DNA of 64,000 nucleotides, from positions 2,356,001 through 2,420,000 of the forward strand of contig NZ_CP011072.1 of the NCBI RefSeq assembly GCF_001190925.1. The letters run 5' to 3'. The notes under the pieces were generated by a model that did no database searches, had not been told where the DNA came from, and saw only the letters and a program-made list of their open reading frames with translations. Origin of the DNA: Azoarcus sp. CIB. GTDB taxonomy: Bacteria > Pseudomonadota > Gammaproteobacteria > Burkholderiales > Rhodocyclaceae. Both the position numbers and the translations under genes were made by a program. Below are positions 1 through 64,000 of the stretch, piece after piece (position 1 is the first letter of the stretch; each line of letters begins with the position of its first letter).

Positions 1-75
1 GCTGGCGTAGCCGGAGACGAGGGGTTTCGCGAAGCCGGTCTGCGGGTCGAACACGTCGCGCGCGCTCGTCCTCAT
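1..75 (-). CDS. N-terminus of an unidentified protein (cut by window edge)
   Basis: Only the first 25 codons are inside the window, beginning MRTSARDVFDPQTG. The ATG shares four bases (ATGA) with the stop of the Bug-protein gene just upstream on the same strand, so the two are probably translationally coupled and co-transcribed. I do not recognise the fragment, and no function can be given. Its place at the end of the transport and CoA-activation operon suggests another catabolic gene, but that is inference only. Confidence 0.6.
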   Translation of the reverse strand, partial: MRTSARDVFDPQTGFAKPLVSGYAS

Positions 76-1067
76 TCGATGCGCGCCCCCGATTCGGCGA
101 TGACCTTGGCCCATTTCGCGCTGTCCTCGCGGATCACGCGCGCAAACTCGCCCGGCGTGCTGGTCTCGACGTCGAGGCCCTGCTCGGCCAGCCGCGCCCG
201 CGTCGCCGGCAGGCTGGCGATACGCGCGAACTCGGCGTGCAGGCGCTCAACCACCGGCTTGGGTGTCGCGGCCGGAACGACGATGCCGAACCACGACGCC
301 ACCTCGAAGCCCTTCAGCCCCGCTTCGGCGGCGGTCGGCACGTCGGGCAGCACGGGCGAGCGCTTCGCGCTGCTGATCGCGAGGCCCTTGACCTTGCCGG
401 CCTTGACCTGCGGCGCGAGGACGGCGAGCGTGTCGAAGGCGAGATTGACCTCGCCGCCGAGCAGCGCGGTGACCGCGGGCGCACTGCCCTTGTAAGGCAC
501 GTGCAGCAGATCGACGCCGGTGAGACTCTTGAAGAGTTCCCCCGAGAGGTGGCACAGGGTGCCGTTGCCGCATGACGAGTAGCTGATCTTGCCCGGCTGC
601 GCCTTCGCGGTGCCGACGAGTTCCTGCAGGGAATTGGCGCTGACCGTGCCGTTCGCGGCGACGACGTAGGGCACGGACGCGACGATCGCGACCGGCGCGA
701 AGTCCTTGACCGGGTCGTAGCGCAGGTCCTTGGCGAGAGTCGGCAGGATCGTCAGCTGTCCGGCCGGGGCCAGCGACAGGGTGTAGCCGTCGGGAGCCGA
801 CTTCGCCGCGGCTTCCGCCGCGATGGCGGTGCCGGCACCCGGCTTGTTCTCGACGACAACGGGCTGGCCGAGCGCTGTCGACAGCTGTTCCGCATAGAAG
901 CGGCCGACGATGTCGGATGCGCCTCCGGGCGGGAACGCGACGATGAGCTTCAGCGGCTTGCTGGGATAGACGTCGGCATGCGCGCCGATCGACAGCAGCG
1001 AGACGACGCCGGCTGCGACGACACGGACGAGTCCGGCGCGGATATTGGTTTTCTTGTGTGCAGGCAT
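72..1067 (-). CDS. Bug/TctC-family periplasmic solute-binding protein (first of a tandem pair)
   Basis: This is the extracytoplasmic binding protein of a tripartite tricarboxylate transporter, which captures a carboxylate in the periplasm for TctAB. The 331-residue product has an N-terminal signal peptide ending near AHA. The family motif YPSKPLKLIVAFPPGGASD follows, where the glycine-rich loop contacts the ligand carboxylate, then HVPYKGSAPAVTALLGGEV and DVPTAAEAG. I chose the ATG at 1067 over an upstream TTG at 1079 because the TTG lies inside the Shine-Dalgarno-like TTGGAG. It sits 28 bp after a second Bug gene, so a recent duplication and diversification is plausible. The ligand cannot be read from the sequence. 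Confidence 0.93.
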   Translation of the reverse strand: MPAHKKTNIRAGLVRVVAAGVVSLLSIGAHADVYPSKPLKLIVAFPPGGASDIVGRFYAEQLSTALGQPVVVENKPGAGTAIAAEAAAKSAPDGYTLSLAPAGQLTILPTLAKDLRYDPVKDFAPVAIVASVPYVVAANGTVSANSLQELVGTAKAQPGKISYSSCGNGTLCHLSGELFKSLTGVDLLHVPYKGSAPAVTALLGGEVNLAFDTLAVLAPQVKAGKVKGLAISSAKRSPVLPDVPTAAEAGLKGFEVASWFGIVVPAATPKPVVERLHAEFARIASLPATRARLAEQGLDVETSTPGEFARVIREDSAKWAKVIAESGARIE

Positions 1068-1095
1068 GGATGGCTCCAAGGGATATGAATCGGGA

Positions 1096-2103
1096 TCAGT
1101 CGAAACGGATGGCGGCCTCGCGCACGACGCGGCCGTACTTGGCGTGGTCGTTGCGGATCAGCTCGGCGAACTTCTCGGGGCTGGATGAGCGCGCCTCCAG
1201 CCCCTGGGCCGCGAGCTTTTTGCGCACGGAGGGCTGGGCGGCGGCGCGCGCAATCTCCGAACTGAGGCGGGCGACGATCTCGGGCGGGGTGGCGGCGGGG
1301 ACCGCGAGGCCAAACCAGGAGGTGACTTCGAAATCCGGGTAGCCGGCTTCGGCGACGGTCGGCACCTCGGGCAGCAGGGGCGAACGCTCGCGCGACGCGA
1401 TCGCGAGCCCGCGCAGCTTGCCGCCGCGGATCTGCGGGGCGAGCACCGTCAGCGTGTCGACTGCGAGGTTCACTTCGCCGCCGAGCACCGCCGTGACCGC
1501 GGGGGCGCTGCCCTTGAACGGCACGTGCAAGATGTCGGCGCCCGTTGCGAGCCCGAACGATGCGCCGGCAAGATGGGTGATCGTGCCGCTGCCGCTCGAC
1601 GAATAGGACAGCTTGCCCGGCTGTGCTTTCGCCTGCGTCACGAGCTCCGTGAGGTTTTTCGCCCGCACGGAATCGTTCGCCGCGATGACGAGGCCGGTAA
1701 AGGCCAGCGTCGACACCGGAGCGAAGCTGCGCAAGGGGTCGAACTTGAGGTTCTTCGCGATGTGCGGCAGCACCGTCAGCTGCCCGGTCGGCACCAGCGA
1801 CAAGGTATGGCCGTCGGCCGGGCCATTGGCCACCGCTTCGGCGGCGATCGCGGTTCCGGCGCCCGGCTTGTTCTCGACGACGACCGCCTGCTTGAGCGAT
1901 TCACCGAGCGCGTCGGCATAGATGCGGGCCACCGAGTCGGCGGCGCCCCCCGGCGGGTAGGGCACGATCAGCCTCAGCGGGCGCGCGGGCCAGGTCTCGG
2001 CATGTGCCGCGAAGGGCGCACTGAGGGCGGCCAGGGCGGTCAGCGCGAGGAACGGGATGAAACGTCGTCGCGACAGCGCGCGCGGGGATTGTGATGGATT
2101 CAT
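1096..2103 (-). CDS. Bug/TctC-family solute-binding protein with Tat-like signal
   Basis: A second Bug-family binding protein of 335 residues, paralogous to its downstream neighbour. The N-terminus contains SRRRFIPF before a hydrophobic stretch and an AHA cleavage site. This fits the twin-arginine consensus and implies export in folded form, unlike the neighbour, whose signal lacks a twin arginine. Family blocks WPARPLRLIVPYPPGGAAD, HVPFKGSAPAVTAVLGGEV and EVPTVAEAG are intact. A clear ribosome site (AGGAAAGAG) precedes the ATG. It lies between the other Bug gene and an enoyl-CoA hydratase, all in one direction, so it probably belongs to the same operon as tctAB. The ligand is unknown. Confidence 0.93.
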   Translation of the reverse strand: MNPSQSPRALSRRRFIPFLALTALAALSAPFAAHAETWPARPLRLIVPYPPGGAADSVARIYADALGESLKQAVVVENKPGAGTAIAAEAVANGPADGHTLSLVPTGQLTVLPHIAKNLKFDPLRSFAPVSTLAFTGLVIAANDSVRAKNLTELVTQAKAQPGKLSYSSSGSGTITHLAGASFGLATGADILHVPFKGSAPAVTAVLGGEVNLAVDTLTVLAPQIRGGKLRGLAIASRERSPLLPEVPTVAEAGYPDFEVTSWFGLAVPAATPPEIVARLSSEIARAAAQPSVRKKLAAQGLEARSSSPEKFAELIRNDHAKYGRVVREAAIRFD

Positions 2104-2132
2104 TCTCTCTTTCCTATGTCGGGGGATGGCTT

Positions 2133-2870
2133 TCAGCGCCCGGCGAACTGCGGCGCGCGCTTTTCGATGAAGGCTGCGATGCCCTCGTGGTAGTCCTCGG
2201 CGCTGTTCACCGCCTCGACGCGCGCGCGGGCGATCGCCGCCGCTTCCGAAGGCCCCTTCGGCAGCACCTGCCCGACGTAGTCCTTCAGCATTCCGACCAC
2301 CAGCGGCGCATTGGCGGCGATCTGCTGCGCCAGTTCGCGCGCGACGTCAAGCTGCTGGCCGAGCGGCACGACGCGATTCACGAGGCCCGCCTCGTAAGCG
2401 CGCTGCGCTGAAATCGAACCGCCAACGAGCAGCAGCTCCATCGCGACCTTGTGCGGGATGCGGGCGGCGAGCGAACTGATCAGGCCGCCGCTGTAGCCGA
2501 CCTTCGCTTCCGGGTAGGACAGCACGGTGTTGTCGGCAGCGACCGCGAGGTCCGCCATCTGCACCAGCACCAACCCGCCGCCGACCACGAGCCCGGCGGT
2601 GACGGCGATCACGGGCTTCGTCACCGGCACACCGACGCCGGGCACCGCGCGCCAGAAATCGTGCGGGATGTCGCGCAGGTCGGCGCCGGCGGTGAAGGCG
2701 CGTTCGCCGGTACCGGTGAGGATCGCGACGCGGTCGTCGCTCGCGTTGAAGCGGTGCCACGCGGCGTTGAGCTCGCGCACCACGTCGTGGTTGATGATGT
2801 TGTACTTGTCCGCGCGATCGATGGCGATTTCGGCAATGCCGTTGCGCGAGGTATACGTGACTGAGGACAT
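2133..2870 (-). CDS. enoyl-CoA hydratase/isomerase (crotonase) family protein
   Basis: A 245-residue crotonase-fold enzyme acting on an acyl-CoA thioester. The oxyanion-hole segments are visible: FTAGADLRD near residues 59-67 and GLVVGGGL near 93-100. Both positions that carry the catalytic glutamates in classical hydratases are Glu here, at SYPEAKVG (about E121) and VAMELLL (about E145). Hydratase chemistry is therefore credible, rather than only isomerase or dehalogenase activity. AAGGAG lies just before the ATG. It follows the PrdB-like gene and CoA ligase on the same strand, which suggests the ligase makes the CoA ester and this enzyme handles an unsaturated intermediate. The substrate is not identified. 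Confidence 0.9.
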   Translation of the reverse strand: MSSVTYTSRNGIAEIAIDRADKYNIINHDVVRELNAAWHRFNASDDRVAILTGTGERAFTAGADLRDIPHDFWRAVPGVGVPVTKPVIAVTAGLVVGGGLVLVQMADLAVAADNTVLSYPEAKVGYSGGLISSLAARIPHKVAMELLLVGGSISAQRAYEAGLVNRVVPLGQQLDVARELAQQIAANAPLVVGMLKDYVGQVLPKGPSEAAAIARARVEAVNSAEDYHEGIAAFIEKRAPQFAGR

Positions 2871-2898
2871 GGGCTCCTTCCTGTGCTTGAGGTTCGTT

Positions 2899-3870
2899 TC
2901 AGTTCGTCGTGGTGGCCGCGTCTAACGGCGCCACTGCCGCACGCAGGTCGCGGGCGATCAGCCGTGCGCGCTCGTTGTCGGCGCGCAGGCGTGCCAGTTC
3001 GTCGGCCGGCAGGCGGGCGGCGTTGGCGTAATCGAGTTTCCATACGGCATCGGTCGCCCATCGCAGCGGCGACTGCACGGTGGTGCGCGCCGCGGGCGCC
3101 GCTTCCAGCAGGCGCAGCGCGAGTTCCAGCGTGTAGTCCTGGGACGCCACGTCGTCGGGGCGGCCCGCGGCGTTGCCGAGCGGAAAGTCGCTGAACAGGA
3201 AGCGCGGCACGCCTGCGTACTCGACGATGTCCTTGGCGCAGCCGAGCACGACGGTGCCGATGCCGGCCGCCTCGAGCTCGCGGGCCACCAGGCTCAGGGT
3301 CTGGTGGCAGACGGGGCAGTTGGCTACCAGCAGCGCCGCATCGACGCCATCTTCGCGGCAACGGGCGACGATTTCGGGCGCATCCACGTCGAGCGTGCGG
3401 CGCTGGCTGCGGTTGGTCGGCGCGCCGTGAAAGCGCGCTGCCACGGCCCCGACCCGACCCCGCGCCACCGCCCGGCGCAGCGCCGGCAGCGGGAACCAGC
3501 AGGCGCTATCGGCCATCGACGCGTGCTTGCGGTCGATACCGACGTGGGCGATGCGCAAGTCGTGGTCGACCGCGCTGTCGCCCGAATACACCTCGTAGAA
3601 CTTCGCGGCCGCGTTGTAGGGCGCACCCGGCCCCTGCGGCCCCTTGTCGGGCTGGTACGGCGCCGCCGTCGTGACGATGGTCAGCCGGCTCGCCGACAGC
3701 GGTTTCGCGAGCGGCGCGAACGGCACCTCGGCGAAGTGTGCCCACACGTAGGGGTTGTCGTAACCCAGCGCGAGGTAATAGTCCCGCGTGCGCTCCATGT
3801 AAGCGATCGGCCGGTCGTGCGCCGGTGCGAATCCAAGGATCGCGGATTCGTCGATGTCGGCGCCCGCCAT
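2899..3870 (-). CDS. PrdB/GrdB-type reductase homologue with Cys in place of selenocysteine
   Basis: A 323-residue protein resembling the B subunits of glycine/sarcosine/betaine and D-proline reductases. The resemblance covers a central LTIVTTAA strand, a DHDLRIAHVG block, ALRRAVARGRVGAVA and then GVDAALLVANCPVCH. In PrdB the last segment reads UGTCH after a similar strand, so the selenocysteine position is occupied by Cys185 and the CxxC partner is Cys188. AGIGTVVLG after it also matches the family. The ATG overlaps the ligase stop (TGATG), indicating translational coupling, and AAGGGGG lies upstream. Family members cleave C-N bonds reductively in anaerobic clostridia. What a cysteine form does in a proteobacterial CoA-ligase operon is unknown. 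The family assignment is by eye. Confidence 0.65.
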   Translation of the reverse strand: MAGADIDESAILGFAPAHDRPIAYMERTRDYYLALGYDNPYVWAHFAEVPFAPLAKPLSASRLTIVTTAAPYQPDKGPQGPGAPYNAAAKFYEVYSGDSAVDHDLRIAHVGIDRKHASMADSACWFPLPALRRAVARGRVGAVAARFHGAPTNRSQRRTLDVDAPEIVARCREDGVDAALLVANCPVCHQTLSLVARELEAAGIGTVVLGCAKDIVEYAGVPRFLFSDFPLGNAAGRPDDVASQDYTLELALRLLEAAPAARTTVQSPLRWATDAVWKLDYANAARLPADELARLRADNERARLIARDLRAAVAPLDAATTTN

Positions 3871-5270
3871 CACGCCCCCTTCCCCACGATCTCGATCAGC
3901 TTCGTCTTCGCACCACTGCGCGGGAAGCTGCCGAAGGGCACGATCTCGACCTGCGGGCGGAAAGTGAGCAACTCACGGATGCGCTGCTCGATGCGTGCGC
4001 CGAGCGCCGGCCAGTCTGCGGTCGGGGTGTCGGCCGCGGCCTCGATGGCGAGGCGCAGCGGCGGTTCGACGCGCGGGGGCGGTGCGTCGAGGCGGATGCG
4101 CAGCTCGCCCGAGACCTGCGGACGGAACTGGCCGACCACGTTCTGGATCGCCGCCGGATACACCTTCACGCCCTTGATCGCGAGCATGTCGTCGACCCGG
4201 CCGATGATCTCCATGCGCGTGCCGAAATGGCCGCAGCCCGGGCACTCGCCGACGTGGAGGCGCAGGATGTCGCCGGTCGCATTGCGGAACGCGGGCGCCG
4301 CTTCGTACTCGAGCGCGGTGTGGACCGCCTCCCCGACCGCGCCGTCCTTCAGCTCGAGCGGCGCCTTCGTGGCCGGATCGACGAGGTCGTAGCGGAAGCA
4401 GTAGTCCTCGGCGAGGTAGTGCATCCCGTGCGAATGCTCGCTGTCGCAGGTAATCGTGCCGTTGTGCCAGGCGCCGCCGGTCGCATCGAAAACCTGCGCG
4501 CCGAAGTGCTCGCGCACGCGCTGACGGAAGGTCGGCAGGCTCGCACCGGGTTCGCCGGAGCAGTAGATGATTTCGATGCCGAGTGCGCCGACCGGCTTGC
4601 CGATCTCCTGCGGTGCCCGCTCGATCAACTGGTTCACCATCGACGGCGTCGCGAACAGCACGCGCGGACGTGTCAGTTCGATGTAGCGCAGGATCTTCGG
4701 CACCCCACCCTCCGCCCCGACCGCCACCGGCCGCGCCCCGTAAGCTTCGAGCGCCTGCACGTAGGTGATGCCGGCAAGCCACAGCGACAGCCCGAACGCA
4801 TGGAAGGTGGTGTCGCCCGGACGAATGCCGGCGGCGCGGAACATGCGGCCGAGCACCTTGTAGGTGATGTCGAGATCCTTGCGCGAGAACACGTAGAAGG
4901 TCGGCGTGCCGGTGGTGCCGGAGGTCGCGGCGAGATGGATCGCGTTCTCGGGGGCGGTCGTCAGGTGCAGCCCGAGCGGATGCCCGTAGCGCTGAAGGGA
5001 GGCATCCTGCGAGTCGCGATGGCGCGCCTTGTCGAGGAAGGCCGGCAGGCGGCGGAAGTCGTCGAGCGTGCGGATCGCCTCGGGCGAATCGATGCCGGCC
5101 TCGAGGAAACGCTGGCGGTAGTAGTCCTCGTTGCCCCACACGTAGCGGATCTGACGCTTGAGCTTGTCGAAGCGGCGGGTATTGAGGACGGCGAGGTATT
5201 CGGCGGGGTCGCGTGTGGGCACGTCGAAGTCGTGGAGCGCGGCATTGGCACGCGGCGGATGGATGGTCAT
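3870..5270 (-). CDS. phenylacetate-CoA ligase (PaaK)-family AMP-forming ligase
   Basis: A 466-residue member of the adenylate-forming PaaK family, which activates a carboxylic acid (often aromatic) to its CoA thioester using ATP. Visible motifs are YRQRFLEAGI in the N-terminal helix region, the phosphate loop SGTTGTPTFYVFSR (about 117-130), YCSGEPG, the CPGCGHFG cysteine pair and GRVDDMLAIKGVKVYP leading into the C-terminal AMP-binding lobe. The reading frame is open far upstream, but I place the start at MTIHPPRA because the upstream part overlaps tctA antisense to nothing recognisable. A GGAG lies 12 bp before this ATG. It overlaps the next gene by one base. The substrate is presumably whatever the adjacent TTT system imports. 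Confidence 0.88.
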   Translation of the reverse strand: MTIHPPRANAALHDFDVPTRDPAEYLAVLNTRRFDKLKRQIRYVWGNEDYYRQRFLEAGIDSPEAIRTLDDFRRLPAFLDKARHRDSQDASLQRYGHPLGLHLTTAPENAIHLAATSGTTGTPTFYVFSRKDLDITYKVLGRMFRAAGIRPGDTTFHAFGLSLWLAGITYVQALEAYGARPVAVGAEGGVPKILRYIELTRPRVLFATPSMVNQLIERAPQEIGKPVGALGIEIIYCSGEPGASLPTFRQRVREHFGAQVFDATGGAWHNGTITCDSEHSHGMHYLAEDYCFRYDLVDPATKAPLELKDGAVGEAVHTALEYEAAPAFRNATGDILRLHVGECPGCGHFGTRMEIIGRVDDMLAIKGVKVYPAAIQNVVGQFRPQVSGELRIRLDAPPPRVEPPLRLAIEAAADTPTADWPALGARIEQRIRELLTFRPQVEIVPFGSFPRSGAKTKLIEIVGKGA

Positions 5271-5335
5271 GACGGATCGGCTCCGGAATGGAAACGGGAT
5301 GGGGAAATGCGTGTTTGCGGCGAGGAACGGTGGCG

Positions 5336-6838
5336 TCAGCCTTCGGCGAACGCGACCTCGCGGGTCGCGCGCAGGCGCGGCAGGGCCATGACGACGATGA
5401 GGCCGAGGGCCAGGAGCAGCAGCGCCAGGCTCAGCGGACGCGTCACGAACACCGTCGGATCGCCGCGCGACAGCAGCATCGCCCGGCGCAGGTTCTCCTC
5501 CAGCATCGGCCCGAGCACGAAGCCCAGCAGCAGCGGCGCGGGCTCGCAGCGCAGCTTGATGAAGAGGTAGCCGAGCAGGCCGAAGGCGACGGTCAACAGC
5601 ACGTCGAACATCTGGTTGTTCACGCTGTACACGCCGATGCAGCAGAACAGCAGGATCGCCGGATACAGCATCCGATACGGCACCGCGAGCAGCTTCACCC
5701 ATACGCCGATCAGCGGCAGGTTCAACAGCAGCAGCATCGCGTTGCCCACCCACATGCTGACGATGACGCCCCAGAAGAGCTCGGGCCGCTCGCTCATCAC
5801 CTGAGGGCCGGGCACGATACCGTGGATCATCATCGCGCCGATCATCAGCGCCATCACCGCATTCGCAGGCAGGCCCATGACCAGCAGCGGGATGAAGGAG
5901 GTCTGCGCGCCGGCGTTGTTCGCCGACTCCGGCCCGGCGACGCCTTCGATGGCGCCCTTGCCGAAGCGCGACGGATCCTTCGCCAGTCGCTTCTCGACCA
6001 TGTAGGACGCGAACGAGCCCAGCATCGCGCCGCCGCCCGGCAGCACGCCGAGCAGCGAACCGAGCGCGGAGCCGCGCAGCACCGGCTTCCATGAGCGGCG
6101 GTAATCCTCGCGCGACGGCAGGATGCGCCCTACCCGCAGCGCCGCCACGTCGCGCCGTTCGTCGCGTTCGAGGTTCGCGATGATCTCGCCGATGCCGAAG
6201 ATGCCCATCGAGATCACGACGAAGCTGATGCCGTCGGCAAGCTGCGGCAGGCCGAAGGTAAAACGCTCCTCGCCCGAATTCACGTCGACACCGACGAGAC
6301 CCAGCAGCAGCCCCGCGAGCGTCATCGCCACCGCCTTGAGGATGTCGCCTTGCGCCAGCACTACCGCGGCGACGAGGCCGAGCACCATCAGCGCGAAGTA
6401 TTCCGCCGGCCCGAATTTCAGCGCGAAGGCGGCGAGCGGGGTCGCGGCCACGGCGACGACCAGCGTCGCGACGGTGCCGGCGAAGAAGGAGCCGATCGCC
6501 GCGATGCCGAGCGCGGCGCCCGCGCGGCCCTGCTTCGCCATCGCATGGCCATCGAGGCAGGTGACTACCGACGACGACTCGCCTGGCATGTTCACGAGGA
6601 TGGCCGCCGTCGAGCCGCCGTACTGCGCGCCGTAATAGATGCCGGACAACATGATCAGCGCGGACGTCGGCGGCAGGCCGTAGGTCACCGGCAGCAGCAT
6701 CGCGATCGTCGCGACCGGCCCGAGCCCCGGCAGCACGCCGATCAGCGTGCCAAGCGTCACGCCGGCGAAGCAGTACAGCAGGTTCGTCCAGGTGAAGGCG
6801 GCGTCGACACCGATCGCAAGATGAGACAGCAGTTCCAT
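5336..6838 (-). CDS. tctA: tripartite tricarboxylate transporter large permease TctA
   Basis: The large membrane subunit of a TTT transporter, 500 residues with about a dozen hydrophobic segments. The family hallmarks GTLIGVLPGLGPV (about 31-43), SGIYYGAQYGGSTAAILVN and GVLPGGGAMLGSF are all present. It works with TctB and a periplasmic Bug protein in secondary, ion-driven uptake of carboxylates. A GTG three bases upstream of the chosen ATG is an alternative start. tctB ends only 11 bp upstream, so the two are co-transcribed. The window encodes just this one tctA for three Bug proteins. Confidence 0.95.
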   Translation of the reverse strand: MELLSHLAIGVDAAFTWTNLLYCFAGVTLGTLIGVLPGLGPVATIAMLLPVTYGLPPTSALIMLSGIYYGAQYGGSTAAILVNMPGESSSVVTCLDGHAMAKQGRAGAALGIAAIGSFFAGTVATLVVAVAATPLAAFALKFGPAEYFALMVLGLVAAVVLAQGDILKAVAMTLAGLLLGLVGVDVNSGEERFTFGLPQLADGISFVVISMGIFGIGEIIANLERDERRDVAALRVGRILPSREDYRRSWKPVLRGSALGSLLGVLPGGGAMLGSFASYMVEKRLAKDPSRFGKGAIEGVAGPESANNAGAQTSFIPLLVMGLPANAVMALMIGAMMIHGIVPGPQVMSERPELFWGVIVSMWVGNAMLLLLNLPLIGVWVKLLAVPYRMLYPAILLFCCIGVYSVNNQMFDVLLTVAFGLLGYLFIKLRCEPAPLLLGFVLGPMLEENLRRAMLLSRGDPTVFVTRPLSLALLLLALGLIVVMALPRLRATREVAFAEG

Positions 6839-6849
6839 CACAGCACCAC

Positions 6850-7308
6850 TCAGGCAGGGCCGACCGGCAGGGGCACGCCCAGGCCGTAGGCGAACACCGC
6901 CACGCCGAAGGCCGACAGCACGGCGCTCAGCCCCAGCAGTTCGCCGAAGCGCACTTCGCGATGCGCGTGGCCGCTCACCAGCGTCAGCGCCACCGTCGCG
7001 AGCACGAGGCCCAGTTGCTGCACGACGAGTGCGAACACGATGACGCCCGCCCCGACCAGCACCGCCGGCCGCAACGCGAAGCCGTCGTCCTGGGCCGGCT
7101 CGTCATCCGTCACGTGCACGCTGCGAATCAGGACGATCGCACCGAGCACCGCGAGCACGGCACCCAGCAGCAGGGGGAAATAACCGGCCCCCATGCGCAT
7201 CGCCGACCCCAGCGGATACCCGGATGCGGTATGGCTTCCGGCCAATCCGAGAAGAATGAACAGAAGGCCTGCGAACGAATCCCGACGATTGAGAATCCTG
7301 ATTTTCAT
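6850..7308 (-). CDS. tctB: tripartite tricarboxylate transporter small permease TctB
   Basis: The small membrane subunit of the TTT transporter, 152 residues with four predicted membrane segments: FAGLLFILLG, FPLLLGAVLAVLGAIVL, LVGAGVIVFALVVQQLG and LSAVLSAFGVAVFAYGLG. The motif MRMGAGYFPLLLG is typical of the family. The reading frame stays open upstream, but the start at MKIRILNRRDSF gives the usual family length and topology. It is the first gene of the minus-strand transport and CoA-activation operon and faces the aconitase-X operon across a 343-bp control region. Confidence 0.88.
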   Translation of the reverse strand: MKIRILNRRDSFAGLLFILLGLAGSHTASGYPLGSAMRMGAGYFPLLLGAVLAVLGAIVLIRSVHVTDDEPAQDDGFALRPAVLVGAGVIVFALVVQQLGLVLATVALTLVSGHAHREVRFGELLGLSAVLSAFGVAVFAYGLGVPLPVGPA

Positions 7309-7381
7309 GGCGATCCCGGGTGAATCCTGGCAATGACGATGAAGCCAAGTTAACACCCGTAATCGAAGCCACAAATCTCGA

Positions 7382-7541
7382 TTTCTGCATTGCAAATCAT
7401 GACGGAACAAAAACTGAAACCCGCGTCAGATCAGGAAAGCAGCCGCTCCATCACTCCCACTCGAGAGCCACACAATTTGATTCGCATGCGATGAAGTCAA
7501 TATCGCGCGAACTGCAATCAATAATTTCTGCATAACAAATC
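7382..7541. promoter_or_regulatory. pair of 17-bp direct repeats, possible operators
   Basis: TTTCTGCATTGCAAATC at 7382-7398 recurs as TTTCTGCATAACAAATC at 7525-7541, with 15 of 17 bases identical. The copies are 143 bp apart in the divergent control region. The first copy contains the palindromic core TGCATTGCA. Both lie where an operator for either operon would be expected. The binding protein is unknown. Confidence 0.4.
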
Positions 7542-7598
7542 GGGTTTTCTTGTTTCTGTTCGCCAAGTCGGATGAATAGAGTTTTGGCATTGACGCGC

Positions 7599-7625
7599 CG
7601 ATCGTCGAGCGACCTTCGACGATCG
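7599..7625. promoter_or_regulatory. perfect 10-bp inverted repeat upstream of the aconitase-X operon
   Basis: CGATCGTCGA and its exact complement TCGACGATCG are separated by 7 bp. The element ends 26 bp before the start of the small leader ORF. It could be an operator or form a hairpin in the 5' leader of the mRNA. There is no T-run after it, so a terminator is unlikely. Confidence 0.45.
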
Positions 7626-7651
7626 ATTACCAATACTCAGGAGCCAATCCG

Positions 7652-7747
7652 ATGACCGCTGCAGAAAACCCCGACAAGCCGAATAGAGCCGCACCCGATC
7701 CCGCCGATCCTCTCATCGCTGCCGCCGTCGTCGGAGCGGCGTTCTGA
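7652..7747 (+). CDS. possible 31-residue peptide coupled to the aconitase-X gene
   Basis: A short open frame starting MTAAENPDKPNRAAP and ending in a small hydrophobic tail (IAAAVVGAAF). It has a good ribosome site, CAGGAG, nine bases before its ATG. Its stop overlaps the ATG of the large aconitase-X subunit as TGATG, so ribosomes leaving it would re-initiate there. It is too short to be recognised and is not a missing piece of the enzyme, because the downstream protein already has a typical family N-terminus. It may be a translated leader controlling the enzyme, or a small protein. I infer translation only from the ribosome site and the overlap. Confidence 0.45.
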   Translation: MTAAENPDKPNRAAPDPADPLIAAAVVGAAF

Positions 7748-9000
7748 TGCGGCTCAGTGCACTCGAACAGGCGATGCTCGCGGGCGAACACGGCGAAGCC
7801 GTCGCCGAGGCCATCGCCTACCAGATCCGCGTCGGCGAATTCTTCGGCGCAGAAGACTTCGTCCCGATCACCAACGCCCACATGATGGGCGACATCGAGG
7901 TCATGGGCGACAGCGGCCTCGCGCACCTCGGCTGCTTCCGCAGCAAGGGCGCGCGCTGCCGCGTGCCGGTGACCACCAACGCGCGCTGTGCCGACTTCGC
8001 CCATGCCGCGCGACTCGGGCAAGACGAAGAGGAAATAGCCAAGGAAAGGCGCCTGATCGCGCACCTGCAGGCGATGAACGTCGTCACCACTGATACCTGC
8101 ATCAACTACCAGACGGTATATCAACCCCACCTCGGCGAGCACGTCGCATGGGGCGACACCGGCACCGTGATCTACGCCAATTCGGTGTTCGGCGCGCGCA
8201 CGAACTTCGAGAGCGGCCCCGCGGCGCTTGCCGCCGGCATCACCGGCCGCACGCCGCGCTACGGCTTCCACCTCGACTGCCATCGCCGCGGCACCTTCCG
8301 CATCGTGGTCGACACCGATCTCGACGACCTCGCCGACTGGGGCGCGCTGGGCAAGCTGGCGGGCGAGTTCCGCCAGGACTACTACGCCGTCCCGGTCTTC
8401 GAAGGCCTGCGGCGCACGCCGACGGCGGACGAACTGAAGCATCTCGGCTGCGCGCTCGCGAGCTACGGATCGATGGGCATGTACCACATCGTCGGCGTCA
8501 CGCCCGAAGCGCCTGACCTTGCAACGGCCTTTGGCGGCACGCCGCCGGAGCCCGCCCTGCGCATCGGCCGTGCCGAACTCGACCGCGTGTATGGCGGCTA
8601 CGACGTGTCGGACCCGCACGCGACGCTGGTGGTCTTCTCCGGTCCGCAGCTCTCGCTCTTCGAACTGAAGGCGCTCGCGGAGCGCTTCGCGGGCCAGCGC
8701 GTACATCCCGGCTGCCAGGTGTTCGTCACCACCGGCCGCGGTCCGGCTCGCGACGCCGAGGCACTCGGCTACCTCGCGACGCTGCGCGAGGCCGGCGTCA
8801 CGATCCTGGAAGGGGTGTGCTTCTACATCCTGCAGAACCTCTCTGAGATGCGCAGGCGCAACGGCTGGCACAACCTGATTTCAAACTCGGCCAAGCTCGT
8901 GAACATCATCGGTGCGCATCGCTTCAACACCATCCTGCGGCGCACCGACGAGTGCGTCGCCGCGGCGCTCACCGGACGTGTGACGGGCGCGCAATCGTGA
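7747..9000 (+). CDS. aconitase-X large (catalytic) subunit, DUF521 family
   Basis: A 417-residue catalytic subunit of the aconitase-X superfamily. Characterised members dehydrate cis-3-hydroxy-L-proline in bacteria or mevalonate 5-phosphate in archaea, using an Fe-S cluster. The opening LSALEQAMLAGEHGEAV is typical. Conserved blocks follow: TDTC (C118), GEHVAWGDTGTVIYANSVFG, GARTNFESGPAALAAGITGR, EGVC (C358) and NSAK with DECVAAALTGR (C403). Those three cysteines occupy the positions expected for cluster ligands. The start overlaps the leader ORF stop, and the end overlaps the small-subunit start (GTGA), so the complex is made from one mRNA. The substrate is undetermined, and proximity to TTT binding proteins suggests a hydroxy acid. 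Confidence 0.9.
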   Translation: MRLSALEQAMLAGEHGEAVAEAIAYQIRVGEFFGAEDFVPITNAHMMGDIEVMGDSGLAHLGCFRSKGARCRVPVTTNARCADFAHAARLGQDEEEIAKERRLIAHLQAMNVVTTDTCINYQTVYQPHLGEHVAWGDTGTVIYANSVFGARTNFESGPAALAAGITGRTPRYGFHLDCHRRGTFRIVVDTDLDDLADWGALGKLAGEFRQDYYAVPVFEGLRRTPTADELKHLGCALASYGSMGMYHIVGVTPEAPDLATAFGGTPPEPALRIGRAELDRVYGGYDVSDPHATLVVFSGPQLSLFELKALAERFAGQRVHPGCQVFVTTGRGPARDAEALGYLATLREAGVTILEGVCFYILQNLSEMRRRNGWHNLISNSAKLVNIIGAHRFNTILRRTDECVAAALTGRVTGAQS

Positions 9001-9419
9001 GCGAGCGACAGCACATCGCCAGCCTGCGTGTCGCACGCGCGGTCGGAGAGCCGGTCGAGGGCCTGGCGCTCGTCTCCACCGAAGGCTTCTCGCCGCGCTA
9101 CGACCTCGACCGCTGGACCGGCCTGATCACGAAACCGGGCCACAAGCTCGAAGGCCGCAGCATCGTCGACCGCATCTGCTTCTTCCCTACCGCCAAGGGC
9201 GGCATCGCCGCCGGCTGGGCCTTCCCCGACATTGCGGCCAAGAAGCTCGCGCCGCGCGCGCTGGTGTTCGGCGTCACCAACCCCGTCATGGTGCAAGGCG
9301 CCGCGTTTGCCGGCATCACGCTCACCGAAGGCTGGGAACCGGATGCCCTCGCGCTCGTGCGCAACGACGACCTCGTGCGCATCGACCCGGCCGAACGCCT
9401 GATCCACATCTATCGCTGA
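8997..9419 (+). CDS. aconitase-X small (swivel) subunit, DUF126 family, altered active-site loop
   Basis: A 140-residue swivel subunit partnering the preceding DUF521 protein. It starts at a GTG overlapping that gene's TGA. Family features are GEPVEGLALVSTEGFS, the H-x-L-x-G-x-S stretch HKLEGRSI and the final GITLTEGW. The loop that in relatives reads roughly GKGS-x-x-GSY, carrying a serine expected in catalysis, is here TAKGGIAAGWAF (about 65-76), with glycine in both serine places. Either the subfamily uses a different residue or the enzyme handles a different substrate. The comparison is from memory of family sequences, not from an alignment. Confidence 0.82.
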   Translation: MSERQHIASLRVARAVGEPVEGLALVSTEGFSPRYDLDRWTGLITKPGHKLEGRSIVDRICFFPTAKGGIAAGWAFPDIAAKKLAPRALVFGVTNPVMVQGAAFAGITLTEGWEPDALALVRNDDLVRIDPAERLIHIYR

Positions 9420-9436
9420 ATTCCATGGAGCCCACC

Positions 9437-10423
9437 ATGAGCCCCTCGCTGCACTTCCTCCGCCGCCTCCTGCCGGTCGCTGCCGCACTCCTCACGGCCG
9501 CCGTCCCCACGAGCGTTCCCGCCGCCGACACGCCCTACCCCGCGCAGCCGATCAAGCTCGTCGTGCCCTTCCCGCCGGGCGGTCCGACGGACATCGTCGC
9601 GCGCCCCTTCGCCGAGGCGCTAACGCGCAGCCTCGGCAAGCCGGTGGTGATCGAGAACCGCGGCGGCGCGGGGGGCAACGTCGGTGCCGACAACGTCGCG
9701 AAAGCGAATCCGGACGGCTACACGCTGCTCCTCGGCACGGTCGGGACGGCCGCAATCAACCCCGCGCTCTACGCCCGGCTCAGCTACGACCCGCGCAAGG
9801 ATCTCGCGCCCGTCGCCATCCTGGCCGCCGCGCCGGTCGCGCTCGTCGCGCATCCGTCCGTCCCCGCCAACACCGTGGCTGAACTGCTCGCACTCGCCGA
9901 CCGCCAATCGCTGCGCTTCGGCACTGCCGGCAACGGCACACCGGGCCACCTGACCGGCGAGATGTTCAAGCAGGCGAGCGCCGCCCCGCTCACCCACGTC
10001 CCCTACAAGGGCAGCGCCGCAGCGCTGCAGGATCTGCTCGGCGGCCACATCGAACTGGCGTTCGATCCGCTCCAGTCGGTGTTGCCGCACGTCCGCGCCG
10101 GCAAGCTCAAGGTCATCGCGGTCAGCTCGGCCGAAGCGTCGCCCGTGCTGCCGCAGGTCCCGACCTTCGCGCAGGCCGGCGTGAAGGTCGAAAGTACCGC
10201 CTGGTGGGGCCTGTTCGCCCCCGCCGGCACGCCGCGTCCGATCGTCGATCGGCTCGCCGCCGAACTGCAGGGAGCGGAACAGAGCGGCGACGTGCGCCAG
10301 CTCGAGAGCATCGGTCTCACCCTCAGGCAGATCGCCCAGCCCGCCGCCCTCGACACCTTCCTTACCGCCGAAAGCACCAAATGGGCGAAGGCCGTCAGGG
10401 ACTCGGGCGCGAAGGTCGACTGA
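9437..10423 (+). CDS. Bug/TctC-family solute-binding protein (third in the window)
   Basis: A 328-residue periplasmic Bug-family protein with a signal peptide (LLPVAAALLTAAVPTSVPAA). Ligand-loop motifs YPAQPIKLVVPFPPGG, HVPYKGSAAALQDLLGG and QVPTFAQAG are present. I prefer the ATG at 9437 to the one at 9425 because the GGAG formed by the first ATG codon acts as its ribosome site, the same arrangement as in the first Bug gene. It lies 17 bp after the aconitase-X small subunit, in the same operon. It probably binds the aconitase-X substrate or a precursor and delivers it to the divergently encoded TctAB. That pairing is an inference. Confidence 0.93.
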   Translation: MSPSLHFLRRLLPVAAALLTAAVPTSVPAADTPYPAQPIKLVVPFPPGGPTDIVARPFAEALTRSLGKPVVIENRGGAGGNVGADNVAKANPDGYTLLLGTVGTAAINPALYARLSYDPRKDLAPVAILAAAPVALVAHPSVPANTVAELLALADRQSLRFGTAGNGTPGHLTGEMFKQASAAPLTHVPYKGSAAALQDLLGGHIELAFDPLQSVLPHVRAGKLKVIAVSSAEASPVLPQVPTFAQAGVKVESTAWWGLFAPAGTPRPIVDRLAAELQGAEQSGDVRQLESIGLTLRQIAQPAALDTFLTAESTKWAKAVRDSGAKVD

Positions 10424-10522
10424 CGCGAAGCAGCACATTTTCCCGCCGGTCGCGGCATGGTCCTGCCAATTCCCGGACCTCCGCACCTGGTGGCCGGCCG
10501 ATCGAACACCCTGCCACTGCGG

Positions 10523-10981
10523 CTATGCCCGCAGCATCCCCACCCTACGCCGCCGGATCGAGACGCCGACGCTGTCTGCGGCGTCGAAGATTGCCGGCTT
10601 GCTGACGCTGATCGCAACCGACGAGAGCTCGAAGCCCGCGAGCAGCGCGTCGGCGACGTTCTGCGCGAAGGCTTCCAGGAGCACCGCGCGGTTCACCTGC
10701 GCGAGCCGGCGCACGGCCGCGAGCACCTGGCCGTAGTCGACCGCGTCGCGCAGGTCATCGCTGGCGCAGCAGCGCGCGTGCTGCAAGCCCAGTTCGAGGT
10801 CGATTACGAGCGGCTGGGGCGCGTGGCGTTCGTGCTCGTACACGCCGATCAACGCCTCGACGCGGACGCCGCGCAGGAAGATCGTGTCCTCGCAAGTCTC
10901 CGCGGGCGCCGCGGCCGGGACGGCGAGGCCCGGCCGCGCGGGCGCCGGCGCTTCGATGCGGTCGAGCCTCATCGCCTTCAC
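10523..10981 (-). CDS. folB: FolB-like dihydroneopterin aldolase at the end of the sarcosine oxidase operon
   Basis: A 152-residue FolB-family protein. Residues matching the catalytic set of bacterial dihydroneopterin aldolase are present: Glu51 in GVYEHER, Tyr83 in VDYGQV and Lys128 in SVSKPA, so activity is plausible. It carries an extra Ala/Pro-rich N-terminal stretch of about 35 residues not found in the E. coli enzyme. The GTG start overlaps the soxG stop (GTGA); an in-frame ATG at 10972 is the alternative. Placement in the sox operon suggests it supplies tetrahydrofolate, the methyl acceptor of sarcosine oxidase, or a pterin variant. It may be a second folB beside a housekeeping copy elsewhere. 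Confidence 0.82.
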   Translation of the reverse strand: MKAMRLDRIEAPAPARPGLAVPAAAPAETCEDTIFLRGVRVEALIGVYEHERHAPQPLVIDLELGLQHARCCASDDLRDAVDYGQVLAAVRRLAQVNRAVLLEAFAQNVADALLAGFELSSVAISVSKPAIFDAADSVGVSIRRRRVGMLRA

Positions 10982-11688
10982 CTCGCCTCGGTCGCCAGCT
11001 CGCGTGCGGCATCGCGGGCGGCCGGACGGGCCGCCTCGCCCGCCGCGACGAAGACGCCGAATTCCTCCGCCGCATCGAGGATCCAGCTATAGAGGTAGTC
11101 GGCGAAGCTGCGCCGGATGACGAGTTCCCAGCGCGCCTCGCCGACACGCCGGATCACCGCCGAGCTCTTCGCAAACACGCTCGTGACCCCCTTGCCGACC
11201 GGGAAGTTGCGCGGATGCACGTCGTAGGGCGTGCATTTCATCAGCAGCTCGCGCACGCAGGGGCCGCTGAGTTCCAGCACCGTCTGCCCGCCGCTGGTGT
11301 TCATCACCGCGTAGTGGCCGCTCAACTCCGCGCGCAGCGCCGCCTCGGCAGCGAACTCCTGCCCCGACGGCACGATGATCAGCCACTCGTCGGGGGACAT
11401 CCACTGGATGCTGAGGCCGCGCGCCTCGTCGAGGGAGATCGGCCCCAGTTCGAGCGGCAGCGCCAGACCGAGCGCCCGCTCGACACCGTTGCGGAACGCT
11501 TCATCACCGGCGTTGCCGCGCAGCACGAGGTGGCCGAGGAAGGCCTTCTCGCACACGACCACCCTCGCCTCCTGCTGCGAGGCGGCCTGCGCGACGTGCG
11601 CGCGGGTCATCGCCAACGGGGATTCCGACTTCACCGCGACGCGCGGATTCAGTTCCATTTGGGCGAACTCAGGTGCGAACTCAGACAT
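10978..11688 (-). CDS. soxG: sarcosine oxidase gamma subunit SoxG
   Basis: The gamma subunit of heterotetrameric sarcosine oxidase, 236 residues, structurally a GcvT/YgfZ-like fold that packs against the alpha subunit. Recognisable stretches are SPLAMTRAHV, LSIQWMSPDEWLIIVP, GHYAVMNTSGGQTVLELSGP, CTPYDVHPRNFPVGKG and RRSFADYLYSWILDAA. The ATG at 11688 is preceded by GGAAGGAG and overlaps the soxA stop by 8 bp, which favours coupled, stoichiometric synthesis. The reading frame extends 7 codons upstream, but that ATG sits before the ribosome site. Confidence 0.92.
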   Translation of the reverse strand: MSEFAPEFAQMELNPRVAVKSESPLAMTRAHVAQAASQQEARVVVCEKAFLGHLVLRGNAGDEAFRNGVERALGLALPLELGPISLDEARGLSIQWMSPDEWLIIVPSGQEFAAEAALRAELSGHYAVMNTSGGQTVLELSGPCVRELLMKCTPYDVHPRNFPVGKGVTSVFAKSSAVIRRVGEARWELVIRRSFADYLYSWILDAAEEFGVFVAAGEAARPAARDAARELATEAR

Positions 11689-14600
11689 GATGACGTGCTC
11701 CTTCCGCATCGTAGAAGACCGGGCTCACGACCTCGGCCGCATGCACCCGGCCGTCGGCCATCGGCAGATAAACGGTTTGACCCATGCGCTGGCTGCCGCC
11801 CTTGAGGACGGCGAGCGCGAACGAATGACCCAGCGTGGGGCTGAAGTAGCTCGAGGTGACGTGCCCGACCATCGGCATGGGGATGCGGATTTCCTTGTCG
11901 AGCACGATCTGCGCGCCTTCGTCGAGCACGAGCTTCGAGTCGATCGGCTTGAGGCCGACGAGCTGCTTGCGGTCTTCGCGTTTCGTGTCGGGGCGCGTGA
12001 GCGCGCGTCGGCCGATCCACGAGAACGGCTTCTTGTAGCCGACGCACCACTGCATGCCCAGGTCCTCCGGTGTCACCGAGCCGTCGGTTTCCTGGCCGAC
12101 GATGATGAAGCCCTTCTCGGCGCGCAGCACGTGCATGGTTTCGGTGCCGTAGGGCGTCAATCCATACTTCTCGCCCTTCTCGAACAGCGCCTTCCACACG
12201 TGCATCGCATGGTTCGCCTGCACGTTGATCTCGTACGACAGCTCGCCGGTGAAGGAGATGCGATAGACGCGGGCCGGAACGCCGGCGACCGTGCCTTCGC
12301 GCATGTCCATGAACTTGAAGTTCTCGCCCGAGAGGTCGATGTCGTCGGTGAGCTCCGCGAGGAGCTTGCGCGCGTTCGGTCCGTTGATCGCCATCGCCGC
12401 CCAATGGTCGGTCACGGAGTTGAAATACACCTCCAGCTCCGGCCACTCGGTCTGGTGCCACAGCTCCATCCAGTCGAGCACCGCCGCGGCGCCACCGGTC
12501 GTGGTGGTCATGTGGAAGTGGTTCTCGGCGAGGCAGGCGGTGACGCCGTCGTCCATCACCATGCCGTCGTCCTTGCACATGAGGCCGTAGCGTGCCTTGC
12601 CGACGTCGAGCTTGGTCCAGGCGTTGGTGTAGATGCGGTTGAGGAACTCGCGGGCGTCCTTGCCCTGGATCTCGATCTTGCCCAGCGTCGAGGCGTCGAG
12701 GATGCCGACGCCTTCGCGCACGGCGCGGCATTCGCGCTGCACCGCCTCGTGCATGGTCTCGTTGCCGCGCGGGAAGTACCACGGGCGCATCCACTGGCCC
12801 ACTTCCTCGAACTTCGCGCCGTGCTCGACGTGCCACGCATGCAGCGCGGTGTAGCGACGGGGATCGAAGAACTCGCGGCAGTGGCGGCCGGCGATCGCGC
12901 CGAAGGTGATCGGCGTGTAGTTCGGGCGAAAGACCGTGGTGCCGGTCTGCGGGATCGTCTGCTTCAGGCAGCGCGCCGCGATGGCCATGCCGTTGATGTT
13001 GCCGAGCTTGCCCTGGTCGGTGCCGAAGCCCATGCCGGTGTAGCGCTTGACGTGCTCGATCGACTCGAAGCCTTCGCGCGTGGCAAGCTCGATGCCGGCG
13101 GCGGTGACGTCGTTCTGCGGGTCGACGAACTGCTTGGGCGCGCGCATCGCGGGTTTGACGTGCGGCACCTGGTAGAGCGCCACCGCCTTGCCTTCGCGCA
13201 GCTTGGCGACCTTGGGCAGCGCGGGCGCCTCGGCCTTGAAGCCGGTGCGCTGCGCGGCCGCGGCACCCGCGGCGGCACCGTCGGCCAGGGCGTCAGGAAG
13301 CGCGCCCTTGCCATGCACGCCGCCCACCGGGGTCATGCCGGGCACCTTGCCGGGCACGAAGCCGAGGATGTCGTCGCGCCACTCGGGGCGCGCGCCGGTG
13401 TGCGCCGCGAGATGCACGACCGGGCTGTAGCCGCCGGAGGTGGCGATGGTGTCGCAGGCGAGCGTCTCGACACGGCCCGCGACGCGGAAGCCGCCGATGT
13501 CGATGCGGGCGACCAACGCACCGCTGACACGCTTCTTGCCCTGCGCCTCGATCACCGCGGAGCCGGGGATGATGCGGATGTTGCGCGCACGCGCCTCATT
13601 GACGAGGTCGCCCTCGGGATGCTCGCGCGCATCGACGATCGCGACCACCTCGCGGCCGGCATCGATCCAGTCGAGCGCGGCGCGGTAGGCGTGGTCGTTC
13701 GAGGTCGATAGCACCAGGCGGCGGCCCGGCGCGACCGCGTAGCGGCGGATGTAGGTCGACACGGCGCCCGCGACGAGACTGCCCGGCACGTCGTTGTTCG
13801 AGAACACCAGCGGACGCTCGTGCGTGCCGGTCGCGAGGATGACTTCGCCGGCGCGCACGCGGTGCAGGCGCGCACGCACCTGGCGGCGGCCGTTGATGCT
13901 GGGCGCGAGGTCGGCGAGATGCTCGGTGCGACGCTCGTGCAGCGTCACGAAGTTGTGGTCGTGGTAGCCGTTGGCGGTGGTGCGCGGCAGCACCAGCACT
14001 TCGGGCAGGGTCGCCAGTTCGGCGAGCACGGCAGCCGCCCAGGCCGAGGCCGGCCGGCCGTCGATGAGTTCGCGCGAATCGAGCAGCGATCCGCCCATCT
14101 CCTCCTGCTCGTCGCACAGGATCACGCGTGCGCCGGAACGCGCCGCCGCCAGCGCCGCGGCGAGACCCGCCGGGCCCGCGCCGATCACCAGCACGTCGCA
14201 GTGGCGGTTGATGTGGTCGTAGAGGTCGGGGTCCTTCTCCTTCGGCACGCGCCCGAGACCCGCCGCCTTGCGGATGTACTTCTCGTACTTCGGCCACATC
14301 GACGCCGGCGACATGAAGGTCTTGTAGTAGAAGCCCGGCGGCATAAAGCGACCACCGATGCCGCCGATCACGCCCATCAGGTCGCGGTCGACATTGGGCC
14401 AGCCATTGGTGCTCGCGGCGACGAGCCCGCCGTAGAGCGCCTGCTGCGTTGCACGCACGTTGGGCACCTGGCCGGCTTCGGTCGCGCCAAGCTGCACGAT
14501 CGCATTCGGCTCCTCGGCGCCGGCGGCGACGATGCCGCGCGGCCGCGAATACTTGAAGCTGCGGTTGACGACATCGACGCCGTTGGCGAGCAAGGCGGAC

Positions 14601-14710
14601 GCGAGCGTGTCGCCGGCGAAGCCCTGGTAGTCGACGCCGTTGAAGGTGAAGCGCAGCGGGCGGCTGCGGTCGATGCGGCCCCCGGTTCCCAGTCGATTGC
14701 TCTGGCTCAT
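11681..14710 (-). CDS. soxA: sarcosine oxidase alpha subunit SoxA
   Basis: The 1009-residue alpha subunit of heterotetrameric sarcosine oxidase. With SoxB, SoxD and SoxG it oxidises sarcosine and passes the methyl group to tetrahydrofolate, giving glycine, 5,10-methylene-tetrahydrofolate and H2O2. The N-terminal part (about 15-110) has the ferredoxin-like FTFNGVDYQGFAGDTLASAL. A dinucleotide-binding fold starts at CDVLVIGAGPAGLAAAL (about 171-187). The C-terminal third is a GcvT-like folate domain (GILDASTLGKIEIQG, FTGELSYEINV, SYFSPTLGHSFALA). Full family length. The ATG overlaps the soxD stop (ATGA). Confidence 0.97.
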   Translation of the reverse strand: MSQSNRLGTGGRIDRSRPLRFTFNGVDYQGFAGDTLASALLANGVDVVNRSFKYSRPRGIVAAGAEEPNAIVQLGATEAGQVPNVRATQQALYGGLVAASTNGWPNVDRDLMGVIGGIGGRFMPPGFYYKTFMSPASMWPKYEKYIRKAAGLGRVPKEKDPDLYDHINRHCDVLVIGAGPAGLAAALAAARSGARVILCDEQEEMGGSLLDSRELIDGRPASAWAAAVLAELATLPEVLVLPRTTANGYHDHNFVTLHERRTEHLADLAPSINGRRQVRARLHRVRAGEVILATGTHERPLVFSNNDVPGSLVAGAVSTYIRRYAVAPGRRLVLSTSNDHAYRAALDWIDAGREVVAIVDAREHPEGDLVNEARARNIRIIPGSAVIEAQGKKRVSGALVARIDIGGFRVAGRVETLACDTIATSGGYSPVVHLAAHTGARPEWRDDILGFVPGKVPGMTPVGGVHGKGALPDALADGAAAGAAAAQRTGFKAEAPALPKVAKLREGKAVALYQVPHVKPAMRAPKQFVDPQNDVTAAGIELATREGFESIEHVKRYTGMGFGTDQGKLGNINGMAIAARCLKQTIPQTGTTVFRPNYTPITFGAIAGRHCREFFDPRRYTALHAWHVEHGAKFEEVGQWMRPWYFPRGNETMHEAVQRECRAVREGVGILDASTLGKIEIQGKDAREFLNRIYTNAWTKLDVGKARYGLMCKDDGMVMDDGVTACLAENHFHMTTTTGGAAAVLDWMELWHQTEWPELEVYFNSVTDHWAAMAINGPNARKLLAELTDDIDLSGENFKFMDMREGTVAGVPARVYRISFTGELSYEINVQANHAMHVWKALFEKGEKYGLTPYGTETMHVLRAEKGFIIVGQETDGSVTPEDLGMQWCVGYKKPFSWIGRRALTRPDTKREDRKQLVGLKPIDSKLVLDEGAQIVLDKEIRIPMPMVGHVTSSYFSPTLGHSFALAVLKGGSQRMGQTVYLPMADGRVHAAEVVSPVFYDAEGARHHV

Positions 14711-15018
14711 TTTGACGCCCCCTTGTCTGCGGACTGGCCGGCGACCATGGATGGCTTCTGGCCGACCTTGTAGGTTTCGAGGATCTGGTAGCTCACGGTG
14801 TCGCGCGTGGCGTTGAAGAACTTGCGGCAGCCGGCGGCGTGGTACCACAGCTCGTGGTGCAGGCCGCGCGGGTTCTTGCGGAAGAAGAGGTAGTTGCCCC
14901 AGTCCTCGTCACTGGTCGATTCGGGCGCCACGGGGCGCGCGATGTGCGCCTCGCCCTTCGGGCGGAACTCTTCCTCTTCGCGGTATTCCGCGCAGTGCGG
15001 GCAGTAGATGTGCAGCAT
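14707..15018 (-). CDS. soxD: sarcosine oxidase delta subunit SoxD
   Basis: A 103-residue zinc-binding small subunit of sarcosine oxidase. The zinc ligands of the family are visible as C6-x-x-C9 in YCPHCAE and His60/Cys64 in YHAAGC. GNYLFFRKNPRG and HHELWYHAAGCRKFF are signature stretches. It lies 15 bp downstream of soxB and overlaps soxA by four bases, in the usual B-D-A-G order. Confidence 0.96.
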   Translation of the reverse strand: MLHIYCPHCAEYREEEEFRPKGEAHIARPVAPESTSDEDWGNYLFFRKNPRGLHHELWYHAAGCRKFFNATRDTVSYQILETYKVGQKPSMVAGQSADKGASK

Positions 15019-15033
15019 GATGTGCAGCTCCTG

Positions 15034-16284
15034 TCAGTGCGCGACGCCCGCGGCGCCGTGCTCGTCGATGAGTTTTCCGGAGATGAAGCGGTCGATCGAG
15101 AACGGCGCGGCGAGCGGGTGCGGCTTGCCGGCGGCGAGGGTCGCCGCGAACACGTTGCCCGAGCCCGGGGTCGCCTTGAAGCCGCCGGTGCCCCAACCGC
15201 AGTTGAAGAACAGGCCGCCGACCGGCGTCGCGGAGATGATCGGGCACGCGTCCGGGCAGGTATCGACGATGCCGCCCCACTGCCGGTTCATGCGCACGCG
15301 CGAGAACATCGGGAAGAGCTCGACGATGGCCTGCAGCGTGTGCTCGATGGTCGAGTAGCTGCCGCGCTGGCCGTAGCCGTTGTAGCCGTCGATGCCCGCG
15401 CCGATGACGAGGTCGCCCTTGTCGGACTGGCTCACGTAGCCGTGCACCTTGTTCGACATCACGACGGTGTCGAGGATGGGTTTCATCGGCTCGGACACCA
15501 GCGCCTGCAGCGGGTGCGATTCGATCGGCAGCTGGAAGCCGGCCATCTTCGCGAGCACGCCGGAGTTGCCGGCGGTGACCACGCCCACCGTGTCGGCGGC
15601 GATGAAGCCACGGTTGGTCTCGACGCCCAGCACCTTGTTGCCGCTCTTACGGATGCCGGTGACTTCGGTCTGCTGCAGCATGTCGACGCCCAGCGCATCG
15701 GCGCCGCGCGCGAAGCCCCAGGCCACCGCGTCGTGACGCGCGACGCCGCCGCGCGGCTGCCACGAGGCGCCCATGATCGGGTAGCGCGTGTTCTTCGAGC
15801 AGTCCATGATCGGCACGATCTCCTGGATCTGCTTCACATCCAGCACCTCGCCGTCGATGCCGTTGAGACGGTTGGCGTTCACACGCCGATGGATGTCGCG
15901 CATGTCCTGCAGCGTGTGCCCCAGGTTCATGACGCCGCGCTGGGAGTACATCACGTTGTAGTTCAGATCCTGCGACAGGCCTTCCCACAGCTTCATCGCG
16001 TGCTCGTACAGCCACGCGGCCTCGTCCCACAGGTAGTTCGAGCGCACGATGGTGGTGTTGCGCGCGGTGTTGCCCCCGCCCAGCCAGCCCTTCTCGACCA
16101 CCGCGACGTTGGTGATGCCGTGTTCCTTGGCGAGGTAGTACGCGGTGGCGAGCCCGTGGCCGCCGCCGCCGACGACGATGATGTCGTACTTCTTTTTGGG
16201 CGTCGGGTTGCGCCACGCCCGCTGCCAGTTCTCGTGGTAGGTGAGCGCGTGCTTGACGAGCCCGAATCCTGAGTAATGTTGCAT
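15034..16284 (-). CDS. soxB: sarcosine oxidase beta subunit SoxB
   Basis: The flavin-bearing beta subunit (416 residues) that carries the sarcosine dehydrogenation site. The FAD Rossmann motif is [20 protein letters not shown] (about 33-52). The [13 protein letters not shown] segment (His near 184) matches the region where the family attaches FMN covalently to a histidine. The start ATG at 16284 follows AGGAGA; the frame is open 12 codons further but without a ribosome site. It is 19 bp downstream of sdaA and begins the soxBDAG set. Confidence 0.96.
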
Positions 16285-16303
16285 GACTCTGTTCTCCTGA
16301 TCT

Positions 16304-17683
16304 TCAGCACTCGATGACATTCACGGCCAGCCCGCCGCGCGAGGTTTCCTTGTACTTGTCCTTCATGTCGCGCCCGGTGTCGCGCATGGTCTTGATCACC
16401 TTGTCGAGCGACACGAAGTGCTTGCCGTCGCCACGCAATGCCATGCGTGCGGCGTTGATCGCCTTGATCGAGCCCATCGCGTTGCGCTCGATGCACGGCA
16501 CCTGCACCAGCCCGCCGACGGGGTCGCAGGTGAGCCCGAGGTTGTGCTCCATGCCGATCTCGGCGGCGTTCTCGACCTGCTCCGGCGTGCCGCCCATGAC
16601 TTCGGTAAGCGCCCCGGCCGCCATCGAGCAGGCGACGCCGACTTCGCCCTGGCAGCCGACTTCGGCACCGGAGATGGAAGCGTTTTCCTTGAAGAGGATG
16701 CCGATCGCCGCGGCCGTGAGCAGGAAGCGCACGACGCCGTCCTCGGTCGCGCCGGGGATGAAGCGGTAGTAGTAATGCAGCACCGCGGGGATGATCCCGG
16801 CCGCGCCGTTGGTCGGCGCGGTGACGATGCGCCCGCCCGCCGCGTTCTCCTCGTTCACCGCCAGCGCGTAGAGGTTCACCCAGTCCATCGTCGTGAGCGG
16901 ATCGCGCAGGCTGGCTTCGGGGGTGCCCGAAAGCTTGCGGTGCATCTCGGCGGCGCGGCGCTTCACCTTCATGCCACCGGGCAACGTCCCTTCGATCTCG
17001 CAGCCGCGCCGCACGCAGGCCTGCATCACCTTCCAGATGTGCAGCAAGCCGTTCCTCGTCTCGGCTTCGCTGCGCCAGGCCTTCTCGTTCTCCAGCATCA
17101 GCTGGCTGATCGAGAGCTCGTTCACCGCGCACTGGGTGAGCAGCTGGTCGGCGCTGTGGAAGGGATACGGCAACTCGGTGCGGTCCTCGACGATGCGGTC
17201 GGCGCCGGCGGCTGCCTCATTCACGACGAAGCCGCCGCCGACCGAGTAATAGACCCGGCTCACGAGCTCGACATCGCCCTCGCCGTAGGCCGTCAAGCGC
17301 ATGCCGTTGGGGTGGTAGGGCAGCGTCTGGCGGCGCAGGAAGACGAGGTCGGTCTTCTCGCAATATGCAACCGGATGCAGCCCCATCACGGACAGGCGCT
17401 TGGCCTCGCGGATGCGCACGAGGCGCGCCTCGACCGTATCGGGGTCGATGAGATCCGGGGCCTCTCCTTCCAGCCCCAGCAGCACGGCCGTGTCGCTGCC
17501 GTGGCCCTTGCCCGTCGCGCCGAGCGAGCCGTAGAGCTCGGCCTTCACCCGCCGCACGCGCGCCAGCAGCCCGTCGTCCTTGAGGCCGGACGCGAAAGTC
17601 AGGGCGGCACGCATGGGTCCCACGGTGTGGGAACTGGACGGGCCGATGCCGACCTTGAACATCTCGAATACGCTGATCGCCAT
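16304..17683 (-). CDS. sdaA: L-serine ammonia-lyase SdaA (iron-sulfur type)
   Basis: A 459-residue single-chain L-serine dehydratase with N-terminal beta-like and C-terminal alpha-like domains, which deaminates serine to pyruvate using an oxygen-sensitive 4Fe-4S cluster. Signatures are [20 protein letters not shown] at the N-terminus, [15 protein letters not shown] and [20 protein letters not shown], the latter two holding cluster cysteines. CAGGAG lies upstream of the ATG. It sits between glyA and soxB with gaps of about 20 bp, so it is the final step of sarcosine carbon flow: sarcosine to glycine to serine to pyruvate. Confidence 0.96.
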
Positions 17684-17705
17684 GGCGTGTCGCTCCTGTG
17701 GCGTC

Positions 17706-18968
17706 TCAGCGGCTGGCCGGATAGACCGGGAAGCGCGCGCACAAGGCCTTCGCCTTCTCGCGCACCGCGGCGATCACGGTCTGGTCGTCGATGTGATCGA
17801 GCACGTCGCAGATCCAGTTCGTGAGCTCCTTCGCTTCGGCCTCCTTGAAGCCGCGCGTGGTGATCGCCGGCGTGCCGATACGGATGCCGCTGGTGACGAA
17901 GGGCGATTGCGGATCGTTGGGCACCGCATTCTTGTTCACCGTGATGTTCGCCGCGCCCAGCGCCGCATCGGCTTGCTTGCCGGTGAGGCCCTTGTCGACC
18001 AGATCGACGAGGAAGAGGTGATCATCCGTGCCGCCGGAGACGATCTTGTAGCCGCGCTCGATGAACACGCCGGCCATCGCCCGCGCGTTCTTGACCACCT
18101 GCTGCTGGTAGGCGCGGAACTCGGGCTGCAGCGCCTCCTTGAGCGCGACGGCCTTGGCGGCGATGACGTGCATCAGCGGGCCGCCCTGGATGCCGGGGAA
18201 GACGACCGAGTTGAGCTTCTTCTCCAGCTCCGGATTGGAGCGCGCGAGGATCAGGCCGCCGCGCGGGCCGCGCAGGGTCTTGTGGGTGGTCGTCGTGACG
18301 ACATCGGCGAAGGGGATGGGGTTGGGATACACGCCCGCGGCCACCAGTCCCGCGACGTGGGCCATATCGACAAAGAGCTTTGCCCCGACCTTGTCCGCGA
18401 TCTCGCGGAAGCGCTTCCAGTCGACCACGCGCGAGTAGGCGGAGAAGCCCGCGACGATCATCTTCGGCTTGTGCTCGAGGGCAAGCGCCTCGACCTGGGC
18501 GTAGTCGATCTCGCCGGTCGCCTCGTCGAGGCCGTACTGCACCGCGTTGTAGATCTTGCCGGAGAAGTTCACCTTCGCGCCGTGGGTCAGGTGGCCGCCG
18601 TGCGCGAGGCTCATGCCCAGCACCGTGTCGTGCGGTTCGAGCAGCGCCATATACACCGCCGCGTTCGCCTGCGAGCCCGAGTGCGGCTGCACATTCACGT
18701 AATCCGCGCCGAAGAGCAGTTTCGCGCGATCGATTGCCAGCTGCTCCACCACATCCACATGCTCGCAGCCCCCGTAGTAGCGCTTCGCGGGGTAGCCCTC
18801 GGCGTACTTGTTGGTGAGCACGCTGCCCTGCGCCTCCAGCACGCGCGGGCTGGTGTAGTTCTCGGATGCGATCAGCTCGATGTGCGACTCCTGGCGCTCG
18901 AACTCGGCATCCATCGCCGCTTTCAGCTCGTCGTCGAAATCGGCGATGCGGTCGGTCATTGCGAACAT
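17706..18968 (-). CDS. glyA: serine hydroxymethyltransferase GlyA
   Basis: A PLP enzyme of 420 residues interconverting glycine plus 5,10-methylene-tetrahydrofolate with serine plus tetrahydrofolate. It carries [24 protein letters not shown], the lysine region [16 protein letters not shown] (the Schiff-base Lys lies in THKT) and the C-terminal TPAITTRGF. The ATG at 18968 is 10 bp after AGGAG; an in-frame ATG at 18974 is only 4 bp from it. As first gene of glyA-sdaA-soxBDAG-folB it uses both sarcosine oxidase products, glycine and the one-carbon unit, to make serine. It may be a catabolic copy distinct from the housekeeping enzyme. Confidence 0.96.
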
Positions 18969-19455
18969 GGGCATTTGTCTCCTCGGGTTGGGACTGTCGT
19001 CGCCGACAGCGGCCGCAACGGATGGCGGCTTCATGGGAGGAGATGTTAGGAAGTTCCCCCGCCGCACTTTTGCCTGTATCCGTCACGCGTTTGCTTGATA
19101 CGGACCGACGGGGCGACGTGGTCCAGGGCATGGCGACCGGAAAAGGCGGAATTACACGCGCAGGACGGACGAAATTTCATTTTCATTGCCTTCGCACGCT
19201 TTCCATGCCAAATCCATAGGCACGAGAACGTTAACGGCCCCATTAACACTTCTACCGCCTCCATTCACAAAAGAAAGCACTGGGTTAACACCCGATCCCT
19301 ATCATTCGGTCATGATTTCTTTGTCGACTCCAACTACCCTGCAAACACATGGCCCCGGGAACTGGGCGGCGACAGGACAGCAGGCAGCCATTTCAATGAC
19401 GAGTAAATGCGAAATGACGGACCTGCTCTTCGGGCACATCTACGGAGATCAAGAC
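18969..19455. other. divergent control region between glyA and torE
   Basis: No gene was supported in these 487 bp. The torE-proximal half (19,190-19,400) is less GC-rich and holds three TTAAC pentamers, listed separately. The glyA side has AGGAG near the start. I looked for a glycine riboswitch on the minus strand, which would suit this operon, and found only an isolated ACAGGCAAAAG without the other conserved elements. Confidence 0.5.
19231..19289. promoter_or_regulatory. three TTAAC repeats upstream of the tor operon
   Basis: TTAAC occurs at 19231-19235, 19243-19247 and 19285-19289. The first two are spaced 12 bp start to start, and all lie about 170-225 bp before torE. Direct repeats at helical spacing are typical of response-regulator sites such as those controlling tor or nap genes, but the sequence is not the E. 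coli TorR box. This is a weak pattern. Confidence 0.25.
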
Positions 19456-19641
19456 GTGAACAATCGATCAAGTGGCAGTTCCTCCCCGCCCGGCACGGAT
19501 GCTCCCGCACGAAAGAGCGAGTGGCCCGCGTTCCTGCTGCTGGCTTTCGTCGGCCTGCCGCTCGCCATGACGCTGGTGATCGCCGCGTATGGCTTCGTGG
19601 TGTGGTTCCTTCAGATCTTGTTCTTCGGCCCGCCGTCCTGA
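19456..19641 (+). CDS. torE: TorE/NapE-type small membrane protein
   Basis: A 61-residue protein with a Ser/Pro-rich N-terminus and one membrane segment ending AAYGFVVWFLQILFFGPPS, the signature of the NapE/TorE family. The GTG start follows ACGGAG by eight bases; upstream in-frame codons lack a ribosome site. It is the first gene of the tor operon, 72 bp before torC. The role of this family in TMAO or nitrate respiration is not well defined, but it commonly accompanies TorC or NapC-type cytochromes. Confidence 0.85.
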   Translation: MNNRSSGSSSPPGTDAPARKSEWPAFLLLAFVGLPLAMTLVIAAYGFVVWFLQILFFGPPS

Positions 19642-19713
19642 TTCGTCGGCACGCGGCACGCCACCCTCACGGCGCGCCTGACACTGGATCGGACAATAAG
19701 CAGGAGCGATGGA

Positions 19714-20940
19714 ATGAAAAGACTAATCGGGCGCATCAAGGATCTGTTCCTCAAGCCCTCCGTCAGGATCGGACTTGGGGTACTCGTCACCGGGGGGTTC
19801 ATAGCCGGCGCGGGGTCGTGGCACGGGTTCAACACCGCGATGGAAGCGACCAACAAGGAAGAGTTCTGCATCGGTTGTCACACGATGCATGACAACCTGC
19901 TGCCTGAACTGCAAAAGACGGTGCACTGGAACAACCGCAGCGGTGTCCGCGCACGTTGCCCGGACTGCCACGTGCCGCACAACTTCACCGACAAGATCGC
20001 GCGCAAGATGCAGGCGAGCCGGGAGGTGTGGGGACATCTCGTCGGCACCATCGGCACCCGCGAGAAATTCAAAGAGCACCGCATCGTGCTGGCTCAGCGC
20101 GAATGGGCGCGTTTTGCCGCAAACGGCTCGAAGGAATGTCGCGCCTGCCACGACTACAAGGACATGGACTTTGACAAGATGCGGCCGACCTCCCAGGTCG
20201 CAATGCGCAACGCGGCCACGCGCAATCAGAGTTGCGTCGATTGTCACAAGGGCATCGCGCACCAGTTGCCCGAGATGAAGGGCGCACGCAATCCGGCTTT
20301 CGACACCCTGGTATCTTCGGCAGCCGGCCAGAGCATAGATGCCGGCAAATCCTATTACCTGGTCGTCCCGCAGGACCTGTATGCCGACGACATTCTGAGC
20401 AAGCGTATCGGCTCGATCGAGGTCGCCACGCAGGTCAAGGTGCTTGAAACCAAGGGCGAGGCGCAGCGCGTCGAATTGGCCCTGTGGCGCAAGAACAAAG
20501 GCTACGGCCGGGTCTGGTATGGCCAATTCGGCCTCAACATCACCAGTGCGATTCTCGACAAGGAAGTCGCGAAGGATGCGGATCTGGTCAAGGTGCTCGA
20601 CACGCGGGAAGACCCGCTGACCGGCCTGGAATGGCAGCAGGTCACAGCGACCGCGTGGATGCGCAAGGGCAGCGTGCTCGACAGCGTCGAACCGATCTGG
20701 ACGATCGCCCGCGCCAGCTACAGCACCAGCTGCAGCGTCTGCCACCGCCAGCCCGAGGAAGCACACTTCGACACCAACACCTGGCCGGGACTGTTCGGCG
20801 GCATGGTCGGCTTCACGAACATGGATGACGACACGGCTCGCGTGGTCCTCAAGTACCTGCAAACGCATTCTTCCGACTTCAGCAAGACGCAGCACGGTGG
20901 CGGATCGCCGGAAAGTTCGCTGCAGACGGCTCGTCCCTGA
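19714..20940 (+). CDS. torC: TorC pentaheme c-type cytochrome (NapC/NirT family)
   Basis: A membrane-anchored cytochrome of 408 residues passing electrons from menaquinol to TorA. One N-terminal anchor helix (VRIGLGVLVTGGFIAGAG) is followed by the NapC/NirT domain with four CxxCH sites: CIGCH near 52, CPDCH, CRACH and CVDCH. A C-terminal domain carries a fifth, CSVCH. Five hemes and this length are diagnostic of TorC rather than tetraheme NapC. CAGGAG precedes the ATG, and torA starts 15 bp after the stop. Confidence 0.95.
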   Translation: MKRLIGRIKDLFLKPSVRIGLGVLVTGGFIAGAGSWHGFNTAMEATNKEEFCIGCHTMHDNLLPELQKTVHWNNRSGVRARCPDCHVPHNFTDKIARKMQASREVWGHLVGTIGTREKFKEHRIVLAQREWARFAANGSKECRACHDYKDMDFDKMRPTSQVAMRNAATRNQSCVDCHKGIAHQLPEMKGARNPAFDTLVSSAAGQSIDAGKSYYLVVPQDLYADDILSKRIGSIEVATQVKVLETKGEAQRVELALWRKNKGYGRVWYGQFGLNITSAILDKEVAKDADLVKVLDTREDPLTGLEWQQVTATAWMRKGSVLDSVEPIWTIARASYSTSCSVCHRQPEEAHFDTNTWPGLFGGMVGFTNMDDDTARVVLKYLQTHSSDFSKTQHGGGSPESSLQTARP

Positions 20941-20955
20941 TCAGGAGTGAACAAC

Positions 20956-23472
20956 ATGAATTACTCTAGGCGAGGTTTCCTCAAGGCGATGGCAGCGATG
21001 ACAGGCGGCGCGCTCGTGGCGCCGGGCCTGCTCACCGCCGGCTCCGCCCTTGCAGCCGGCAACGGGGCAAGCGTCAGTGACGACATCACCACGTGGAAGA
21101 TCACCGGTTCGCACTTCGGCGCGATCCGCGCCAAAGTGGTCGGCGACCGCGTGGTGGAGATCCGCCCCTTCGAGCACGACAAGCACCCGACGGAGATGAT
21201 CCAGGGCATTACCGGCCTGATCTACAGCTCGTCCCGCGTCCGCTACCCGATGGTACGACTCGACTGGTACCGCAAGCGCCACCTCAGCGATACCAGCCAG
21301 CGCGGCGACAACCGGTTCGTGCGCGTGAGCTGGGATGAGGCGCTAGACCTTTTCTACGAAGAACTCGAACGCATCCAGAAGGATCACGGTCCGTGGGCCC
21401 TGCACACCGCCGGTGTGGGCTGGCGTTCGGTCGGGCAAGTCCATAGCTGCGGCAACCACATGGTGCGGGGCATCGGCATGCACGGGCGCAGTGTGGGCAC
21501 GGCAGGCGACTATTCGACCGGCGCCGGCCAGACCATCCTGCCTTACGTGCTCGGTTCAACCGAGGTGTATTCCCAGGGAACATCGTGGGATGTGATCCTG
21601 CGCGAAAGCAAGCTGATCGTCTTCTGGGCCAACGACCCGATCAAAAACCTGCAGGTGGGGTGGAACACCGAGACCCACGAGGCCTACGCGTATTACGAGC
21701 AGCTCAAGCAGAAGATCGCCGACAAATCCGTGCAGGTCATCTGCATCGACCCGGTCAAGAGCAAGACGCTGAATTACCTGGGCGCCGAGCACCAGTACGT
21801 CAACCCCATGACCGACGTACCGCTGATGCTGGCAATTGCCCATACGCTGGTGAAGGAAGGCCTCCATGACAAGGCCTTCCTCGACACCTATACCCTCGGC
21901 TTCGACCGTTTCCTGCCGTATCTGGAAGGCAAGACCGAGGACCGGATCGAGAAGTCGCCGGAATGGGCGGAAAAAATCTGCGGCGTGCCGGCGAAGCGCA
22001 TCCGCGAGCTTGCCCGCCTGATGGCGAAGCACCGTACGCAACTCATCTTCGGGTGGGCCGTCCAGCGCCAGCAGCACGGCGAGCAACCCTACTGGATGGC
22101 CGCCGTGCTGGCAGCAATGCTGGGCCAGATCGGCCTTCCCGGCGGCGGGGTCAGCTACGCGCACCACTACAGCTCGGTCGGGGTGTCCTCGTCCGGCGCC
22201 GCCATGCCGGGAGCATTTCCACTCAACGTCGACCCGGGCCGCAAGCCCAAGCACGACAACACCGACTTCAAGGGCTACAGCTCGGTGCTGCCGATTGCGC
22301 GTGTCATCGACGCCTTGCTCGAACCGGGGAAGGAAATCGACTTCAACGGCGGCAAGGTCAAGCTGCCGCCCTACAAGATGGCGATCTTCTCCGGCTGCAA
22401 CCAGTGGCACCGCCAGCAGCAGCGCAACCGCATGAAGGAAGCCTGGCGCAAGCTTGAGACCGTGGTCGCGATCGACTACAACTGGACCGCCACCTGCCGC
22501 TTCGCCGACATCGTGCTGCCGGCCTGCACCCCCTACGAGCGCAACGACATCGACGGCTACGGCTCCTACAGCAATCGCGGCGTGATCGCGATGCAAAAGC
22601 TCATCGACCCGCTGTTCCACTCCCGTACGGATTTCGACATCTTCCGCGGGCTCACCCGTCGCTTCAACCGCGATGCCGAGTACACGCGCGGCATGGACGA
22701 AATGCAGTGGGTGGAAAAGCTCTACGAGGACTGCCGCAAGGAGAACGGCCGCAAGGACATCGCGATGCCGCCGTTCGCCGAGTTCTGGAAGAAGGGCTAC
22801 GTGCTCTTTCCGGAAGGCAAACCCTGGGTTCGCCACGCGGACTTCCGCGACGACGCCGAGGTGAATGCGCTCGGCACCCCCTCGGGTTTCATCGAGATCT
22901 TCAGCCGCAAGATCGAGCGCTACGGTTACGCGGACTGCAAGGGACACCCGGTATGGATGGAAAAGACCGAGCGCTCGCATGGCGGCCCGCGCTCCGACCG
23001 CTTCCCGCTGTGGCTGCAATCGGTGCATCCGGACAAGCGCCTGCATTCCCAGTTGTGCGAGTCCGAACCCCTACGCAGCACGTATGCCATCCAGGGCCGC
23101 GAGCCGGTATTCATCGGCCCGCAGGACGCCGCGGCACGTGGCATCAAGCACGGCGACCTGGTGCGCGTATTCAACGACCGCGGCCAGTTGCTGGCGGGGG
23201 CACACGTTTCCGACAACTTCCCCCCGGGCGTCGTGCGCATCCAGGAGGGCGCGTGGTACGGCCCCACCGGACCGGAAATCGGCGCGCTCGATACCTACGG
23301 CGACCCGAACACGCTGACGCTCGACATCGGTAGTTCCAGCCTCGCCCAGGCCACCAGCGCGAACACGTGCCTCGTGCAGATCGAGAAGTTCGTGGGAACC
23401 CCACCTCGGGTAACCGCTTTCGGCGGACCGATCGAGGTCGATCTCGACGGTCGGGAGGTCAAGTCCTCATGA
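20956..23472 (+). CDS. torA: trimethylamine-N-oxide reductase catalytic subunit TorA
   Basis: A periplasmic molybdenum bis-MGD enzyme of 838 residues reducing TMAO to trimethylamine as terminal respiratory step. The Tat signal [10 protein letters not shown] opens the protein. The molybdenum-ligating serine is expected in GDYSTGAGQ (about S187), as in the TorA/DMSO reductase family. Other marks are [35 protein letters not shown] and the C-terminal cofactor domain beginning near [17 protein letters not shown] start at ATG 20956 because the GTG at 20947 is part of the AGGAG ribosome site. DMSO or other N/S-oxides are possible alternative substrates. Confidence 0.95.
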
Positions 23473-24200
23473 CCGCCCCCCAACAACCGAAAATCACTCC
23501 GGCTGAGTGGGCGCTCACGAGTTCCCAGCGCCGCCGCCTGTACGGATGGTTCTCCGCGCTTTACGCGGAAGAGGTTCCTGAAACCATGTTCAAGCGCTAC
23601 TTCGCGGAGGGCCCCTTCGAGCCCTTCGTGGGGCTGACGGAGCTGGGGCTGGCGGACGAAGTCGGCCGATTGGACGCGGCAGTGAAATCTCTTCGCGATA
23701 TCACGCTGGCGCGCCTCGAACTGGCCGCGGATTTCGCACAACTCTTCCTGCTCGACGCGCGGGCCGGGGCGCTGCCCTATGCTTCGGCCTACGAGGGCGA
23801 AGGTTCCACTGCTACGTTCTACAGCGCCACGGAAACAAGGATGCGGGAGTTTCTCGCATCCCGCGCGCTGGCAATCCAGCCGGACTTCCGCGAACCTGCG
23901 GACCACCTTGCCGTCCTGCTGGCGGTCCTGGCGCATTTCGCAGAGCAACAATCCGGTGCGCAGGATATGGGAGCGGCCGCGCGCGATCAGGCTGCCCTCC
24001 TTCGCGCCGGCCTGCTCGACTGGTTACCCCGGTTCACTGAACGCTGCCAAGAGGTCAAGCCGCGCTTCGATTTCTACCCTGCCCTGGCAACTCTGGTCCT
24101 GGCCTTCGCGCGCGCCGACCTTCTCTTCCTCGACGACATCGCCGAAGATGCCCCTTCAATCACCTGCGCGTCAGCACCTGCCGGCGAAAGCGCAGCGTAA
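23469..24200 (+). CDS. torD: TorD chaperone for TorA maturation
   Basis: A 243-residue cytoplasmic chaperone of the TorD/DmsD family, which binds the TorA Tat signal and helps cofactor insertion before export. The helical pattern [17 protein letters not shown] and [28 protein letters not shown] fits the family. The ATG overlaps the torA stop (ATGA), so folding help is made together with its client. It is the last tor gene. Confidence 0.9.
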
Positions 24201-24249
24201 TCAGCGCCCCCATCGTCAACAGCGCCACGGCAAGCGCCTGCCGGCGGAC

Positions 24250-24387
24250 TCACACGGTGGTGTCGTCGAGGCCATCGCCACCGGATTGCGGTGCTCGGCC
24301 AAACGCCTGTGAACAGGTCGCGCAACCGCTAACCGGGTGATGTCGCGCCCCACCCCATTCGGACAGTCTCTGGATCCGGTCGCTCAT
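24250..24387 (-). CDS. doubtful 45-residue ORF or remnant between torD and the diheme cytochrome gene
   Basis: A minus-strand open frame starting MSDRIQRLSEWGG with a CATC cysteine pair and ending GGDGLDDTTV. No good ribosome site precedes it. In the same frame, past the stop, the translation continues as a hydrophobic stretch with flanking arginines ([21 protein letters not shown]) until 24178. Acidic GDGLDD plus hydrophobic helix plus RR looks like the decayed tail of a PEP/IPTL-CTERM type surface protein. Both readings are speculative. Confidence 0.2.
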   Translation of the reverse strand: MSDRIQRLSEWGGARHHPVSGCATCSQAFGRAPQSGGDGLDDTTV

Positions 24388-24484
24388 CGTAAGGACACGC
24401 TTCTGTCTTCCCACCGGTCCGCGTGCTAGAAATGATTAGTGACGTGTGTCGTTTGCATCATGACCATAATCCTTGGAGGGGAAT

Positions 24485-25240
24485 ATGAGCCGACACCAAT
24501 CAGGACTCGCCGTAGGCATCATGCGCGGGCTGGCCGCCACAGCCGTGCTGGTCGCTCCAATGTCCACCTCCGCCGATTCGGAGCAAGCACGCAGCCAGGT
24601 GTGGGACATCGCGCGCGGCGGGCAACTCTACGACGACTGGGGCAAGGTACTTGGCAAGGAACTGCCGGACACGACGCATCCGGCCTATCCCGCCAGCGGA
24701 AAGCAGAAGGGCTCGGCGACCTGGCGCTGCAAGGAGTGCCACGGCTGGGACTACAAGGGCGCGGACGGCGCCTACGGCAAGGGCTCCCACCACACCGGCA
24801 TCAAGGGCCTGCGCGGGATGGTCGGCGCCGATCCGAAGGCGATCCTCAAGATCATCAGCGATGACAATCACCGCTATACGGAGGCGATGATCGGCCGCGG
24901 CGAGATGGAGAAAATTGCGCTCTTCGTGAGCCTCGGGCAGATCGACATGGACCAGCACATCGATCGGGCGACGCGAAAGTCGCGCGGCGAACCGGGCCGC
25001 GGCGCGCCGACCTACCAGACCATCTGCGCGGTGTGCCACGGCTTCGATGGCAAGACGCTGAACTTCCGGACGCCCGAGGATCCGGAGTACGTCGGCACCA
25101 TCGCGCGCGAGAATCCGTGGGAGTTCATGCACAAGGCCCGCTTCGGCCAGCCCGGCATCCCGATGATCTCGCTGATCACGCTGCCCGACACGACGCTCGC
25201 CGATCTGCTTGCGGTGGCGCAGACCCTGCCGGAGAAGTAG
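24485..25240 (+). CDS. periplasmic diheme cytochrome c
   Basis: A 251-residue exported protein with signal peptide (LAATAVLVAPMSTSA) and two heme sites, CKECH at 82-86 and CAVCH at 181-185, each in a small c-type domain. GGAGGGG lies directly before the ATG. It stands 285 bp after torD in the same direction with its own probable promoter. It could take electrons from TorC-type quinol oxidation or from another donor. No partner oxidoreductase is adjacent, so the role is open. Sequence around the first heme (RGGQLYDDWGKVLGKELPD) looks like a family of its own, not one of the well-known soluble cytochromes I can name. Confidence 0.85.
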   Translation: MSRHQSGLAVGIMRGLAATAVLVAPMSTSADSEQARSQVWDIARGGQLYDDWGKVLGKELPDTTHPAYPASGKQKGSATWRCKECHGWDYKGADGAYGKGSHHTGIKGLRGMVGADPKAILKIISDDNHRYTEAMIGRGEMEKIALFVSLGQIDMDQHIDRATRKSRGEPGRGAPTYQTICAVCHGFDGKTLNFRTPEDPEYVGTIARENPWEFMHKARFGQPGIPMISLITLPDTTLADLLAVAQTLPEK

Positions 25241-25390
25241 GCACTGCACGCTTCACCACCTCCGTATCGCGTATCTCGGGCGGCAATCACATGACCAGGT
25301 CGGCGAGCGCGCGCTGTTCGATGCCCTGCCCTGCGCGCGTCGCTTGCCGGCCCGCGACGGGCGCTGGTCCGGCAGCGACGCGATTCCCGC

Positions 25391-26716
25391 TCAGCTTCTC
25401 GCGTCGATGAAATCCTCGCCCGAGTGTGCGCGCGTTGCGAGGATCGCGACCAGCGACACGGCCGCGGCGGCGACCAGGTACCAGGCCGGCGCGAACGGGT
25501 TGCCGGTGTTCTTGATCAGCCACGTGCAGATGAACGGGGCGGTGCCGCCGAAAAGCGTGTTCGCAAGGTTGAAGCTCAACGCGAAACCGCTGTAGCGCAC
25601 CGAGGTCGGGAAGCTCTCGGCGAGGAAGCACGCGAGGGTGCCGTCGTTCATCGCGAGCAAGAGCCCGAACATGATCTGGATAGCCAGCATCATCTCGAAG
25701 CTGGCACCCGGCAGCGCCTCGAACAGCGTGACGCTCATGGCCATGAAACTCACCGACGCGAAGACCAGCATCGTCTTGCGCCCGAACATGTCGGAGAGCT
25801 TGCCCATCAGGAAGATGAACCCGATGTAGGCCATCAGCGAGATCGTTGCTGCCCGGAAGGACGCCGCCTCGCTCAGTCCCTGCTCCGTGCTCAGATAGGT
25901 CGGCATGTAGGACAGCAGCACGTAGAAACCGACCGCGTTCAGGCTGGAAACGCCGAGCGCGACGAGCACCGTCCGGCGGTAGCGGGTGAGCAACAGTCCG
26001 ATCGGCGCGGCCTCCTTGTGCGCATGCTTCGATTCCATCGCGCGGAACGCCGGCGTGTCCTCGAGGTTGGTGCGGATCCAGCGGCCGATCAGGCCGAAGG
26101 GCGCGGCGAGCAGGAAGGGCAAGCGCCAGCCCCACGAGTGCATGTCCTCGGTCGTCAGCACCGTATGCATCCATGCAACGAGCAGCGAGCCGAACAGCAG
26201 CCCGGCCGCCGTGCTGGCCGGGACCAGGCTGGTGTACAAACCGCGCTTCTTTGGCGGCGCGTACTCCGCGATGAAGGCCGACGCGCCGGCGTATTCACCC
26301 GAGGCCGAAAACCCCTGCACCAGGCGGACGAGCAGCAGGAGAATCGGGGCCCAGATGCCGACCATCTCGTAACTGGGCAGGAAGGCGATCAGGAAGGTCG
26401 ATCCGGACATGATCAGGATCGACAGCGAGAGCGCATCGCGACGACCGATGCGATCGCCGATGTGGCCCCAGATCACCCCGCCGATCGGGCGCACGAAGAA
26501 CGAAATCGCGAACACGGCGAAGGTCGACATCAATGCCGTCGCGCGGTCCTCGCTCGGAAAGAACACCGCCGCGATGATGGTGGCGAGATAGCCATAGGCC
26601 GCGTAGTCGAACCATTCGACGAAATTGCCGATGAAGCTTCCGGCGGCGGCGCGACGTACGAGGCGCTGTTCGCTATCCACGGCGAACCCGCTCAGTACGG
26701 CTTGTTGTGTATTCAT
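25391..26716 (-). CDS. MFS transporter, metabolite:H+ symporter (MHS) family
   Basis: A 441-residue major-facilitator protein of the MHS family (ProP, KgtP, ShiA relatives) with 12 predicted helices. Signatures are GNFVEWFDYAAYGYLA (helix 1), the loop GHIGDRIGRRDALSLSI, QGFSASGEYAGASAFIAEYAPPKKRG and GKLSDMFGRKTML. GGAG lies before the ATG. It is downstream of creatinase on the same strand, 304 bp away. Osmolyte or carboxylate import fits the family; creatine, sarcosine or betaine would suit the neighbourhood. The substrate assignment is inference. Confidence 0.9.
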   Translation of the reverse strand: MNTQQAVLSGFAVDSEQRLVRRAAAGSFIGNFVEWFDYAAYGYLATIIAAVFFPSEDRATALMSTFAVFAISFFVRPIGGVIWGHIGDRIGRRDALSLSILIMSGSTFLIAFLPSYEMVGIWAPILLLLVRLVQGFSASGEYAGASAFIAEYAPPKKRGLYTSLVPASTAAGLLFGSLLVAWMHTVLTTEDMHSWGWRLPFLLAAPFGLIGRWIRTNLEDTPAFRAMESKHAHKEAAPIGLLLTRYRRTVLVALGVSSLNAVGFYVLLSYMPTYLSTEQGLSEAASFRAATISLMAYIGFIFLMGKLSDMFGRKTMLVFASVSFMAMSVTLFEALPGASFEMMLAIQIMFGLLLAMNDGTLACFLAESFPTSVRYSGFALSFNLANTLFGGTAPFICTWLIKNTGNPFAPAWYLVAAAAVSLVAILATRAHSGEDFIDARS

Positions 26717-27020
26717 TTTGTCTCCACGAAACCAGGTGTGAATCCGTCCGACGCGCACGGCAAGCCACGGCGGGCCCGAAAGGCACGGGCGCGCGGAAGG
26801 TTGAATCCGGGTGATCAGGCAGCGTCGGCCCTGCCGCGGTTGTGCGGCACGGAAAGCGGGTCGTCAGCGACCTCTTGGGAATCGACGCGAAGGGGACTCT
26901 AGGACGAGACCCTGCGGCTTTTTTTCATGAACGTGTCTCCGGTGTGATCGCCGCCCTCTTGCGGGGCAGTCATTTGTTTTGGCGGCCTGCCGCGGGCGCG
27001 GCAGGCCGGTTTCCGTCGAC
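26717..27020. other. intergenic region between creatinase and the MHS transporter gene
   Basis: No coding region was found. It contains the strong inverted repeat at 26983-27008 just after the creatinase stop. A run of seven T on the plus strand lies at 26919-26925. The promoter of the MHS gene, if separate, should lie in the part nearest 26,720. Confidence 0.5.
26983..27008 (-). terminator. hairpin just downstream of creatinase
   Basis: A perfect 11-bp inverted repeat CGGCCTGCCGC with a 4-bp loop, 12 bp past the creatinase stop. The RNA after it on the minus strand lacks a U-run (CCAAAACAAAUG). It may therefore be an mRNA-stabilising 3' structure or a weak or factor-dependent terminator rather than a classical intrinsic one. 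Confidence 0.55.
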
Positions 27021-28265
27021 TTAACGACGGATGATGTTGTGCTCCGGCCCGTACTTGAAGCCGGTAATGTTGTCGGCGCCGTTCTCGGTCACGACGAGGA
27101 TGTCGTGCTCGCGATAACCGCCCGCGCCAGGCATGCCTTGCGGCAGCATGATCATCGGCTCGATCGATACGACCATGTTCGGCTCGAGCACCGTCTCGAT
27201 GTCCTCGCGGAATTCGAGACCCGCCTCGCGGCCATAGTAGTGCGACAGCACGCCGAAGGAGTGGCCGTAGCCGAAGGTGCGGTACTGCAGCAGGCCGTGC
27301 TCGGCGAAAATTTCGTTCAACTGCGCGGCGACGTCGCAGCAGCGAACGCCCGGCTTCACGAGCTTGAGGCCGGCCTCATGCACCTTGACGTTCACTTCCC
27401 ACGCCTTGAGCGATGCGTCGTCACAATGATCGTAGAACATCGTGCGCTCGAGCGCCGTGTAGTAACCGGAGATCATCGAGAAGCAGTTCAGCGACAGGAT
27501 GTCGCCCTTCTGCACCTTGCGGGTCGTCACCGGGTTGTGCGCGCCATCGGTGTTGATGCCGGACTGGAACCAGGTCCAGGTGTCCATCAGCTCCGAGTCA
27601 GGGAAGCGCTTGGCGATCTCGCGCACCATCGCCTGCGTCGAGGCGAGTGCGACTTCATGCTCGGGCACGCCTTCATGCACCGCCGCCGCGAGCGCCGCAC
27701 CGCCGACGTCGCACACCTGCGCGCCGTGGCGAATCAGCGCGATTTCCTCGGCCGACTTGACCATGCGCATGCGCATCGTCGGCGCGCCGATGTCGGTCAG
27801 CGCGACCGCCGGCAACGCCGCCTTCAGCTTCTCCAGGCGATCGACCGGGATGTGGTCGTACTCGACGCCGACGCGACCCTTGTTGGGGATCTCCTGCTGG
27901 ATCGCGCGGAAGTAGTTGTCGCGGCGCCAGTCGGTGTAGACGACGTTGTAATCGCCCACGGTGCGACGCCACGGCTGGCCGCCGTCGATGTTGGCGCTGA
28001 TCGAAACGACCTTCTCCTGCGTCACGACGAGGCCGTAGGGGCGACCGAAGGAGCAGTACAGGAAGTCGCTGTAGTAGTTGATGTTGTGCATCGACGTGAA
28101 TAGCACCGCGTCGATGTCGTTGGCCGCCATGTAGGCGCGCAGCTTCGCCTGACGGTTGTGGAACTCCTGCTCGGAGAAGGTGTGCTTCACCTTTTCGCCG
28201 TTCTCGATACGCAGCAGGTCCTTCATCTCCTTGATCGACTGAATGCCGGTAACCATATTCGTCAT
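27021..28265 (-). CDS. creatinase (creatine amidinohydrolase)
   Basis: Hydrolyses creatine to sarcosine and urea. The 414-residue protein has the pita-bread fold of M24 peptidases but no metal centre. Long stretches match Pseudomonas creatinase as I know it: NINYYSDFLYCSFGRPY, SISANIDGGQPWRRTVG, MDTWTWFQSGINTDGAHNP with the catalytic histidine (about H243) and GYGHSFGVLSHYYGREAGLE. The ATG at 28265 is nine bases from AGGAG; an in-frame ATG at 28271 is only three. It lies downstream of the ABC importer genes and upstream of an MHS transporter. The sarcosine it makes is the substrate of the soxBDAG operon 10 kb away. No urease is present in the window. Confidence 0.97.
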   Translation of the reverse strand: MTNMVTGIQSIKEMKDLLRIENGEKVKHTFSEQEFHNRQAKLRAYMAANDIDAVLFTSMHNINYYSDFLYCSFGRPYGLVVTQEKVVSISANIDGGQPWRRTVGDYNVVYTDWRRDNYFRAIQQEIPNKGRVGVEYDHIPVDRLEKLKAALPAVALTDIGAPTMRMRMVKSAEEIALIRHGAQVCDVGGAALAAAVHEGVPEHEVALASTQAMVREIAKRFPDSELMDTWTWFQSGINTDGAHNPVTTRKVQKGDILSLNCFSMISGYYTALERTMFYDHCDDASLKAWEVNVKVHEAGLKLVKPGVRCCDVAAQLNEIFAEHGLLQYRTFGYGHSFGVLSHYYGREAGLEFREDIETVLEPNMVVSIEPMIMLPQGMPGAGGYREHDILVVTENGADNITGFKYGPEHNIIRR

Positions 28266-28447
28266 GTCCATCCGCTCCTGTTTGTTGTGGGGTGTTCGGG
28301 AAACCATCGCCGCCGCCTGGAACTTCGCGCATCGGCAACGTGAGTCCATGCTAAAGAAGGGGTGGGGCCGGCAATTTCCGCACTTCGACGCTCGCTTGCG
28401 TGAAAACGACGACGGCGAAAATGCGCACGGAACGCGGCCCGCAGCGC

Positions 28448-29536
28448 TCAGGCGGCGCCACCGAAAAAGTGCGCCGCAGCGGCCGGCCACGACGCCACGA
28501 CCGAGTCGCCCGGCTGCATGCCGAGGCAGTCGTAGGTCCTCTCGGGCAGAATGACCTTGAGGTCGTCGTCGATGCCGGGCACCTCCAGGAACAGCGTCAC
28601 CATGTTGCCGATGAACTTGTGGCTCAGGAAACGCGCACGCACGTGGTTCTCGTGCCGTGGCTCGTCGCCGATCGCGATCTGGTCGGCATTGACGTAGAAA
28701 TCCGCCGGCGCGCCGTGCGAACCCGCAAAATTGCCGCGCGACACGCTCATCGCGCCGGTGGCCGTGTTCAGCCGCACCGCCTGCTCCCCGACTTCCGCGA
28801 CGCTGCCGCGCAGGATCGTCACGTTGCCAATGAACTCTGCGACGAAACGGTTCGCCGGGTGGCGGTAGATCGCCTGCGGTGAGCCGATCTGCTCCACCTT
28901 GCCACGACTCATGATGACGACGCGGTCTGCCATCGAGAAGGCTTCGGTCTGGCTGTGCGTGACATACACGAAGGTGATCCCCAGTTCGCGCTGCAGGGAG
29001 CGCAGCAAGGCCTGCATGCGCACGCTGAGGTGGGCGTCGAGCGCGCTCAGCGGCTCGTCGAGCAGCAGCACCTTGGGTTCCGTGACGAGCGCCCGCGCCA
29101 GCGCGACCCGCTGGCGCTGACCACCCGAGAGCTGCATCACGTTGCGGCTCGCGAATTCCCCGAGTTCGAGCTTGTGCAGCCACGCCAGCGAGCGCCGGTC
29201 GCGCTCGACCTTCGCGACGCCGCGCATCTTCAGGCCGAAGCCGACGTTGTCGAGCACGCTCAGGAAGGGGAAGAGCGCGAGGCTCTGCCACACCAGCGGC
29301 AAGTCCCGGCCCCATGCCGGCAGGCCGTTCTGCGAGCGGCCTTCGAGGCGGATTTCTCCGTCGCTCGGCTCCTCCAGCCCCGCCAGCATGCGCAGCATGG
29401 TCGTCTTGCCGCAGCCGCTCGAGCCCATGATCGCGAGGAACTCGCCCTGCCCGATGCTGAACGAGGTCTCGGTCACCGCTGTGTAGTCGCCGAACCTCTT
29501 CGATACGCGATCGATCTCTACCAGTGCTTCAGTCAT
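28448..29536 (-). CDS. ABC transporter ATPase, polyamine/compatible-solute type
   Basis: A 362-residue ATPase of the PotA-like importer class. Walker A GSSGCGKTT, an atypical Q-loop VWQSLALFPF, signature LSGGQRQRVALARAL, Walker B VLLLDEPLSALDAHL and switch VTHSQTEA are in order, followed by a C-terminal TOBE-type domain from about residue 240. The ATG at 29536 is preferred to the GTG that overlaps the permease stop. It is the last of four importer genes (binding protein, two permeases, ATPase), followed after 182 bp by creatinase. Creatine or a related guanidino compound is the natural guess for the cargo. Confidence 0.92.
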   Translation of the reverse strand: MTEALVEIDRVSKRFGDYTAVTETSFSIGQGEFLAIMGSSGCGKTTMLRMLAGLEEPSDGEIRLEGRSQNGLPAWGRDLPLVWQSLALFPFLSVLDNVGFGLKMRGVAKVERDRRSLAWLHKLELGEFASRNVMQLSGGQRQRVALARALVTEPKVLLLDEPLSALDAHLSVRMQALLRSLQRELGITFVYVTHSQTEAFSMADRVVIMSRGKVEQIGSPQAIYRHPANRFVAEFIGNVTILRGSVAEVGEQAVRLNTATGAMSVSRGNFAGSHGAPADFYVNADQIAIGDEPRHENHVRARFLSHKFIGNMVTLFLEVPGIDDDLKVILPERTYDCLGMQPGDSVVASWPAAAAHFFGGAA

Positions 29537-29544
29537 GATCACTC

Positions 29545-30399
29545 TCACAAAGACAAACCGTTGTTGGAGACCAGCGCGCCTGCTGCCGGCTGGGCGGGGC
29601 TATCGGCGGCGGCGCGTTTCGCCTTGCCCATTCCGGAAAACGCCATTCCGATTGCGACCAGGAAGATCGAGGAGGTGAATACCGCTGTGCCGATCGCGTT
29701 GATCACCGGACTGACCTGCCCTTGCAGGAACACCAGCACGCGCACCGGAACGGTCTCGTTCAGGCCCGACACGAACCACGCGACGGCGAACTCGTCGAAC
29801 GACACCGCGGCGGTGATCAGGAAGGCCGCGACCAGGCTCTGCTTGCAGAACGGGAGCACGACGTACCACAGGGTCTGCGCAGGCGAAGCCCGCAGGTTCC
29901 ACGAGGCCTCCTCCAGCGCGCTGTCCATCTGCGCCAGACGCAGCCGGATCATCGCCATCGCGAAGGGCAGCGCGATCACGACATGGCTGATCAGCACGGC
30001 CCACACCTCGCCGGCGAGGCTGATGCGCGAGAGGTAGGACAGCATCCCCAGGCCCATGATGACCGCGGGGATCGTCGGCGGCAGCAGCATCAGCAGGCTG
30101 AACAGCGACTTGCCGCGGAAATCGAAGCGGAAGTCGCAGTAGGCCGCGCAGAAGCCGAGGATCGTCGACAGCAGCGCCACCGGGATCGACACCATCACGC
30201 TGCGCTGGAAGGCCTCGATGACCAGCGGATCGGTGAAGGTGCCGCCGTACCATTCCGTCGTGAATCCCTTCAGCGGCAAGGACGGGAAGCGATCCGCGTT
30301 GAACGAGAACACGAGGCTGGCGGCGATCGGCGCCAGGATGAAAAGGAAGGTGTAGCCCGTGTAGGCCCACCCGAACCAACGGCCGAGTCTCAGCATCAT
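29545..30399 (-). CDS. ABC transporter permease, PotC-like
   Basis: An inner-membrane permease of 284 residues with about six helices and the ABC-coupling EAA loop (ALEEASWNLRASPAQTLWYVVLP). The start ATG overlaps the upstream permease stop (ATGA) after GGGAGG. It is the second permease of the importer. The C-terminal tail after the last helix is Ala/Pro-rich and probably cytoplasmic. Confidence 0.92.
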   Translation of the reverse strand: MMLRLGRWFGWAYTGYTFLFILAPIAASLVFSFNADRFPSLPLKGFTTEWYGGTFTDPLVIEAFQRSVMVSIPVALLSTILGFCAAYCDFRFDFRGKSLFSLLMLLPPTIPAVIMGLGMLSYLSRISLAGEVWAVLISHVVIALPFAMAMIRLRLAQMDSALEEASWNLRASPAQTLWYVVLPFCKQSLVAAFLITAAVSFDEFAVAWFVSGLNETVPVRVLVFLQGQVSPVINAIGTAVFTSSIFLVAIGMAFSGMGKAKRAAADSPAQPAAGALVSNNGLSL

Positions 30400-31238
30400 T
30401 TGCGCCTCCCGTAGGCGAGCCGCACCGCCGCGAGGGAGGTGACGACCAGGGTGAGGATCATCACGATCGCGACCACCGCCGCCCGCGGCCACTGCTGGCC
30501 GGACTTGGTGGTGTCGATGATCAGGTTGCTCAGCGTCGGCGGAGCGCCCCCGCCGAGATAGGTCGGCGCGACGAAATCGCCGAAGGCGAGGATGAACGCG
30601 AAGAGCGCTCCCACGACCAGCGAGGGTTTCGCCAGCGGCATGATCACCTCGAACAGCGTCCGCACCGGCCCGGCGCGCAGGTTATGCGCGGCCTCGATCA
30701 GATTGCGGTCGATCTGCGCCAGCCCCATCGTCTGCACCAGCGTCACGAGCGGCAGCGCCAGCGTCACGTAACCGACGAGCGAACCGAAGTCGGAATTGAG
30801 CATCGGCAGCCCGTCCAGGCCCACGAGCGACAGCAGCGCATTGACGATGCCGTTGTCGGACAGGAAGGCCTGCCACGAGTACACGCGCACGAGATAGCTG
30901 GTGAAGAACGGCACCACCAGGAACATCAGCGCGAGCTTGCGCGTGCGCTCCGACACTGTGAAAGCCAGGCTGCAGGCGGCGGGAAAGGAACAGCAGGTCG
31001 TGACGACCGCCGCCCCCAGGGCCAAGGCCCAGGTATGGCCGTAGGCCGACCAGAACGAACTGCGGCTCAGCATGAAGTCCCAGTTCTTGAGGGTCATGTC
31101 CGGTTCCAGCCGGAAATTGACGACACTCCAGAACGAGATGACAAAAAGGAAAAGCAGCGGCAGCAGGAAGAAGGTCAACTGCCACAGCAGGGGTGGCAGC
31201 AGCAGCGGCCACCGCCGACGGCTGGTATTGGACGACAT
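30396..31238 (-). CDS. ABC transporter permease, PotB-like
   Basis: An inner-membrane permease of 280 residues. The first helix (LLLPPLLWQLTFFLLPLLFLFVISFW) and EAA loop (LIEAAHNLRAGPVRTLFEVIMP) fit the PotB class. A GGAG lies eight bases before the ATG at 31238; the frame is open 11 codons further without a ribosome site. It overlaps the next permease by four bases and follows the binding protein by 60 bp. Confidence 0.92.
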   Translation of the reverse strand: MSSNTSRRRWPLLLPPLLWQLTFFLLPLLFLFVISFWSVVNFRLEPDMTLKNWDFMLSRSSFWSAYGHTWALALGAAVVTTCCSFPAACSLAFTVSERTRKLALMFLVVPFFTSYLVRVYSWQAFLSDNGIVNALLSLVGLDGLPMLNSDFGSLVGYVTLALPLVTLVQTMGLAQIDRNLIEAAHNLRAGPVRTLFEVIMPLAKPSLVVGALFAFILAFGDFVAPTYLGGGAPPTLSNLIIDTTKSGQQWPRAAVVAIVMILTLVVTSLAAVRLAYGRRK

Positions 31239-31298
31239 GGTGATGGCTCCGGAATGCCGCCGGACGGGCACGAGGCCCGCCCGGCGTGGCGGGAAGGC

Positions 31299-32456
31299 TC
31301 AGGCTCTTTCCTTGTACTCGGACCAGAAGTCGTTCCAGTCCTCGATACTTTGCTGCACGGGCAGCTGGCGGAAGACGATCTTCCCGGAGCGGATGTCGTC
31401 CATGACGCTGTGCCCCGTCAGCACCATGCCCTGGCGGCGCGCCTCGGCCGGGTCACTCTGCCCCAGCAGCTCCCAGCCCTTGCGGTTCGGAATCAGCGCC
31501 GGATACGCGGCCATCTTCGCGGACTTCACCTGCCCTTGCGCGGAGGTGATGTACTGGATGAAGGCGTTGGCGAGATCGCGGTTGCGGGAGCCCTTGCCGA
31601 TCGACAACGACTCCGTCCATTGCAGGCCGCCCTCATCGGGAACGACCGAACTCACCTTGGCCCCGGAGCGCGCCAGCGTACCGGTGATCCAGTCGCCGAT
31701 GCCGCACACCAGCTGGAGCTGCCCGTTCTTCAGGCCGCTGAAGGTGCCGCCGTAGTCGAAGAAGCCGGCGACCTGCGGACGCAGCGACTTCATCACGCTC
31801 TTCAGCTTGGCGAACTGATCACCTTCCAGCTTGTAGGGCGCCTTGTGGCCGGCGTACAGGCTGAGCTCTCCCATGTTGGGCAGATACCAGTCGAAATGCC
31901 CCACCTTGCCCTTGTAGGCCGGGTCCCAGTACACCTTGAACGAGCGCGCCTTGCTCTCCGGCACCGCATCCGTGTTGTACGCGACGCCGAGGAAGCCGAA
32001 GCGGACCATCACCGCATACAGGTCGTTGCCGTCCCAATGCCCGGGGAACTTCTGGAACTCGGGGAAATAGTCGTCGAACGCGTAGTCCTTCGCGTCGAGG
32101 CGCTCGAGATACCCGGCCTTGCGCAGCTGCGGCACGTACTCCGCATCGGACAGAACCAGATCATAGGTGCCGGCCGGCGACTGCGAGATCAGCGCCAGCA
32201 TGTTGTCGCCGCCCGTGTAGTACTTCGGCTTCACCTTGCAGTTGTGTTTCGCCTCGAACTCCGCGACGACGTCCGGCTCGGCGTGCCCGTACCACGCCAG
32301 CATCGTCAGCGTGCGCGGCTGGCCGCCCGACGACTGCGCCCAGCTGTTTGCGGACGTCAGCGCAAGCGGCAGCGCACTCCCCGCGGCCAGGGCGGTGCTG
32401 CCCTGAAGAAAACGACGGCGGAACGGAGACTGCAGGTTCTTGTCTTCCTCTTTCAT
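31299..32456 (-). CDS. ABC transporter substrate-binding protein, spermidine/putrescine (PotD/PotF) type
   Basis: A 385-residue periplasmic binding protein with a Tat-like signal (PFRRRFLQGSTALAAG). LTMLAWYGHAEPDVVAEFEAKH is the usual N-terminal lobe of the family. It then has YDLVLSDAEYVPQLRKAGYL, DFVAP-class partner permeases downstream, and GLQWTESLSIGKGSRN in the second lobe. AAAGGAG precedes the ATG. The PotD class binds linear cations such as polyamines; in this context a creatine, sarcosine or betaine ligand is conceivable. First gene of the importer operon. Confidence 0.9.
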   Translation of the reverse strand: MKEEDKNLQSPFRRRFLQGSTALAAGSALPLALTSANSWAQSSGGQPRTLTMLAWYGHAEPDVVAEFEAKHNCKVKPKYYTGGDNMLALISQSPAGTYDLVLSDAEYVPQLRKAGYLERLDAKDYAFDDYFPEFQKFPGHWDGNDLYAVMVRFGFLGVAYNTDAVPESKARSFKVYWDPAYKGKVGHFDWYLPNMGELSLYAGHKAPYKLEGDQFAKLKSVMKSLRPQVAGFFDYGGTFSGLKNGQLQLVCGIGDWITGTLARSGAKVSSVVPDEGGLQWTESLSIGKGSRNRDLANAFIQYITSAQGQVKSAKMAAYPALIPNRKGWELLGQSDPAEARRQGMVLTGHSVMDDIRSGKIVFRQLPVQQSIEDWNDFWSEYKERA

Positions 32457-32597
32457 TTCGATCTCCTTTGGCACGAACGGATCGGCAGGCCGCGGCTGCT
32501 GAGGCAGCTCTCGTGACCAGACGACGAATCTTCGGAAAACATTGGCGGTCGGCCGCGAACCTGAATGCGGTGGCGGCCGATAGCGGTCAGCGGGAAA

Positions 32598-33425
32598 TCA
32601 GAAGTTCCAGCGCACCAGCAGCGTCGGCGTGGTGCGCGAGTAGGTGCCGCCGCCCTCGCCTGCAGTCTTGCTGTAGGTCGCGTATTCGTGGCGGTAGCCA
32701 ACGTCGAAATGCTTGTTGAGTTTCAGCCACAGGTCGGGCTGAACGAAGACGGTGTTGTCGCGCTGCTTGTTGTTGAAATTCACGAGCAACAGCGGCGACC
32801 ACGTGAACTTGAGCCCTGCGACCTCGAACGGCAGCATCGCGAAGGTGCGCCAGAACAGCGTGTGGATATCCTTTCCGCCGTCGCCGGTAAACCTCGCGCT
32901 GCGTGCGTAGAGGTCCGTTTCGAAGAAACTGAAACCCGGCACTTTCAGGTCGAAGGCAATGCCGAAATTGTTCGCACGGAAGTTCGCATAGGAGCCCCGT
33001 TCGAGGCGCGCTGCGAGATTCACATCCGAAATGAATCCGAACGAGAGATTCGCGCCGGTGATCTTGGAGAGGCTCAGGCGCGGATTCCACACGCCGAAGT
33101 ACTGGTCCTTGGTCTGCTCGCCGAAGGAGCCTGCACCAAATCCGAAAAAGCTGCCGACTTCCTTGCCGTGATAGGTATCGAAGAAGAAATAGTTGTCGCC
33201 GTATTCATGCACGCCGAAATGTTCGAGGCGCACGGTCGTCAATTTCTTGTCGGCGGTGCCGGTACCGAAAACGGGGTCGAATTTCGATTCCGTCGTATAT
33301 CCGACGGTCACGTTGGTGTTCTGCCAGCTTTCCGTCGCGAAGGCGCTCTTCCCTGCAGCCATCCCCAGCGCAACGCAGCAGCCCGCAATAAAGGCGGTCC
33401 CGGATTTCCGTCCAATGCTCTTCAT
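32598..33425 (-). CDS. outer-membrane channel, probably Tsx/OmpK (nucleoside-type) family
   Basis: A 275-residue exported protein with signal peptide (FIAGCCVALGMAAGKSAFA) and alternating aromatic and charged strands ending in the outer-membrane C-terminal signature LLVRWNF. The opening WQNTNVTVGYTTESKFDP and FGVHEYGDNYFFFDTYHGKE resemble Tsx-like channels that pass nucleosides and related small nitrogen compounds. AAAGGAAAG lies before the ATG. It sits between the importer and creatininase genes, all on one strand, so it may be the outer-membrane door for creatinine or creatine. That is inferred from position. Confidence 0.6.
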   Translation of the reverse strand: MKSIGRKSGTAFIAGCCVALGMAAGKSAFATESWQNTNVTVGYTTESKFDPVFGTGTADKKLTTVRLEHFGVHEYGDNYFFFDTYHGKEVGSFFGFGAGSFGEQTKDQYFGVWNPRLSLSKITGANLSFGFISDVNLAARLERGSYANFRANNFGIAFDLKVPGFSFFETDLYARSARFTGDGGKDIHTLFWRTFAMLPFEVAGLKFTWSPLLLVNFNNKQRDNTVFVQPDLWLKLNKHFDVGYRHEYATYSKTAGEGGGTYSRTTPTLLVRWNF

Positions 33426-33881
33426 TCGCTTTCCTTTGGTGTGATTTCATTGTTTTGATTTCCGTGGCACGACTGCTCTTGCAGTTCTCGATGGCCATCC
33501 GGAATTTTTTTGGCCCGACACGCGAATCGATCTGCGCACATCCCTCCTCATCAAACGAGAGTCGCCCGGCGCCTGCGGCGCACCCTGCCCGATCCGAATT
33601 ATTTGTTGCTGTAATTTTCTGGATCCGGTGGAGGCAAGTATGGAAATGCGCAGCCCCGACGCATTTCCTGATATCGACAAGCCTTGTCGTGCTGACGACA
33701 TCGGACTAATTGTCGAAAAGGCGCACACCAAATCGATTCAGCGACTCGTCGGTGAATCAGCGAAAGAAGAGAGAAATTGCATCGGACGTAAACGGCAATC
33801 GGCCCTGTCTGCGTCGTCGCATGACGCAGACAGGGCCGATTTCAATTCAGCGGCAACGCCGGGGCGCGCGCCGCGGCGGGA
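33426..33881. other. intergenic region between creatininase and the outer-membrane channel gene
   Basis: No gene was supported in 456 bp. The part nearest 33,430-33,500 should hold the promoter of the channel gene (minus strand). The 33,797-33,841 hairpin ends the creatininase transcript. An open minus-strand frame at 33447-33731 lacks a ribosome site and any recognisable content. Confidence 0.5.
33797..33841 (-). terminator. long hairpin terminator after creatininase
   Basis: A perfect 19-bp stem (AATCGGCCCTGTCTGCGTC and its complement) with a 7-base loop, 41 bp beyond the creatininase stop. On the minus strand it is followed by a modest U-containing tail (GCCGUUUACG). On the plus strand it is preceded by no gene. 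It most likely marks the 3' end of the permease-creatininase mRNA. Confidence 0.7.
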
Positions 33882-34652
33882 TTACTCGAAGGCGGACATC
33901 AATTCCGTGCTGATGCCGTCGACGCAAACCTTCAGCAAGGTTTCTCCATGCTGCGCACTGGCGCGTTTCGCGGACGACAGACAACCCGAAGCGGGCGTCC
34001 ATTCGGGTTTGATCGGGAAGTAGTCATAGGGCGGGAATTGCGCCGGCGCGTGGTCGCAGACCTTTTCCATATCCACGAGCTGCGGATGCAGATGAAGCAT
34101 CAGCGAGGTTTCCAGCACGCCGCCGTGCTCGACCGCCCAGCCGGGAAACTCGCCCTGATAGATCGCGTCGATCGCGTCCTGGGTCACGAAATCCCAATAC
34201 GACAGGACCACCGTGGAAAAATCGCGGATGCCGTCCCAGCGCAATTCCCGTTGCGCCAGATCGACCCCTTCGACGATGAAGGCGGAATTCTCGTAATGCC
34301 CATTGACCAGCACGGTGCGGCGCACGCCATGCCGTGCGAGTTCCTTGAGCACGTCGCGGATCGTGCACGTCACCGTCATGCCGTCGAGACTGGTCGTCCC
34401 CGGCATGTGATTGCCGCCCCCGCTCTTCTGCTGCGACTTGTAGCCGTAGGCGATGGGCGGGGCGACGAGCCCGCCGATACGATCGGCGACCCGCTCCGAG
34501 ATGGCCGTGGGCAGCAGCACGTCGGGGTTCATCGACATGTGGGGGCCGTGCTGTTCGAGCGCGCCGACCGGGATCAAGACCGGAGTCCGGCCGTCGCGGA
34601 CCCGGGCATCGTATTCCGGCCAGGCGAGCTCGGAAATGTGGACACTCTTCAT
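33882..34652 (-). CDS. crnA: creatininase (creatinine amidohydrolase)
   Basis: Interconverts creatinine and creatine by ring hydrolysis, at a binuclear metal site. The 256-residue protein carries the complete ligand set of the Pseudomonas enzyme: E33 and H35 in GALEQHG, D44 in MNPDVLLP, H119 and E121 in NGHYEN, and E175-H176 in AVEHGG. W153 in VVLSYWDF corresponds to the substrate-lid tryptophan. YGYKSQQKSGGGNHMPGTTS is also characteristic. This identifies true creatininase rather than a generic MftE/FAPy-type relative. AAGGAG lies upstream. It is co-directional with the NCS1 permease 80 bp upstream and ends before a strong hairpin. Confidence 0.96.
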   Translation of the reverse strand: MKSVHISELAWPEYDARVRDGRTPVLIPVGALEQHGPHMSMNPDVLLPTAISERVADRIGGLVAPPIAYGYKSQQKSGGGNHMPGTTSLDGMTVTCTIRDVLKELARHGVRRTVLVNGHYENSAFIVEGVDLAQRELRWDGIRDFSTVVLSYWDFVTQDAIDAIYQGEFPGWAVEHGGVLETSLMLHLHPQLVDMEKVCDHAPAQFPPYDYFPIKPEWTPASGCLSSAKRASAQHGETLLKVCVDGISTELMSAFE

Positions 34653-34732
34653 TCATTCGTCTCCTTGTGCCGGCCCGACCACCTGCCCTGCCGGCAATCG
34701 TGTGTCGGGCCGTATCTGTCAATCAATCCCGC

Positions 34733-36115
34733 TCAGGCGCGCTTCATTACCCGCGACTGCGCCGGGACGCCCTTCACGGCGACCAGCAGCAGATAGGTCA
34801 CCGCGGTGATCGCAATGGCGGGCAGCGAGGCCGTCGTCACGATGGCGATTTCCTTGAACCCGTAGTGCAGCAGATAGAACACCGCCAGTCCGGCGATCAT
34901 TGCCACCCACCCGCAGATGTTCCAGTCACCCAGGGCACTCAGCGTACGCCCGAGACGGTCCTCGCCGGCAAAGAGATCCTCGTCGCGCACGCGCGCCCGC
35001 CGCACCACGAAATAATCGAGTACGACGAGGGTCCACAAGGGGATGAAGACGCCACCCACGATCCCGAGGAAGAACTCGAAGTAGTGGATGAAGCTGTCGA
35101 ACACCAGCGGCAGGAAGCACATCACCAGCTGCAGGATCGCGATGAAGTACAGGAATTTGCGCGGATTCGACGTGCGGGCGGCGCCGACCAGCCCCATGCC
35201 TGCGCCGTAAAGAACCGTGACGTTGGTGCTCACCGTGGCGAAGAAGACCACGAGGAAGGCCACCATGCCCAGACCGAGCGAAGCGATGGTCGAGCTCGGG
35301 TCTGCGTTGTTCGGATCGAAGACGCCCGTTTCGAGGACGACGCCGATGACGCCGATCGCGCCGACGAGCATGAACCACCCCTGCCCCAGGTTCACGCCGA
35401 TCCAACTGCCGACGGTGGCCGAGGTGGAACTCTTCGAGAAACGCGAGAAGTCGCAAATCTGCGCCCAGCCCCAGCAGAAACCGAACGCCAGATCGATGTA
35501 GAACGCCGGCGAATGCTGGGCCGCGGGCAGGGTGAAGTTGGCGATCTTGTCGTAGTCCCAATGCTCGAGCACGACCTTCGTTTCCCAGATGCCGAGAACG
35601 AGCAGCAGCACGACGGCGAGCCATTCCAGGTACTTGATCGCACTGTGGCCGATGCACACGATGATGCCCTGCAGCAACGCCGTGACGAGGATGCCGGCGA
35701 CCAGCGGCCAGGTGGAACCCGGCGAACCATAGGCAGGCCAGTCGAACATCGCGTGAAACACGTGCGTCAGCGAGATCGCGGCGATGAAGGTGTTGATGCT
35801 GGGCCAGCCGATCAGCCCGAGGAATTCGCCGATGCCCATGAAGCGCGCGCCCTTGACCCCGAGCGCGGGAATGGTCGACGTCACCGTGGACGCGCCGTGC
35901 TTCCACCCGATCCAGGCCACCATCGCCCACGGGATCATCATCAGCGGCAGGTACACGGCGCTGTACCACCACACGAACGACATCCCGAGCGCGGCCGCCA
36001 TGCCGCCGAACACCCACGATCCCGTGTTGACCCCGGATCCGAACCACGTGAATACCGTGTCGACGAACCCGTATTCCCGCTTGTCGTGCGGGATTCTTGC
36101 CGTACCGTACTCCAT
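34733..36115 (-). CDS. NCS1/CodB-type cytosine-permease-family transporter, putative creatinine permease
   Basis: A 460-residue membrane protein with about 12 helices of the nucleobase-cation-symport-1 class: DTVFTWFGSGVNTGSWVFGG in helix 1, GIGEFLGLIGWPSINTF, FGFCWGWAQICDFSRFSKS and LYGAGMGLVGAARTSNPRK. The ribosome site AAAGGAGG is near perfect, so it should be well translated. Creatinine resembles a small cyclic amidine or lactam such as cytosine or hydantoin, and the gene directly precedes creatininase, so creatinine uptake is the likely job. The family is clear and the substrate inferred. Confidence 0.82.
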   Translation of the reverse strand: MEYGTARIPHDKREYGFVDTVFTWFGSGVNTGSWVFGGMAAALGMSFVWWYSAVYLPLMMIPWAMVAWIGWKHGASTVTSTIPALGVKGARFMGIGEFLGLIGWPSINTFIAAISLTHVFHAMFDWPAYGSPGSTWPLVAGILVTALLQGIIVCIGHSAIKYLEWLAVVLLLVLGIWETKVVLEHWDYDKIANFTLPAAQHSPAFYIDLAFGFCWGWAQICDFSRFSKSSTSATVGSWIGVNLGQGWFMLVGAIGVIGVVLETGVFDPNNADPSSTIASLGLGMVAFLVVFFATVSTNVTVLYGAGMGLVGAARTSNPRKFLYFIAILQLVMCFLPLVFDSFIHYFEFFLGIVGGVFIPLWTLVVLDYFVVRRARVRDEDLFAGEDRLGRTLSALGDWNICGWVAMIAGLAVFYLLHYGFKEIAIVTTASLPAIAITAVTYLLLVAVKGVPAQSRVMKRA

Positions 36116-36166
36116 CGTACTGCCTCCTTTGTGTGGCCTTGCTGCCTTGTATTTGTTTTAGCGCTT

Positions 36167-36182
36167 CGCCCCCGAAGGGGCG
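36167..36182 (-). promoter_or_regulatory. cUUCGg tetraloop hairpin in the putative leader of the permease-creatininase mRNA
   Basis: On the minus strand CGCCCC-TTCG-GGGGCG forms a six-pair GC stem closed by the very stable UUCG loop, 51 bases before the permease ATG. There is no U-run after it. It could stabilise the mRNA 5' end or be a regulatory structure. Confidence 0.4.
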
Positions 36183-36363
36183 CTGCGGTGATGCCGGGAG
36201 TCTTTGTGAACCCGCTCCCTGGTCATCCTGCACGGCTGGCTTGGTTCGTCACGCAAGACTGCGTTCGGTACCGCCGCCAGGCCGGCTGTATTTAACCCTA
36301 TCCTAGTGATGGGCGTCCCGCTTCGATATCCAGCTGACGACAATCTGTTTCGTGAAAACGACG

Positions 36364-36396
36364 AAAAAAAGCCTCCGACCGAAATCGGCCGGAGGC
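36364..36396 (-). terminator. intrinsic terminator of the AraC-family regulator gene
   Basis: On the minus strand GCCTCCGGCCG and its partner CGGTCGGAGGC form an 11-pair stem (one G-U) with a 4-base loop, followed by seven U. It starts 54 bp after the regulator stop codon. This is the clearest Rho-independent terminator in the window and isolates the regulator from the permease-creatininase operon. Confidence 0.9.
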
Positions 36397-36450
36397 GTGC
36401 AACCCGGTCGCGGAACGACCGTGGGAGAGGGAGAAGGACGCCGACGCGAC

Positions 36451-37482
36451 TCAGGCCGGCTTGGCCGACCCTGCCGCGTCTGCAGTGTGACGCCTGCGCT
36501 CGGCGCTCGGCGAGATGCCGAAACCGGCGTGGTAGCGATGCGAGAAATGCGCGAAGGACACGAATCCGCAAGCCATCACGATGTCGGCGATAGGGCGGTT
36601 GGTGCGCGTGAGGAGCTGGCGCGCGCGTTCGAGGCGGATCTGCAGGTAATACTGGCGCGGCGTGCAATTCAACGTCTCGCGGAACAGGCGCTCGAGCTGG
36701 CGCGCCGAGAACTGCATGTGCGCCGCCAGCTCCTCCATCGACAGCGGCTCCTCGATGTTGCACTCCATCAGCTTGATCGCCTCGACGAGCTTGGGATGCG
36801 AAGCATTGGAGACGTCGCGCAGCGAGGTCTTCTGCTTTTCGTCCGGGCCGCGGCACTCGTAGATCAGCAGCTCGGCCACCGCCTTCGCCACCTTGCGCCC
36901 TCCTCCGCCGAGGCCGATCAGGTGGATCATCATCTCCACCGGCGCAATGCCGCCGCTGCACGAGCAACGGTTGCGGTCGACCTCATAGAGCTTGTTCGAC
37001 ACCACGAGACGCGGGAAACGGTCGAGCAGCGCGTCCATGTCCTCCCAATGGATCGTGCTGCGATGTCCGTCGAGCAGCCCCGCGCAGGCGAGGAAATAAC
37101 TGCCCGTATCCACCCCGCCAATGGCGACGCCGCGGCCCGCGAGCGTGCGCAGCCAGCGCTGGATCGGCTCGGTACCGGTGATCGGCAGCGGATTGGGGCC
37201 AACGACGAAGACGCCGTCGAGGTCGGTCGCATCGGCCGCTGCATAGTCGGGCTGGACGCAGATACCGGCGCTCGAACGCACCGGCTCGCCGTCCATCGTG
37301 ATCGTCACGAACTCATACAGCTTCCTGCGCGCCACCATGTTCGCAAGGCGCAGGGGATCGACCGCCGCACCGAAGCCGATCAGCGTGAAGTCGGGAACAA
37401 GGAGAAAGCCGAAGCGGATCGGCGCGTCGCCGCCTCGTCCGGCCCAGTGGCCCGGCCCGTGGCCGGGAGTTGCGTTGCTCAT
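36451..37482 (-). CDS. GATase1-AraC family regulator, GbdR/SouR-like
   Basis: A 343-residue transcription factor with an N-terminal DJ-1/PfpI-like sensor domain (about 20-200; RFGFLLVPDFTLIGFGAAVDPLRLAN, GVDTGSYFLACAGLLDGHRSTIHWE) and a C-terminal AraC double helix-turn-helix (about 225-330; PLSMEELAAHMQFSARQLERLF, RPIADIVMACGFVSFAHFSHRY). This architecture is that of GbdR, SouR and CdhR, which sense glycine betaine, dimethylglycine, sarcosine or carnitine. Lying next to the creatinine genes and facing the same way, it is the best candidate for their activator, perhaps responding to sarcosine or creatine. It has its own terminator. Confidence 0.88.
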   Translation of the reverse strand: MSNATPGHGPGHWAGRGGDAPIRFGFLLVPDFTLIGFGAAVDPLRLANMVARRKLYEFVTITMDGEPVRSSAGICVQPDYAAADATDLDGVFVVGPNPLPITGTEPIQRWLRTLAGRGVAIGGVDTGSYFLACAGLLDGHRSTIHWEDMDALLDRFPRLVVSNKLYEVDRNRCSCSGGIAPVEMMIHLIGLGGGGRKVAKAVAELLIYECRGPDEKQKTSLRDVSNASHPKLVEAIKLMECNIEEPLSMEELAAHMQFSARQLERLFRETLNCTPRQYYLQIRLERARQLLTRTNRPIADIVMACGFVSFAHFSHRYHAGFGISPSAERRRHTADAAGSAKPA

Positions 37483-37569
37483 CGAGATACCCTGAAAGTC
37501 GTAGTTTCCATTCGAAGTCTATACGCACCGCCGGCGCCATCAAGACGCCGAGCAATGGAATCGACACGA

Positions 37570-38445
37570 TCAGGGCAGGACGACCGTACGGGTACCATTC
37601 AGGAAGACGCGACGCTCGACGTGATACAGCACGGCTCGCGCGAGCGCCTGGCATTCCATGTCACGACCGACCGAGAGCAACTGCTCGGCGCTGTGCGCGT
37701 GCGTCACGCGGTCGACGACCTGCTCGATGATCGGCCCCTCGTCGAGGTCGCCGGTCACATAGTGGGCCGTGGCGCCGATCAGCTTCACGCCGCGCGCATG
37801 CGCCTGATGATAGGGCTTCGCCCCCTTGAATCCGGGCAGGAAGGAATGATGGATGTTGATCGCACGGCCGGCGAGACGCCGGCACAGGTCGTCGGTCAGG
37901 ACCTGCATGTAGCGCGCCAGCACCACCAACTCGGCACCCGTCTCCTCGACGATCCTCATCAGCTTCGCTTCCTGCTGCGGCTTGGTCTCGGCGGTCACCG
38001 GCAGGTGGTGGAACGGCAGGCCGTCGGCCGCGGCGAGAAATTCGAGGTCAGGGTGATTCGACACGATGCCGACGATGTCGATGGGCAGCTCCCCGATGCG
38101 CCAGCGATATAGCAGGTCGCGCAGGCAGTGATCGAGCTTCGACACCATGATCAGGACCTTGGGCCGCTCGCACAGCGCGTGCATCGCCCAGTCCATGCCG
38201 AAACGCGCGGCCAGCGGCGCGAACTCGTGACGCAAGGTCGCGACGTCGATCGCGACGTCGCCCTCGCTCTCGCGGCTGAAGACGCAGCGCACGAAGAAGC
38301 GGTCGCTGAGGTCGTCGTCGAAGCACGAAAACTCGTTGATGTAGCAGCCCTGACCGTCAAGGAAGGCGGAAATCGCGGCAACCTGGCCTGCGGCGCTGGG
38401 GCAGGCAACGGTCAGCGTCCAGCGCTTTTGTTGTGTGTTGTGCAT
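37570..38445 (-). CDS. purU: formyltetrahydrofolate deformylase PurU
   Basis: Hydrolyses 10-formyl-tetrahydrofolate to formate and free tetrahydrofolate. The 291-residue protein has an N-terminal ACT domain (about 8-85) and a formyltransferase fold with the catalytic INIHHSFLPGFKGAKPYHQA and HYVTGDLDEGPIIEQ. AGGAGGAGA precedes the ATG. In sarcosine and betaine clusters PurU regenerates the folate acceptor that sarcosine oxidase loads with one-carbon units. It stands first in the long minus-strand block, divergent from mutS. Confidence 0.95.
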   Translation of the reverse strand: MHNTQQKRWTLTVACPSAAGQVAAISAFLDGQGCYINEFSCFDDDLSDRFFVRCVFSRESEGDVAIDVATLRHEFAPLAARFGMDWAMHALCERPKVLIMVSKLDHCLRDLLYRWRIGELPIDIVGIVSNHPDLEFLAAADGLPFHHLPVTAETKPQQEAKLMRIVEETGAELVVLARYMQVLTDDLCRRLAGRAINIHHSFLPGFKGAKPYHQAHARGVKLIGATAHYVTGDLDEGPIIEQVVDRVTHAHSAEQLLSVGRDMECQALARAVLYHVERRVFLNGTRTVVLP

Positions 38446-38724
38446 GTCTCTCCTCCTGTTATGCGGACTCAAGTTACGTGAGTCGCCTGGAGGGCACTTG
38501 TCTGCACACGACAACAGATTTTCGATTTTAGCCGTCGCACGCGGGGTGCTCTTCGAAGACAATACGAGCTTTGCCGTCGTCGCCCGGATGGCTTCGCATC
38601 CCGCCGACGGCGCATCACCGCATCGAATGCCGCGGACCAGACCCGGCCGGCTGATCTCCCCAGCCTGACGACACATGACGAAGGACGATCGATAAGTCGT
38701 CGACAGAATCAGACAAGTTATTGA

Positions 38725-41328
38725 ATGAAAAAAGAAACATTACCCAAGCCGCTGAACGATGACGAGTTTGCCGGCCATACTCCGATGATGGTCCAATACC
38801 TCCGGATCAAGCAGCAGCACCCCGACACGCTGCTCTTCTACCGGATGGGCGACTTCTACGAGCTGTTCTTCGAGGATGCCGAGAAGGCCGCCCGGCTGCT
38901 CGACATCACACTGACGACGCGCGGACAGTCCGCGGGACAACCGATCAAGATGGCCGGCGTCCCCTTCCACGCGGTCGAGCAATACCTCGCGCGGCTGGTG
39001 AAACTCGGCGAATCGGTCGTCATCGCAGAGCAGGTCGGCGATCCGGGAACGACCAAGGGCCCCATGGAGCGCGCGGTCAGCCGCATCGTCACGCCCGGAA
39101 CGCTCACCGACGCGGCTCTCCTCGACGACCGCTCCGATTCACTCCTGCTCGCCGCGAACCTGCACCGCGGCGTCCTCGGCCTCGCCTGGCTGAACCTCGC
39201 GAACGGCGACCTGCGCGTGATGGAATGTCCCGCCGAACACTTGCAGGCCCAATTCGAACGCCTGCGTCCGGCCGAGGTGCTGGTGCCCGACGGCCTCGCG
39301 CTGCCGCTGGTCGAGACGCTGTCGCCGGTGTTGCGCCGCCTTGCCGACTGGCAATTCGAAGGCGAAACCGGCGAACGGCTGCTCACCAACCACTTCGGCA
39401 CGCGCGACCTGACCGGCTTCGGCGTCGAAGGCATGCCGGTCGCCCTGGGCGCCGCCGCCGCCCTTTTCGACTACGCGCGCAGCACGCAGCGCCAGAGTCT
39501 CGAACATGTCACCGGCCTCAAGGTCGAGCGCGAATCGGAATACCTCCGCCTCGACGCCGCGACGCGCCGCAACCTCGAACTCACCGAGACGCTGCGCGGC
39601 GAGCCCTCGCCCACCCTGATGTCGCTGCTGGACTCCTGCGTCACCAGCATGGGCTCGCGCTGGCTGCGCCACACCCTGCATCACCCGCTGCGCGACCGTC
39701 ATCACGCCGCCGCGCGCCACGGCGCCGTCAGCGAGCTGATCGGCAACGACAGCGGCGACGCGCGCATGCTCGCGAACGCCCGCCAGGCGCTGCGCGGCGT
39801 CGCGGACGTCGACCGCATCACCGCGCGCATCGCGCTGCGCAGCGCCCGCCCGCGCGACCTCGCCGCGCTGCGCGACAGCCTCGCACGCCTGCCCGAGCTG
39901 CACGACGCGCTCGACCGTCCGCAATCCGCCCTGCTCGCCCAACTCGTGGGCGCCCTCGGCGTACCGGAAGCCGCCCTCGATCTCCTCGTGCGCGCGGTCA
40001 CCCCCGAACCCGCCGCGGCAGTGCGCGACGGCGGCGTGATCGCTGCCGGCTTCGATGCCGAGCTCGACGAGCTGCGCGGCATCCAGACCAACTGCGGCGA
40101 ATTCCTGATGGCGCTCGAGGCGCGCGAGCGCGAACGCAGCGGCATCGCGAACCTGAAGGTCGAGTTCAACAAGGTGCATGGCTTCTACATCGAAGTCAGC
40201 CACGCGAACGCCGCCAAGGTGCCCGACGACTACCGCCGCCGCCAGACGCTGAAGAACGCCGAACGCTACATCACCCCGGAGCTGAAAGCCTTCGAGGACA
40301 AGGCGCTGTCCGCGCAGGAGCGCGCGCTCGGCCGCGAGAAGATGCTCTACGAGGCCCTGCTCGAAGACCTCGCCGCCCACATCCCGACGCTGCAGCACAT
40401 CGCCCGCGCGCTCGCCTGCCTCGACGGCCTTGGCGCATTCGGCGAGGCGGCCGTGCGCTACGGCTACGTCCGCCCGACGTTCTCCGACCAGCCCGGCATG
40501 GACATCGTCGGCGGCCGCCACCCGGTGGTCGAACGTCAGGTCGAGAACTTCATCGCCAACGACTGCAGCCTCGCGCCCACGCGCCGCATGCTGATGATCA
40601 CCGGCCCGAACATGGGCGGTAAATCGACCTTCATGCGCCAGGTCGCGCTCATCGCGCTGCTCGCCCACGTCGGCGCCTTCGTGCCCGCGCAGGCTGCGCG
40701 CATCGGCCCGCTCGACGCGATCTTCACGCGCATCGGCGCCTCGGACGACCTCGCGTCCGGCCGTTCGACCTTCATGGTCGAGATGACCGAGGCCTCGGCG
40801 ATCCTGCACGGCGCCACCGACCAGAGCCTCGTGCTGATGGACGAGATCGGCCGCGGCACCTCGACCTTCGACGGCCTCGCGCTGGCCTTCGCCATCGCCC
40901 GCCACCTGCTCGACAAGAACCGCTGCCTCACGCTCTTCTCCACCCATTACTTCGAGCTCACGCGCCTGAACGCAGACTACCCGGAATGCGCCAACGTGCA
41001 CCTCGACGCGGTCGAGCACGCGCACCGCATCGTCTTCCTGCACGCTGTCGAGGAAGGCCCCGCGAGCCAGAGCTACGGAATCGAAGTCGCGGCGCTCGCC
41101 GGCATTCCCGGCTCCGTGATCCGCGACGCCAAACGCCGTTTGCGCGCGCTGGAAAACCGCGAAGTGGGCGCCGGCCCGCAGGCCGACCTGTTCGCCGCGC
41201 TGCCCGAAGCGGAAGACGAACCCCTGTCGCACCCGGCGCTCACCGCCCTGTCCGAGATCGATCCCGACAGCCTCAGCCCGCGCGAGGCGCTCGAACACCT
41301 CTATGCGCTGAAGCGGATGACCGCATGA
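38725..41328 (+). CDS. mutS: DNA mismatch repair protein MutS
   Basis: An 867-residue mismatch sensor. The mismatch-wedging Phe-x-Glu is in [10 protein letters not shown] (about F44, E46), and the clamp and lever region is intact. The ATPase has Walker [14 protein letters not shown] (about 625-637), [29 protein letters not shown] and [10 protein letters not shown]. No clear ribosome site precedes the ATG, which is in an A-rich context; this start gives an N-terminus typical of proteobacterial MutS. It overlaps the next gene by ATGA. Confidence 0.98.
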
Positions 41329-42080
41329 GCACGCCGATCGACATCAGCGAAGACGGCGGCGTCCGCTACCTGCATTTCGGTTCCGAGTGGGTCCAGGGCG
41401 CGATGCGCATTCGCCGCCCCAACGCGCTCGAACTCGCCTACACACGGGAGATGATGGCGGGGCTGTTGCTGCGCGAGGCCGAAGAGTGGCCCCGGACCGC
41501 GCTCGTAATCGGCCTCGGCGCCGCATCGCTGACGCGCTTCCTGCACCATCATTGCCCGCAGACGCGCACCCAGGTCATCGAGATCGAACCGCGCGTCGTC
41601 GCCGCAGCGCGCCAGTTCTTCAAGCTCCCGGACGAGGACGAACGACTCGCGATCCACGTCGGCGACGGCGTGCGCTTCGTGATGGAGACCGAGCGCAAAT
41701 TCGACCTGATCCTCGTCGACGGCTTCGATCGCAACGCCCGCGCAGGTGCGCTGGATACCGCGCCGTTCTATGCGGCTGCACGAACCCGATTATCGGAACA
41801 GGGCTTGATGTCGGTGAATCTCTTCGGCCGCTCGCGCGGCTTCCGCGCCAGCGTCGAGCGCATCGTCACGGCCTTCGACGACCGCGCGATCGCCTTTCCG
41901 TCGTGCGACAGCGGCAACGTCGTCGCCTTCGGCGCGGAGGGCGACGGGATCGACATTCCGGTGACAGAACTGCGCGACCGCGCCCGTACGCTGAAGGAAA
42001 AGACCGGCCTGGACCTCGGCCCCACCGTCACCCGGCTGGAGCAGGCCGGCAGCCTGCCAGGGGGCAGGCTGATCCTGTAG
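41325..42080 (+). CDS. spermidine-synthase-like Rossmann protein
   Basis: A 251-residue protein with the aminopropyltransferase/methyltransferase fold: nucleotide loop [15 protein letters not shown], acidic strand [22 protein letters not shown] and [12 protein letters not shown]. It lacks the N-terminal beta-barrel of full spermidine synthases, so a polyamine-forming role is uncertain. Translation is coupled to mutS by a four-base overlap. Such proteins are often found in this position in related genomes, with no assigned role that I know. Confidence 0.82.
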
Positions 42081-42082
42081 CT

Positions 42083-42186
42083 CGTAGGGCGGATGAGCCG
42101 TAGGCCGATGTTGCCAACTGCGCCGCCGGATGCGCCTCACCACCCACCGACATGCGGCGGAAGGCGCTTCGCTTTTCCGCCCTACG
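42083..42186. repeat. 104-bp intergenic element with 11-bp inverted ends
   Basis: The element begins CGTAGGGCGGA and ends with the exact complement TCCGCCCTACG, and has GC-rich internal partial symmetry. It fills almost the whole gap between two convergent genes. GTAGGGYGGA-type sequences are a common dispersed intergenic family in proteobacterial genomes. The number of copies here cannot be known from one window. Confidence 0.6.
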
Positions 42187-42211
42187 GGTTCTACGAATTC
42201 CTCGCTACCGT

Positions 42212-42940
42212 TCAGGCGACCGGCGCTTCCTCGGCCGGCACCGGCGGAGTCCACAGGCAGGGGCCCTTGTTGGCCTTGCTGATGTCCTGCAGCACGCGAT
42301 CGTGCTCGGCCAGTTCGTCGGCCGAGGGGCGCAGCACGCGCAACAGCGGCCGCTCGATCGGGCTGCCGCTGGCGTCGAGGCCGCCCATCGCCGGCTCGTC
42401 GTCGAGCAGCATCATCAGGCTTTCCTGCCCGCGGGTCATCGCCAGATACACGTCCGCGAGCAGTTCCGCGTCGAGCAGCGCGCCGTGCAGGGTACGCGCG
42501 GCGTTGTCGATCTCGAAGCGGTCGCACAGCGCATCGAGCGAGGCCTTCTTGCCCGGATTCAGCTCCTTGGCCATCTTGAGCGTGTCGATCACGCCCGTGC
42601 ACAGCGCCCCGAGCTTCGGATGCCCCAGCAGCGACAGTTCGTTGTCGAGGAAGCCGACGTCGAAGCTCGCGTTGTGGATCACGAGTTCCGAGTCGCGGAC
42701 GAAATTCATGAAATCGCCCACGACGTCGCGGAATTTCGGCTTGTCGGCGAGGAAGTCCTCGGTGATGCCGTGAACCGCGATCGCTTCGGCGTCGATCCCC
42801 CGTTCCGGGTTGATATAGACGTGAAAATGCTGCCCGGTCAGGTTGCGATTGAGCAGTTCCACGCAACCGATCTCGATCACGCGGTCGCCGTTGCGCCAGT
42901 CGAGGCCGGTCGTTTCCGTATCCAGGACAATCTGTCTCAA
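42212..42940 (-). CDS. dnaQ: DNA polymerase III epsilon subunit (proofreading exonuclease)
   Basis: A 242-residue 3'-5' exonuclease of the DEDDh class. D7 and E9 lie in LDTETTG, D94 in HNASFDVGF, and H152 and D157 in TLHGALLDAELLAD. The C-terminal part is the polymerase-binding tail. The start is a TTG, since no ATG or GTG in frame lies close to the conserved RQIVLDTETTG; an upstream ATG is in a different frame. It is separated from rnhA by 45 bp on the same strand. Confidence 0.95.
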   Translation of the reverse strand: MRQIVLDTETTGLDWRNGDRVIEIGCVELLNRNLTGQHFHVYINPERGIDAEAIAVHGITEDFLADKPKFRDVVGDFMNFVRDSELVIHNASFDVGFLDNELSLLGHPKLGALCTGVIDTLKMAKELNPGKKASLDALCDRFEIDNAARTLHGALLDAELLADVYLAMTRGQESLMMLLDDEPAMGGLDASGSPIERPLLRVLRPSADELAEHDRVLQDISKANKGPCLWTPPVPAEEAPVA

Positions 42941-42985
42941 GGGTTCATCCCCGGTAGTTCGTTCGCGCCCTTGCGGGCCGGTTCA

Positions 42986-43447
42986 TCAGATCGCGGCGAC
43001 GGAGCTGCCGCGCGCACGCACGGCATCGACACCGCGGCGCGCGAGTTCGTCCGCGCGCTCGTTCTCCGCGTGCCCCGCGTGACCGCGTACCCAGATCCAC
43101 GCGACCTTGTGGCGGCTCGCCGCCTCGTCCAGCGCGCGCCACAGGTCCTCGTTCTTCACCGGCTCGCGCGAGGCGGTCTTCCACCCACGCTTCTTCCAGC
43201 CGTGGATCCACTCGGAAATGCCTTTCTGCACGTACTGGCTGTCGGTATGCACGCGCGCCGCGACCGGGCGCTTGAGCGTCTCCAGCGCGCGAATCACCGC
43301 GAGCAGTTCCATGCGGTTGTTGGTCGTCTGCGGCTCCCCGCCCCAGATTTCCTTCTCGTGCGGGCCGCTGCGCAGGATCGCGCCCCAGCCGCCGGGTCCC
43401 GGGTTGCCGCTGCAGGCCCCGTCGGTAAATATCTCGACTTCTTCCAT
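42986..43447 (-). CDS. rnhA: ribonuclease HI
   Basis: A 153-residue ribonuclease H degrading RNA in RNA-DNA hybrids. The catalytic carboxylates D9 (FTDGACSGN), E47 (NNRMELLA), D69 (HTDSQYV) and D133 (ERADELA) plus H123 (RGHAGH) are present. The ATG directly abuts the TAG of the methyltransferase gene. Confidence 0.97.
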
Positions 43448-44188
43448 CTATTCCACTTTCTGTACGCCGCCCGTCACCTGCCGCCCGCGCTGGGCCACCG
43501 GTGCAAGACGCTTTGCCGCGGCGCGCGCATCGCGCCAGTTCGGCGTTATCAGGCGCATTCCCTGCACCCGCTTGATGCCCTGGATGATGTAGGCACCGCC
43601 ACAGATCGGCCACCAGCGGTCGCCCGCCTTGTCCATGAAGCCCCAGCGCTCCAGCCATTTCGTGCTCGCGAACGCCGGCGCGTAGCAGCCGAAGCTGCCC
43701 GCCTGCGTCTCGAAACCCAGCAGCGCCAGCCAGTCCTTCGTACGCCGCACCGACAGGTATTGCCCGCGCCACGGATAGGCCCCCGAACGCCGCGCCACCA
43801 GCCGCCGCAATCCCCACAGGCTGAAGGGATTGAATCCGGCGATGATCACGCTGCCCTCGGGCACCAGCACCCGCTCGACCTCACGCAGCACCTGGTGCGG
43901 ATTGCGCGAGAACTCCAGCACGTGCGGCAACAGCACGAGATCGATACTCGCCGACGCGAACGGCAGCGCGCCGCCCTCCGCAACGACTGCGATGTCGCCG
44001 GAGCGCGCGCAGTGGAAACGGAACGGGATGCGGTTGCCGCGCAGGAAGTCGTATTCCGGCAATCCGATCTGCACGGCGTTGTAGCCGAAAATGTCGGCTA
44101 CCATGAGATCGAACTTGGCCTTTTCCCAGCGCAGCAGATAGTTTCCCTGCGGGGTTTCAAGCCAGTCCGACAGACTGAGGATGGACAT
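43448..44188 (-). CDS. class I SAM methyltransferase, YafS-like
   Basis: A 246-residue methyltransferase-fold protein with LPFASASIDLVLLPHVLEFSRNP as the motif-IV region and a rather degenerate SAM loop. The order gloB, divergent methyltransferase, rnhA, dnaQ is the same as gloB-yafS-rnhA-dnaQ in E. coli, which supports orthology to yafS. Its start codon overlaps the start of gloB on the other strand. The substrate is unknown. Confidence 0.85.
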   Translation of the reverse strand: MSILSLSDWLETPQGNYLLRWEKAKFDLMVADIFGYNAVQIGLPEYDFLRGNRIPFRFHCARSGDIAVVAEGGALPFASASIDLVLLPHVLEFSRNPHQVLREVERVLVPEGSVIIAGFNPFSLWGLRRLVARRSGAYPWRGQYLSVRRTKDWLALLGFETQAGSFGCYAPAFASTKWLERWGFMDKAGDRWWPICGGAYIIQGIKRVQGMRLITPNWRDARAAAKRLAPVAQRGRQVTGGVQKVE

Positions 44189-44978
44189 GGACGATCAGCA
44201 CTCAAAAATCCGCAGCGCCGACATTATCCCTCTTCCGGCCTTCCGCGATAACTATATCTGGTTGCTTCGCCGCGGCCCCTGGGCGGCGGTCGTCGACCCC
44301 GGCGACGCCTCCGTCGTCGAAGCGGCCCTGCAGGAACACGGCTTGCGGCTCGTGGCGATCCTGCTGACCCACCACCACGACGACCACATCGGCGGCGTCG
44401 CCGAACTCGCCGCGCGCCATCAACCCGCCGTATTCGGCCCCGCCGGAGAGAACATTCCCGGCCTCACGCGCCGTGTCGGCGAAGGCGACGAGGTCGTCCT
44501 TCACGCGCTGGACCTCCGGCTCACCGTGTTCGCGATCCCGGGCCATACGACCACGCATATCGCCTACCACACGCCCGGCATCCTGTTCGCGGGCGACACG
44601 CTGTTCAGCGCGGGCTGCGGCCGCCTCTTCGGCGGCACGGCCGCGCAACTGCATGGATCGCTGCAACGTCTGGCACAGCTGCCGGGCGACACCGCGGTCT
44701 ACTGCGCCCACGAATATACGCTGGCCAACCTCGCCTTCGCCCGCGCGGCCGAACCGGTCAACCCGGCGCGCGATGCCTGGCTCGCCGAATGCGAGGCCCT
44801 GCGCGCCGTCGGCCGCCCGACCGTGCCCACCAGCATCGAGCGCGAACGCAGCATCAATCCCTTCCTGCGCACCGATTCGCCAGGGCTGATCGACACGGTC
44901 ACGGCACACAGCGGTCAGCGTCCGGCGAATTCCGCCGAATGCTTCGCTGCCCTGCGCCGCTGGAAGGACGTGTTCTGA
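44187..44978 (+). CDS. gloB: hydroxyacylglutathione hydrolase (glyoxalase II)
   Basis: Hydrolyses S-lactoylglutathione in methylglyoxal detoxification. The 263-residue protein opens IIPLPAFRDNYIWLL and has the binuclear metal motif THHHDDHIGG, then IPGHTTTHIAY, FAGDTLFSAGCGRLF, YCAHEYTLANL and the C-terminal glutathione-binding end. ATG 44187 has GAGG six bases before it; 44181 is an in-frame alternative. It converges on the diguanylate cyclase gene, only 6 bp apart. Confidence 0.97.
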   Translation: MDDQHSKIRSADIIPLPAFRDNYIWLLRRGPWAAVVDPGDASVVEAALQEHGLRLVAILLTHHHDDHIGGVAELAARHQPAVFGPAGENIPGLTRRVGEGDEVVLHALDLRLTVFAIPGHTTTHIAYHTPGILFAGDTLFSAGCGRLFGGTAAQLHGSLQRLAQLPGDTAVYCAHEYTLANLAFARAAEPVNPARDAWLAECEALRAVGRPTVPTSIERERSINPFLRTDSPGLIDTVTAHSGQRPANSAECFAALRRWKDVF

Positions 44979-44984
44979 CCGACG

Positions 44985-45953
44985 TTACTGAACCACAGCG
45001 AGCGCGGGTGCCGCGGCAAGGTGCCAGCGGTTGCGTCCGTCGCGCTTGGCGCGGTACAGCGCTTCGTCGGCACGTGCGAGCAGGGTCGCGAAGCCGCCGT
45101 CGTCGCTGCGCTCGGGTTTCGTCACCGCGATACCGACACTCACCGTGACGACCCGCGCCGCCGTCGAGTGGCGGTGCGTGATCGCCAGCGCCTCGACCGC
45201 CCTGCGCATCGACTCGGCGACGATCGCGGCGCCCTGTGCGTCGGTGTCCGGCAGCACGACGGCGAATTCCTCGCCCCCGTAACGCGCCACCAGATCGATC
45301 GGCCGCCGGGTGTTGCCGGCCAGTGCGCGCGCGACCGCCTTCAGGCACTCGTCGCCCACCTGGTGGCCGTACGCGTCGTTGAACTGCTTGAAGCAGTCGA
45401 CGTCGACCACCATCAGCGAAATCGGCGCTCCACTGCGCGCGCTGCGCCGCCATTCGCGCGAGAGCGTCACATCGAAGGTGCGGCGGTTAGCGATCCCCGT
45501 CAGCCCGTCGAAGGCCGACAGGCGCGTCAGCTCGCGATTCGCCTCGTCCAGCTTGCGCGTGAGCGCCACGAGCGAGGCACGCATGTGGGCGATGCGCTGC
45601 ATGGCGCGCACCTTCGCCTTGAGCACCGCCTCGGAAACCGGCTTGACGAGATAGTCATCGCCGCCCACGGCGATGCCGCGTTCGATGTCCTCGTCACGCG
45701 TCCGCGCCGAAAGGAAGATGATCGGCGTCCATTCGCCGTCCGACTCGAGCTGGCGTATGCGCCGTGCAACCTCGAAGCCATCCATCCCGGGCATCACGAC
45801 GTCGAGCATGATGAGATCGGGGCGTGACTGCCGGAAAGCATCGATGCCGGCCTCACCGTCGCGCCGGTGCACGGTTTCGAGCCCCATCCCGCCCAGCATC
45901 CGGCAGATCAGGGCGGCACTCGTCACGGTGTCTTCTATTACGAGAACCTTCAT
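44985..45953 (-). CDS. response-regulator diguanylate cyclase (REC-GGDEF)
   Basis: A 322-residue PleD-like protein. The receiver domain (1-120) has the phosphoacceptor D51 in LIMLDVVMPGMDG and K104 in LVKP. The GGDEF domain (about 145-310) has an intact active site GGEEF (226-230) and an inhibitory site RPID (217-220) five residues before it, so it should make cyclic di-GMP with product feedback. No histidine kinase is adjacent; the hybrid kinase at 57-61 kb is the only one in the window. Confidence 0.95.
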   Translation of the reverse strand: MKVLVIEDTVTSAALICRMLGGMGLETVHRRDGEAGIDAFRQSRPDLIMLDVVMPGMDGFEVARRIRQLESDGEWTPIIFLSARTRDEDIERGIAVGGDDYLVKPVSEAVLKAKVRAMQRIAHMRASLVALTRKLDEANRELTRLSAFDGLTGIANRRTFDVTLSREWRRSARSGAPISLMVVDVDCFKQFNDAYGHQVGDECLKAVARALAGNTRRPIDLVARYGGEEFAVVLPDTDAQGAAIVAESMRRAVEALAITHRHSTAARVVTVSVGIAVTKPERSDDGGFATLLARADEALYRAKRDGRNRWHLAAAPALAVVQ

Positions 45954-46122
45954 GCCTGTCGATATTCCAGCGGAACGATAAAACCTTGTTATCGTATCAA
46001 CTAAGTTCCGATATGTCGCTAGAAGCAGCGCCCCCGCACAACATCGGCCGGACCCGGCCGGAGTTTCCCCCCCTTCGCCGGCACCATTCCTGAGCCGCCG
46101 GTCGTCGCCCGCGACTTCCGGT

Positions 46123-46151
46123 TTGACGCACCTTCGCCCCTGCCATAGAGT
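46123..46151 (+). promoter_or_regulatory. sigma-70-like promoter upstream of mltD
   Basis: TTGACG at 46123-46128 and TAGAGT at 46146-46151 are separated by 17 bp, close to the housekeeping consensus. They lie 34 bp before the mltD ATG. The prediction is by eye. Confidence 0.6.
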
Positions 46152-46185
46152 CCACCCTCTTTTTGTCTAACGAGGCGCCGGATTC

Positions 46186-47706
46186 ATGGCGATTCCTCTC
46201 CTGAGAATTTTCCTGCTGGTCATCGTGCTGGCTGGGGCAGCGTCCTCCGCGACTGCAGAGGATGCCCCGGCCCCCGATACCCATGCGCCCGCCGATGCCG
46301 CGCCGGTCGAGGCCACCACGCGCTCGCTCGGGAGCTTGCGTCCGCCGTCCGCCGCACGGGCGTCGGAAGGCCTCGCCGCGTCCCCCGGCCAGGTGCTCGA
46401 ACTGCGCGACCCCGTCCCCCGCGTGCTCACGCTGGACCTCACGCGCGACGCGAACGACATCTGGGACCGCATCCGGCGTGGCTTCGGCATGCCCGACCTC
46501 GACACGGATGTCGTCGCCGAACAGCAGCTTTTCTACCTCAACCGGCCCGGCTACCTGAAAAAGGTGTTCGAGCGCGGCGGACGTTACCTCTATCACATCG
46601 TCGACGAGCTCGAACGCCGCGGCATGCCGACGGAGCTCGCCCTGCTGCCGATGGTCGAGAGCAGCTACAACCCCATGGCCTATTCGCGCGCGCGCGCCTC
46701 GGGCCTGTGGCAGTTCATCCCCTCGACGGGGCGCAACTACAACCTCACCCAGGACAAGTGGGTGGACGAGCGGCGCGACGTCATCGCCTCGACCAATGCC
46801 GCGCTGGACTACCTGCAGACCATCTACGACATGCACGGCGACTGGCATCTCGCGCTCGCCTCCTACAACTGGGGCGAAGGTGCCGTCGGGCGGGCCGTCC
46901 AGCGCAATCTCGCCGGAGGCCTGCCGGCGGAATACAGCCAGCTGCGAATGCCCGAGGAAACCCGCAACTACGTCCCGAAGCTGCAGGCGCTGAAGAACAT
47001 CGTCGCGCAGCCCGAGCTCTTCCATTTCGAACTGCCCTACGTCCCCAACACGCGGCACTTCGTCACCGTGACAGCGCCCGCCGGCATCGACCTCGCGACC
47101 GCCGCACGCCTCGCCGAAATGCCGCTCGACGAGTTCCTCGCGCTCAACCCCTCGTACAACCGCCCCGCCATCGCACAGGCCAACTCGCTGGTGGTCCCGG
47201 TCGACCGCGCCGAACGCTTCCGCGCGCGTCTCGCCGAGCATGAGAGCAGCGGGAAGCAGTGGCGTACCTACGAGATGCGGCGCGGCGACACCCTCGCGTC
47301 GGTCGCACGCGATTTCGGCCTGTCGCTGAACGAACTGCACCAGCTCAACGGCCTGGATGCCCGCAGCCGGGTCAGCCCCGGCTACACCCTGCTCGTGCCC
47401 GACGGCATCGAGCCCGACGGTGCCATCGCCGCGTCCCGGATGATCCCGCGCAACGCGGCGCTCGACACGAGCACGATTCCGTCCCCGTCGGCATCGATGG
47501 CGGACAAGAAGGGCGGACGCAAGGGCGCTCAGGCGAAGAACGGCGGAAAATCGCGTGCAGGCAAAGCGTCCGCCGGCAGCCGGAACCGCACGGCCGGGAA
47601 GGCTTCGTCAGGAAGCGCGAAAGCTCCCACGAAATCGGGCGCCAAGGCGGCGCCGAAATCATCCGGCAAGTCGGCCAAACCCGCGCAGAAGAACCAGAAA
47701 CGCTGA
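46186..47706 (+). CDS. mltD: membrane-bound lytic murein transglycosylase D
   Basis: A 506-residue exported transglycosylase cleaving peptidoglycan glycan strands. After a signal peptide (LLVIVLAGAASSATA) comes the SLT domain with catalytic E158 in LPMVESSYNP, ASGLWQFIPSTG and LASYNWGEGAVGRA. One degenerate and one clear LysM unit follow (YEMRRGDTLASVARDFGLSLNELHQLNG, about 365-410). The last 65 residues are Lys/Ala/Gly/Ser-rich, probably disordered and cell-wall-binding. No lipobox Cys is seen, unlike E. coli MltD. It stays close to gloB as in enterics. Confidence 0.93.
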   Translation: MAIPLLRIFLLVIVLAGAASSATAEDAPAPDTHAPADAAPVEATTRSLGSLRPPSAARASEGLAASPGQVLELRDPVPRVLTLDLTRDANDIWDRIRRGFGMPDLDTDVVAEQQLFYLNRPGYLKKVFERGGRYLYHIVDELERRGMPTELALLPMVESSYNPMAYSRARASGLWQFIPSTGRNYNLTQDKWVDERRDVIASTNAALDYLQTIYDMHGDWHLALASYNWGEGAVGRAVQRNLAGGLPAEYSQLRMPEETRNYVPKLQALKNIVAQPELFHFELPYVPNTRHFVTVTAPAGIDLATAARLAEMPLDEFLALNPSYNRPAIAQANSLVVPVDRAERFRARLAEHESSGKQWRTYEMRRGDTLASVARDFGLSLNELHQLNGLDARSRVSPGYTLLVPDGIEPDGAIAASRMIPRNAALDTSTIPSPSASMADKKGGRKGAQAKNGGKSRAGKASAGSRNRTAGKASSGSAKAPTKSGAKAAPKSSGKSAKPAQKNQKR

Positions 47707-47721
47707 CGGCGGTGAACCGCC

Positions 47722-49821
47722 TCAGGCGGGCCAGTGGCAGCGCACGCTGCGCCCGCCGCGCAGCTCGGTGACTGCGGGGTACTGCGCGCGGCAGATGTCG
47801 GTCGCCCGCTCGCAGCGCGGGTGGAAATGGCAGCCCGCAGGCGGCGCCAGCGGCGACGGCAGGTCGCCGGCCACCACCGGGCGTGCGGCACCGGGCGTGC
47901 CGCCTGCATGCGCCGCAGTTTCGCGCTCGATGTCCGGAACCGCCGCGAGCAGCGCGCGGGTGTAGGGATGTGCGGGTGACCCGAGCACACTCCCCACCGG
48001 CCCCTGCTCGACGATGCGCCCCAGGTACATCACCGCGACTTCGTCGGCGAGCCAGCTCACCACGCCGATGTTGTGCGTGATGAAGAGGTAGGCGAGATCG
48101 AACTCCGCCTGCAGCTCGCGCATCAGGTTGAGGATCTGCGCCTGCACCGACACGTCCAGCGCGCTCGTCGGCTCGTCGCACACGATCAATTTCGGCCGTA
48201 CCGCGAGCGCGCGGGCGATCGCGATGCGCTGGCGCTGGCCACCGGAGAATTCGTGCGGATAGCGCAGCTTCATTTCCGGCGTGAGTCCCACGCGCGCAAG
48301 CAGCGCGTCGATGCGCCCGGCACGCTTCAGCGGATCCGGCTCGACGCCCAGCGCGAGCATGCCCTCCTCGATGATCTCGCCGACGCGCATGCGCGGATTC
48401 AGCGACGCGAAGGGATCCTGGAACACCATCTGGAAGTCGCGCCGCAGCGCGCGCAAGGCCGGCCGGGACAGGCCCGCGAGCAGCGTGCCGTCGAGGTACA
48501 CCTCGCCGCCCGTCGGCGTCACGAGCTGCAGGATCGCCTTGCCGGCGGTCGTCTTGCCGCAGCCTGACTCGCCCACCAGCGCCAGCGTGCGGCCCGGCGC
48601 AAGCGCGAGGCTCACGCCATCGACGGCGCGCACGCGCGCCACCTCGCGTCGCAGGAGGCCCTTGCGCACCGGGAAATGCACCTGCAGGTCGCGCACGTCG
48701 AGCAGCGGCACCGTCCTTGTGCCTGCGCGCGCGTCCGCCGCGACGGCCACGGGCGCCGCAGCGGCGGCAGCCGTGCGCCCATCGACGTAACCTTCCGCGC
48801 AATTTTCCGCGTACAGATGGCAACGCACCGCCTGCGCCCCCACGGCCTGCCACGCCGGGGCCTCGTGATGACACCGGTCGAACACATCGGGGCAGCGCCC
48901 GGCGAAGCGGCAGCCGGTGAAGGCCTGATCGAGCGGGGGCACATGTCCGCCCAGCGCCGCCAACGGACGGCCACGCTGGGCGTCGGTCGGGAGCGCGGCG
49001 AAGAGCTTGCGGGAATACGGGTGCAGCGGCTCGCGGAAGAAGTCCTCGCGCGCGCCGGTCTCGACCAGCTCGCCCGCGTACATCACGCCGATGCGCTGCG
49101 CCATGCGCGCGACGACGCCCAGGTCGTGGGTGATCAGCAGCATGCCCATGCCGCGCTCGGCCTGCAGGCGTGCAAGCAGATCGAGCACCTGGGCCTGGAT
49201 CGTCACGTCGAGCGCGGTCGTCGGCTCGTCGGCAATCAGCAGTTCGGGCTCGCCCGCGAGCGCCATCGCGATCATCACGCGCTGCTTCATCCCGCCGGAG
49301 AACTGGAAGGGATAATCGTCCAGCCGGCGCCCGGCGTCCGGAATGCCCACCGCGTCGAGGAGGCGCTGTGCCTCGGCACGCGCCACCACGCCGCGCAGGC
49401 CGCGATGGCGCGCAAGAACCTCGCCGATCTGCGTCATCACGGTCATCACCGGGTTGAGGCTGGTCGAGGGCTCCTGGAAGATCATCGCGATCCGGCCGCC
49501 ACGCACCTCGCGCATGCCCGCCTCGCTGCGCGCGAGCAGCTCGTCGCCGGCAAAGCGCACCTCGCCGCCGACGATGCGTCCGGCGTCCGGCAGCAGGCGC
49601 AGCAGGGCCAGCGCCGTCATCGACTTGCCGCAGCCCGATTCGCCCAGCAGCGCGAAAGTCTCCCCCGCCGCGATCGAGAACCCGACGCCGTCGACCGGAC
49701 GCACGGGCCGTGCGGCGGCACCGATCTGCACGCGCAGATCCCTCACGTCCAGAAGCGGAGCGTCGAGCGGTCGATCCTGCTGCGCGACCTGCGGTCGGTC
49801 GGTTCCGGCGAGTACGGTCAT
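47722..49821 (-). CDS. fused OppD-OppF-type peptide ABC transporter ATPase
   Basis: A 699-residue protein with two complete ABC cassettes. Each has Walker A (GESGCGKS near 62, GESGCGKT near 418), [13 protein letters not shown] and [14 protein letters not shown]-loops, and LSGG-like signatures ([27 protein letters not shown]). Each also has Walker B, and the C-terminal oligopeptide extension with cysteines ([28 protein letters not shown]). The DppD and DppF functions are in one chain, as in GsiA or YejF. No permease or binding protein genes lie beside it here, so its partners must be elsewhere. Confidence 0.94.
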
Positions 49822-49901
49822 CGGACGTGGATATCTGCGGAAGTGGATGGAAAAAGGGCCGCTTGCGCGGCCCTCTGGCGATGCTGCGACTGGTCGACCG
49901 A

Positions 49902-50381
49902 TCAGTGGTGGTGGCCGCCCGCGCCGTGCACGTGGCCGTGCGAGAGTTCCTCGGCGGTCGCCGGACGCACTTCCGCGATGGTCACGTCGAACACCAGCGC
50001 CGTGCCGGCCAGCGGGTGATTGCCGTCGACGACGACCTTGCCGTCGGCGATGTCGGTGATGCGGTAGATCATTTCCTCCTCGCCGTCGTCGGTGACGCGC
50101 TCGAAGGACATGCCGACCTCGATGTTCTCGGGGAACTGGCTGAGATCCTCGACCAGCACGAGCTCCTCGTCGTACTCGCCGAAGGCATCTTCGGGCTGCA
50201 GCTTGATCGTCAGCTGTTCGCCGACCTTCTTGCCGTGCAGCGCCTCCTCGACGGCAGGGAAGATGCCATCGTAGCCGCCGTGCAGGTAGACCAGCGGCTG
50301 CTGACCATCATCGATCATGTTGCCGTCCGGGTCGACGACGGTGTACTTAAGCGTTACGACGCTGTTCTTGACGATTTCCAT
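49902..50381 (-). CDS. slyD: FKBP-type peptidyl-prolyl isomerase SlyD
   Basis: A 159-residue metallochaperone and prolyl isomerase. The FKBP half (VVTLKYTVVDPDGNMIDD, YLHGGYDGIFPAVEEAL) is interrupted by the insert-in-flap domain (PEDAFGEYDEELVLVEDL), and a His-rich tail HGHVHGAGGHHH binds nickel or other metals. The ATG lies inside the 3' end of bcp, a 35-bp overlap in another frame. Confidence 0.95.
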   Translation of the reverse strand: MEIVKNSVVTLKYTVVDPDGNMIDDGQQPLVYLHGGYDGIFPAVEEALHGKKVGEQLTIKLQPEDAFGEYDEELVLVEDLSQFPENIEVGMSFERVTDDGEEEMIYRITDIADGKVVVDGNHPLAGTALVFDVTIAEVRPATAEELSHGHVHGAGGHHH

Positions 50382-50859
50382 TAGCTTTCTCTGTTTCCAG
50401 TTTCCTGACCAGTTCGAAGACCCCCGCCGCATGGCCGCGGGGTGTAACGTCGCGGAGTGCGTGGCGGACGATGCCTTCCTTGTCGATCACGAAGGTCGTC
50501 CGTGCCACACCCATCTTCTTCACACCATCGACTTCCCTGGGCTGCCAGACATCGTAGAGCCGGCACACCTCGGTCTCGACGTCGGAAAGCAGACGTATCG
50601 ACAGGCCGTGCTGGTCGCGGAATTCGGCGTGAGTCAGGCAATCGTCGGGACTGACGCCGACAATGATGCAGCCGTAGCGGGCGAAGTCGTCTTCATGATC
50701 GGAGAAGTCGGCCGCCTGCAGGGTGCATCCCGGCGTGTTGTCACGAGGGTAAAAGTAGAGGACCACATGGTGCCTGCCGCGTTCTGCGGCGAGGTCGAAA
50801 TCCTCCATGTCCGCATCCGGCAGCGAAAACGTTGGCGCGATATCACCGATCTGCAACAT
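50347..50859 (-). CDS. bcp: thioredoxin-dependent peroxiredoxin Bcp
   Basis: A 170-residue thiol peroxidase reducing H2O2 and organic peroxides. The peroxidatic Cys45 is in FYPRDNTPGCTLQ. The partner Cys five residues later in E. coli Bcp is Ala50 here, so resolution must use another Cys (C64, C74, C99) or a direct thiol. SPDDCLTHAEFRDQHGL and GVARTTFVIDKEGIVRHALRDV are typical. It is divergent from lexA and overlaps slyD by 35 bp. Confidence 0.94.
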   Translation of the reverse strand: MLQIGDIAPTFSLPDADMEDFDLAAERGRHHVVLYFYPRDNTPGCTLQAADFSDHEDDFARYGCIIVGVSPDDCLTHAEFRDQHGLSIRLLSDVETEVCRLYDVWQPREVDGVKKMGVARTTFVIDKEGIVRHALRDVTPRGHAAGVFELVRKLETEKANGNRQEQRRNA

Positions 50860-50948
50860 GTGATCTCCCTGACGTCGTTGGATTCTAGCCGAGACACGAG
50901 GCGAACTCTACCCGCGTCTCCCCCGCTTGCGCTACACCGATTTAATGC

Positions 50949-50981
50949 TTGCGGATCAGCGGAAGCTGTTTAAAATTACAG
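50949..50981 (+). promoter_or_regulatory. lexA promoter with perfect LexA (SOS) box
   Basis: CTGTTTAAAATTACAG at 50966-50981 matches the CTGT-N8-ACAG LexA consensus exactly. It covers a -10-like TAAAAT (50971-50976), with TTGCGG at 50949-50954 as a possible -35 at 16 bp. The lexA ATG is 17 bp beyond the box, so LexA should repress its own operon, including imuA and imuB. Confidence 0.9.
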
Positions 50982-50998
50982 TTACTCCGGAGAATCCC

Positions 50999-51610
50999 AT
51001 GAGCAGCCGCGACCATAACCTGACCGCCCGCCAGGGCGAAATCCTCGACTTCATCCGCCAGACGCTCGAATCCGAGGGGCGCCCGCCCACGCGCGCCGAA
51101 GTGTGCACGGCGTTCGGCTTCCGCTCGCCGAACGCGGCCGAAAGCCATCTGCGCGCGCTCGCAGCGAAGGGCGCGATCCTGCTCGAGGAAGGGCGGGCGC
51201 GCGGCATCCGCCTTGCCCAGGGGCTCGGCCTGCCGCTGATCGGCCGGGTCGCGGCCGGCAGCCCGATCCTCGCGGTCGAGCACATCGAGTCGCGCCACCA
51301 GATCGACCCGGCCCTGTTCTCGCCGCGCGCCGACTACCTGCTGCGCGTACGCGGCATGAGCATGCGCGACGCGGGCATCCTCGACGGCGACCTGCTCGCC
51401 GTGCACCGCAGCCAGGAGGCGCGTTCCGGACAGGTCGTGGTCGCCCGCGTCGAGGACGAGGTGACCGTAAAAACCTTCACCAGCAAGGGCCCTATCGTCA
51501 GCCTGCTGCCGGCCAACCCCGATTTCGAGCCCATCGTCGTCGACACCCGCAGCACCCCCCTGACGATCGAGGGGATCGCCGTCGGCCTGGTGCGCAACGG
51601 TTCGCTGTGA
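50999..51610 (+). CDS. lexA: LexA repressor
   Basis: A 203-residue SOS repressor. The winged helix-turn-helix ([31 protein letters not shown], given here only as residues 28-58) precedes the cleavage site A86-G87 in GRVAAGSPI. The self-cleavage dyad is S121 (RGMSMRDAG) and K158 (VTVKTF). CGGAG lies before the ATG. It heads the lexA-imuA-imuB unit under a perfect SOS box. It may be the only LexA or a second copy dedicated to the mutagenesis cassette; the window cannot tell. Confidence 0.96.
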
Positions 51611-51650
51611 AGCCTTCCGCCGTGATCCCCCTTTACGCCTCCCGCCCCCG

Positions 51651-52372
51651 ATGTCCGCCCTCGCCCAGACTGCCCTCGCCGCCCTGCCGCCCGGCCTCGT
51701 GTGGCAGGCCGACCGGCTCGCGCAGTCGACCGAAGCGGGCATCGCAACCGGCTTTGCGGCGCTCGACGCCCAGCTGCCGGGGGCGGCTGGCCCCGTAATG
51801 CGCTGATCGAGCTGCTGTCCGACAGCCCCGGCATCGGCGAGATCGGACTGCTGCTGCCCGTCCTGCACGCGCTCCCGGCCGACCGCTGGATCGTCTGGGT
51901 CGCCCCGCCCCACCTGCCCTACGCCCCTGCCCTCGCCGCGGCGGGTGTGCCGCTCGAGCGCTTCCTGCTGCTCGAACCCGACGGCCACGCCGAAACCCTG
52001 TGGGCGGTCCGGCAGGCGCTGGCCTCGGGCGGCAGCAGCGCCGTGCTCGCCTGGCTGGCGCGCGCGGACACCGCCGCGTTGCGACGCCTGCAACTCGCCG
52101 CCGAAAGCTCCGCGACGCCGCTGTTCCTGTTCCGCCCCGCATCCGCCGCACGGCAACCGTCCCCCGCGGTCCTGCGCCTGCGACTGGCGGCGCGCGACGG
52201 CGAGCTCGCGGTGGACATCCTCAAGCGACGCGGCCCCGGCCTCGCCGCCCCGCTGCGCCTGTCGCTCCCTCAACGTCCCGGCCTGCGCCGCACCCCCGCC
52301 CTCAACGATGCTCTGGTTCGCCCTGATCCTGTCCGATCTGCCGCTGCAGGTATTCACGCGCGGCGTGGATGA
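51651..52372 (+). pseudogene. imuA: imuA, interrupted by a one-base frameshift
   Basis: The ATG at 51651 opens a frame (LALAALPPGLVWQADRL-like ImuA N-terminus, then TGFAALDAQLPG) that runs into a stop soon after the G5 run at 51779-51783. The expected continuation GGGWPRNALIELLSDSPGIGEIGLL is in the -1 frame and stays open to 52372, ending in a typical ALVRPDPVRSAAAG. Adding one G would restore an ImuA of about 240 residues. ImuA is a RecA/SulA-like accessory factor that assembles with ImuB and DnaE2 in translesion synthesis. A real null mutation, a phase-variable tract or a sequencing error are the options; homopolymer error is quite possible. It overlaps imuB by 65 bp. Confidence 0.85.
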
Positions 52373-53741
52373 GCCGGGCGAACTCGCGGTCGTCGAACAC
52401 AGCCCCGGTGCGCGCGTGACGGCGGCGACACCGGCTGCGCTGGCGCGCGGCGTCGAGCCCGGCCAGAACGTGGCCGGCGCACTCGCCGTCGCCCCGTCAC
52501 TGCAGCTGCGCGAACGCGACCCGGCGCTCGAGGCCGCGACGCTGGCGGAGTTCGCGGCGTGGGCCGCGCAATTCACGCCCTGCGTCAGCATCGACCCGCC
52601 CGATGTGCTGGTGCTGGAAACGAGCGGCAGCCTGCGCCTTTTCGGCGGCGTCACCGGGCTGGTGCGGCGCATCCGTTCGGAGCTCGTTCCGCTCGGCCTG
52701 GACGCCGCCATCGCCGCCGCCCCGACCCCGCTCGCGGCACGCTGGCTCGCCCGTACGCACCCGGGCCGGCAGATCCGGGCCGCCGCCGAATGGTGGCGCA
52801 AGCTGGACGACCTGCCCGTCGAACTGCTCGGCGACGGCGCCGAAGTGTCCCGTGCCACGCTCGACCTGCTGCACGGCATCGGCGCCCGCCGCATCGGCGA
52901 CGTCGCCCGCCTGCCGCGCGACGGGCTGGCCCGCCGCCAAGCCTCCGTCGTGCTCGACACGCTCGCGCGGGCCCGCGGCAAACGCCCCGATCCGCGGCTG
53001 TGGTTCCTGCCGCCGGAGCGCTTCGAAGCGCGCCTGGTCCTGCCCGCGAGCATGCTGCACACCGAGCCGCTGCTGTTCGCCGCGGGAAGGCTGTTTTCCG
53101 GGCTTTCCGCCTGGCTTGCGGCCCGCCATGCCGCGCTCGACCGCTGCCGCCTGCACCTGGAGCACGAGGACCGCCCCGACACCGTGCTCGAGATCGTCAC
53201 CGGCACACCGGGGCGCGACGACGGGCGGCTGCTGATGCTCGCCCGCGAGCACCTGGCCGCGCTGGAACTGCCCGCACCGGTCGAGGCGCTGCGCCTTTTC
53301 GCCGACAACCCGGTCGTCACCCCCGGGCGCACGCAGGATCTGTTCGGCGATCCCGACAGCGCACGCGACGCCGCCGCCCTGCTGCTCGACCGCCTGCGCG
53401 CCCGGTTGGGGCGCGAGGCGGTACGCACCGTGCATCCGGTTTCCGAGCACCGCCCCGAGCGCGCCTGGCGCCTCGCGGCCCCCGGACGCCCTGCCCCCCG
53501 CAACACCCCGCCGGCCGCCGGCCCCCGCCCCTTGTGGCTGATGAACGAACCGCGCGCGCTCGAATCGATCCGCTCGCTGACACTGTTGAACGGGCCGGAG
53601 CGCATCGAGTCGGGGTGGTGGGACGGGGCCGACACGCGCCGCGACTACTACATCGCCCGCGCCCCCGATGCGGCGCTGTGGTGGGTGTTCGAGCAGCTCG
53701 ATCCGCCCGGCGGCTGGTATGTGCATGGATTTTTTGGCTAA
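52308..53741 (+). CDS. imuB: ImuB, catalytically inactive Y-family polymerase homologue
   Basis: A 477-residue scaffold of the SOS mutasome. The N-terminus MLWFALILSDLPLQVF lacks the metal-binding Asp arrangement of active Y-family polymerases, and the second motif reads DVLVLETSGSLRLFGG rather than SIDExFLD, as is usual for ImuB. A helix-hairpin-helix (LLHGIGARRIGDVARLP) and a clamp-binding-like TQDLFG (about residues 343-348) follow. The start at 52308 lies inside the 3' end of imuA. It recruits DnaE2 to the sliding clamp in characterised systems. Confidence 0.92.
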   Translation: MLWFALILSDLPLQVFTRGVDEPGELAVVEHSPGARVTAATPAALARGVEPGQNVAGALAVAPSLQLRERDPALEAATLAEFAAWAAQFTPCVSIDPPDVLVLETSGSLRLFGGVTGLVRRIRSELVPLGLDAAIAAAPTPLAARWLARTHPGRQIRAAAEWWRKLDDLPVELLGDGAEVSRATLDLLHGIGARRIGDVARLPRDGLARRQASVVLDTLARARGKRPDPRLWFLPPERFEARLVLPASMLHTEPLLFAAGRLFSGLSAWLAARHAALDRCRLHLEHEDRPDTVLEIVTGTPGRDDGRLLMLAREHLAALELPAPVEALRLFADNPVVTPGRTQDLFGDPDSARDAAALLLDRLRARLGREAVRTVHPVSEHRPERAWRLAAPGRPAPRNTPPAAGPRPLWLMNEPRALESIRSLTLLNGPERIESGWWDGADTRRDYYIARAPDAALWWVFEQLDPPGGWYVHGFFG

Positions 53742-53800
53742 ACTCGCTTCCCCGCACCCGGCACCCGCCGGGCTCCTCCCCCCGGCCCGAACCCCATTCC

Positions 53801-55192
53801 TTGAGCGCCCCCGCCTCGTCGTCCGCCTTGTCATCCGCCTCCTCGTCCGTCATTGCCCGCCAGCTGCTCCACCATGCGTGGCCGGTGCTGGTCGCGCAGA
53901 TCCTGTCGATGAGCATGATGATCGCCGACACCGTGATCGTCGGGCGCTACGGCACCGTCGACCTCGCCGCGGTCGCGGTCGGCAGCGGCGTGTACATTTC
54001 GATCGTGATGCTGGTGGTGGGCGTGCTGCAGGCGGTCGCACCGACCGTCGCGCATCATTTCGGCGCCGGCCGCACGGAGCGGATCGGGCCCGCGCTGCAG
54101 CAGGGTTTCTGGCTCGCGCTGATGCTCGCCGTGCCCGGCATCGCGCTGATGGTCTTCCCCGGCTTCCTGCTGGAGCTGAGCAGCGTCCCCCCCGACGTCG
54201 ACGCGAAAACCCGCCAATACCTCCTCGCGACGGCCGCGGGCCTGCCCGCCGTGCTGCTGTACCGCACCTTCTATGCCTTCAACAACGCGGTCGGCAAACC
54301 GCGCGTGCTGATGGCGATCAGCTTCGTCGTCACCGCAACCCACGTCCCGCTCGCATGGGCGCTGGTGTACGGCCACCTGTGGCTGCCACCGCTGGGCGTG
54401 CTCGGCTGCGGCGTCTCGACGGCGATCGTGAACTGGCTCGCCTTCGCCTGCGGCGCCACCTATCTCGCCCGCAATCCCGGCTACCGGCCGTATCACCTCT
54501 TCTCGCACTGGCGCGGGCCGCAGGCCGCGGAAATCCTCGGCTTGCTACGCCTGGGCGTGCCGATGGGCCTGTCGACCTTCATCGAGGTGTCCTCCTTCAC
54601 GCTGATCGCGCTCTTCGCCGCCCGCCTGGGCGCCGAGTCCGTCGCCGGCCACCGCGTCGTCGCGAACATCGCCGCGCTGATCTACATGCTGCCGCTGGCA
54701 ATGTCGATCGCCGTGCTGGTCCAGGTCGGCCAGGCCGCCGGCGCGCGCGACTGGGCCCGCGCGCGCATGACGATACGGGTGGGCATGATCGTCACCGCAG
54801 GACTCGCGTCGCTCATCGGCATCGCGCTATGGATGGCGCGCGAGCCGCTCATCGCCCTGTTCTCGGAAGACGTCGCCGTGCGTGCGGTCGGCCTGATGCT
54901 GCTGATCTACGTCTGCCTCTACCAGCTGTTCGACTCGGTGCAGACCGTCGCCGCACACGCCCTGCGCGGCTACAAGGTGACCTTCGTGCCGATGCTGATG
55001 CACGCGGTGTGCTTCTGGGGGGTGGGCCTCGCCGGCGGCTACTGGGCGAGCTTCCACGCGCCCTGGCGCACCGCGGGCCCGCACGTCGCGGGCTTCTGGG
55101 AGGCGGGCGTGATGTCGACGACGGTTGCCGCGGTGCTGTTCGGCTGGCTGCTGCGCGCCGTGATGCGGCGCCAGCAAGAGGGAGTTGCCTGA
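53801..55192 (+). CDS. MATE-family multidrug efflux transporter
   Basis: A 463-residue protein with 12 membrane segments of the NorM/MATE class: HAWPVLVAQILSMSMMIADTVIVGRYG, VGSGVYISIVMLVVGVLQAVAPTVAHHFGAG and LLRLGVPMGLSTFIEVSSFTLIALFAARLG. It exports cationic drugs by Na+ or H+ antiport. No ATG is in the right place. I use TTG 53801, with another TTG at 53828 as alternative, and no clear ribosome site. It is 59 bp after imuB and could be read from the SOS promoter. Confidence 0.85.
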   Translation: MSAPASSSALSSASSSVIARQLLHHAWPVLVAQILSMSMMIADTVIVGRYGTVDLAAVAVGSGVYISIVMLVVGVLQAVAPTVAHHFGAGRTERIGPALQQGFWLALMLAVPGIALMVFPGFLLELSSVPPDVDAKTRQYLLATAAGLPAVLLYRTFYAFNNAVGKPRVLMAISFVVTATHVPLAWALVYGHLWLPPLGVLGCGVSTAIVNWLAFACGATYLARNPGYRPYHLFSHWRGPQAAEILGLLRLGVPMGLSTFIEVSSFTLIALFAARLGAESVAGHRVVANIAALIYMLPLAMSIAVLVQVGQAAGARDWARARMTIRVGMIVTAGLASLIGIALWMAREPLIALFSEDVAVRAVGLMLLIYVCLYQLFDSVQTVAAHALRGYKVTFVPMLMHAVCFWGVGLAGGYWASFHAPWRTAGPHVAGFWEAGVMSTTVAAVLFGWLLRAVMRRQQEGVA

Positions 55193-55222
55193 GGTCTGCC
55201 TGAGGTCCGCGCCGGCGGACGC

Positions 55223-57034
55223 TCAGCTTCCCAGCCAGCCCTCGCGCAGGGTGCGCATCGGCGCCGACACCCGCTTGCCGCTCGCGAGCTTCACCGTGTC
55301 GGCCGGCGGAGCCGCGAGTTCGGCGGTAAACGTCATCAGCTCGTCGCGACGGAAGGCGTGGATCGTCACCTGCTCGCCCGGCCGGCGGCGCGCGAGCTGC
55401 CCGTCGAGCGAGGCGGCCGTCACCTTGAGCCCATCGACGGCGACGAGCACGTCCCCCGCCGAAAGCCCGCATTGCTGTCCAGGGCCGTCGTCGAACACGT
55501 TCGCGAGCTTCGCCTCGCCATTGCCGCCCGCAAGCTTCACGCCCAGCGCCCCACCCTTGGCCGCAGCCTCGGTACGGAATTCGATCCCGAACGGACGGAG
55601 GAACTCGTCCAGCGGCAGGTCTTCGGTACCCTCGACCGCGTCCTTCAGCCAGCGCGACAGACGCCGCCCCGCGCCCTTGAGGCCCGCTTCCGCGACCTCG
55701 CCGACCAGCGCGAACAGCCCGTCCTCCGCGACCCCTTCACCGGTCAGGCCGTGCCGCTGCCACAACAGGCGCATGACGTCGTCCAGACTCTTGCGTCCCG
55801 CACTCGCAGCGCGCAGTTGGAGGTCGAGCGCGAGCGCGATCAGGGCACCTTTCGCGTAATAGCTGACGATTGAGTTCGGCGCGTTCTCGTCCTGCCGGTA
55901 GTACTTGATCCACGCATCGAAGGACGATTCGGCGACGCTCTGCTTCAGGCGGCCGCTGCCGCGCAGCACGTTGGACATCGTCTTCCCGAGCAGCGCGAGG
56001 TAGTCCTCCACGCCGATCACGCCCGAGCGCACCAGCGCGAGGTCGTCGTAGTAGGACGTGAAGCCCTCGAACGCCCACAGCAGGCGCGTGTAGTTCTCGG
56101 CGGCAAGGTCATAGGGCGCGAACGCCGCCGGCTTGATGCGCTTGACGTTCCATGTGTGGAAGTACTCGTGGCTGCACAAGCCGAGGAAGGTCCGGTAGCC
56201 GTCGGTCTGCTCGCGCATGCCCGCGTACGGCAGGTCGTTGCGGCTCGTCAGCAGCGCCGTCGAGGCGCGGTGTTCGAGGCCGCCGTAACCGTCACCGACC
56301 ACCATCGTGAGGAAGAGATAGCGATCCACCGGGGCGGGCGTGCCGAACAGTTCGATCTGCCACGTGCAGAGGCGCGACAGATCGGCGCACAGGCGTTCGA
56401 GGTCGCAGTCGTGGCGCCCCGTGAGGACGACGTCGTGGGGCACGCCGGCCGCCTCGAAGCGCGCGTGCGTGAAGCAGCCCATCTCGACCGGGTGATCGAC
56501 CAGTTCGTCGTAGTTTTCCGCGCGGTACAGGCCGAAACCCATCGCCGGGGCCGCGAGCGGATCCCCTGCCGGACGCCGCAGCGTCGTCGCAACCTTCCAC
56601 GTCTGCAGCGCCGGGCCGCCGGGTGGCAGGATATCGACATAGCAGGGCTCGTCGGTCTTGCCCTCCACGGCGAGGAACACGCTCGTGCCGTTAAAGAAGC
56701 CGTGCGTGGCATCAAGATGGGCGGCGCGCACCGAAAGATCCCACGCGTACACCTCGTAGATCAGCGTCAGTGCCCGCCCGGCATCGACCGGCGCCGCGCG
56801 CCAGCTGTGCTTGTCGAGCTTTTCCACCGCAACCGGCCGTCCGTTGCACTCCGCGCGCAGCGTGACGATGTTGCGCGCGAACTCGCGGATCATGTAGCTG
56901 CCGGGGATCCACGCGGGAAGGCGAAACACCTGCCCGGCCGGATCGGGGGCGGCGACGGTGCAGCTGACTTCGAAGACGTGGGCCTCCGGACGCGCGGGGG
57001 CGATGGAGTACGACACGCGGGGCTGGTGGGGCAT
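55223..57034 (-). CDS. M61-family aminopeptidase with PDZ domain
   Basis: A 603-residue metallopeptidase of the glycyl-aminopeptidase family. The zinc motif HEYFH is at about 289-293 (CSHEYFHTWNVKRIKP), with a WAFEGFTSYYDD helix carrying the third ligand Glu. An N-terminal beta domain (YSIAPARPEAHVFEV to about 170) and a C-terminal PDZ domain (about 505-590, FDDGPGQQCGLSAGDVLVAVDGLK) flank it. The start MPHQPRVSY at 57034 gives family length. No signal peptide is evident. Convergent with the MATE gene. Confidence 0.92.
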   Translation of the reverse strand: MPHQPRVSYSIAPARPEAHVFEVSCTVAAPDPAGQVFRLPAWIPGSYMIREFARNIVTLRAECNGRPVAVEKLDKHSWRAAPVDAGRALTLIYEVYAWDLSVRAAHLDATHGFFNGTSVFLAVEGKTDEPCYVDILPPGGPALQTWKVATTLRRPAGDPLAAPAMGFGLYRAENYDELVDHPVEMGCFTHARFEAAGVPHDVVLTGRHDCDLERLCADLSRLCTWQIELFGTPAPVDRYLFLTMVVGDGYGGLEHRASTALLTSRNDLPYAGMREQTDGYRTFLGLCSHEYFHTWNVKRIKPAAFAPYDLAAENYTRLLWAFEGFTSYYDDLALVRSGVIGVEDYLALLGKTMSNVLRGSGRLKQSVAESSFDAWIKYYRQDENAPNSIVSYYAKGALIALALDLQLRAASAGRKSLDDVMRLLWQRHGLTGEGVAEDGLFALVGEVAEAGLKGAGRRLSRWLKDAVEGTEDLPLDEFLRPFGIEFRTEAAAKGGALGVKLAGGNGEAKLANVFDDGPGQQCGLSAGDVLVAVDGLKVTAASLDGQLARRRPGEQVTIHAFRRDELMTFTAELAAPPADTVKLASGKRVSAPMRTLREGWLGS

Positions 57035-57115
57035 CGGCAATTCCGCAGAACGAAGCAAACCGTCGATTCTAGCTGCTGCAGACCGCATCGGACGACCGAC
57101 AAGTACGTTGTGTCG

Positions 57116-57217
57116 ATGCCTCATTTTTGCGCAGACGCAACATTTCCTTTCGCGTCAGCCCTCTGCGACACATCCCCACAAGTTGTCCACAGGACTGCCC
57201 ACGCCCGATGGGGATAA
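57116..57217. repeat. tandem repeat copy A (102 bp) with DnaA-box-like sequences
   Basis: Begins ATGCCTCATTTTTGCGCAG and ends GGGGATAA. It aligns without gaps to copy B 134 bp downstream, with 14 mismatches counted by eye (about 86% identity). It contains TTGTCCACA at 57183-57191, one base from the DnaA box TTATCCACA, and an inverted TTATCCCCA at 57209-57217, also one base away. Confidence 0.85.
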
Positions 57218-57249
57218 GGGGGGACTTTCCCACCGCGCGCGTTGCGCAA

Positions 57250-57351
57250 ATGCCTCATTTTTGTGCATACGCAACATTTCCTTGTGCGTCAGTGCCCTGC
57301 AGCACATCCCCACAAGTTGTCCACAGGACTGCTCACGTCGCGTGGGGATAA
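57250..57351. repeat. tandem repeat copy B (102 bp) with DnaA-box-like sequences
   Basis: The second copy, with the most conserved core CACATCCCCACAAGTTGTCC and the following ACAGGACTG identical to copy A. TTGTCCACA lies at 57317-57325 and the inverted TTATCCCCA at 57343-57351. The 32-bp spacer between the copies is not repeated. Confidence 0.85.
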
Positions 57352-57384
57352 ACCCATCAGCCCCGGAAAAGCACCGCGCCGGCA

Positions 57385-60300
57385 TCAATTCGGAGTCGCG
57401 CAAGCCTGATCGGTGAGCGGCCCGTTCGCGGGAGGCGTCTGCGCGGCAGCAAGGAAGCGTCCGATCTCGGCGAGCGTCGCATCCATCGCCTCGTTCAGGC
57501 ACGCCACCGCGCCACGAGGGTCCGGACCATCCCGCGAGGCCATCTCGGCCGCACCGGCCGCACTCGCGAGGCGCAACAGGCCCATCGCACCCGCCGCACC
57601 GCGCAACTTGTGCGCGGCGCTCGCAGCGGCCGCTGCATCCCCGCTCTGCAGGAAAGTGCCGACCCTGACGGGCTCCTCGCCGTACGTATCGACGAAACGC
57701 TGCAGGTAGGTCGCATAGGTCGCCGCGTCACGCCACAGCCTGAGCCCGAGCGCGACGTCGAGCAGAACTTCGCCCGCATGGGCCGCAGCGGAAACGGACA
57801 CGACCGGCACCGCAGGCGATTTCCGCTTCGCCGCGTAAGCCTGCAATGCGGATATCAGGTCCACGGCCGCGAACGGCTTGGACACGAAACCGCTCATCCC
57901 TGCCTGCAGGGCGGCCTCATGCTGGTCGTGGAAGGCACCGGCGGACACCGCGATCACGGGCAGCGCCTGCAGGGCTTCCGATGCACGAATGCGGCGCGTC
58001 GCTTCGTAGCCGTCCATGACCGGCATCTGCACGTCCATCAGCACCGCATCGAAGTCCGCGGGCTGTCGCTCGAGCAGCGCAAGGGCCGCCTCGCCATGCT
58101 CCGCCTGCGCAACCTGTGCGCCCTCGCCCTCGAGAATCCCCTGGGCGACGTCACGGTTGATGTCGCTGTCGTCCACGACGAGCACCCTGTATCCGGCAAG
58201 ACGGCCCGATTGCGTCGGGGATGGTGCGCGGACCGCGCCGCCGCGCCTGCCCGCGACCAGTTCCGCCACCGCTTCGAGCAAGGTCGTGCCCGTCACTGGC
58301 TTGGTCAGGACGCGGTCGGCGAAGCGGCTGTCCGGATGTCTGTGCAGCGCTTCCCGTTCGGCCGCCGTCACCATCACGATGACCGGCTGCGCTTCGCTGC
58401 CGCACATGACGCGCATGGCTGCGGCCGTCGCCAGTCCGTCCATGCCCGGCATGCGCCAGTCGAGCAGCACGATGTCGAACGGCTGTCCGGCGTCCAGGTG
58501 CGCCCGCACAGCGTCGATCGCCGCCACGCCCGAATCGGCCAGTTCGGCCGTCCACCCCAGCGCCATCACGATCGCCCCCAGGGTCTCGCGCGCCAGCGGA
58601 TGGTCATCGACGATCAGCACCCGCTGCGGGCGAAGGGTAGGCGGTGGCGGCGCGGGCGGCTCGGCAATCGCAAACGGCAGCTCGAAGAAGAACTCGCTGC
58701 CCTGTCCGGGTTCGCTGCGCAGCCCGAGCTGCCCGCCCATCAGTCCGACGAGCTGCCGGCTGATCGCCAGACCGAGGCCGGTTCCGCCGAAGCGCCGGCT
58801 CGTCGAGGTATCCGCCTGGCTGAAGGGGGAAAAGATCTCCTCCTGTTTCTCGGGCGGGATGCCGATCCCGGTATCCGACACGGTGAACCGCAGGCGCAGG
58901 CAATCGCCGTCGCGGCCCGCCAGCGCGACACGCAGCACCACCTCGCCCTGCTCCGTAAACTTGATGGCATTGCTCGCGAGGTTGGTCAGCACCTGCCGCA
59001 AGCGCAGCGCGTCGCCCATGAGGAAATCCGTGCCGGGTGGCGGCGGAAAGACCGCGACCTCCACCGGCTTGCCCTCGCACGCGTACGCCATCGTGCTCGC
59101 CAGCTCGTCGAGCACCTCTGCGAGGCGGAAGGGCTGATCCTCGATGTCGAGCCGATGGGCCTCGATCTTCGAGAAGTCCAGGATGTCGTTGAGGATGCCC
59201 AGCAGCGACCGGCCCGCCCGCTGGATCTTGCGTGCCAGCTCGCGCGCGGCGGGGGACAGTTCGGCCCTTTCGAGCAGGTATGCCAAACCGAGCACCGCAT
59301 TCATCGGGGTACGGATCTCGTGGCTCATGTTCGCGAGGAACTCGCTCTTGGCGCGACTCCCCGCCTGGGCGAGTTCCGACTGGCGCGTGAGTTCCACGTT
59401 CAGCTCTTCCAGGCGGATCTGCGCTTCCTTCAGTTCGCTCACGTCCGAAACCACCGCATACACGCCGCGCACGCGCACGCCATCGTGGTCGGGAACCAGA
59501 TGCCACCACAGATGCGTCACGCCCCCCGGCCGATTACCGGCCGAGCTCGCCTGGAACTTCTGCGGCTGCCCTGCGAGCGCCGCCTCGATATATGGCCGAC
59601 TCGTCTCGTACAGGGCAGGTTCGAATACGAAATCGATCGGCGCATTGCCCACCGAAACGGCGGGTTTGCCGAGGAATTCCAGCAGCGCGCGGTTCGCGAA
59701 ACGGCATCGCAGGCGATCGTCCCAGTACGCGATCATCGTCGGAATGTTTTCGGTAACCGCGCTCAGGAAACGCTCGCTTTGCCGCAGGGCCTCCTCGTTC
59801 TGCCGCTGCTCGGTCACATCCAGCGTGACGCTCACCACCCGCAGTGTTTCGCCCGTTACGCTCCGCTGCGCCCGCCCGAGCGAGCGGACGACGCGCTCGG
59901 CACCATCCGCTCGCACGATGCGGAAGCTGGCGTCGAAGTTTCCACCTTTCAGGGCGCGATCGAAAGCCGCGCCGACTGCCGCACGATCGTTCGCGGCCAC
60001 GTGCGACAGCCAGTCCTCCGCCCGCCCCGGGAAATCGTCTGCGGATAGACCGTAGATGTCGCAGAGACGATCATCCCAGCTCAGGCGTCCGTCCTCACAC
60101 CGGTATTCCGCCACCCCCATCCCCGCAGCCTCGGTTGCGAGCTGCAGCCTCTCGGCGATGCGCTGCTGGCGCGCGCCCTGCTCCACGAGCGCTGCGTGGC
60201 GAGCTTCCTCGGCGCTGGCACCGATGCGACGCTGCACGTTCTGCAGATAGATGTAGGCAAGGCTCGCGAGCAGCGCGGACAGCGCAAGGATGCCCGCTGC

Positions 60301-61224
60301 GAACCAGCGCGGATCGGACAGGTTCAGCACCTTGTGGAAGGGCGCCAACGCCTTGACCTCGACGAACCATTCACGGCCATACAGCTCCACCGGCAGCTGC
60401 CGCACCAGCCCCGCCGCAGCCTCCTGATCGCTCCCCGGCGATGCGTAGAAGCGGAAGGGCTGCTCGGCGTAGGCAGCGTCGTAGATCGACACCGCGAATT
60501 CACCGCCGCGAAAATCAAAGTCCGCCAGCACCTCGTCGATGATCAACGGCGTATAGACCCACCCCAGTAACGAATTCCAGCGCTCTTCGGGCGTCACAGG
60601 CTGATAGCCGCCGCGATAAACGGGCAGGAGCAGCAGGAAACCACGCTCCGGCTTGCCCGTTGCCTGCACCAGCGTGAGCGGCGAGGTCAGCACGGGCCGC
60701 CCGGTACGAACCGCGGCCAACGCGGCCATGCGGCGGTTCAGTTCGGATGCAATGTCGAGCCCGATCGATTCGCGGTTGTTCGCCTCCGGCTCGACATGCA
60801 GGATGACGAAGCGCTCACCCACATGCGGCGCAAGCTGCTTGACCCGGAAATCCGATCTGCCGTCGCGGCGCGCGGCGGCGACGAACTCCGCCTCGTCGGC
60901 AGGATCCACGCGGCGAATGAAACCGAAGCCGCGCGCACCCGGGAATTCCCTGTCGGCCTCGCGCGACTGCGTGTATTGCAGGAAGCGCTTGCGCGGAATC
61001 GATTCGCTGCCGGCACCGATGATCGCGCCGCGCGCGCCCCTCAAGCCGTACTCGAAGGTCTGGAAGCGCGCGACCAGCGCGCTGGTGGTCCGGCTGGCAA
61101 GCGCGTCGAACCGGGCGTTCGCAGTCTGCCGGTTCGTCTCGGCCGTCTGAAGGGCAACACCCAGGGCAACGGCAAATCCGATCAGGATGACCGTCAGGGG
61201 AAACACCAGGGTTCGCTTGCTCAT
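57385..61224 (-). CDS. hybrid sensor histidine kinase: CHASE-PAS-PAS-HisKA-HATPase-REC-REC-HPt
   Basis: A 1279-residue membrane sensor. Two helices (VFPLTVILIGFAVALGVAL; WFAAGILALSALLASLAYIYL) enclose a periplasmic CHASE-type domain with the family-like RGFGFIRRV and GLDIASELNRR. Two PAS domains (about 365-480 and 485-610) follow, then HisKA with MSHEIRTPMNA (His near 634) and HATPase motifs NAIKFTEQG, DTGIGIP and GGTGLGLAI. Next come two receiver domains (VLIVDDHPLARE near 866; VLVVDDSDINRD near 1012, both with an acidic acceptor in MPGMDG/MPVMDG) and a C-terminal HPt domain (AAHKLRGAAGAMG near 1205). Input signal and output partner are unknown. GTG 61248 is an alternative start. Confidence 0.92.
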   Translation of the reverse strand: MSKRTLVFPLTVILIGFAVALGVALQTAETNRQTANARFDALASRTTSALVARFQTFEYGLRGARGAIIGAGSESIPRKRFLQYTQSREADREFPGARGFGFIRRVDPADEAEFVAAARRDGRSDFRVKQLAPHVGERFVILHVEPEANNRESIGLDIASELNRRMAALAAVRTGRPVLTSPLTLVQATGKPERGFLLLLPVYRGGYQPVTPEERWNSLLGWVYTPLIIDEVLADFDFRGGEFAVSIYDAAYAEQPFRFYASPGSDQEAAAGLVRQLPVELYGREWFVEVKALAPFHKVLNLSDPRWFAAGILALSALLASLAYIYLQNVQRRIGASAEEARHAALVEQGARQQRIAERLQLATEAAGMGVAEYRCEDGRLSWDDRLCDIYGLSADDFPGRAEDWLSHVAANDRAAVGAAFDRALKGGNFDASFRIVRADGAERVVRSLGRAQRSVTGETLRVVSVTLDVTEQRQNEEALRQSERFLSAVTENIPTMIAYWDDRLRCRFANRALLEFLGKPAVSVGNAPIDFVFEPALYETSRPYIEAALAGQPQKFQASSAGNRPGGVTHLWWHLVPDHDGVRVRGVYAVVSDVSELKEAQIRLEELNVELTRQSELAQAGSRAKSEFLANMSHEIRTPMNAVLGLAYLLERAELSPAARELARKIQRAGRSLLGILNDILDFSKIEAHRLDIEDQPFRLAEVLDELASTMAYACEGKPVEVAVFPPPPGTDFLMGDALRLRQVLTNLASNAIKFTEQGEVVLRVALAGRDGDCLRLRFTVSDTGIGIPPEKQEEIFSPFSQADTSTSRRFGGTGLGLAISRQLVGLMGGQLGLRSEPGQGSEFFFELPFAIAEPPAPPPPTLRPQRVLIVDDHPLARETLGAIVMALGWTAELADSGVAAIDAVRAHLDAGQPFDIVLLDWRMPGMDGLATAAAMRVMCGSEAQPVIVMVTAAEREALHRHPDSRFADRVLTKPVTGTTLLEAVAELVAGRRGGAVRAPSPTQSGRLAGYRVLVVDDSDINRDVAQGILEGEGAQVAQAEHGEAALALLERQPADFDAVLMDVQMPVMDGYEATRRIRASEALQALPVIAVSAGAFHDQHEAALQAGMSGFVSKPFAAVDLISALQAYAAKRKSPAVPVVSVSAAAHAGEVLLDVALGLRLWRDAATYATYLQRFVDTYGEEPVRVGTFLQSGDAAAAASAAHKLRGAAGAMGLLRLASAAGAAEMASRDGPDPRGAVACLNEAMDATLAEIGRFLAAAQTPPANGPLTDQACATPN

Positions 61225-61420
61225 CCGCTTACGGCTCCGTCCCTGCACTGCGCTGATCGGCGAGACCGATTCACCGGCATGGTAGGCGAAAAAAATGACG
61301 TTCGCGACCGGACCGCATTCCAGACAGGACAGGAGTCACACTGGCGCGTGCAATCGTCATCCGCATCCGGCCCGGACAGCACGTCACGGCATGCAGACGG
61401 GCAATCCGGCGCATGCGGTT

Positions 61421-61440
61421 TATACTGTATTTATGTACAG
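61421..61440 (+). promoter_or_regulatory. dnaE2 promoter with LexA box overlapping the start codon
   Basis: CTGTATTTATGTACAG at 61425-61440 is a perfect CTGT-N8-ACAG LexA box. TATACT at 61421-61426 is a good -10 element overlapping it. The dnaE2 ATG (61433-61435) lies inside the box, about seven bases after the -10, where transcription would start. No -35 match is seen at the usual spacing. Confidence 0.85.
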
Positions 61441-64000
61441 CCATTCAACCATTCCCGCCGCGCCCGGCGAAGCGGGATACGCAGAACTCCACTGCCTGAG
61501 CAATTTCAGCTTCCAGCGCGGCGCCTCGCACCCCGAGGAACTCGTCGCACACGCGGCCGCGCTGGGCTACACCGCGCTGGCCATCACCGACGAATGCTCG
61601 CTCGCCGGCGTCGTGCGCGCACACCAGGAGATCCGGCGCCAGGGGCTGCCGCTGCACTTCATCATCGGCACCGAAATCCGCCTCGCCGACGGACCCCGCG
61701 TCGCCCTGCTCGCCACCGACCGCACCGCCTACGGCCGGCTCTCGCGCCTCATCAGCCGCGGCCGGCGTGCCGCCGACAAGGGCGAATATCGCCTGAACCG
61801 CGCCGATCTCGAAGGCGGCCTGCCGGGCTGCCTCGCCCTGCTCGTGCCGCCCGAGGGCACGCCCGACCATGCCGCCCTCGTCGCGGACGGCCGCTGGCTC
61901 GACGGGCGCTTTCCCGACTCGGCCTGGCTCGCCGTCGAACTCGCCTGCGGACCCGACGATGCCGGACGGCTCGCGATCCTGCTGGCGGTCGCCCGTGAAG
62001 CCGGCCTCCGTCCGGTGGCGGCCACGGGCGCGCTGATGCACGAGGCCGCACGACGGCCGCTTGCCGACGTGCTCGCCGCGATCCGTCTCCATTCCACCGT
62101 CGCCGAAACCGGCTCCCGGCTCGCGGCGAACGCCGAACGCCGCCTGCACGAGCGCAGCACCCTCGCCCGCCGCTACCCGCCGGAACTGCTCGCCGAAACG
62201 CTGCGCGTCGCCGCGCGCTGCCGATTCCGGCTCGACGAACTGCGCTACGAATACCCCGCCGAGCTGGTCCCGGACGGCGAAACCCCGTCGGGCTGGCTGC
62301 GCCGCCTGGTCGAGGACGGCCTGCGCTGGCGTTATCGCCCGGACGGCGACGCCCCCCCGCGGGTACGCAAACAGATCGAATACGAACTCGTGCTGATCTC
62401 CGAACTCGGCTTCGAAGCCTATTTCCTCACCGTACACGACATCGTGCGCTTTGCCCGCAGCCGCGGAATCCTGTGCCAGGGACGCGGCTCGGCGGCCAAC
62501 TCGGTCGTGTGCTGGGCGCTCGGGATCACCGAAGTCGATCCCCGGCTCGGCATCATGCTGGTCGAGCGCTTCATCTCGAAGGAGCGCAACGAACCGCCCG
62601 ACATCGACGTCGATTTCGAGCACGACCGGCGCGAGGAGGTCATCCAGTACCTGTACTCCAAGTACGGCCGCGAACGGGCCGCGCTCGCGGCCACCGTCAT
62701 CCGCTACCGCGCGCGCAGCGCCCTGCGCGACGTCGGCCGCGCCCTCGGCTTCCCGCTGGCGCAGATCGAGCGGCTCACGCGCGACCACTTCTGGTTCGAC
62801 GGCCGCCATATCCTGCCCGAACGCCTGCGCGATGCCGGCCTCGACCCCGACAGCCCGACGGTCCGGCGGCTCGCCGCCCTCACCGAAGAACTGATCGGCT
62901 TTCCACGCCACCTTTCGCAGCATGTTGGCGGCTTCGTCATCGCCCGCGGCCGCCTCGACGAACTGGTGCCGATCGAAAACGCCGCGATGCCCGAACGCAC
63001 CGTGATCCAGTGGGACAAGGACGATCTCGACACCCTCGGACTGCTCAAGGTGGACGTCCTCGCCCTCGGCATGCTCTCGGCCCTGCGCCGCGGCCTCGCG
63101 CTGATGTCCGCATGGCACGGGCGGGAGTTCACCCTCGCCGACATCCCGCGTGAAGTCGATGCCGTGTACGACATGCTGTCCGCGGCCGACTCCGTCGGCG
63201 TCTTCCAGGTCGAATCGCGCGCCCAGATGACCATGCTGCCGCGCCTCAGGCCCCGCCGCTTCTACGATCTCGTCGTCGAAGTCGCGATCGTGCGCCCCGG
63301 GCCGATCCAGGGCGGCATGGTCCATCCCTACCTCGAAGCGCGCGCCCGTCAGGAGCGCGGCGAGGAAATCCACTACCCACGCCCGGAACGCCGCGATCCC
63401 GGCGCACCGCAGGACGACGGCGTGCGCCACGTGCTCGAACGCACGCTGGGCATACCGATCTTCCAGGAACAGGTCATGCAACTCGCCGTGGTCGCGGCCG
63501 GCTTCACCCCCGGCGATGCCGACCAGCTACGCCGCGCGATGGGCGCCTGGCGCCGCCAGGGCGAGCTCGAGCGCTACCGCGCGCAACTGCTTGCCGGCAT
63601 GGCCGATCGCGGCTACCGGGCGGAGTTCGCCGAGCGCCTGTGCAACCAGATCGAAGGTTTCGGCAGCTACGGCTTTCCCGAATCGCACGCCGCGAGCTTC
63701 GCCCTGCTGGTGTATTTCTCCGCCTGGATCAAGCGCTTCGAACCCGCCGTATTCCTCTGCGCGCTGCTCAACAGCCAGCCGATGGGGTTTTATTCCCCTT
63801 CACAGCTGATCCAGGACGCCCGCCGGCACGGTGTGACGATACGCGGGACCGACGTGCGCGCCAGCGACTGGGACTGCACGCTCGAGCCCGAGGACGGCAC
63901 GAACCTGCCCGCGGCGCGCCTGGGGCTGCGCATGATCAAGGGGTTCAACGCCGACGCCGCGGCACGGATCGCCGCGGCACGCAGCATGCATCCCTTCGCC
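61433..64000 (+). CDS. dnaE2: error-prone DNA polymerase DnaE2 (3' end beyond the window)
   Basis: 856 codons of the SOS-inducible C-family polymerase used in damage-induced mutagenesis with ImuA and ImuB. The PHP domain starts at [21 protein letters not shown] (about 16-35, quoted by its ends). The palm has [16 protein letters not shown] and the catalytic aspartates in [14 protein letters not shown] (about 389-402), then [17 protein letters not shown] and [11 protein letters not shown]. About 190 C-terminal residues (OB fold and tail) are missing because the window ends. No in-frame start other than the ATG within the LexA box lies before the conserved YAELHCL, so it is likely the true start. 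Confidence 0.96.

Follow-up and report, generated by a model that had tools for sequence, protein, structure and literature searches.

Sequence comparison firmly places the protein encoded at 2899-3870 on the minus strand of the window (the whole 64,000-nucleotide stretch of DNA analysed here), which we call Q, in the GrdB/PrdB superfamily, with cysteine on the selenocysteine site. As judged from its relatives, Q, a CxxC protein of 323 residues, is a member of a separate Cys/Sec family and not a lone Cys copy of PrdB. Going beyond the sequence-only reading made earlier of this DNA, the relatives and a gene remnant probably tie Q to organosulfur (mercapto-acid) catabolism, and we tentatively regard Q itself as a redox enzyme in an accessory operon that would take up and break down a sulfur-containing carboxylic acid. 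The features on which the argument draws are the following.

1..66 in the window and about 24 bases further left, minus strand: remnant of a 3-mercaptopropionate-type dioxygenase (last ~28 codons)
72..1079, minus strand: second TctC solute-binding protein (254.1 bits; scanned as 72-1067)
1096..2103, minus strand: TctC, solute-binding protein of a TTT transporter (237.6 bits)
2133..2870, minus strand: enoyl-CoA hydratase/crotonase (ECH_1, 152 bits)
2899-3870, minus strand: Q
3307..3318, minus strand: C185-P-V-C188 of Q (C185 codon 3318-3316, C188 codon 3309-3307; C185 is the Sec-equivalent site)
3870..5273, minus strand: PaaK-like CoA ligase (Pfam and NCBIfam matches)
5336..6841, minus strand: TctA transporter subunit (550.5 bits)
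6850..7299, minus strand: TctB transporter subunit (73.4 bits)

Protein Q and its place in the GrdB/PrdB superfamily

Q occurs in a single copy in the window genome (a single contig of 5.26 Mb, from the genus of Aromatoleum tolulyticum), and its open reading frame begins with ATG at 3870. The reading of Q as a lone pseudogene was rejected, given the open frame and the 93% identity to the A. tolulyticum copy.

The homology to PrdB and GrdB claimed at first reading, for which an HMM search had been named as the check, is borne out by profile comparison. The Pfam GRDB profile (PF07355) matched Q at 23.6 bits against a cutoff of 22, a narrow pass that covers the C-terminal part of the profile (Q residues 39-183 on model positions 204-346 of 347), and the best NCBIfam match, the PrdB model TIGR04483, gave 83.8 bits (E 1.2e-23) without reaching its cutoff of 300; four NCBIfam glycine/sarcosine/betaine reductase models scored 31-40 bits, each below its cutoff. 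When 50 Q-family rows were compared with 6 PrdB sequences by hhalign (probability 99.8%, E 4e-29, 30% identity over 211 columns), residues 51-269 of the 323 were aligned, the N- and C-terminal parts being extra, and CPVC of Q fell on the UGTC/CGTC column of PrdB, so that the earlier placement of C185-P-V-C188-H at the selenocysteine site stands.

Q thus resembles PrdB in the U/C-x-x-C-H at the same site and differs from it in the low identity, the score below the equivalog cutoff, the additional terminal parts, the lack of PrdA and the lack of the glycine-rich MGGGG loop. With GrdB, GrdF and GrdH (PF07355) it has in common the C-terminal part of the profile and the UxxC site, but it is without the N-terminal half, is accompanied by no GrdE-type gene and stays below the specific cutoffs. 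In place of MGGGG the Q family has a PTNRS loop, present in the five close members compared (two of them Sec forms) and absent from the three distant Sec forms, two PrdB and one GrdF compared. Across the 50-row Cys alignment (A1: Q of the window and 49 of the 66 Cys loci), four positions of the loop (P151, T152, R154, S155) never vary and N153 hardly does; many residues besides CxxCH are invariant, which suggests a specific pocket.

In a tree of 47 rows, 35 close Q-family members, including five Sec forms, make up one branch (support 100/99) apart from PrdB and GrdF, although the tree program flags long branches in the outer groups. The Sec label requires four changes on this tree, their direction not being settled. 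What had been called a cysteine version of PrdB/GrdB is therefore a homologue with Cys, as stated, but one from a separate Cys/Sec family.

Partner subunits were sought with PF09338 (PrdA/GrdE), which detected both control records carrying PrdA/GrdE and gave no match in any of 30 family genomes: that of the window, 25 others with close Q and four with distant TGA forms. The earlier statement that there is no A or C subunit holds to this extent, that is, for PrdA/GrdE-type genes throughout the genome and for the neighbourhood. Glycine and proline reductases use a Schiff-base carbonyl. With no PF09338 gene, there is no visible source of such a carbonyl in the Q genomes; its use by the two reductases is discussed in the available part of PMC10838667. 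That Q is a true D-proline reductase subunit with Cys is scarcely credible: PrdB is its best NCBIfam match, and a PrdB relative on a Paraclostridium plasmid also has Cys, but the equivalog cutoff is far from reached, the clade is separate, PrdA/GrdE-type genes are missing from all 30 genomes and the scanned genes of the operon include none recognisable as a proline gene. To the extent that sequence can decide, this candidate is refuted.

Cysteine and selenocysteine at residue 185

Among the best 80 of 158 confirmed relatives, Cys is encoded in 66, and in the other 14 an in-frame TGA coincides exactly with the C185 codon, fractions that apply to the close family only; C188 and H189 are kept in all 80. 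TGA stands at the aligned position also in the distant forms L003, L004, L106 and L107, whereas the window copy has TGC. The selenocysteine-specific factor SelB was found above cutoff in 14/14 genomes with a close TGA form and 6/6 with distant TGA forms, against 8/25 with a close Cys form (4/12 and 4/13), A. tolulyticum being entered once and the genome G341, where a distant TGA form accompanies a close Cys form, being placed with the TGA group. No SelB above cutoff was found in the window genome (best score 192.9 against 242.25). The association of SelB with the TGA form (Fisher p 2.1e-5) falls to p 0.13 once Reyranella-type forms count as one, and the statistic is weak because the TGA forms stem from few lineages: 13 of the 14 close ones are from Reyranella, Reyranellaceae or near-identical Alphaproteobacteria sequences. 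The exact coincidence of the TGA stop with C185 remains the strong point, and together with SelB in 14/14 genomes it indicates that C185 is the active residue of a family in which Cys and Sec alternate.

A hairpin 3' of the TGA has a CGTGA loop common to Reyranella and the distant form L003, with different stem letters, and fold z-scores behind the codon average -1.24 in 18 TGA forms and +0.17 in 67 Cys forms; these scores, from mononucleotide shuffles and with near-copies included, are weak singly.

Several observations on individual sequences may be recorded here. The close Cys form and the distant TGA form of G341 (L102, L109) reside in one genome, and two distant TGA forms, L003 (G038:C5) and L109 (G341:C42), lie ~2.5-2.7 kb from selB in their respective genomes. 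In the PrdB-like sequence of the Paraclostridium plasmid (L125:4001-4564), Cys replaces Sec; it is not annotated as a gene, the gene table being incomplete. An open reading frame of a Reyranella-like locus (L046:2622-2999) corresponds to the C-terminal portion of Q that follows the TGA.

An AlphaFold2 model of Q built from A1 (mean pLDDT 87.1, pTM 0.88) places C185 between a strand (178-182) and a helix (186-201), with CxxC at the helix start. Redox CxxC sites often sit between a strand and the start of a helix. Neither phmmer nor profile searches of the PDB gave a credible solved relative, Foldseek with the model returned no match at E <= 0.001, and the best VIA-align match (Z 8.8 over 143 residues) was to a LacI-type domain; what both structural comparisons showed were common Rossmann-like arrangements only. 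A non-redox role, in which C185 would be the nucleophile of a hydrolase- or lyase-type reaction or CxxCH a metal or cofactor site, could draw on this dearth of informative solved structures and on the operon genes scanned, among which no redox partner gene was recognised; we consider it quite improbable, as Sec at C185 in 14/80 relatives with C188 in 80/80 speaks for a redox or strong-nucleophile role. Reductive or thiol chemistry, the general suggestion of the sequence-only reading, would remain the best general guess.

The operon and the neighbourhoods of relatives

On the minus strand of the window the genes follow one another in the order TctB, TctA, PaaK-like ligase, Q, enoyl-CoA hydratase, TctC, TctC. 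The enoyl-CoA hydratase and carboxylate transporter noticed earlier were matched as listed above, and the identities predicted for transporter, ligase and crotonase are firm. Among solved sequences at E <= 1e-10, the counterparts of the ligase are three phenylacetate-CoA ligases and 2-hydroxyisobutyryl-CoA synthetase (n=4). The start codon of Q shares one base with the stop codon of the ligase gene (TGATG), and because of this overlap the translational coupling proposed earlier is plausible. On the opposite strand, at 7747-10423, lies an AcnX pair resembling cis-3-hydroxy-L-proline dehydratase, below the model cutoff, followed by another TctC.

Close relatives of Q are almost all from Pseudomonadota and often stand beside acyl-CoA genes. 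Neighbours were counted by tblastn with fixed probes, within 4 kb and on the same strand, in 81 loci (the window and L006-L085), because generic ORF picking is unreliable in GC-rich loci, where shadow ORFs masked some PaaK and CoA-transferase genes. A CoA-activating gene is present in 39 of the 81 loci (CoA-transferase III in 28, with some matches merely 32-37% identical to the probe, PaaK-like ligase in 11, both together in none), a crotonase in 18 and TctC in 15 (29 on either strand); 17 loci, some of them on short contigs, have none of the probed families within this distance. A 3-mercaptopropionate-type dioxygenase, counted if the match covered at least 45% of the probe, occurs in 13 loci, and all 13 also have a CoA-activating gene. 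Its density is 22.5/Mb near Q versus 1.5/Mb beyond 4 kb, with the farther flank of the same loci as the only background; since the probes were picked from recurring neighbours, part of this enrichment was built in, and the figures describe the loci more than they test them blindly.

These counts bear on the possibility that Q is a general small-molecule thiol-disulfide reductase, or a redox regulator acting against thiol stress, with no step in a pathway. Exchange of Sec and Cys is usual in thiol oxidoreductases, the CxxC/UxxC stands at a helix start in the predicted model and 42 of the 81 loci are without a same-strand CoA-activating gene within 4 kb. The linkage of CoA-activating genes and crotonases to Q in about half of the loci, however, and the many invariant residues besides CxxCH make such a role unlikely.

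The dioxygenase is linked to Q in several arrangements, including Q, CoA-transferase, dioxygenase (for instance, L010 and L014), CoA-transferase, crotonase, dioxygenase, Q, DctP (L041, L043, L053) and, in L059 and L081, TctBA, PaaK, Q, crotonase, TctC, aldolase II, dioxygenase and a gene for a 529-aa rhodanese-type protein. Compared with the PDB, three of the dioxygenases scored 199-248 bits to 3-mercaptopropionate dioxygenase chains (3uss, 4wvz) and 193-259 bits to 4qma and 6xb9 (deposited as cysteine dioxygenase type I), versus 35-50 bits to mercaptosuccinate dioxygenase and at most 35 bits to the cysteine dioxygenase type 1 group. A strong match to this dioxygenase (168-430 bits) was obtained in 13 of 20 Q genomes outside Aromatoleum, the copy in G452 having an internal stop codon; of the other seven, which have no full-length gene, five gave no match and two a weak one (23 and 81 bits).

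The window operon has no intact dioxygenase gene, the stub being the only trace in its genome. This stub, between the last TctC and the rhodanese gene, is an open stretch that matches the last 28 residues (68% in the window genome, 75% in A. tolulyticum) and ends at its own stop; directly left of the window, a four-domain rhodanese of 529 aa is encoded (L098:10380-11969; stub and rhodanese region to 12072). Most simply read, the operon formerly included a full dioxygenase gene, in an order as in L059 and L081. No full-length 3-mercaptopropionate-type dioxygenase was detected in any of the 17 Aromatoleum genomes tested; with seven of the 20 other Q genomes also lacking it, the dioxygenase is not obligatory.

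Within these 17 genomes, Q is intact in two, the window genome and A. tolulyticum. In a third member of the genus (G013; L128, G013:C97, 853-2899), Q is internally deleted, with two short pieces left, whereas its flanks survive: ligase at 97.5% (over the part present), crotonase at 100%, one TctC at 98% and rhodanese at 95%. This genome keeps a longer dioxygenase remnant than the window genome. A sample of the class gave a Q-family match in 8/369 genomes, the window genome included, with the close form in five. The Q operon is, by this distribution, accessory and decays readily.

Other loci are less uniform. A gene flanked by two TctC genes in L007 has its best matches, below cutoff, in alkanesulfonate monooxygenase models; four Hyphomicrobium-type loci have an amidase gene two genes upstream of Q; L045 has ATC-hydrolase family and dehydrogenase genes beside Q, and L118 an EamA transporter and a two-component system. 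In two Mesorhizobium loci (L045:9146-9637 and L073) the ATC-hydrolase family gene is directly upstream of Q. Loci such as L045 and L118 would point away from sulfur or nowhere, and the substrate may well differ between branches of the family. Six open reading frames (L046:2622-2999, L013:5914-7329, L010:10834-12219, L118:8113-9327, L115:5796-6281 and L121:8074-8805) had no Pfam match; the one in L010, probably a shadow ORF, lies opposite to the matches for CoA-transferase and dioxygenase.

Proposed role of Q and known systems

Because of the gene order in several arrangements and the dioxygenase stub in the window, we consider it fairly probable that the substrate of the Q operon is an organosulfur compound. 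The TTT transporter would import a sulfur-containing acid, and a CoA-activating enzyme (PaaK-like here, a type III CoA-transferase in many relatives) and the crotonase would process the acyl-CoA. C185, replaced by Sec in some relatives, would act as the nucleophile and C188 as the resolving thiol, such that an S-S or C-S bond is cleaved reductively and a free mercapto-acid released, which in some relatives would then be oxidized by the nearby 3-mercaptopropionate-type dioxygenase; in the window genome, where the dioxygenase is reduced to a stub, rhodanese alone would remain. The order of the steps is conjectural, and thioredoxin or glutathione may be the electron donor. As to the chemistry, we put forward with reserve that C185/C188 release a thiol reductively, which is the likeliest of the options considered; the present evidence does not separate S-S from C-S cleavage.

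Alternatively, Q might act like PrdB/GrdB and reductively split a C-N bond, or a bond to another heteroatom, in an amino or N-substituted acid; CoA activation would then replace the pyruvoyl group, and the sulfur genes would be incidental neighbours. The family offers a direct precedent, C-N cleavage with a partner subunit, and a GrdB-like pair has been proposed, from operon expression and genomics, to cleave the C-F bond of fluoroacetate (available part of PMC10838667); the ATC-hydrolase family gene before Q in two loci and the amidase gene in the four Hyphomicrobium-type loci would fit as well. Nevertheless, with no Schiff-base partner in any of the 30 genomes, the glycine-rich loop of PrdB replaced in the Q family, and the dioxygenase both linked to Q in several arrangements and present as a stub in the window operon, we regard C-N cleavage as unlikely.

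The organosulfur reading finds parallels in two characterized gene clusters, as far as the accessible portions of the reports describe them: a cluster for a disulfide-acid (DTDP) in Advenella, comprising CoA-transferase III, acd, mdo, ahpD-like, tctC and tctC (PMC5373536), and one for a thioether-acid (TDP) in Variovorax, with mdo, act, acdA and Ech genes (PMC6370202). Both resemble the Q loci in combining a 3-mercaptopropionate dioxygenase with a CoA-transferase, and further in TctC (Advenella) or Ech (Variovorax). Their steps, however, use LpdA, Mdo, Act/SucCD, Acd and Ech, and those portions describe no GrdB/PrdB-like protein; the reliance of published disulfide-acid breakdown on LpdA, and of thioether-acid breakdown on Ech enzymes, counts against Q in a sulfur-acid role (PMC5373536; PMC6370202). 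Our literature search, mostly without subscription journals, yielded among the top titles listed no report tying the Q family to mercapto-acid catabolism and, for GrdB/PrdB-like or 'selenoprotein B family' proteins, literature on rumen Synergistota only.

The sequences themselves have long been catalogued. According to the accessible text of the reports, PrdB-like UxxC selenoproteins named 'proline reductases' are found in Sargasso Sea metagenomes, Anaeromyxobacter and Geobacter (PMC1088965; PMC1794560), and since 2005 the Sargasso Sea set has comprised 42 such proteins and one Cys homologue (PMC1088965). By description they are like Q in being PrdB-like UxxC proteins outside Stickland fermenters, and unlike it in being named after D-proline reduction, with no sulfur linkage described in that text. 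In addition, two plasmid-borne Q relatives are annotated as 'glycine/sarcosine/betaine reductase selenoprotein B family protein'. The term undescribed, applied to this system at first reading, is consequently apt for the function but not for the sequences; what is new is the sulfur-linked gene context of the Q family.

A bolder proposal, which we deem improbable, is that a GrdB/PrdB-fold enzyme reductively cleaves the C-S bond of CoA-activated thioether acids, with the CoA thioester as electron sink in place of the pyruvoyl cofactor and Cys and Sec versions interchanging across Pseudomonadota. If this were true, many 'proline reductases' outside Stickland fermenters could be organosulfur enzymes. 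The natural Cys and Sec versions, at ~65% identity, provide material for asking what Sec gives an enzyme. With gene order and a gene remnant linking a branch that has no partner subunits to mercapto-acid breakdown, such proteins gain a concrete hypothesis, and the sulfur-acid reading would separate Q-type proteins from amino-acid fermentation.
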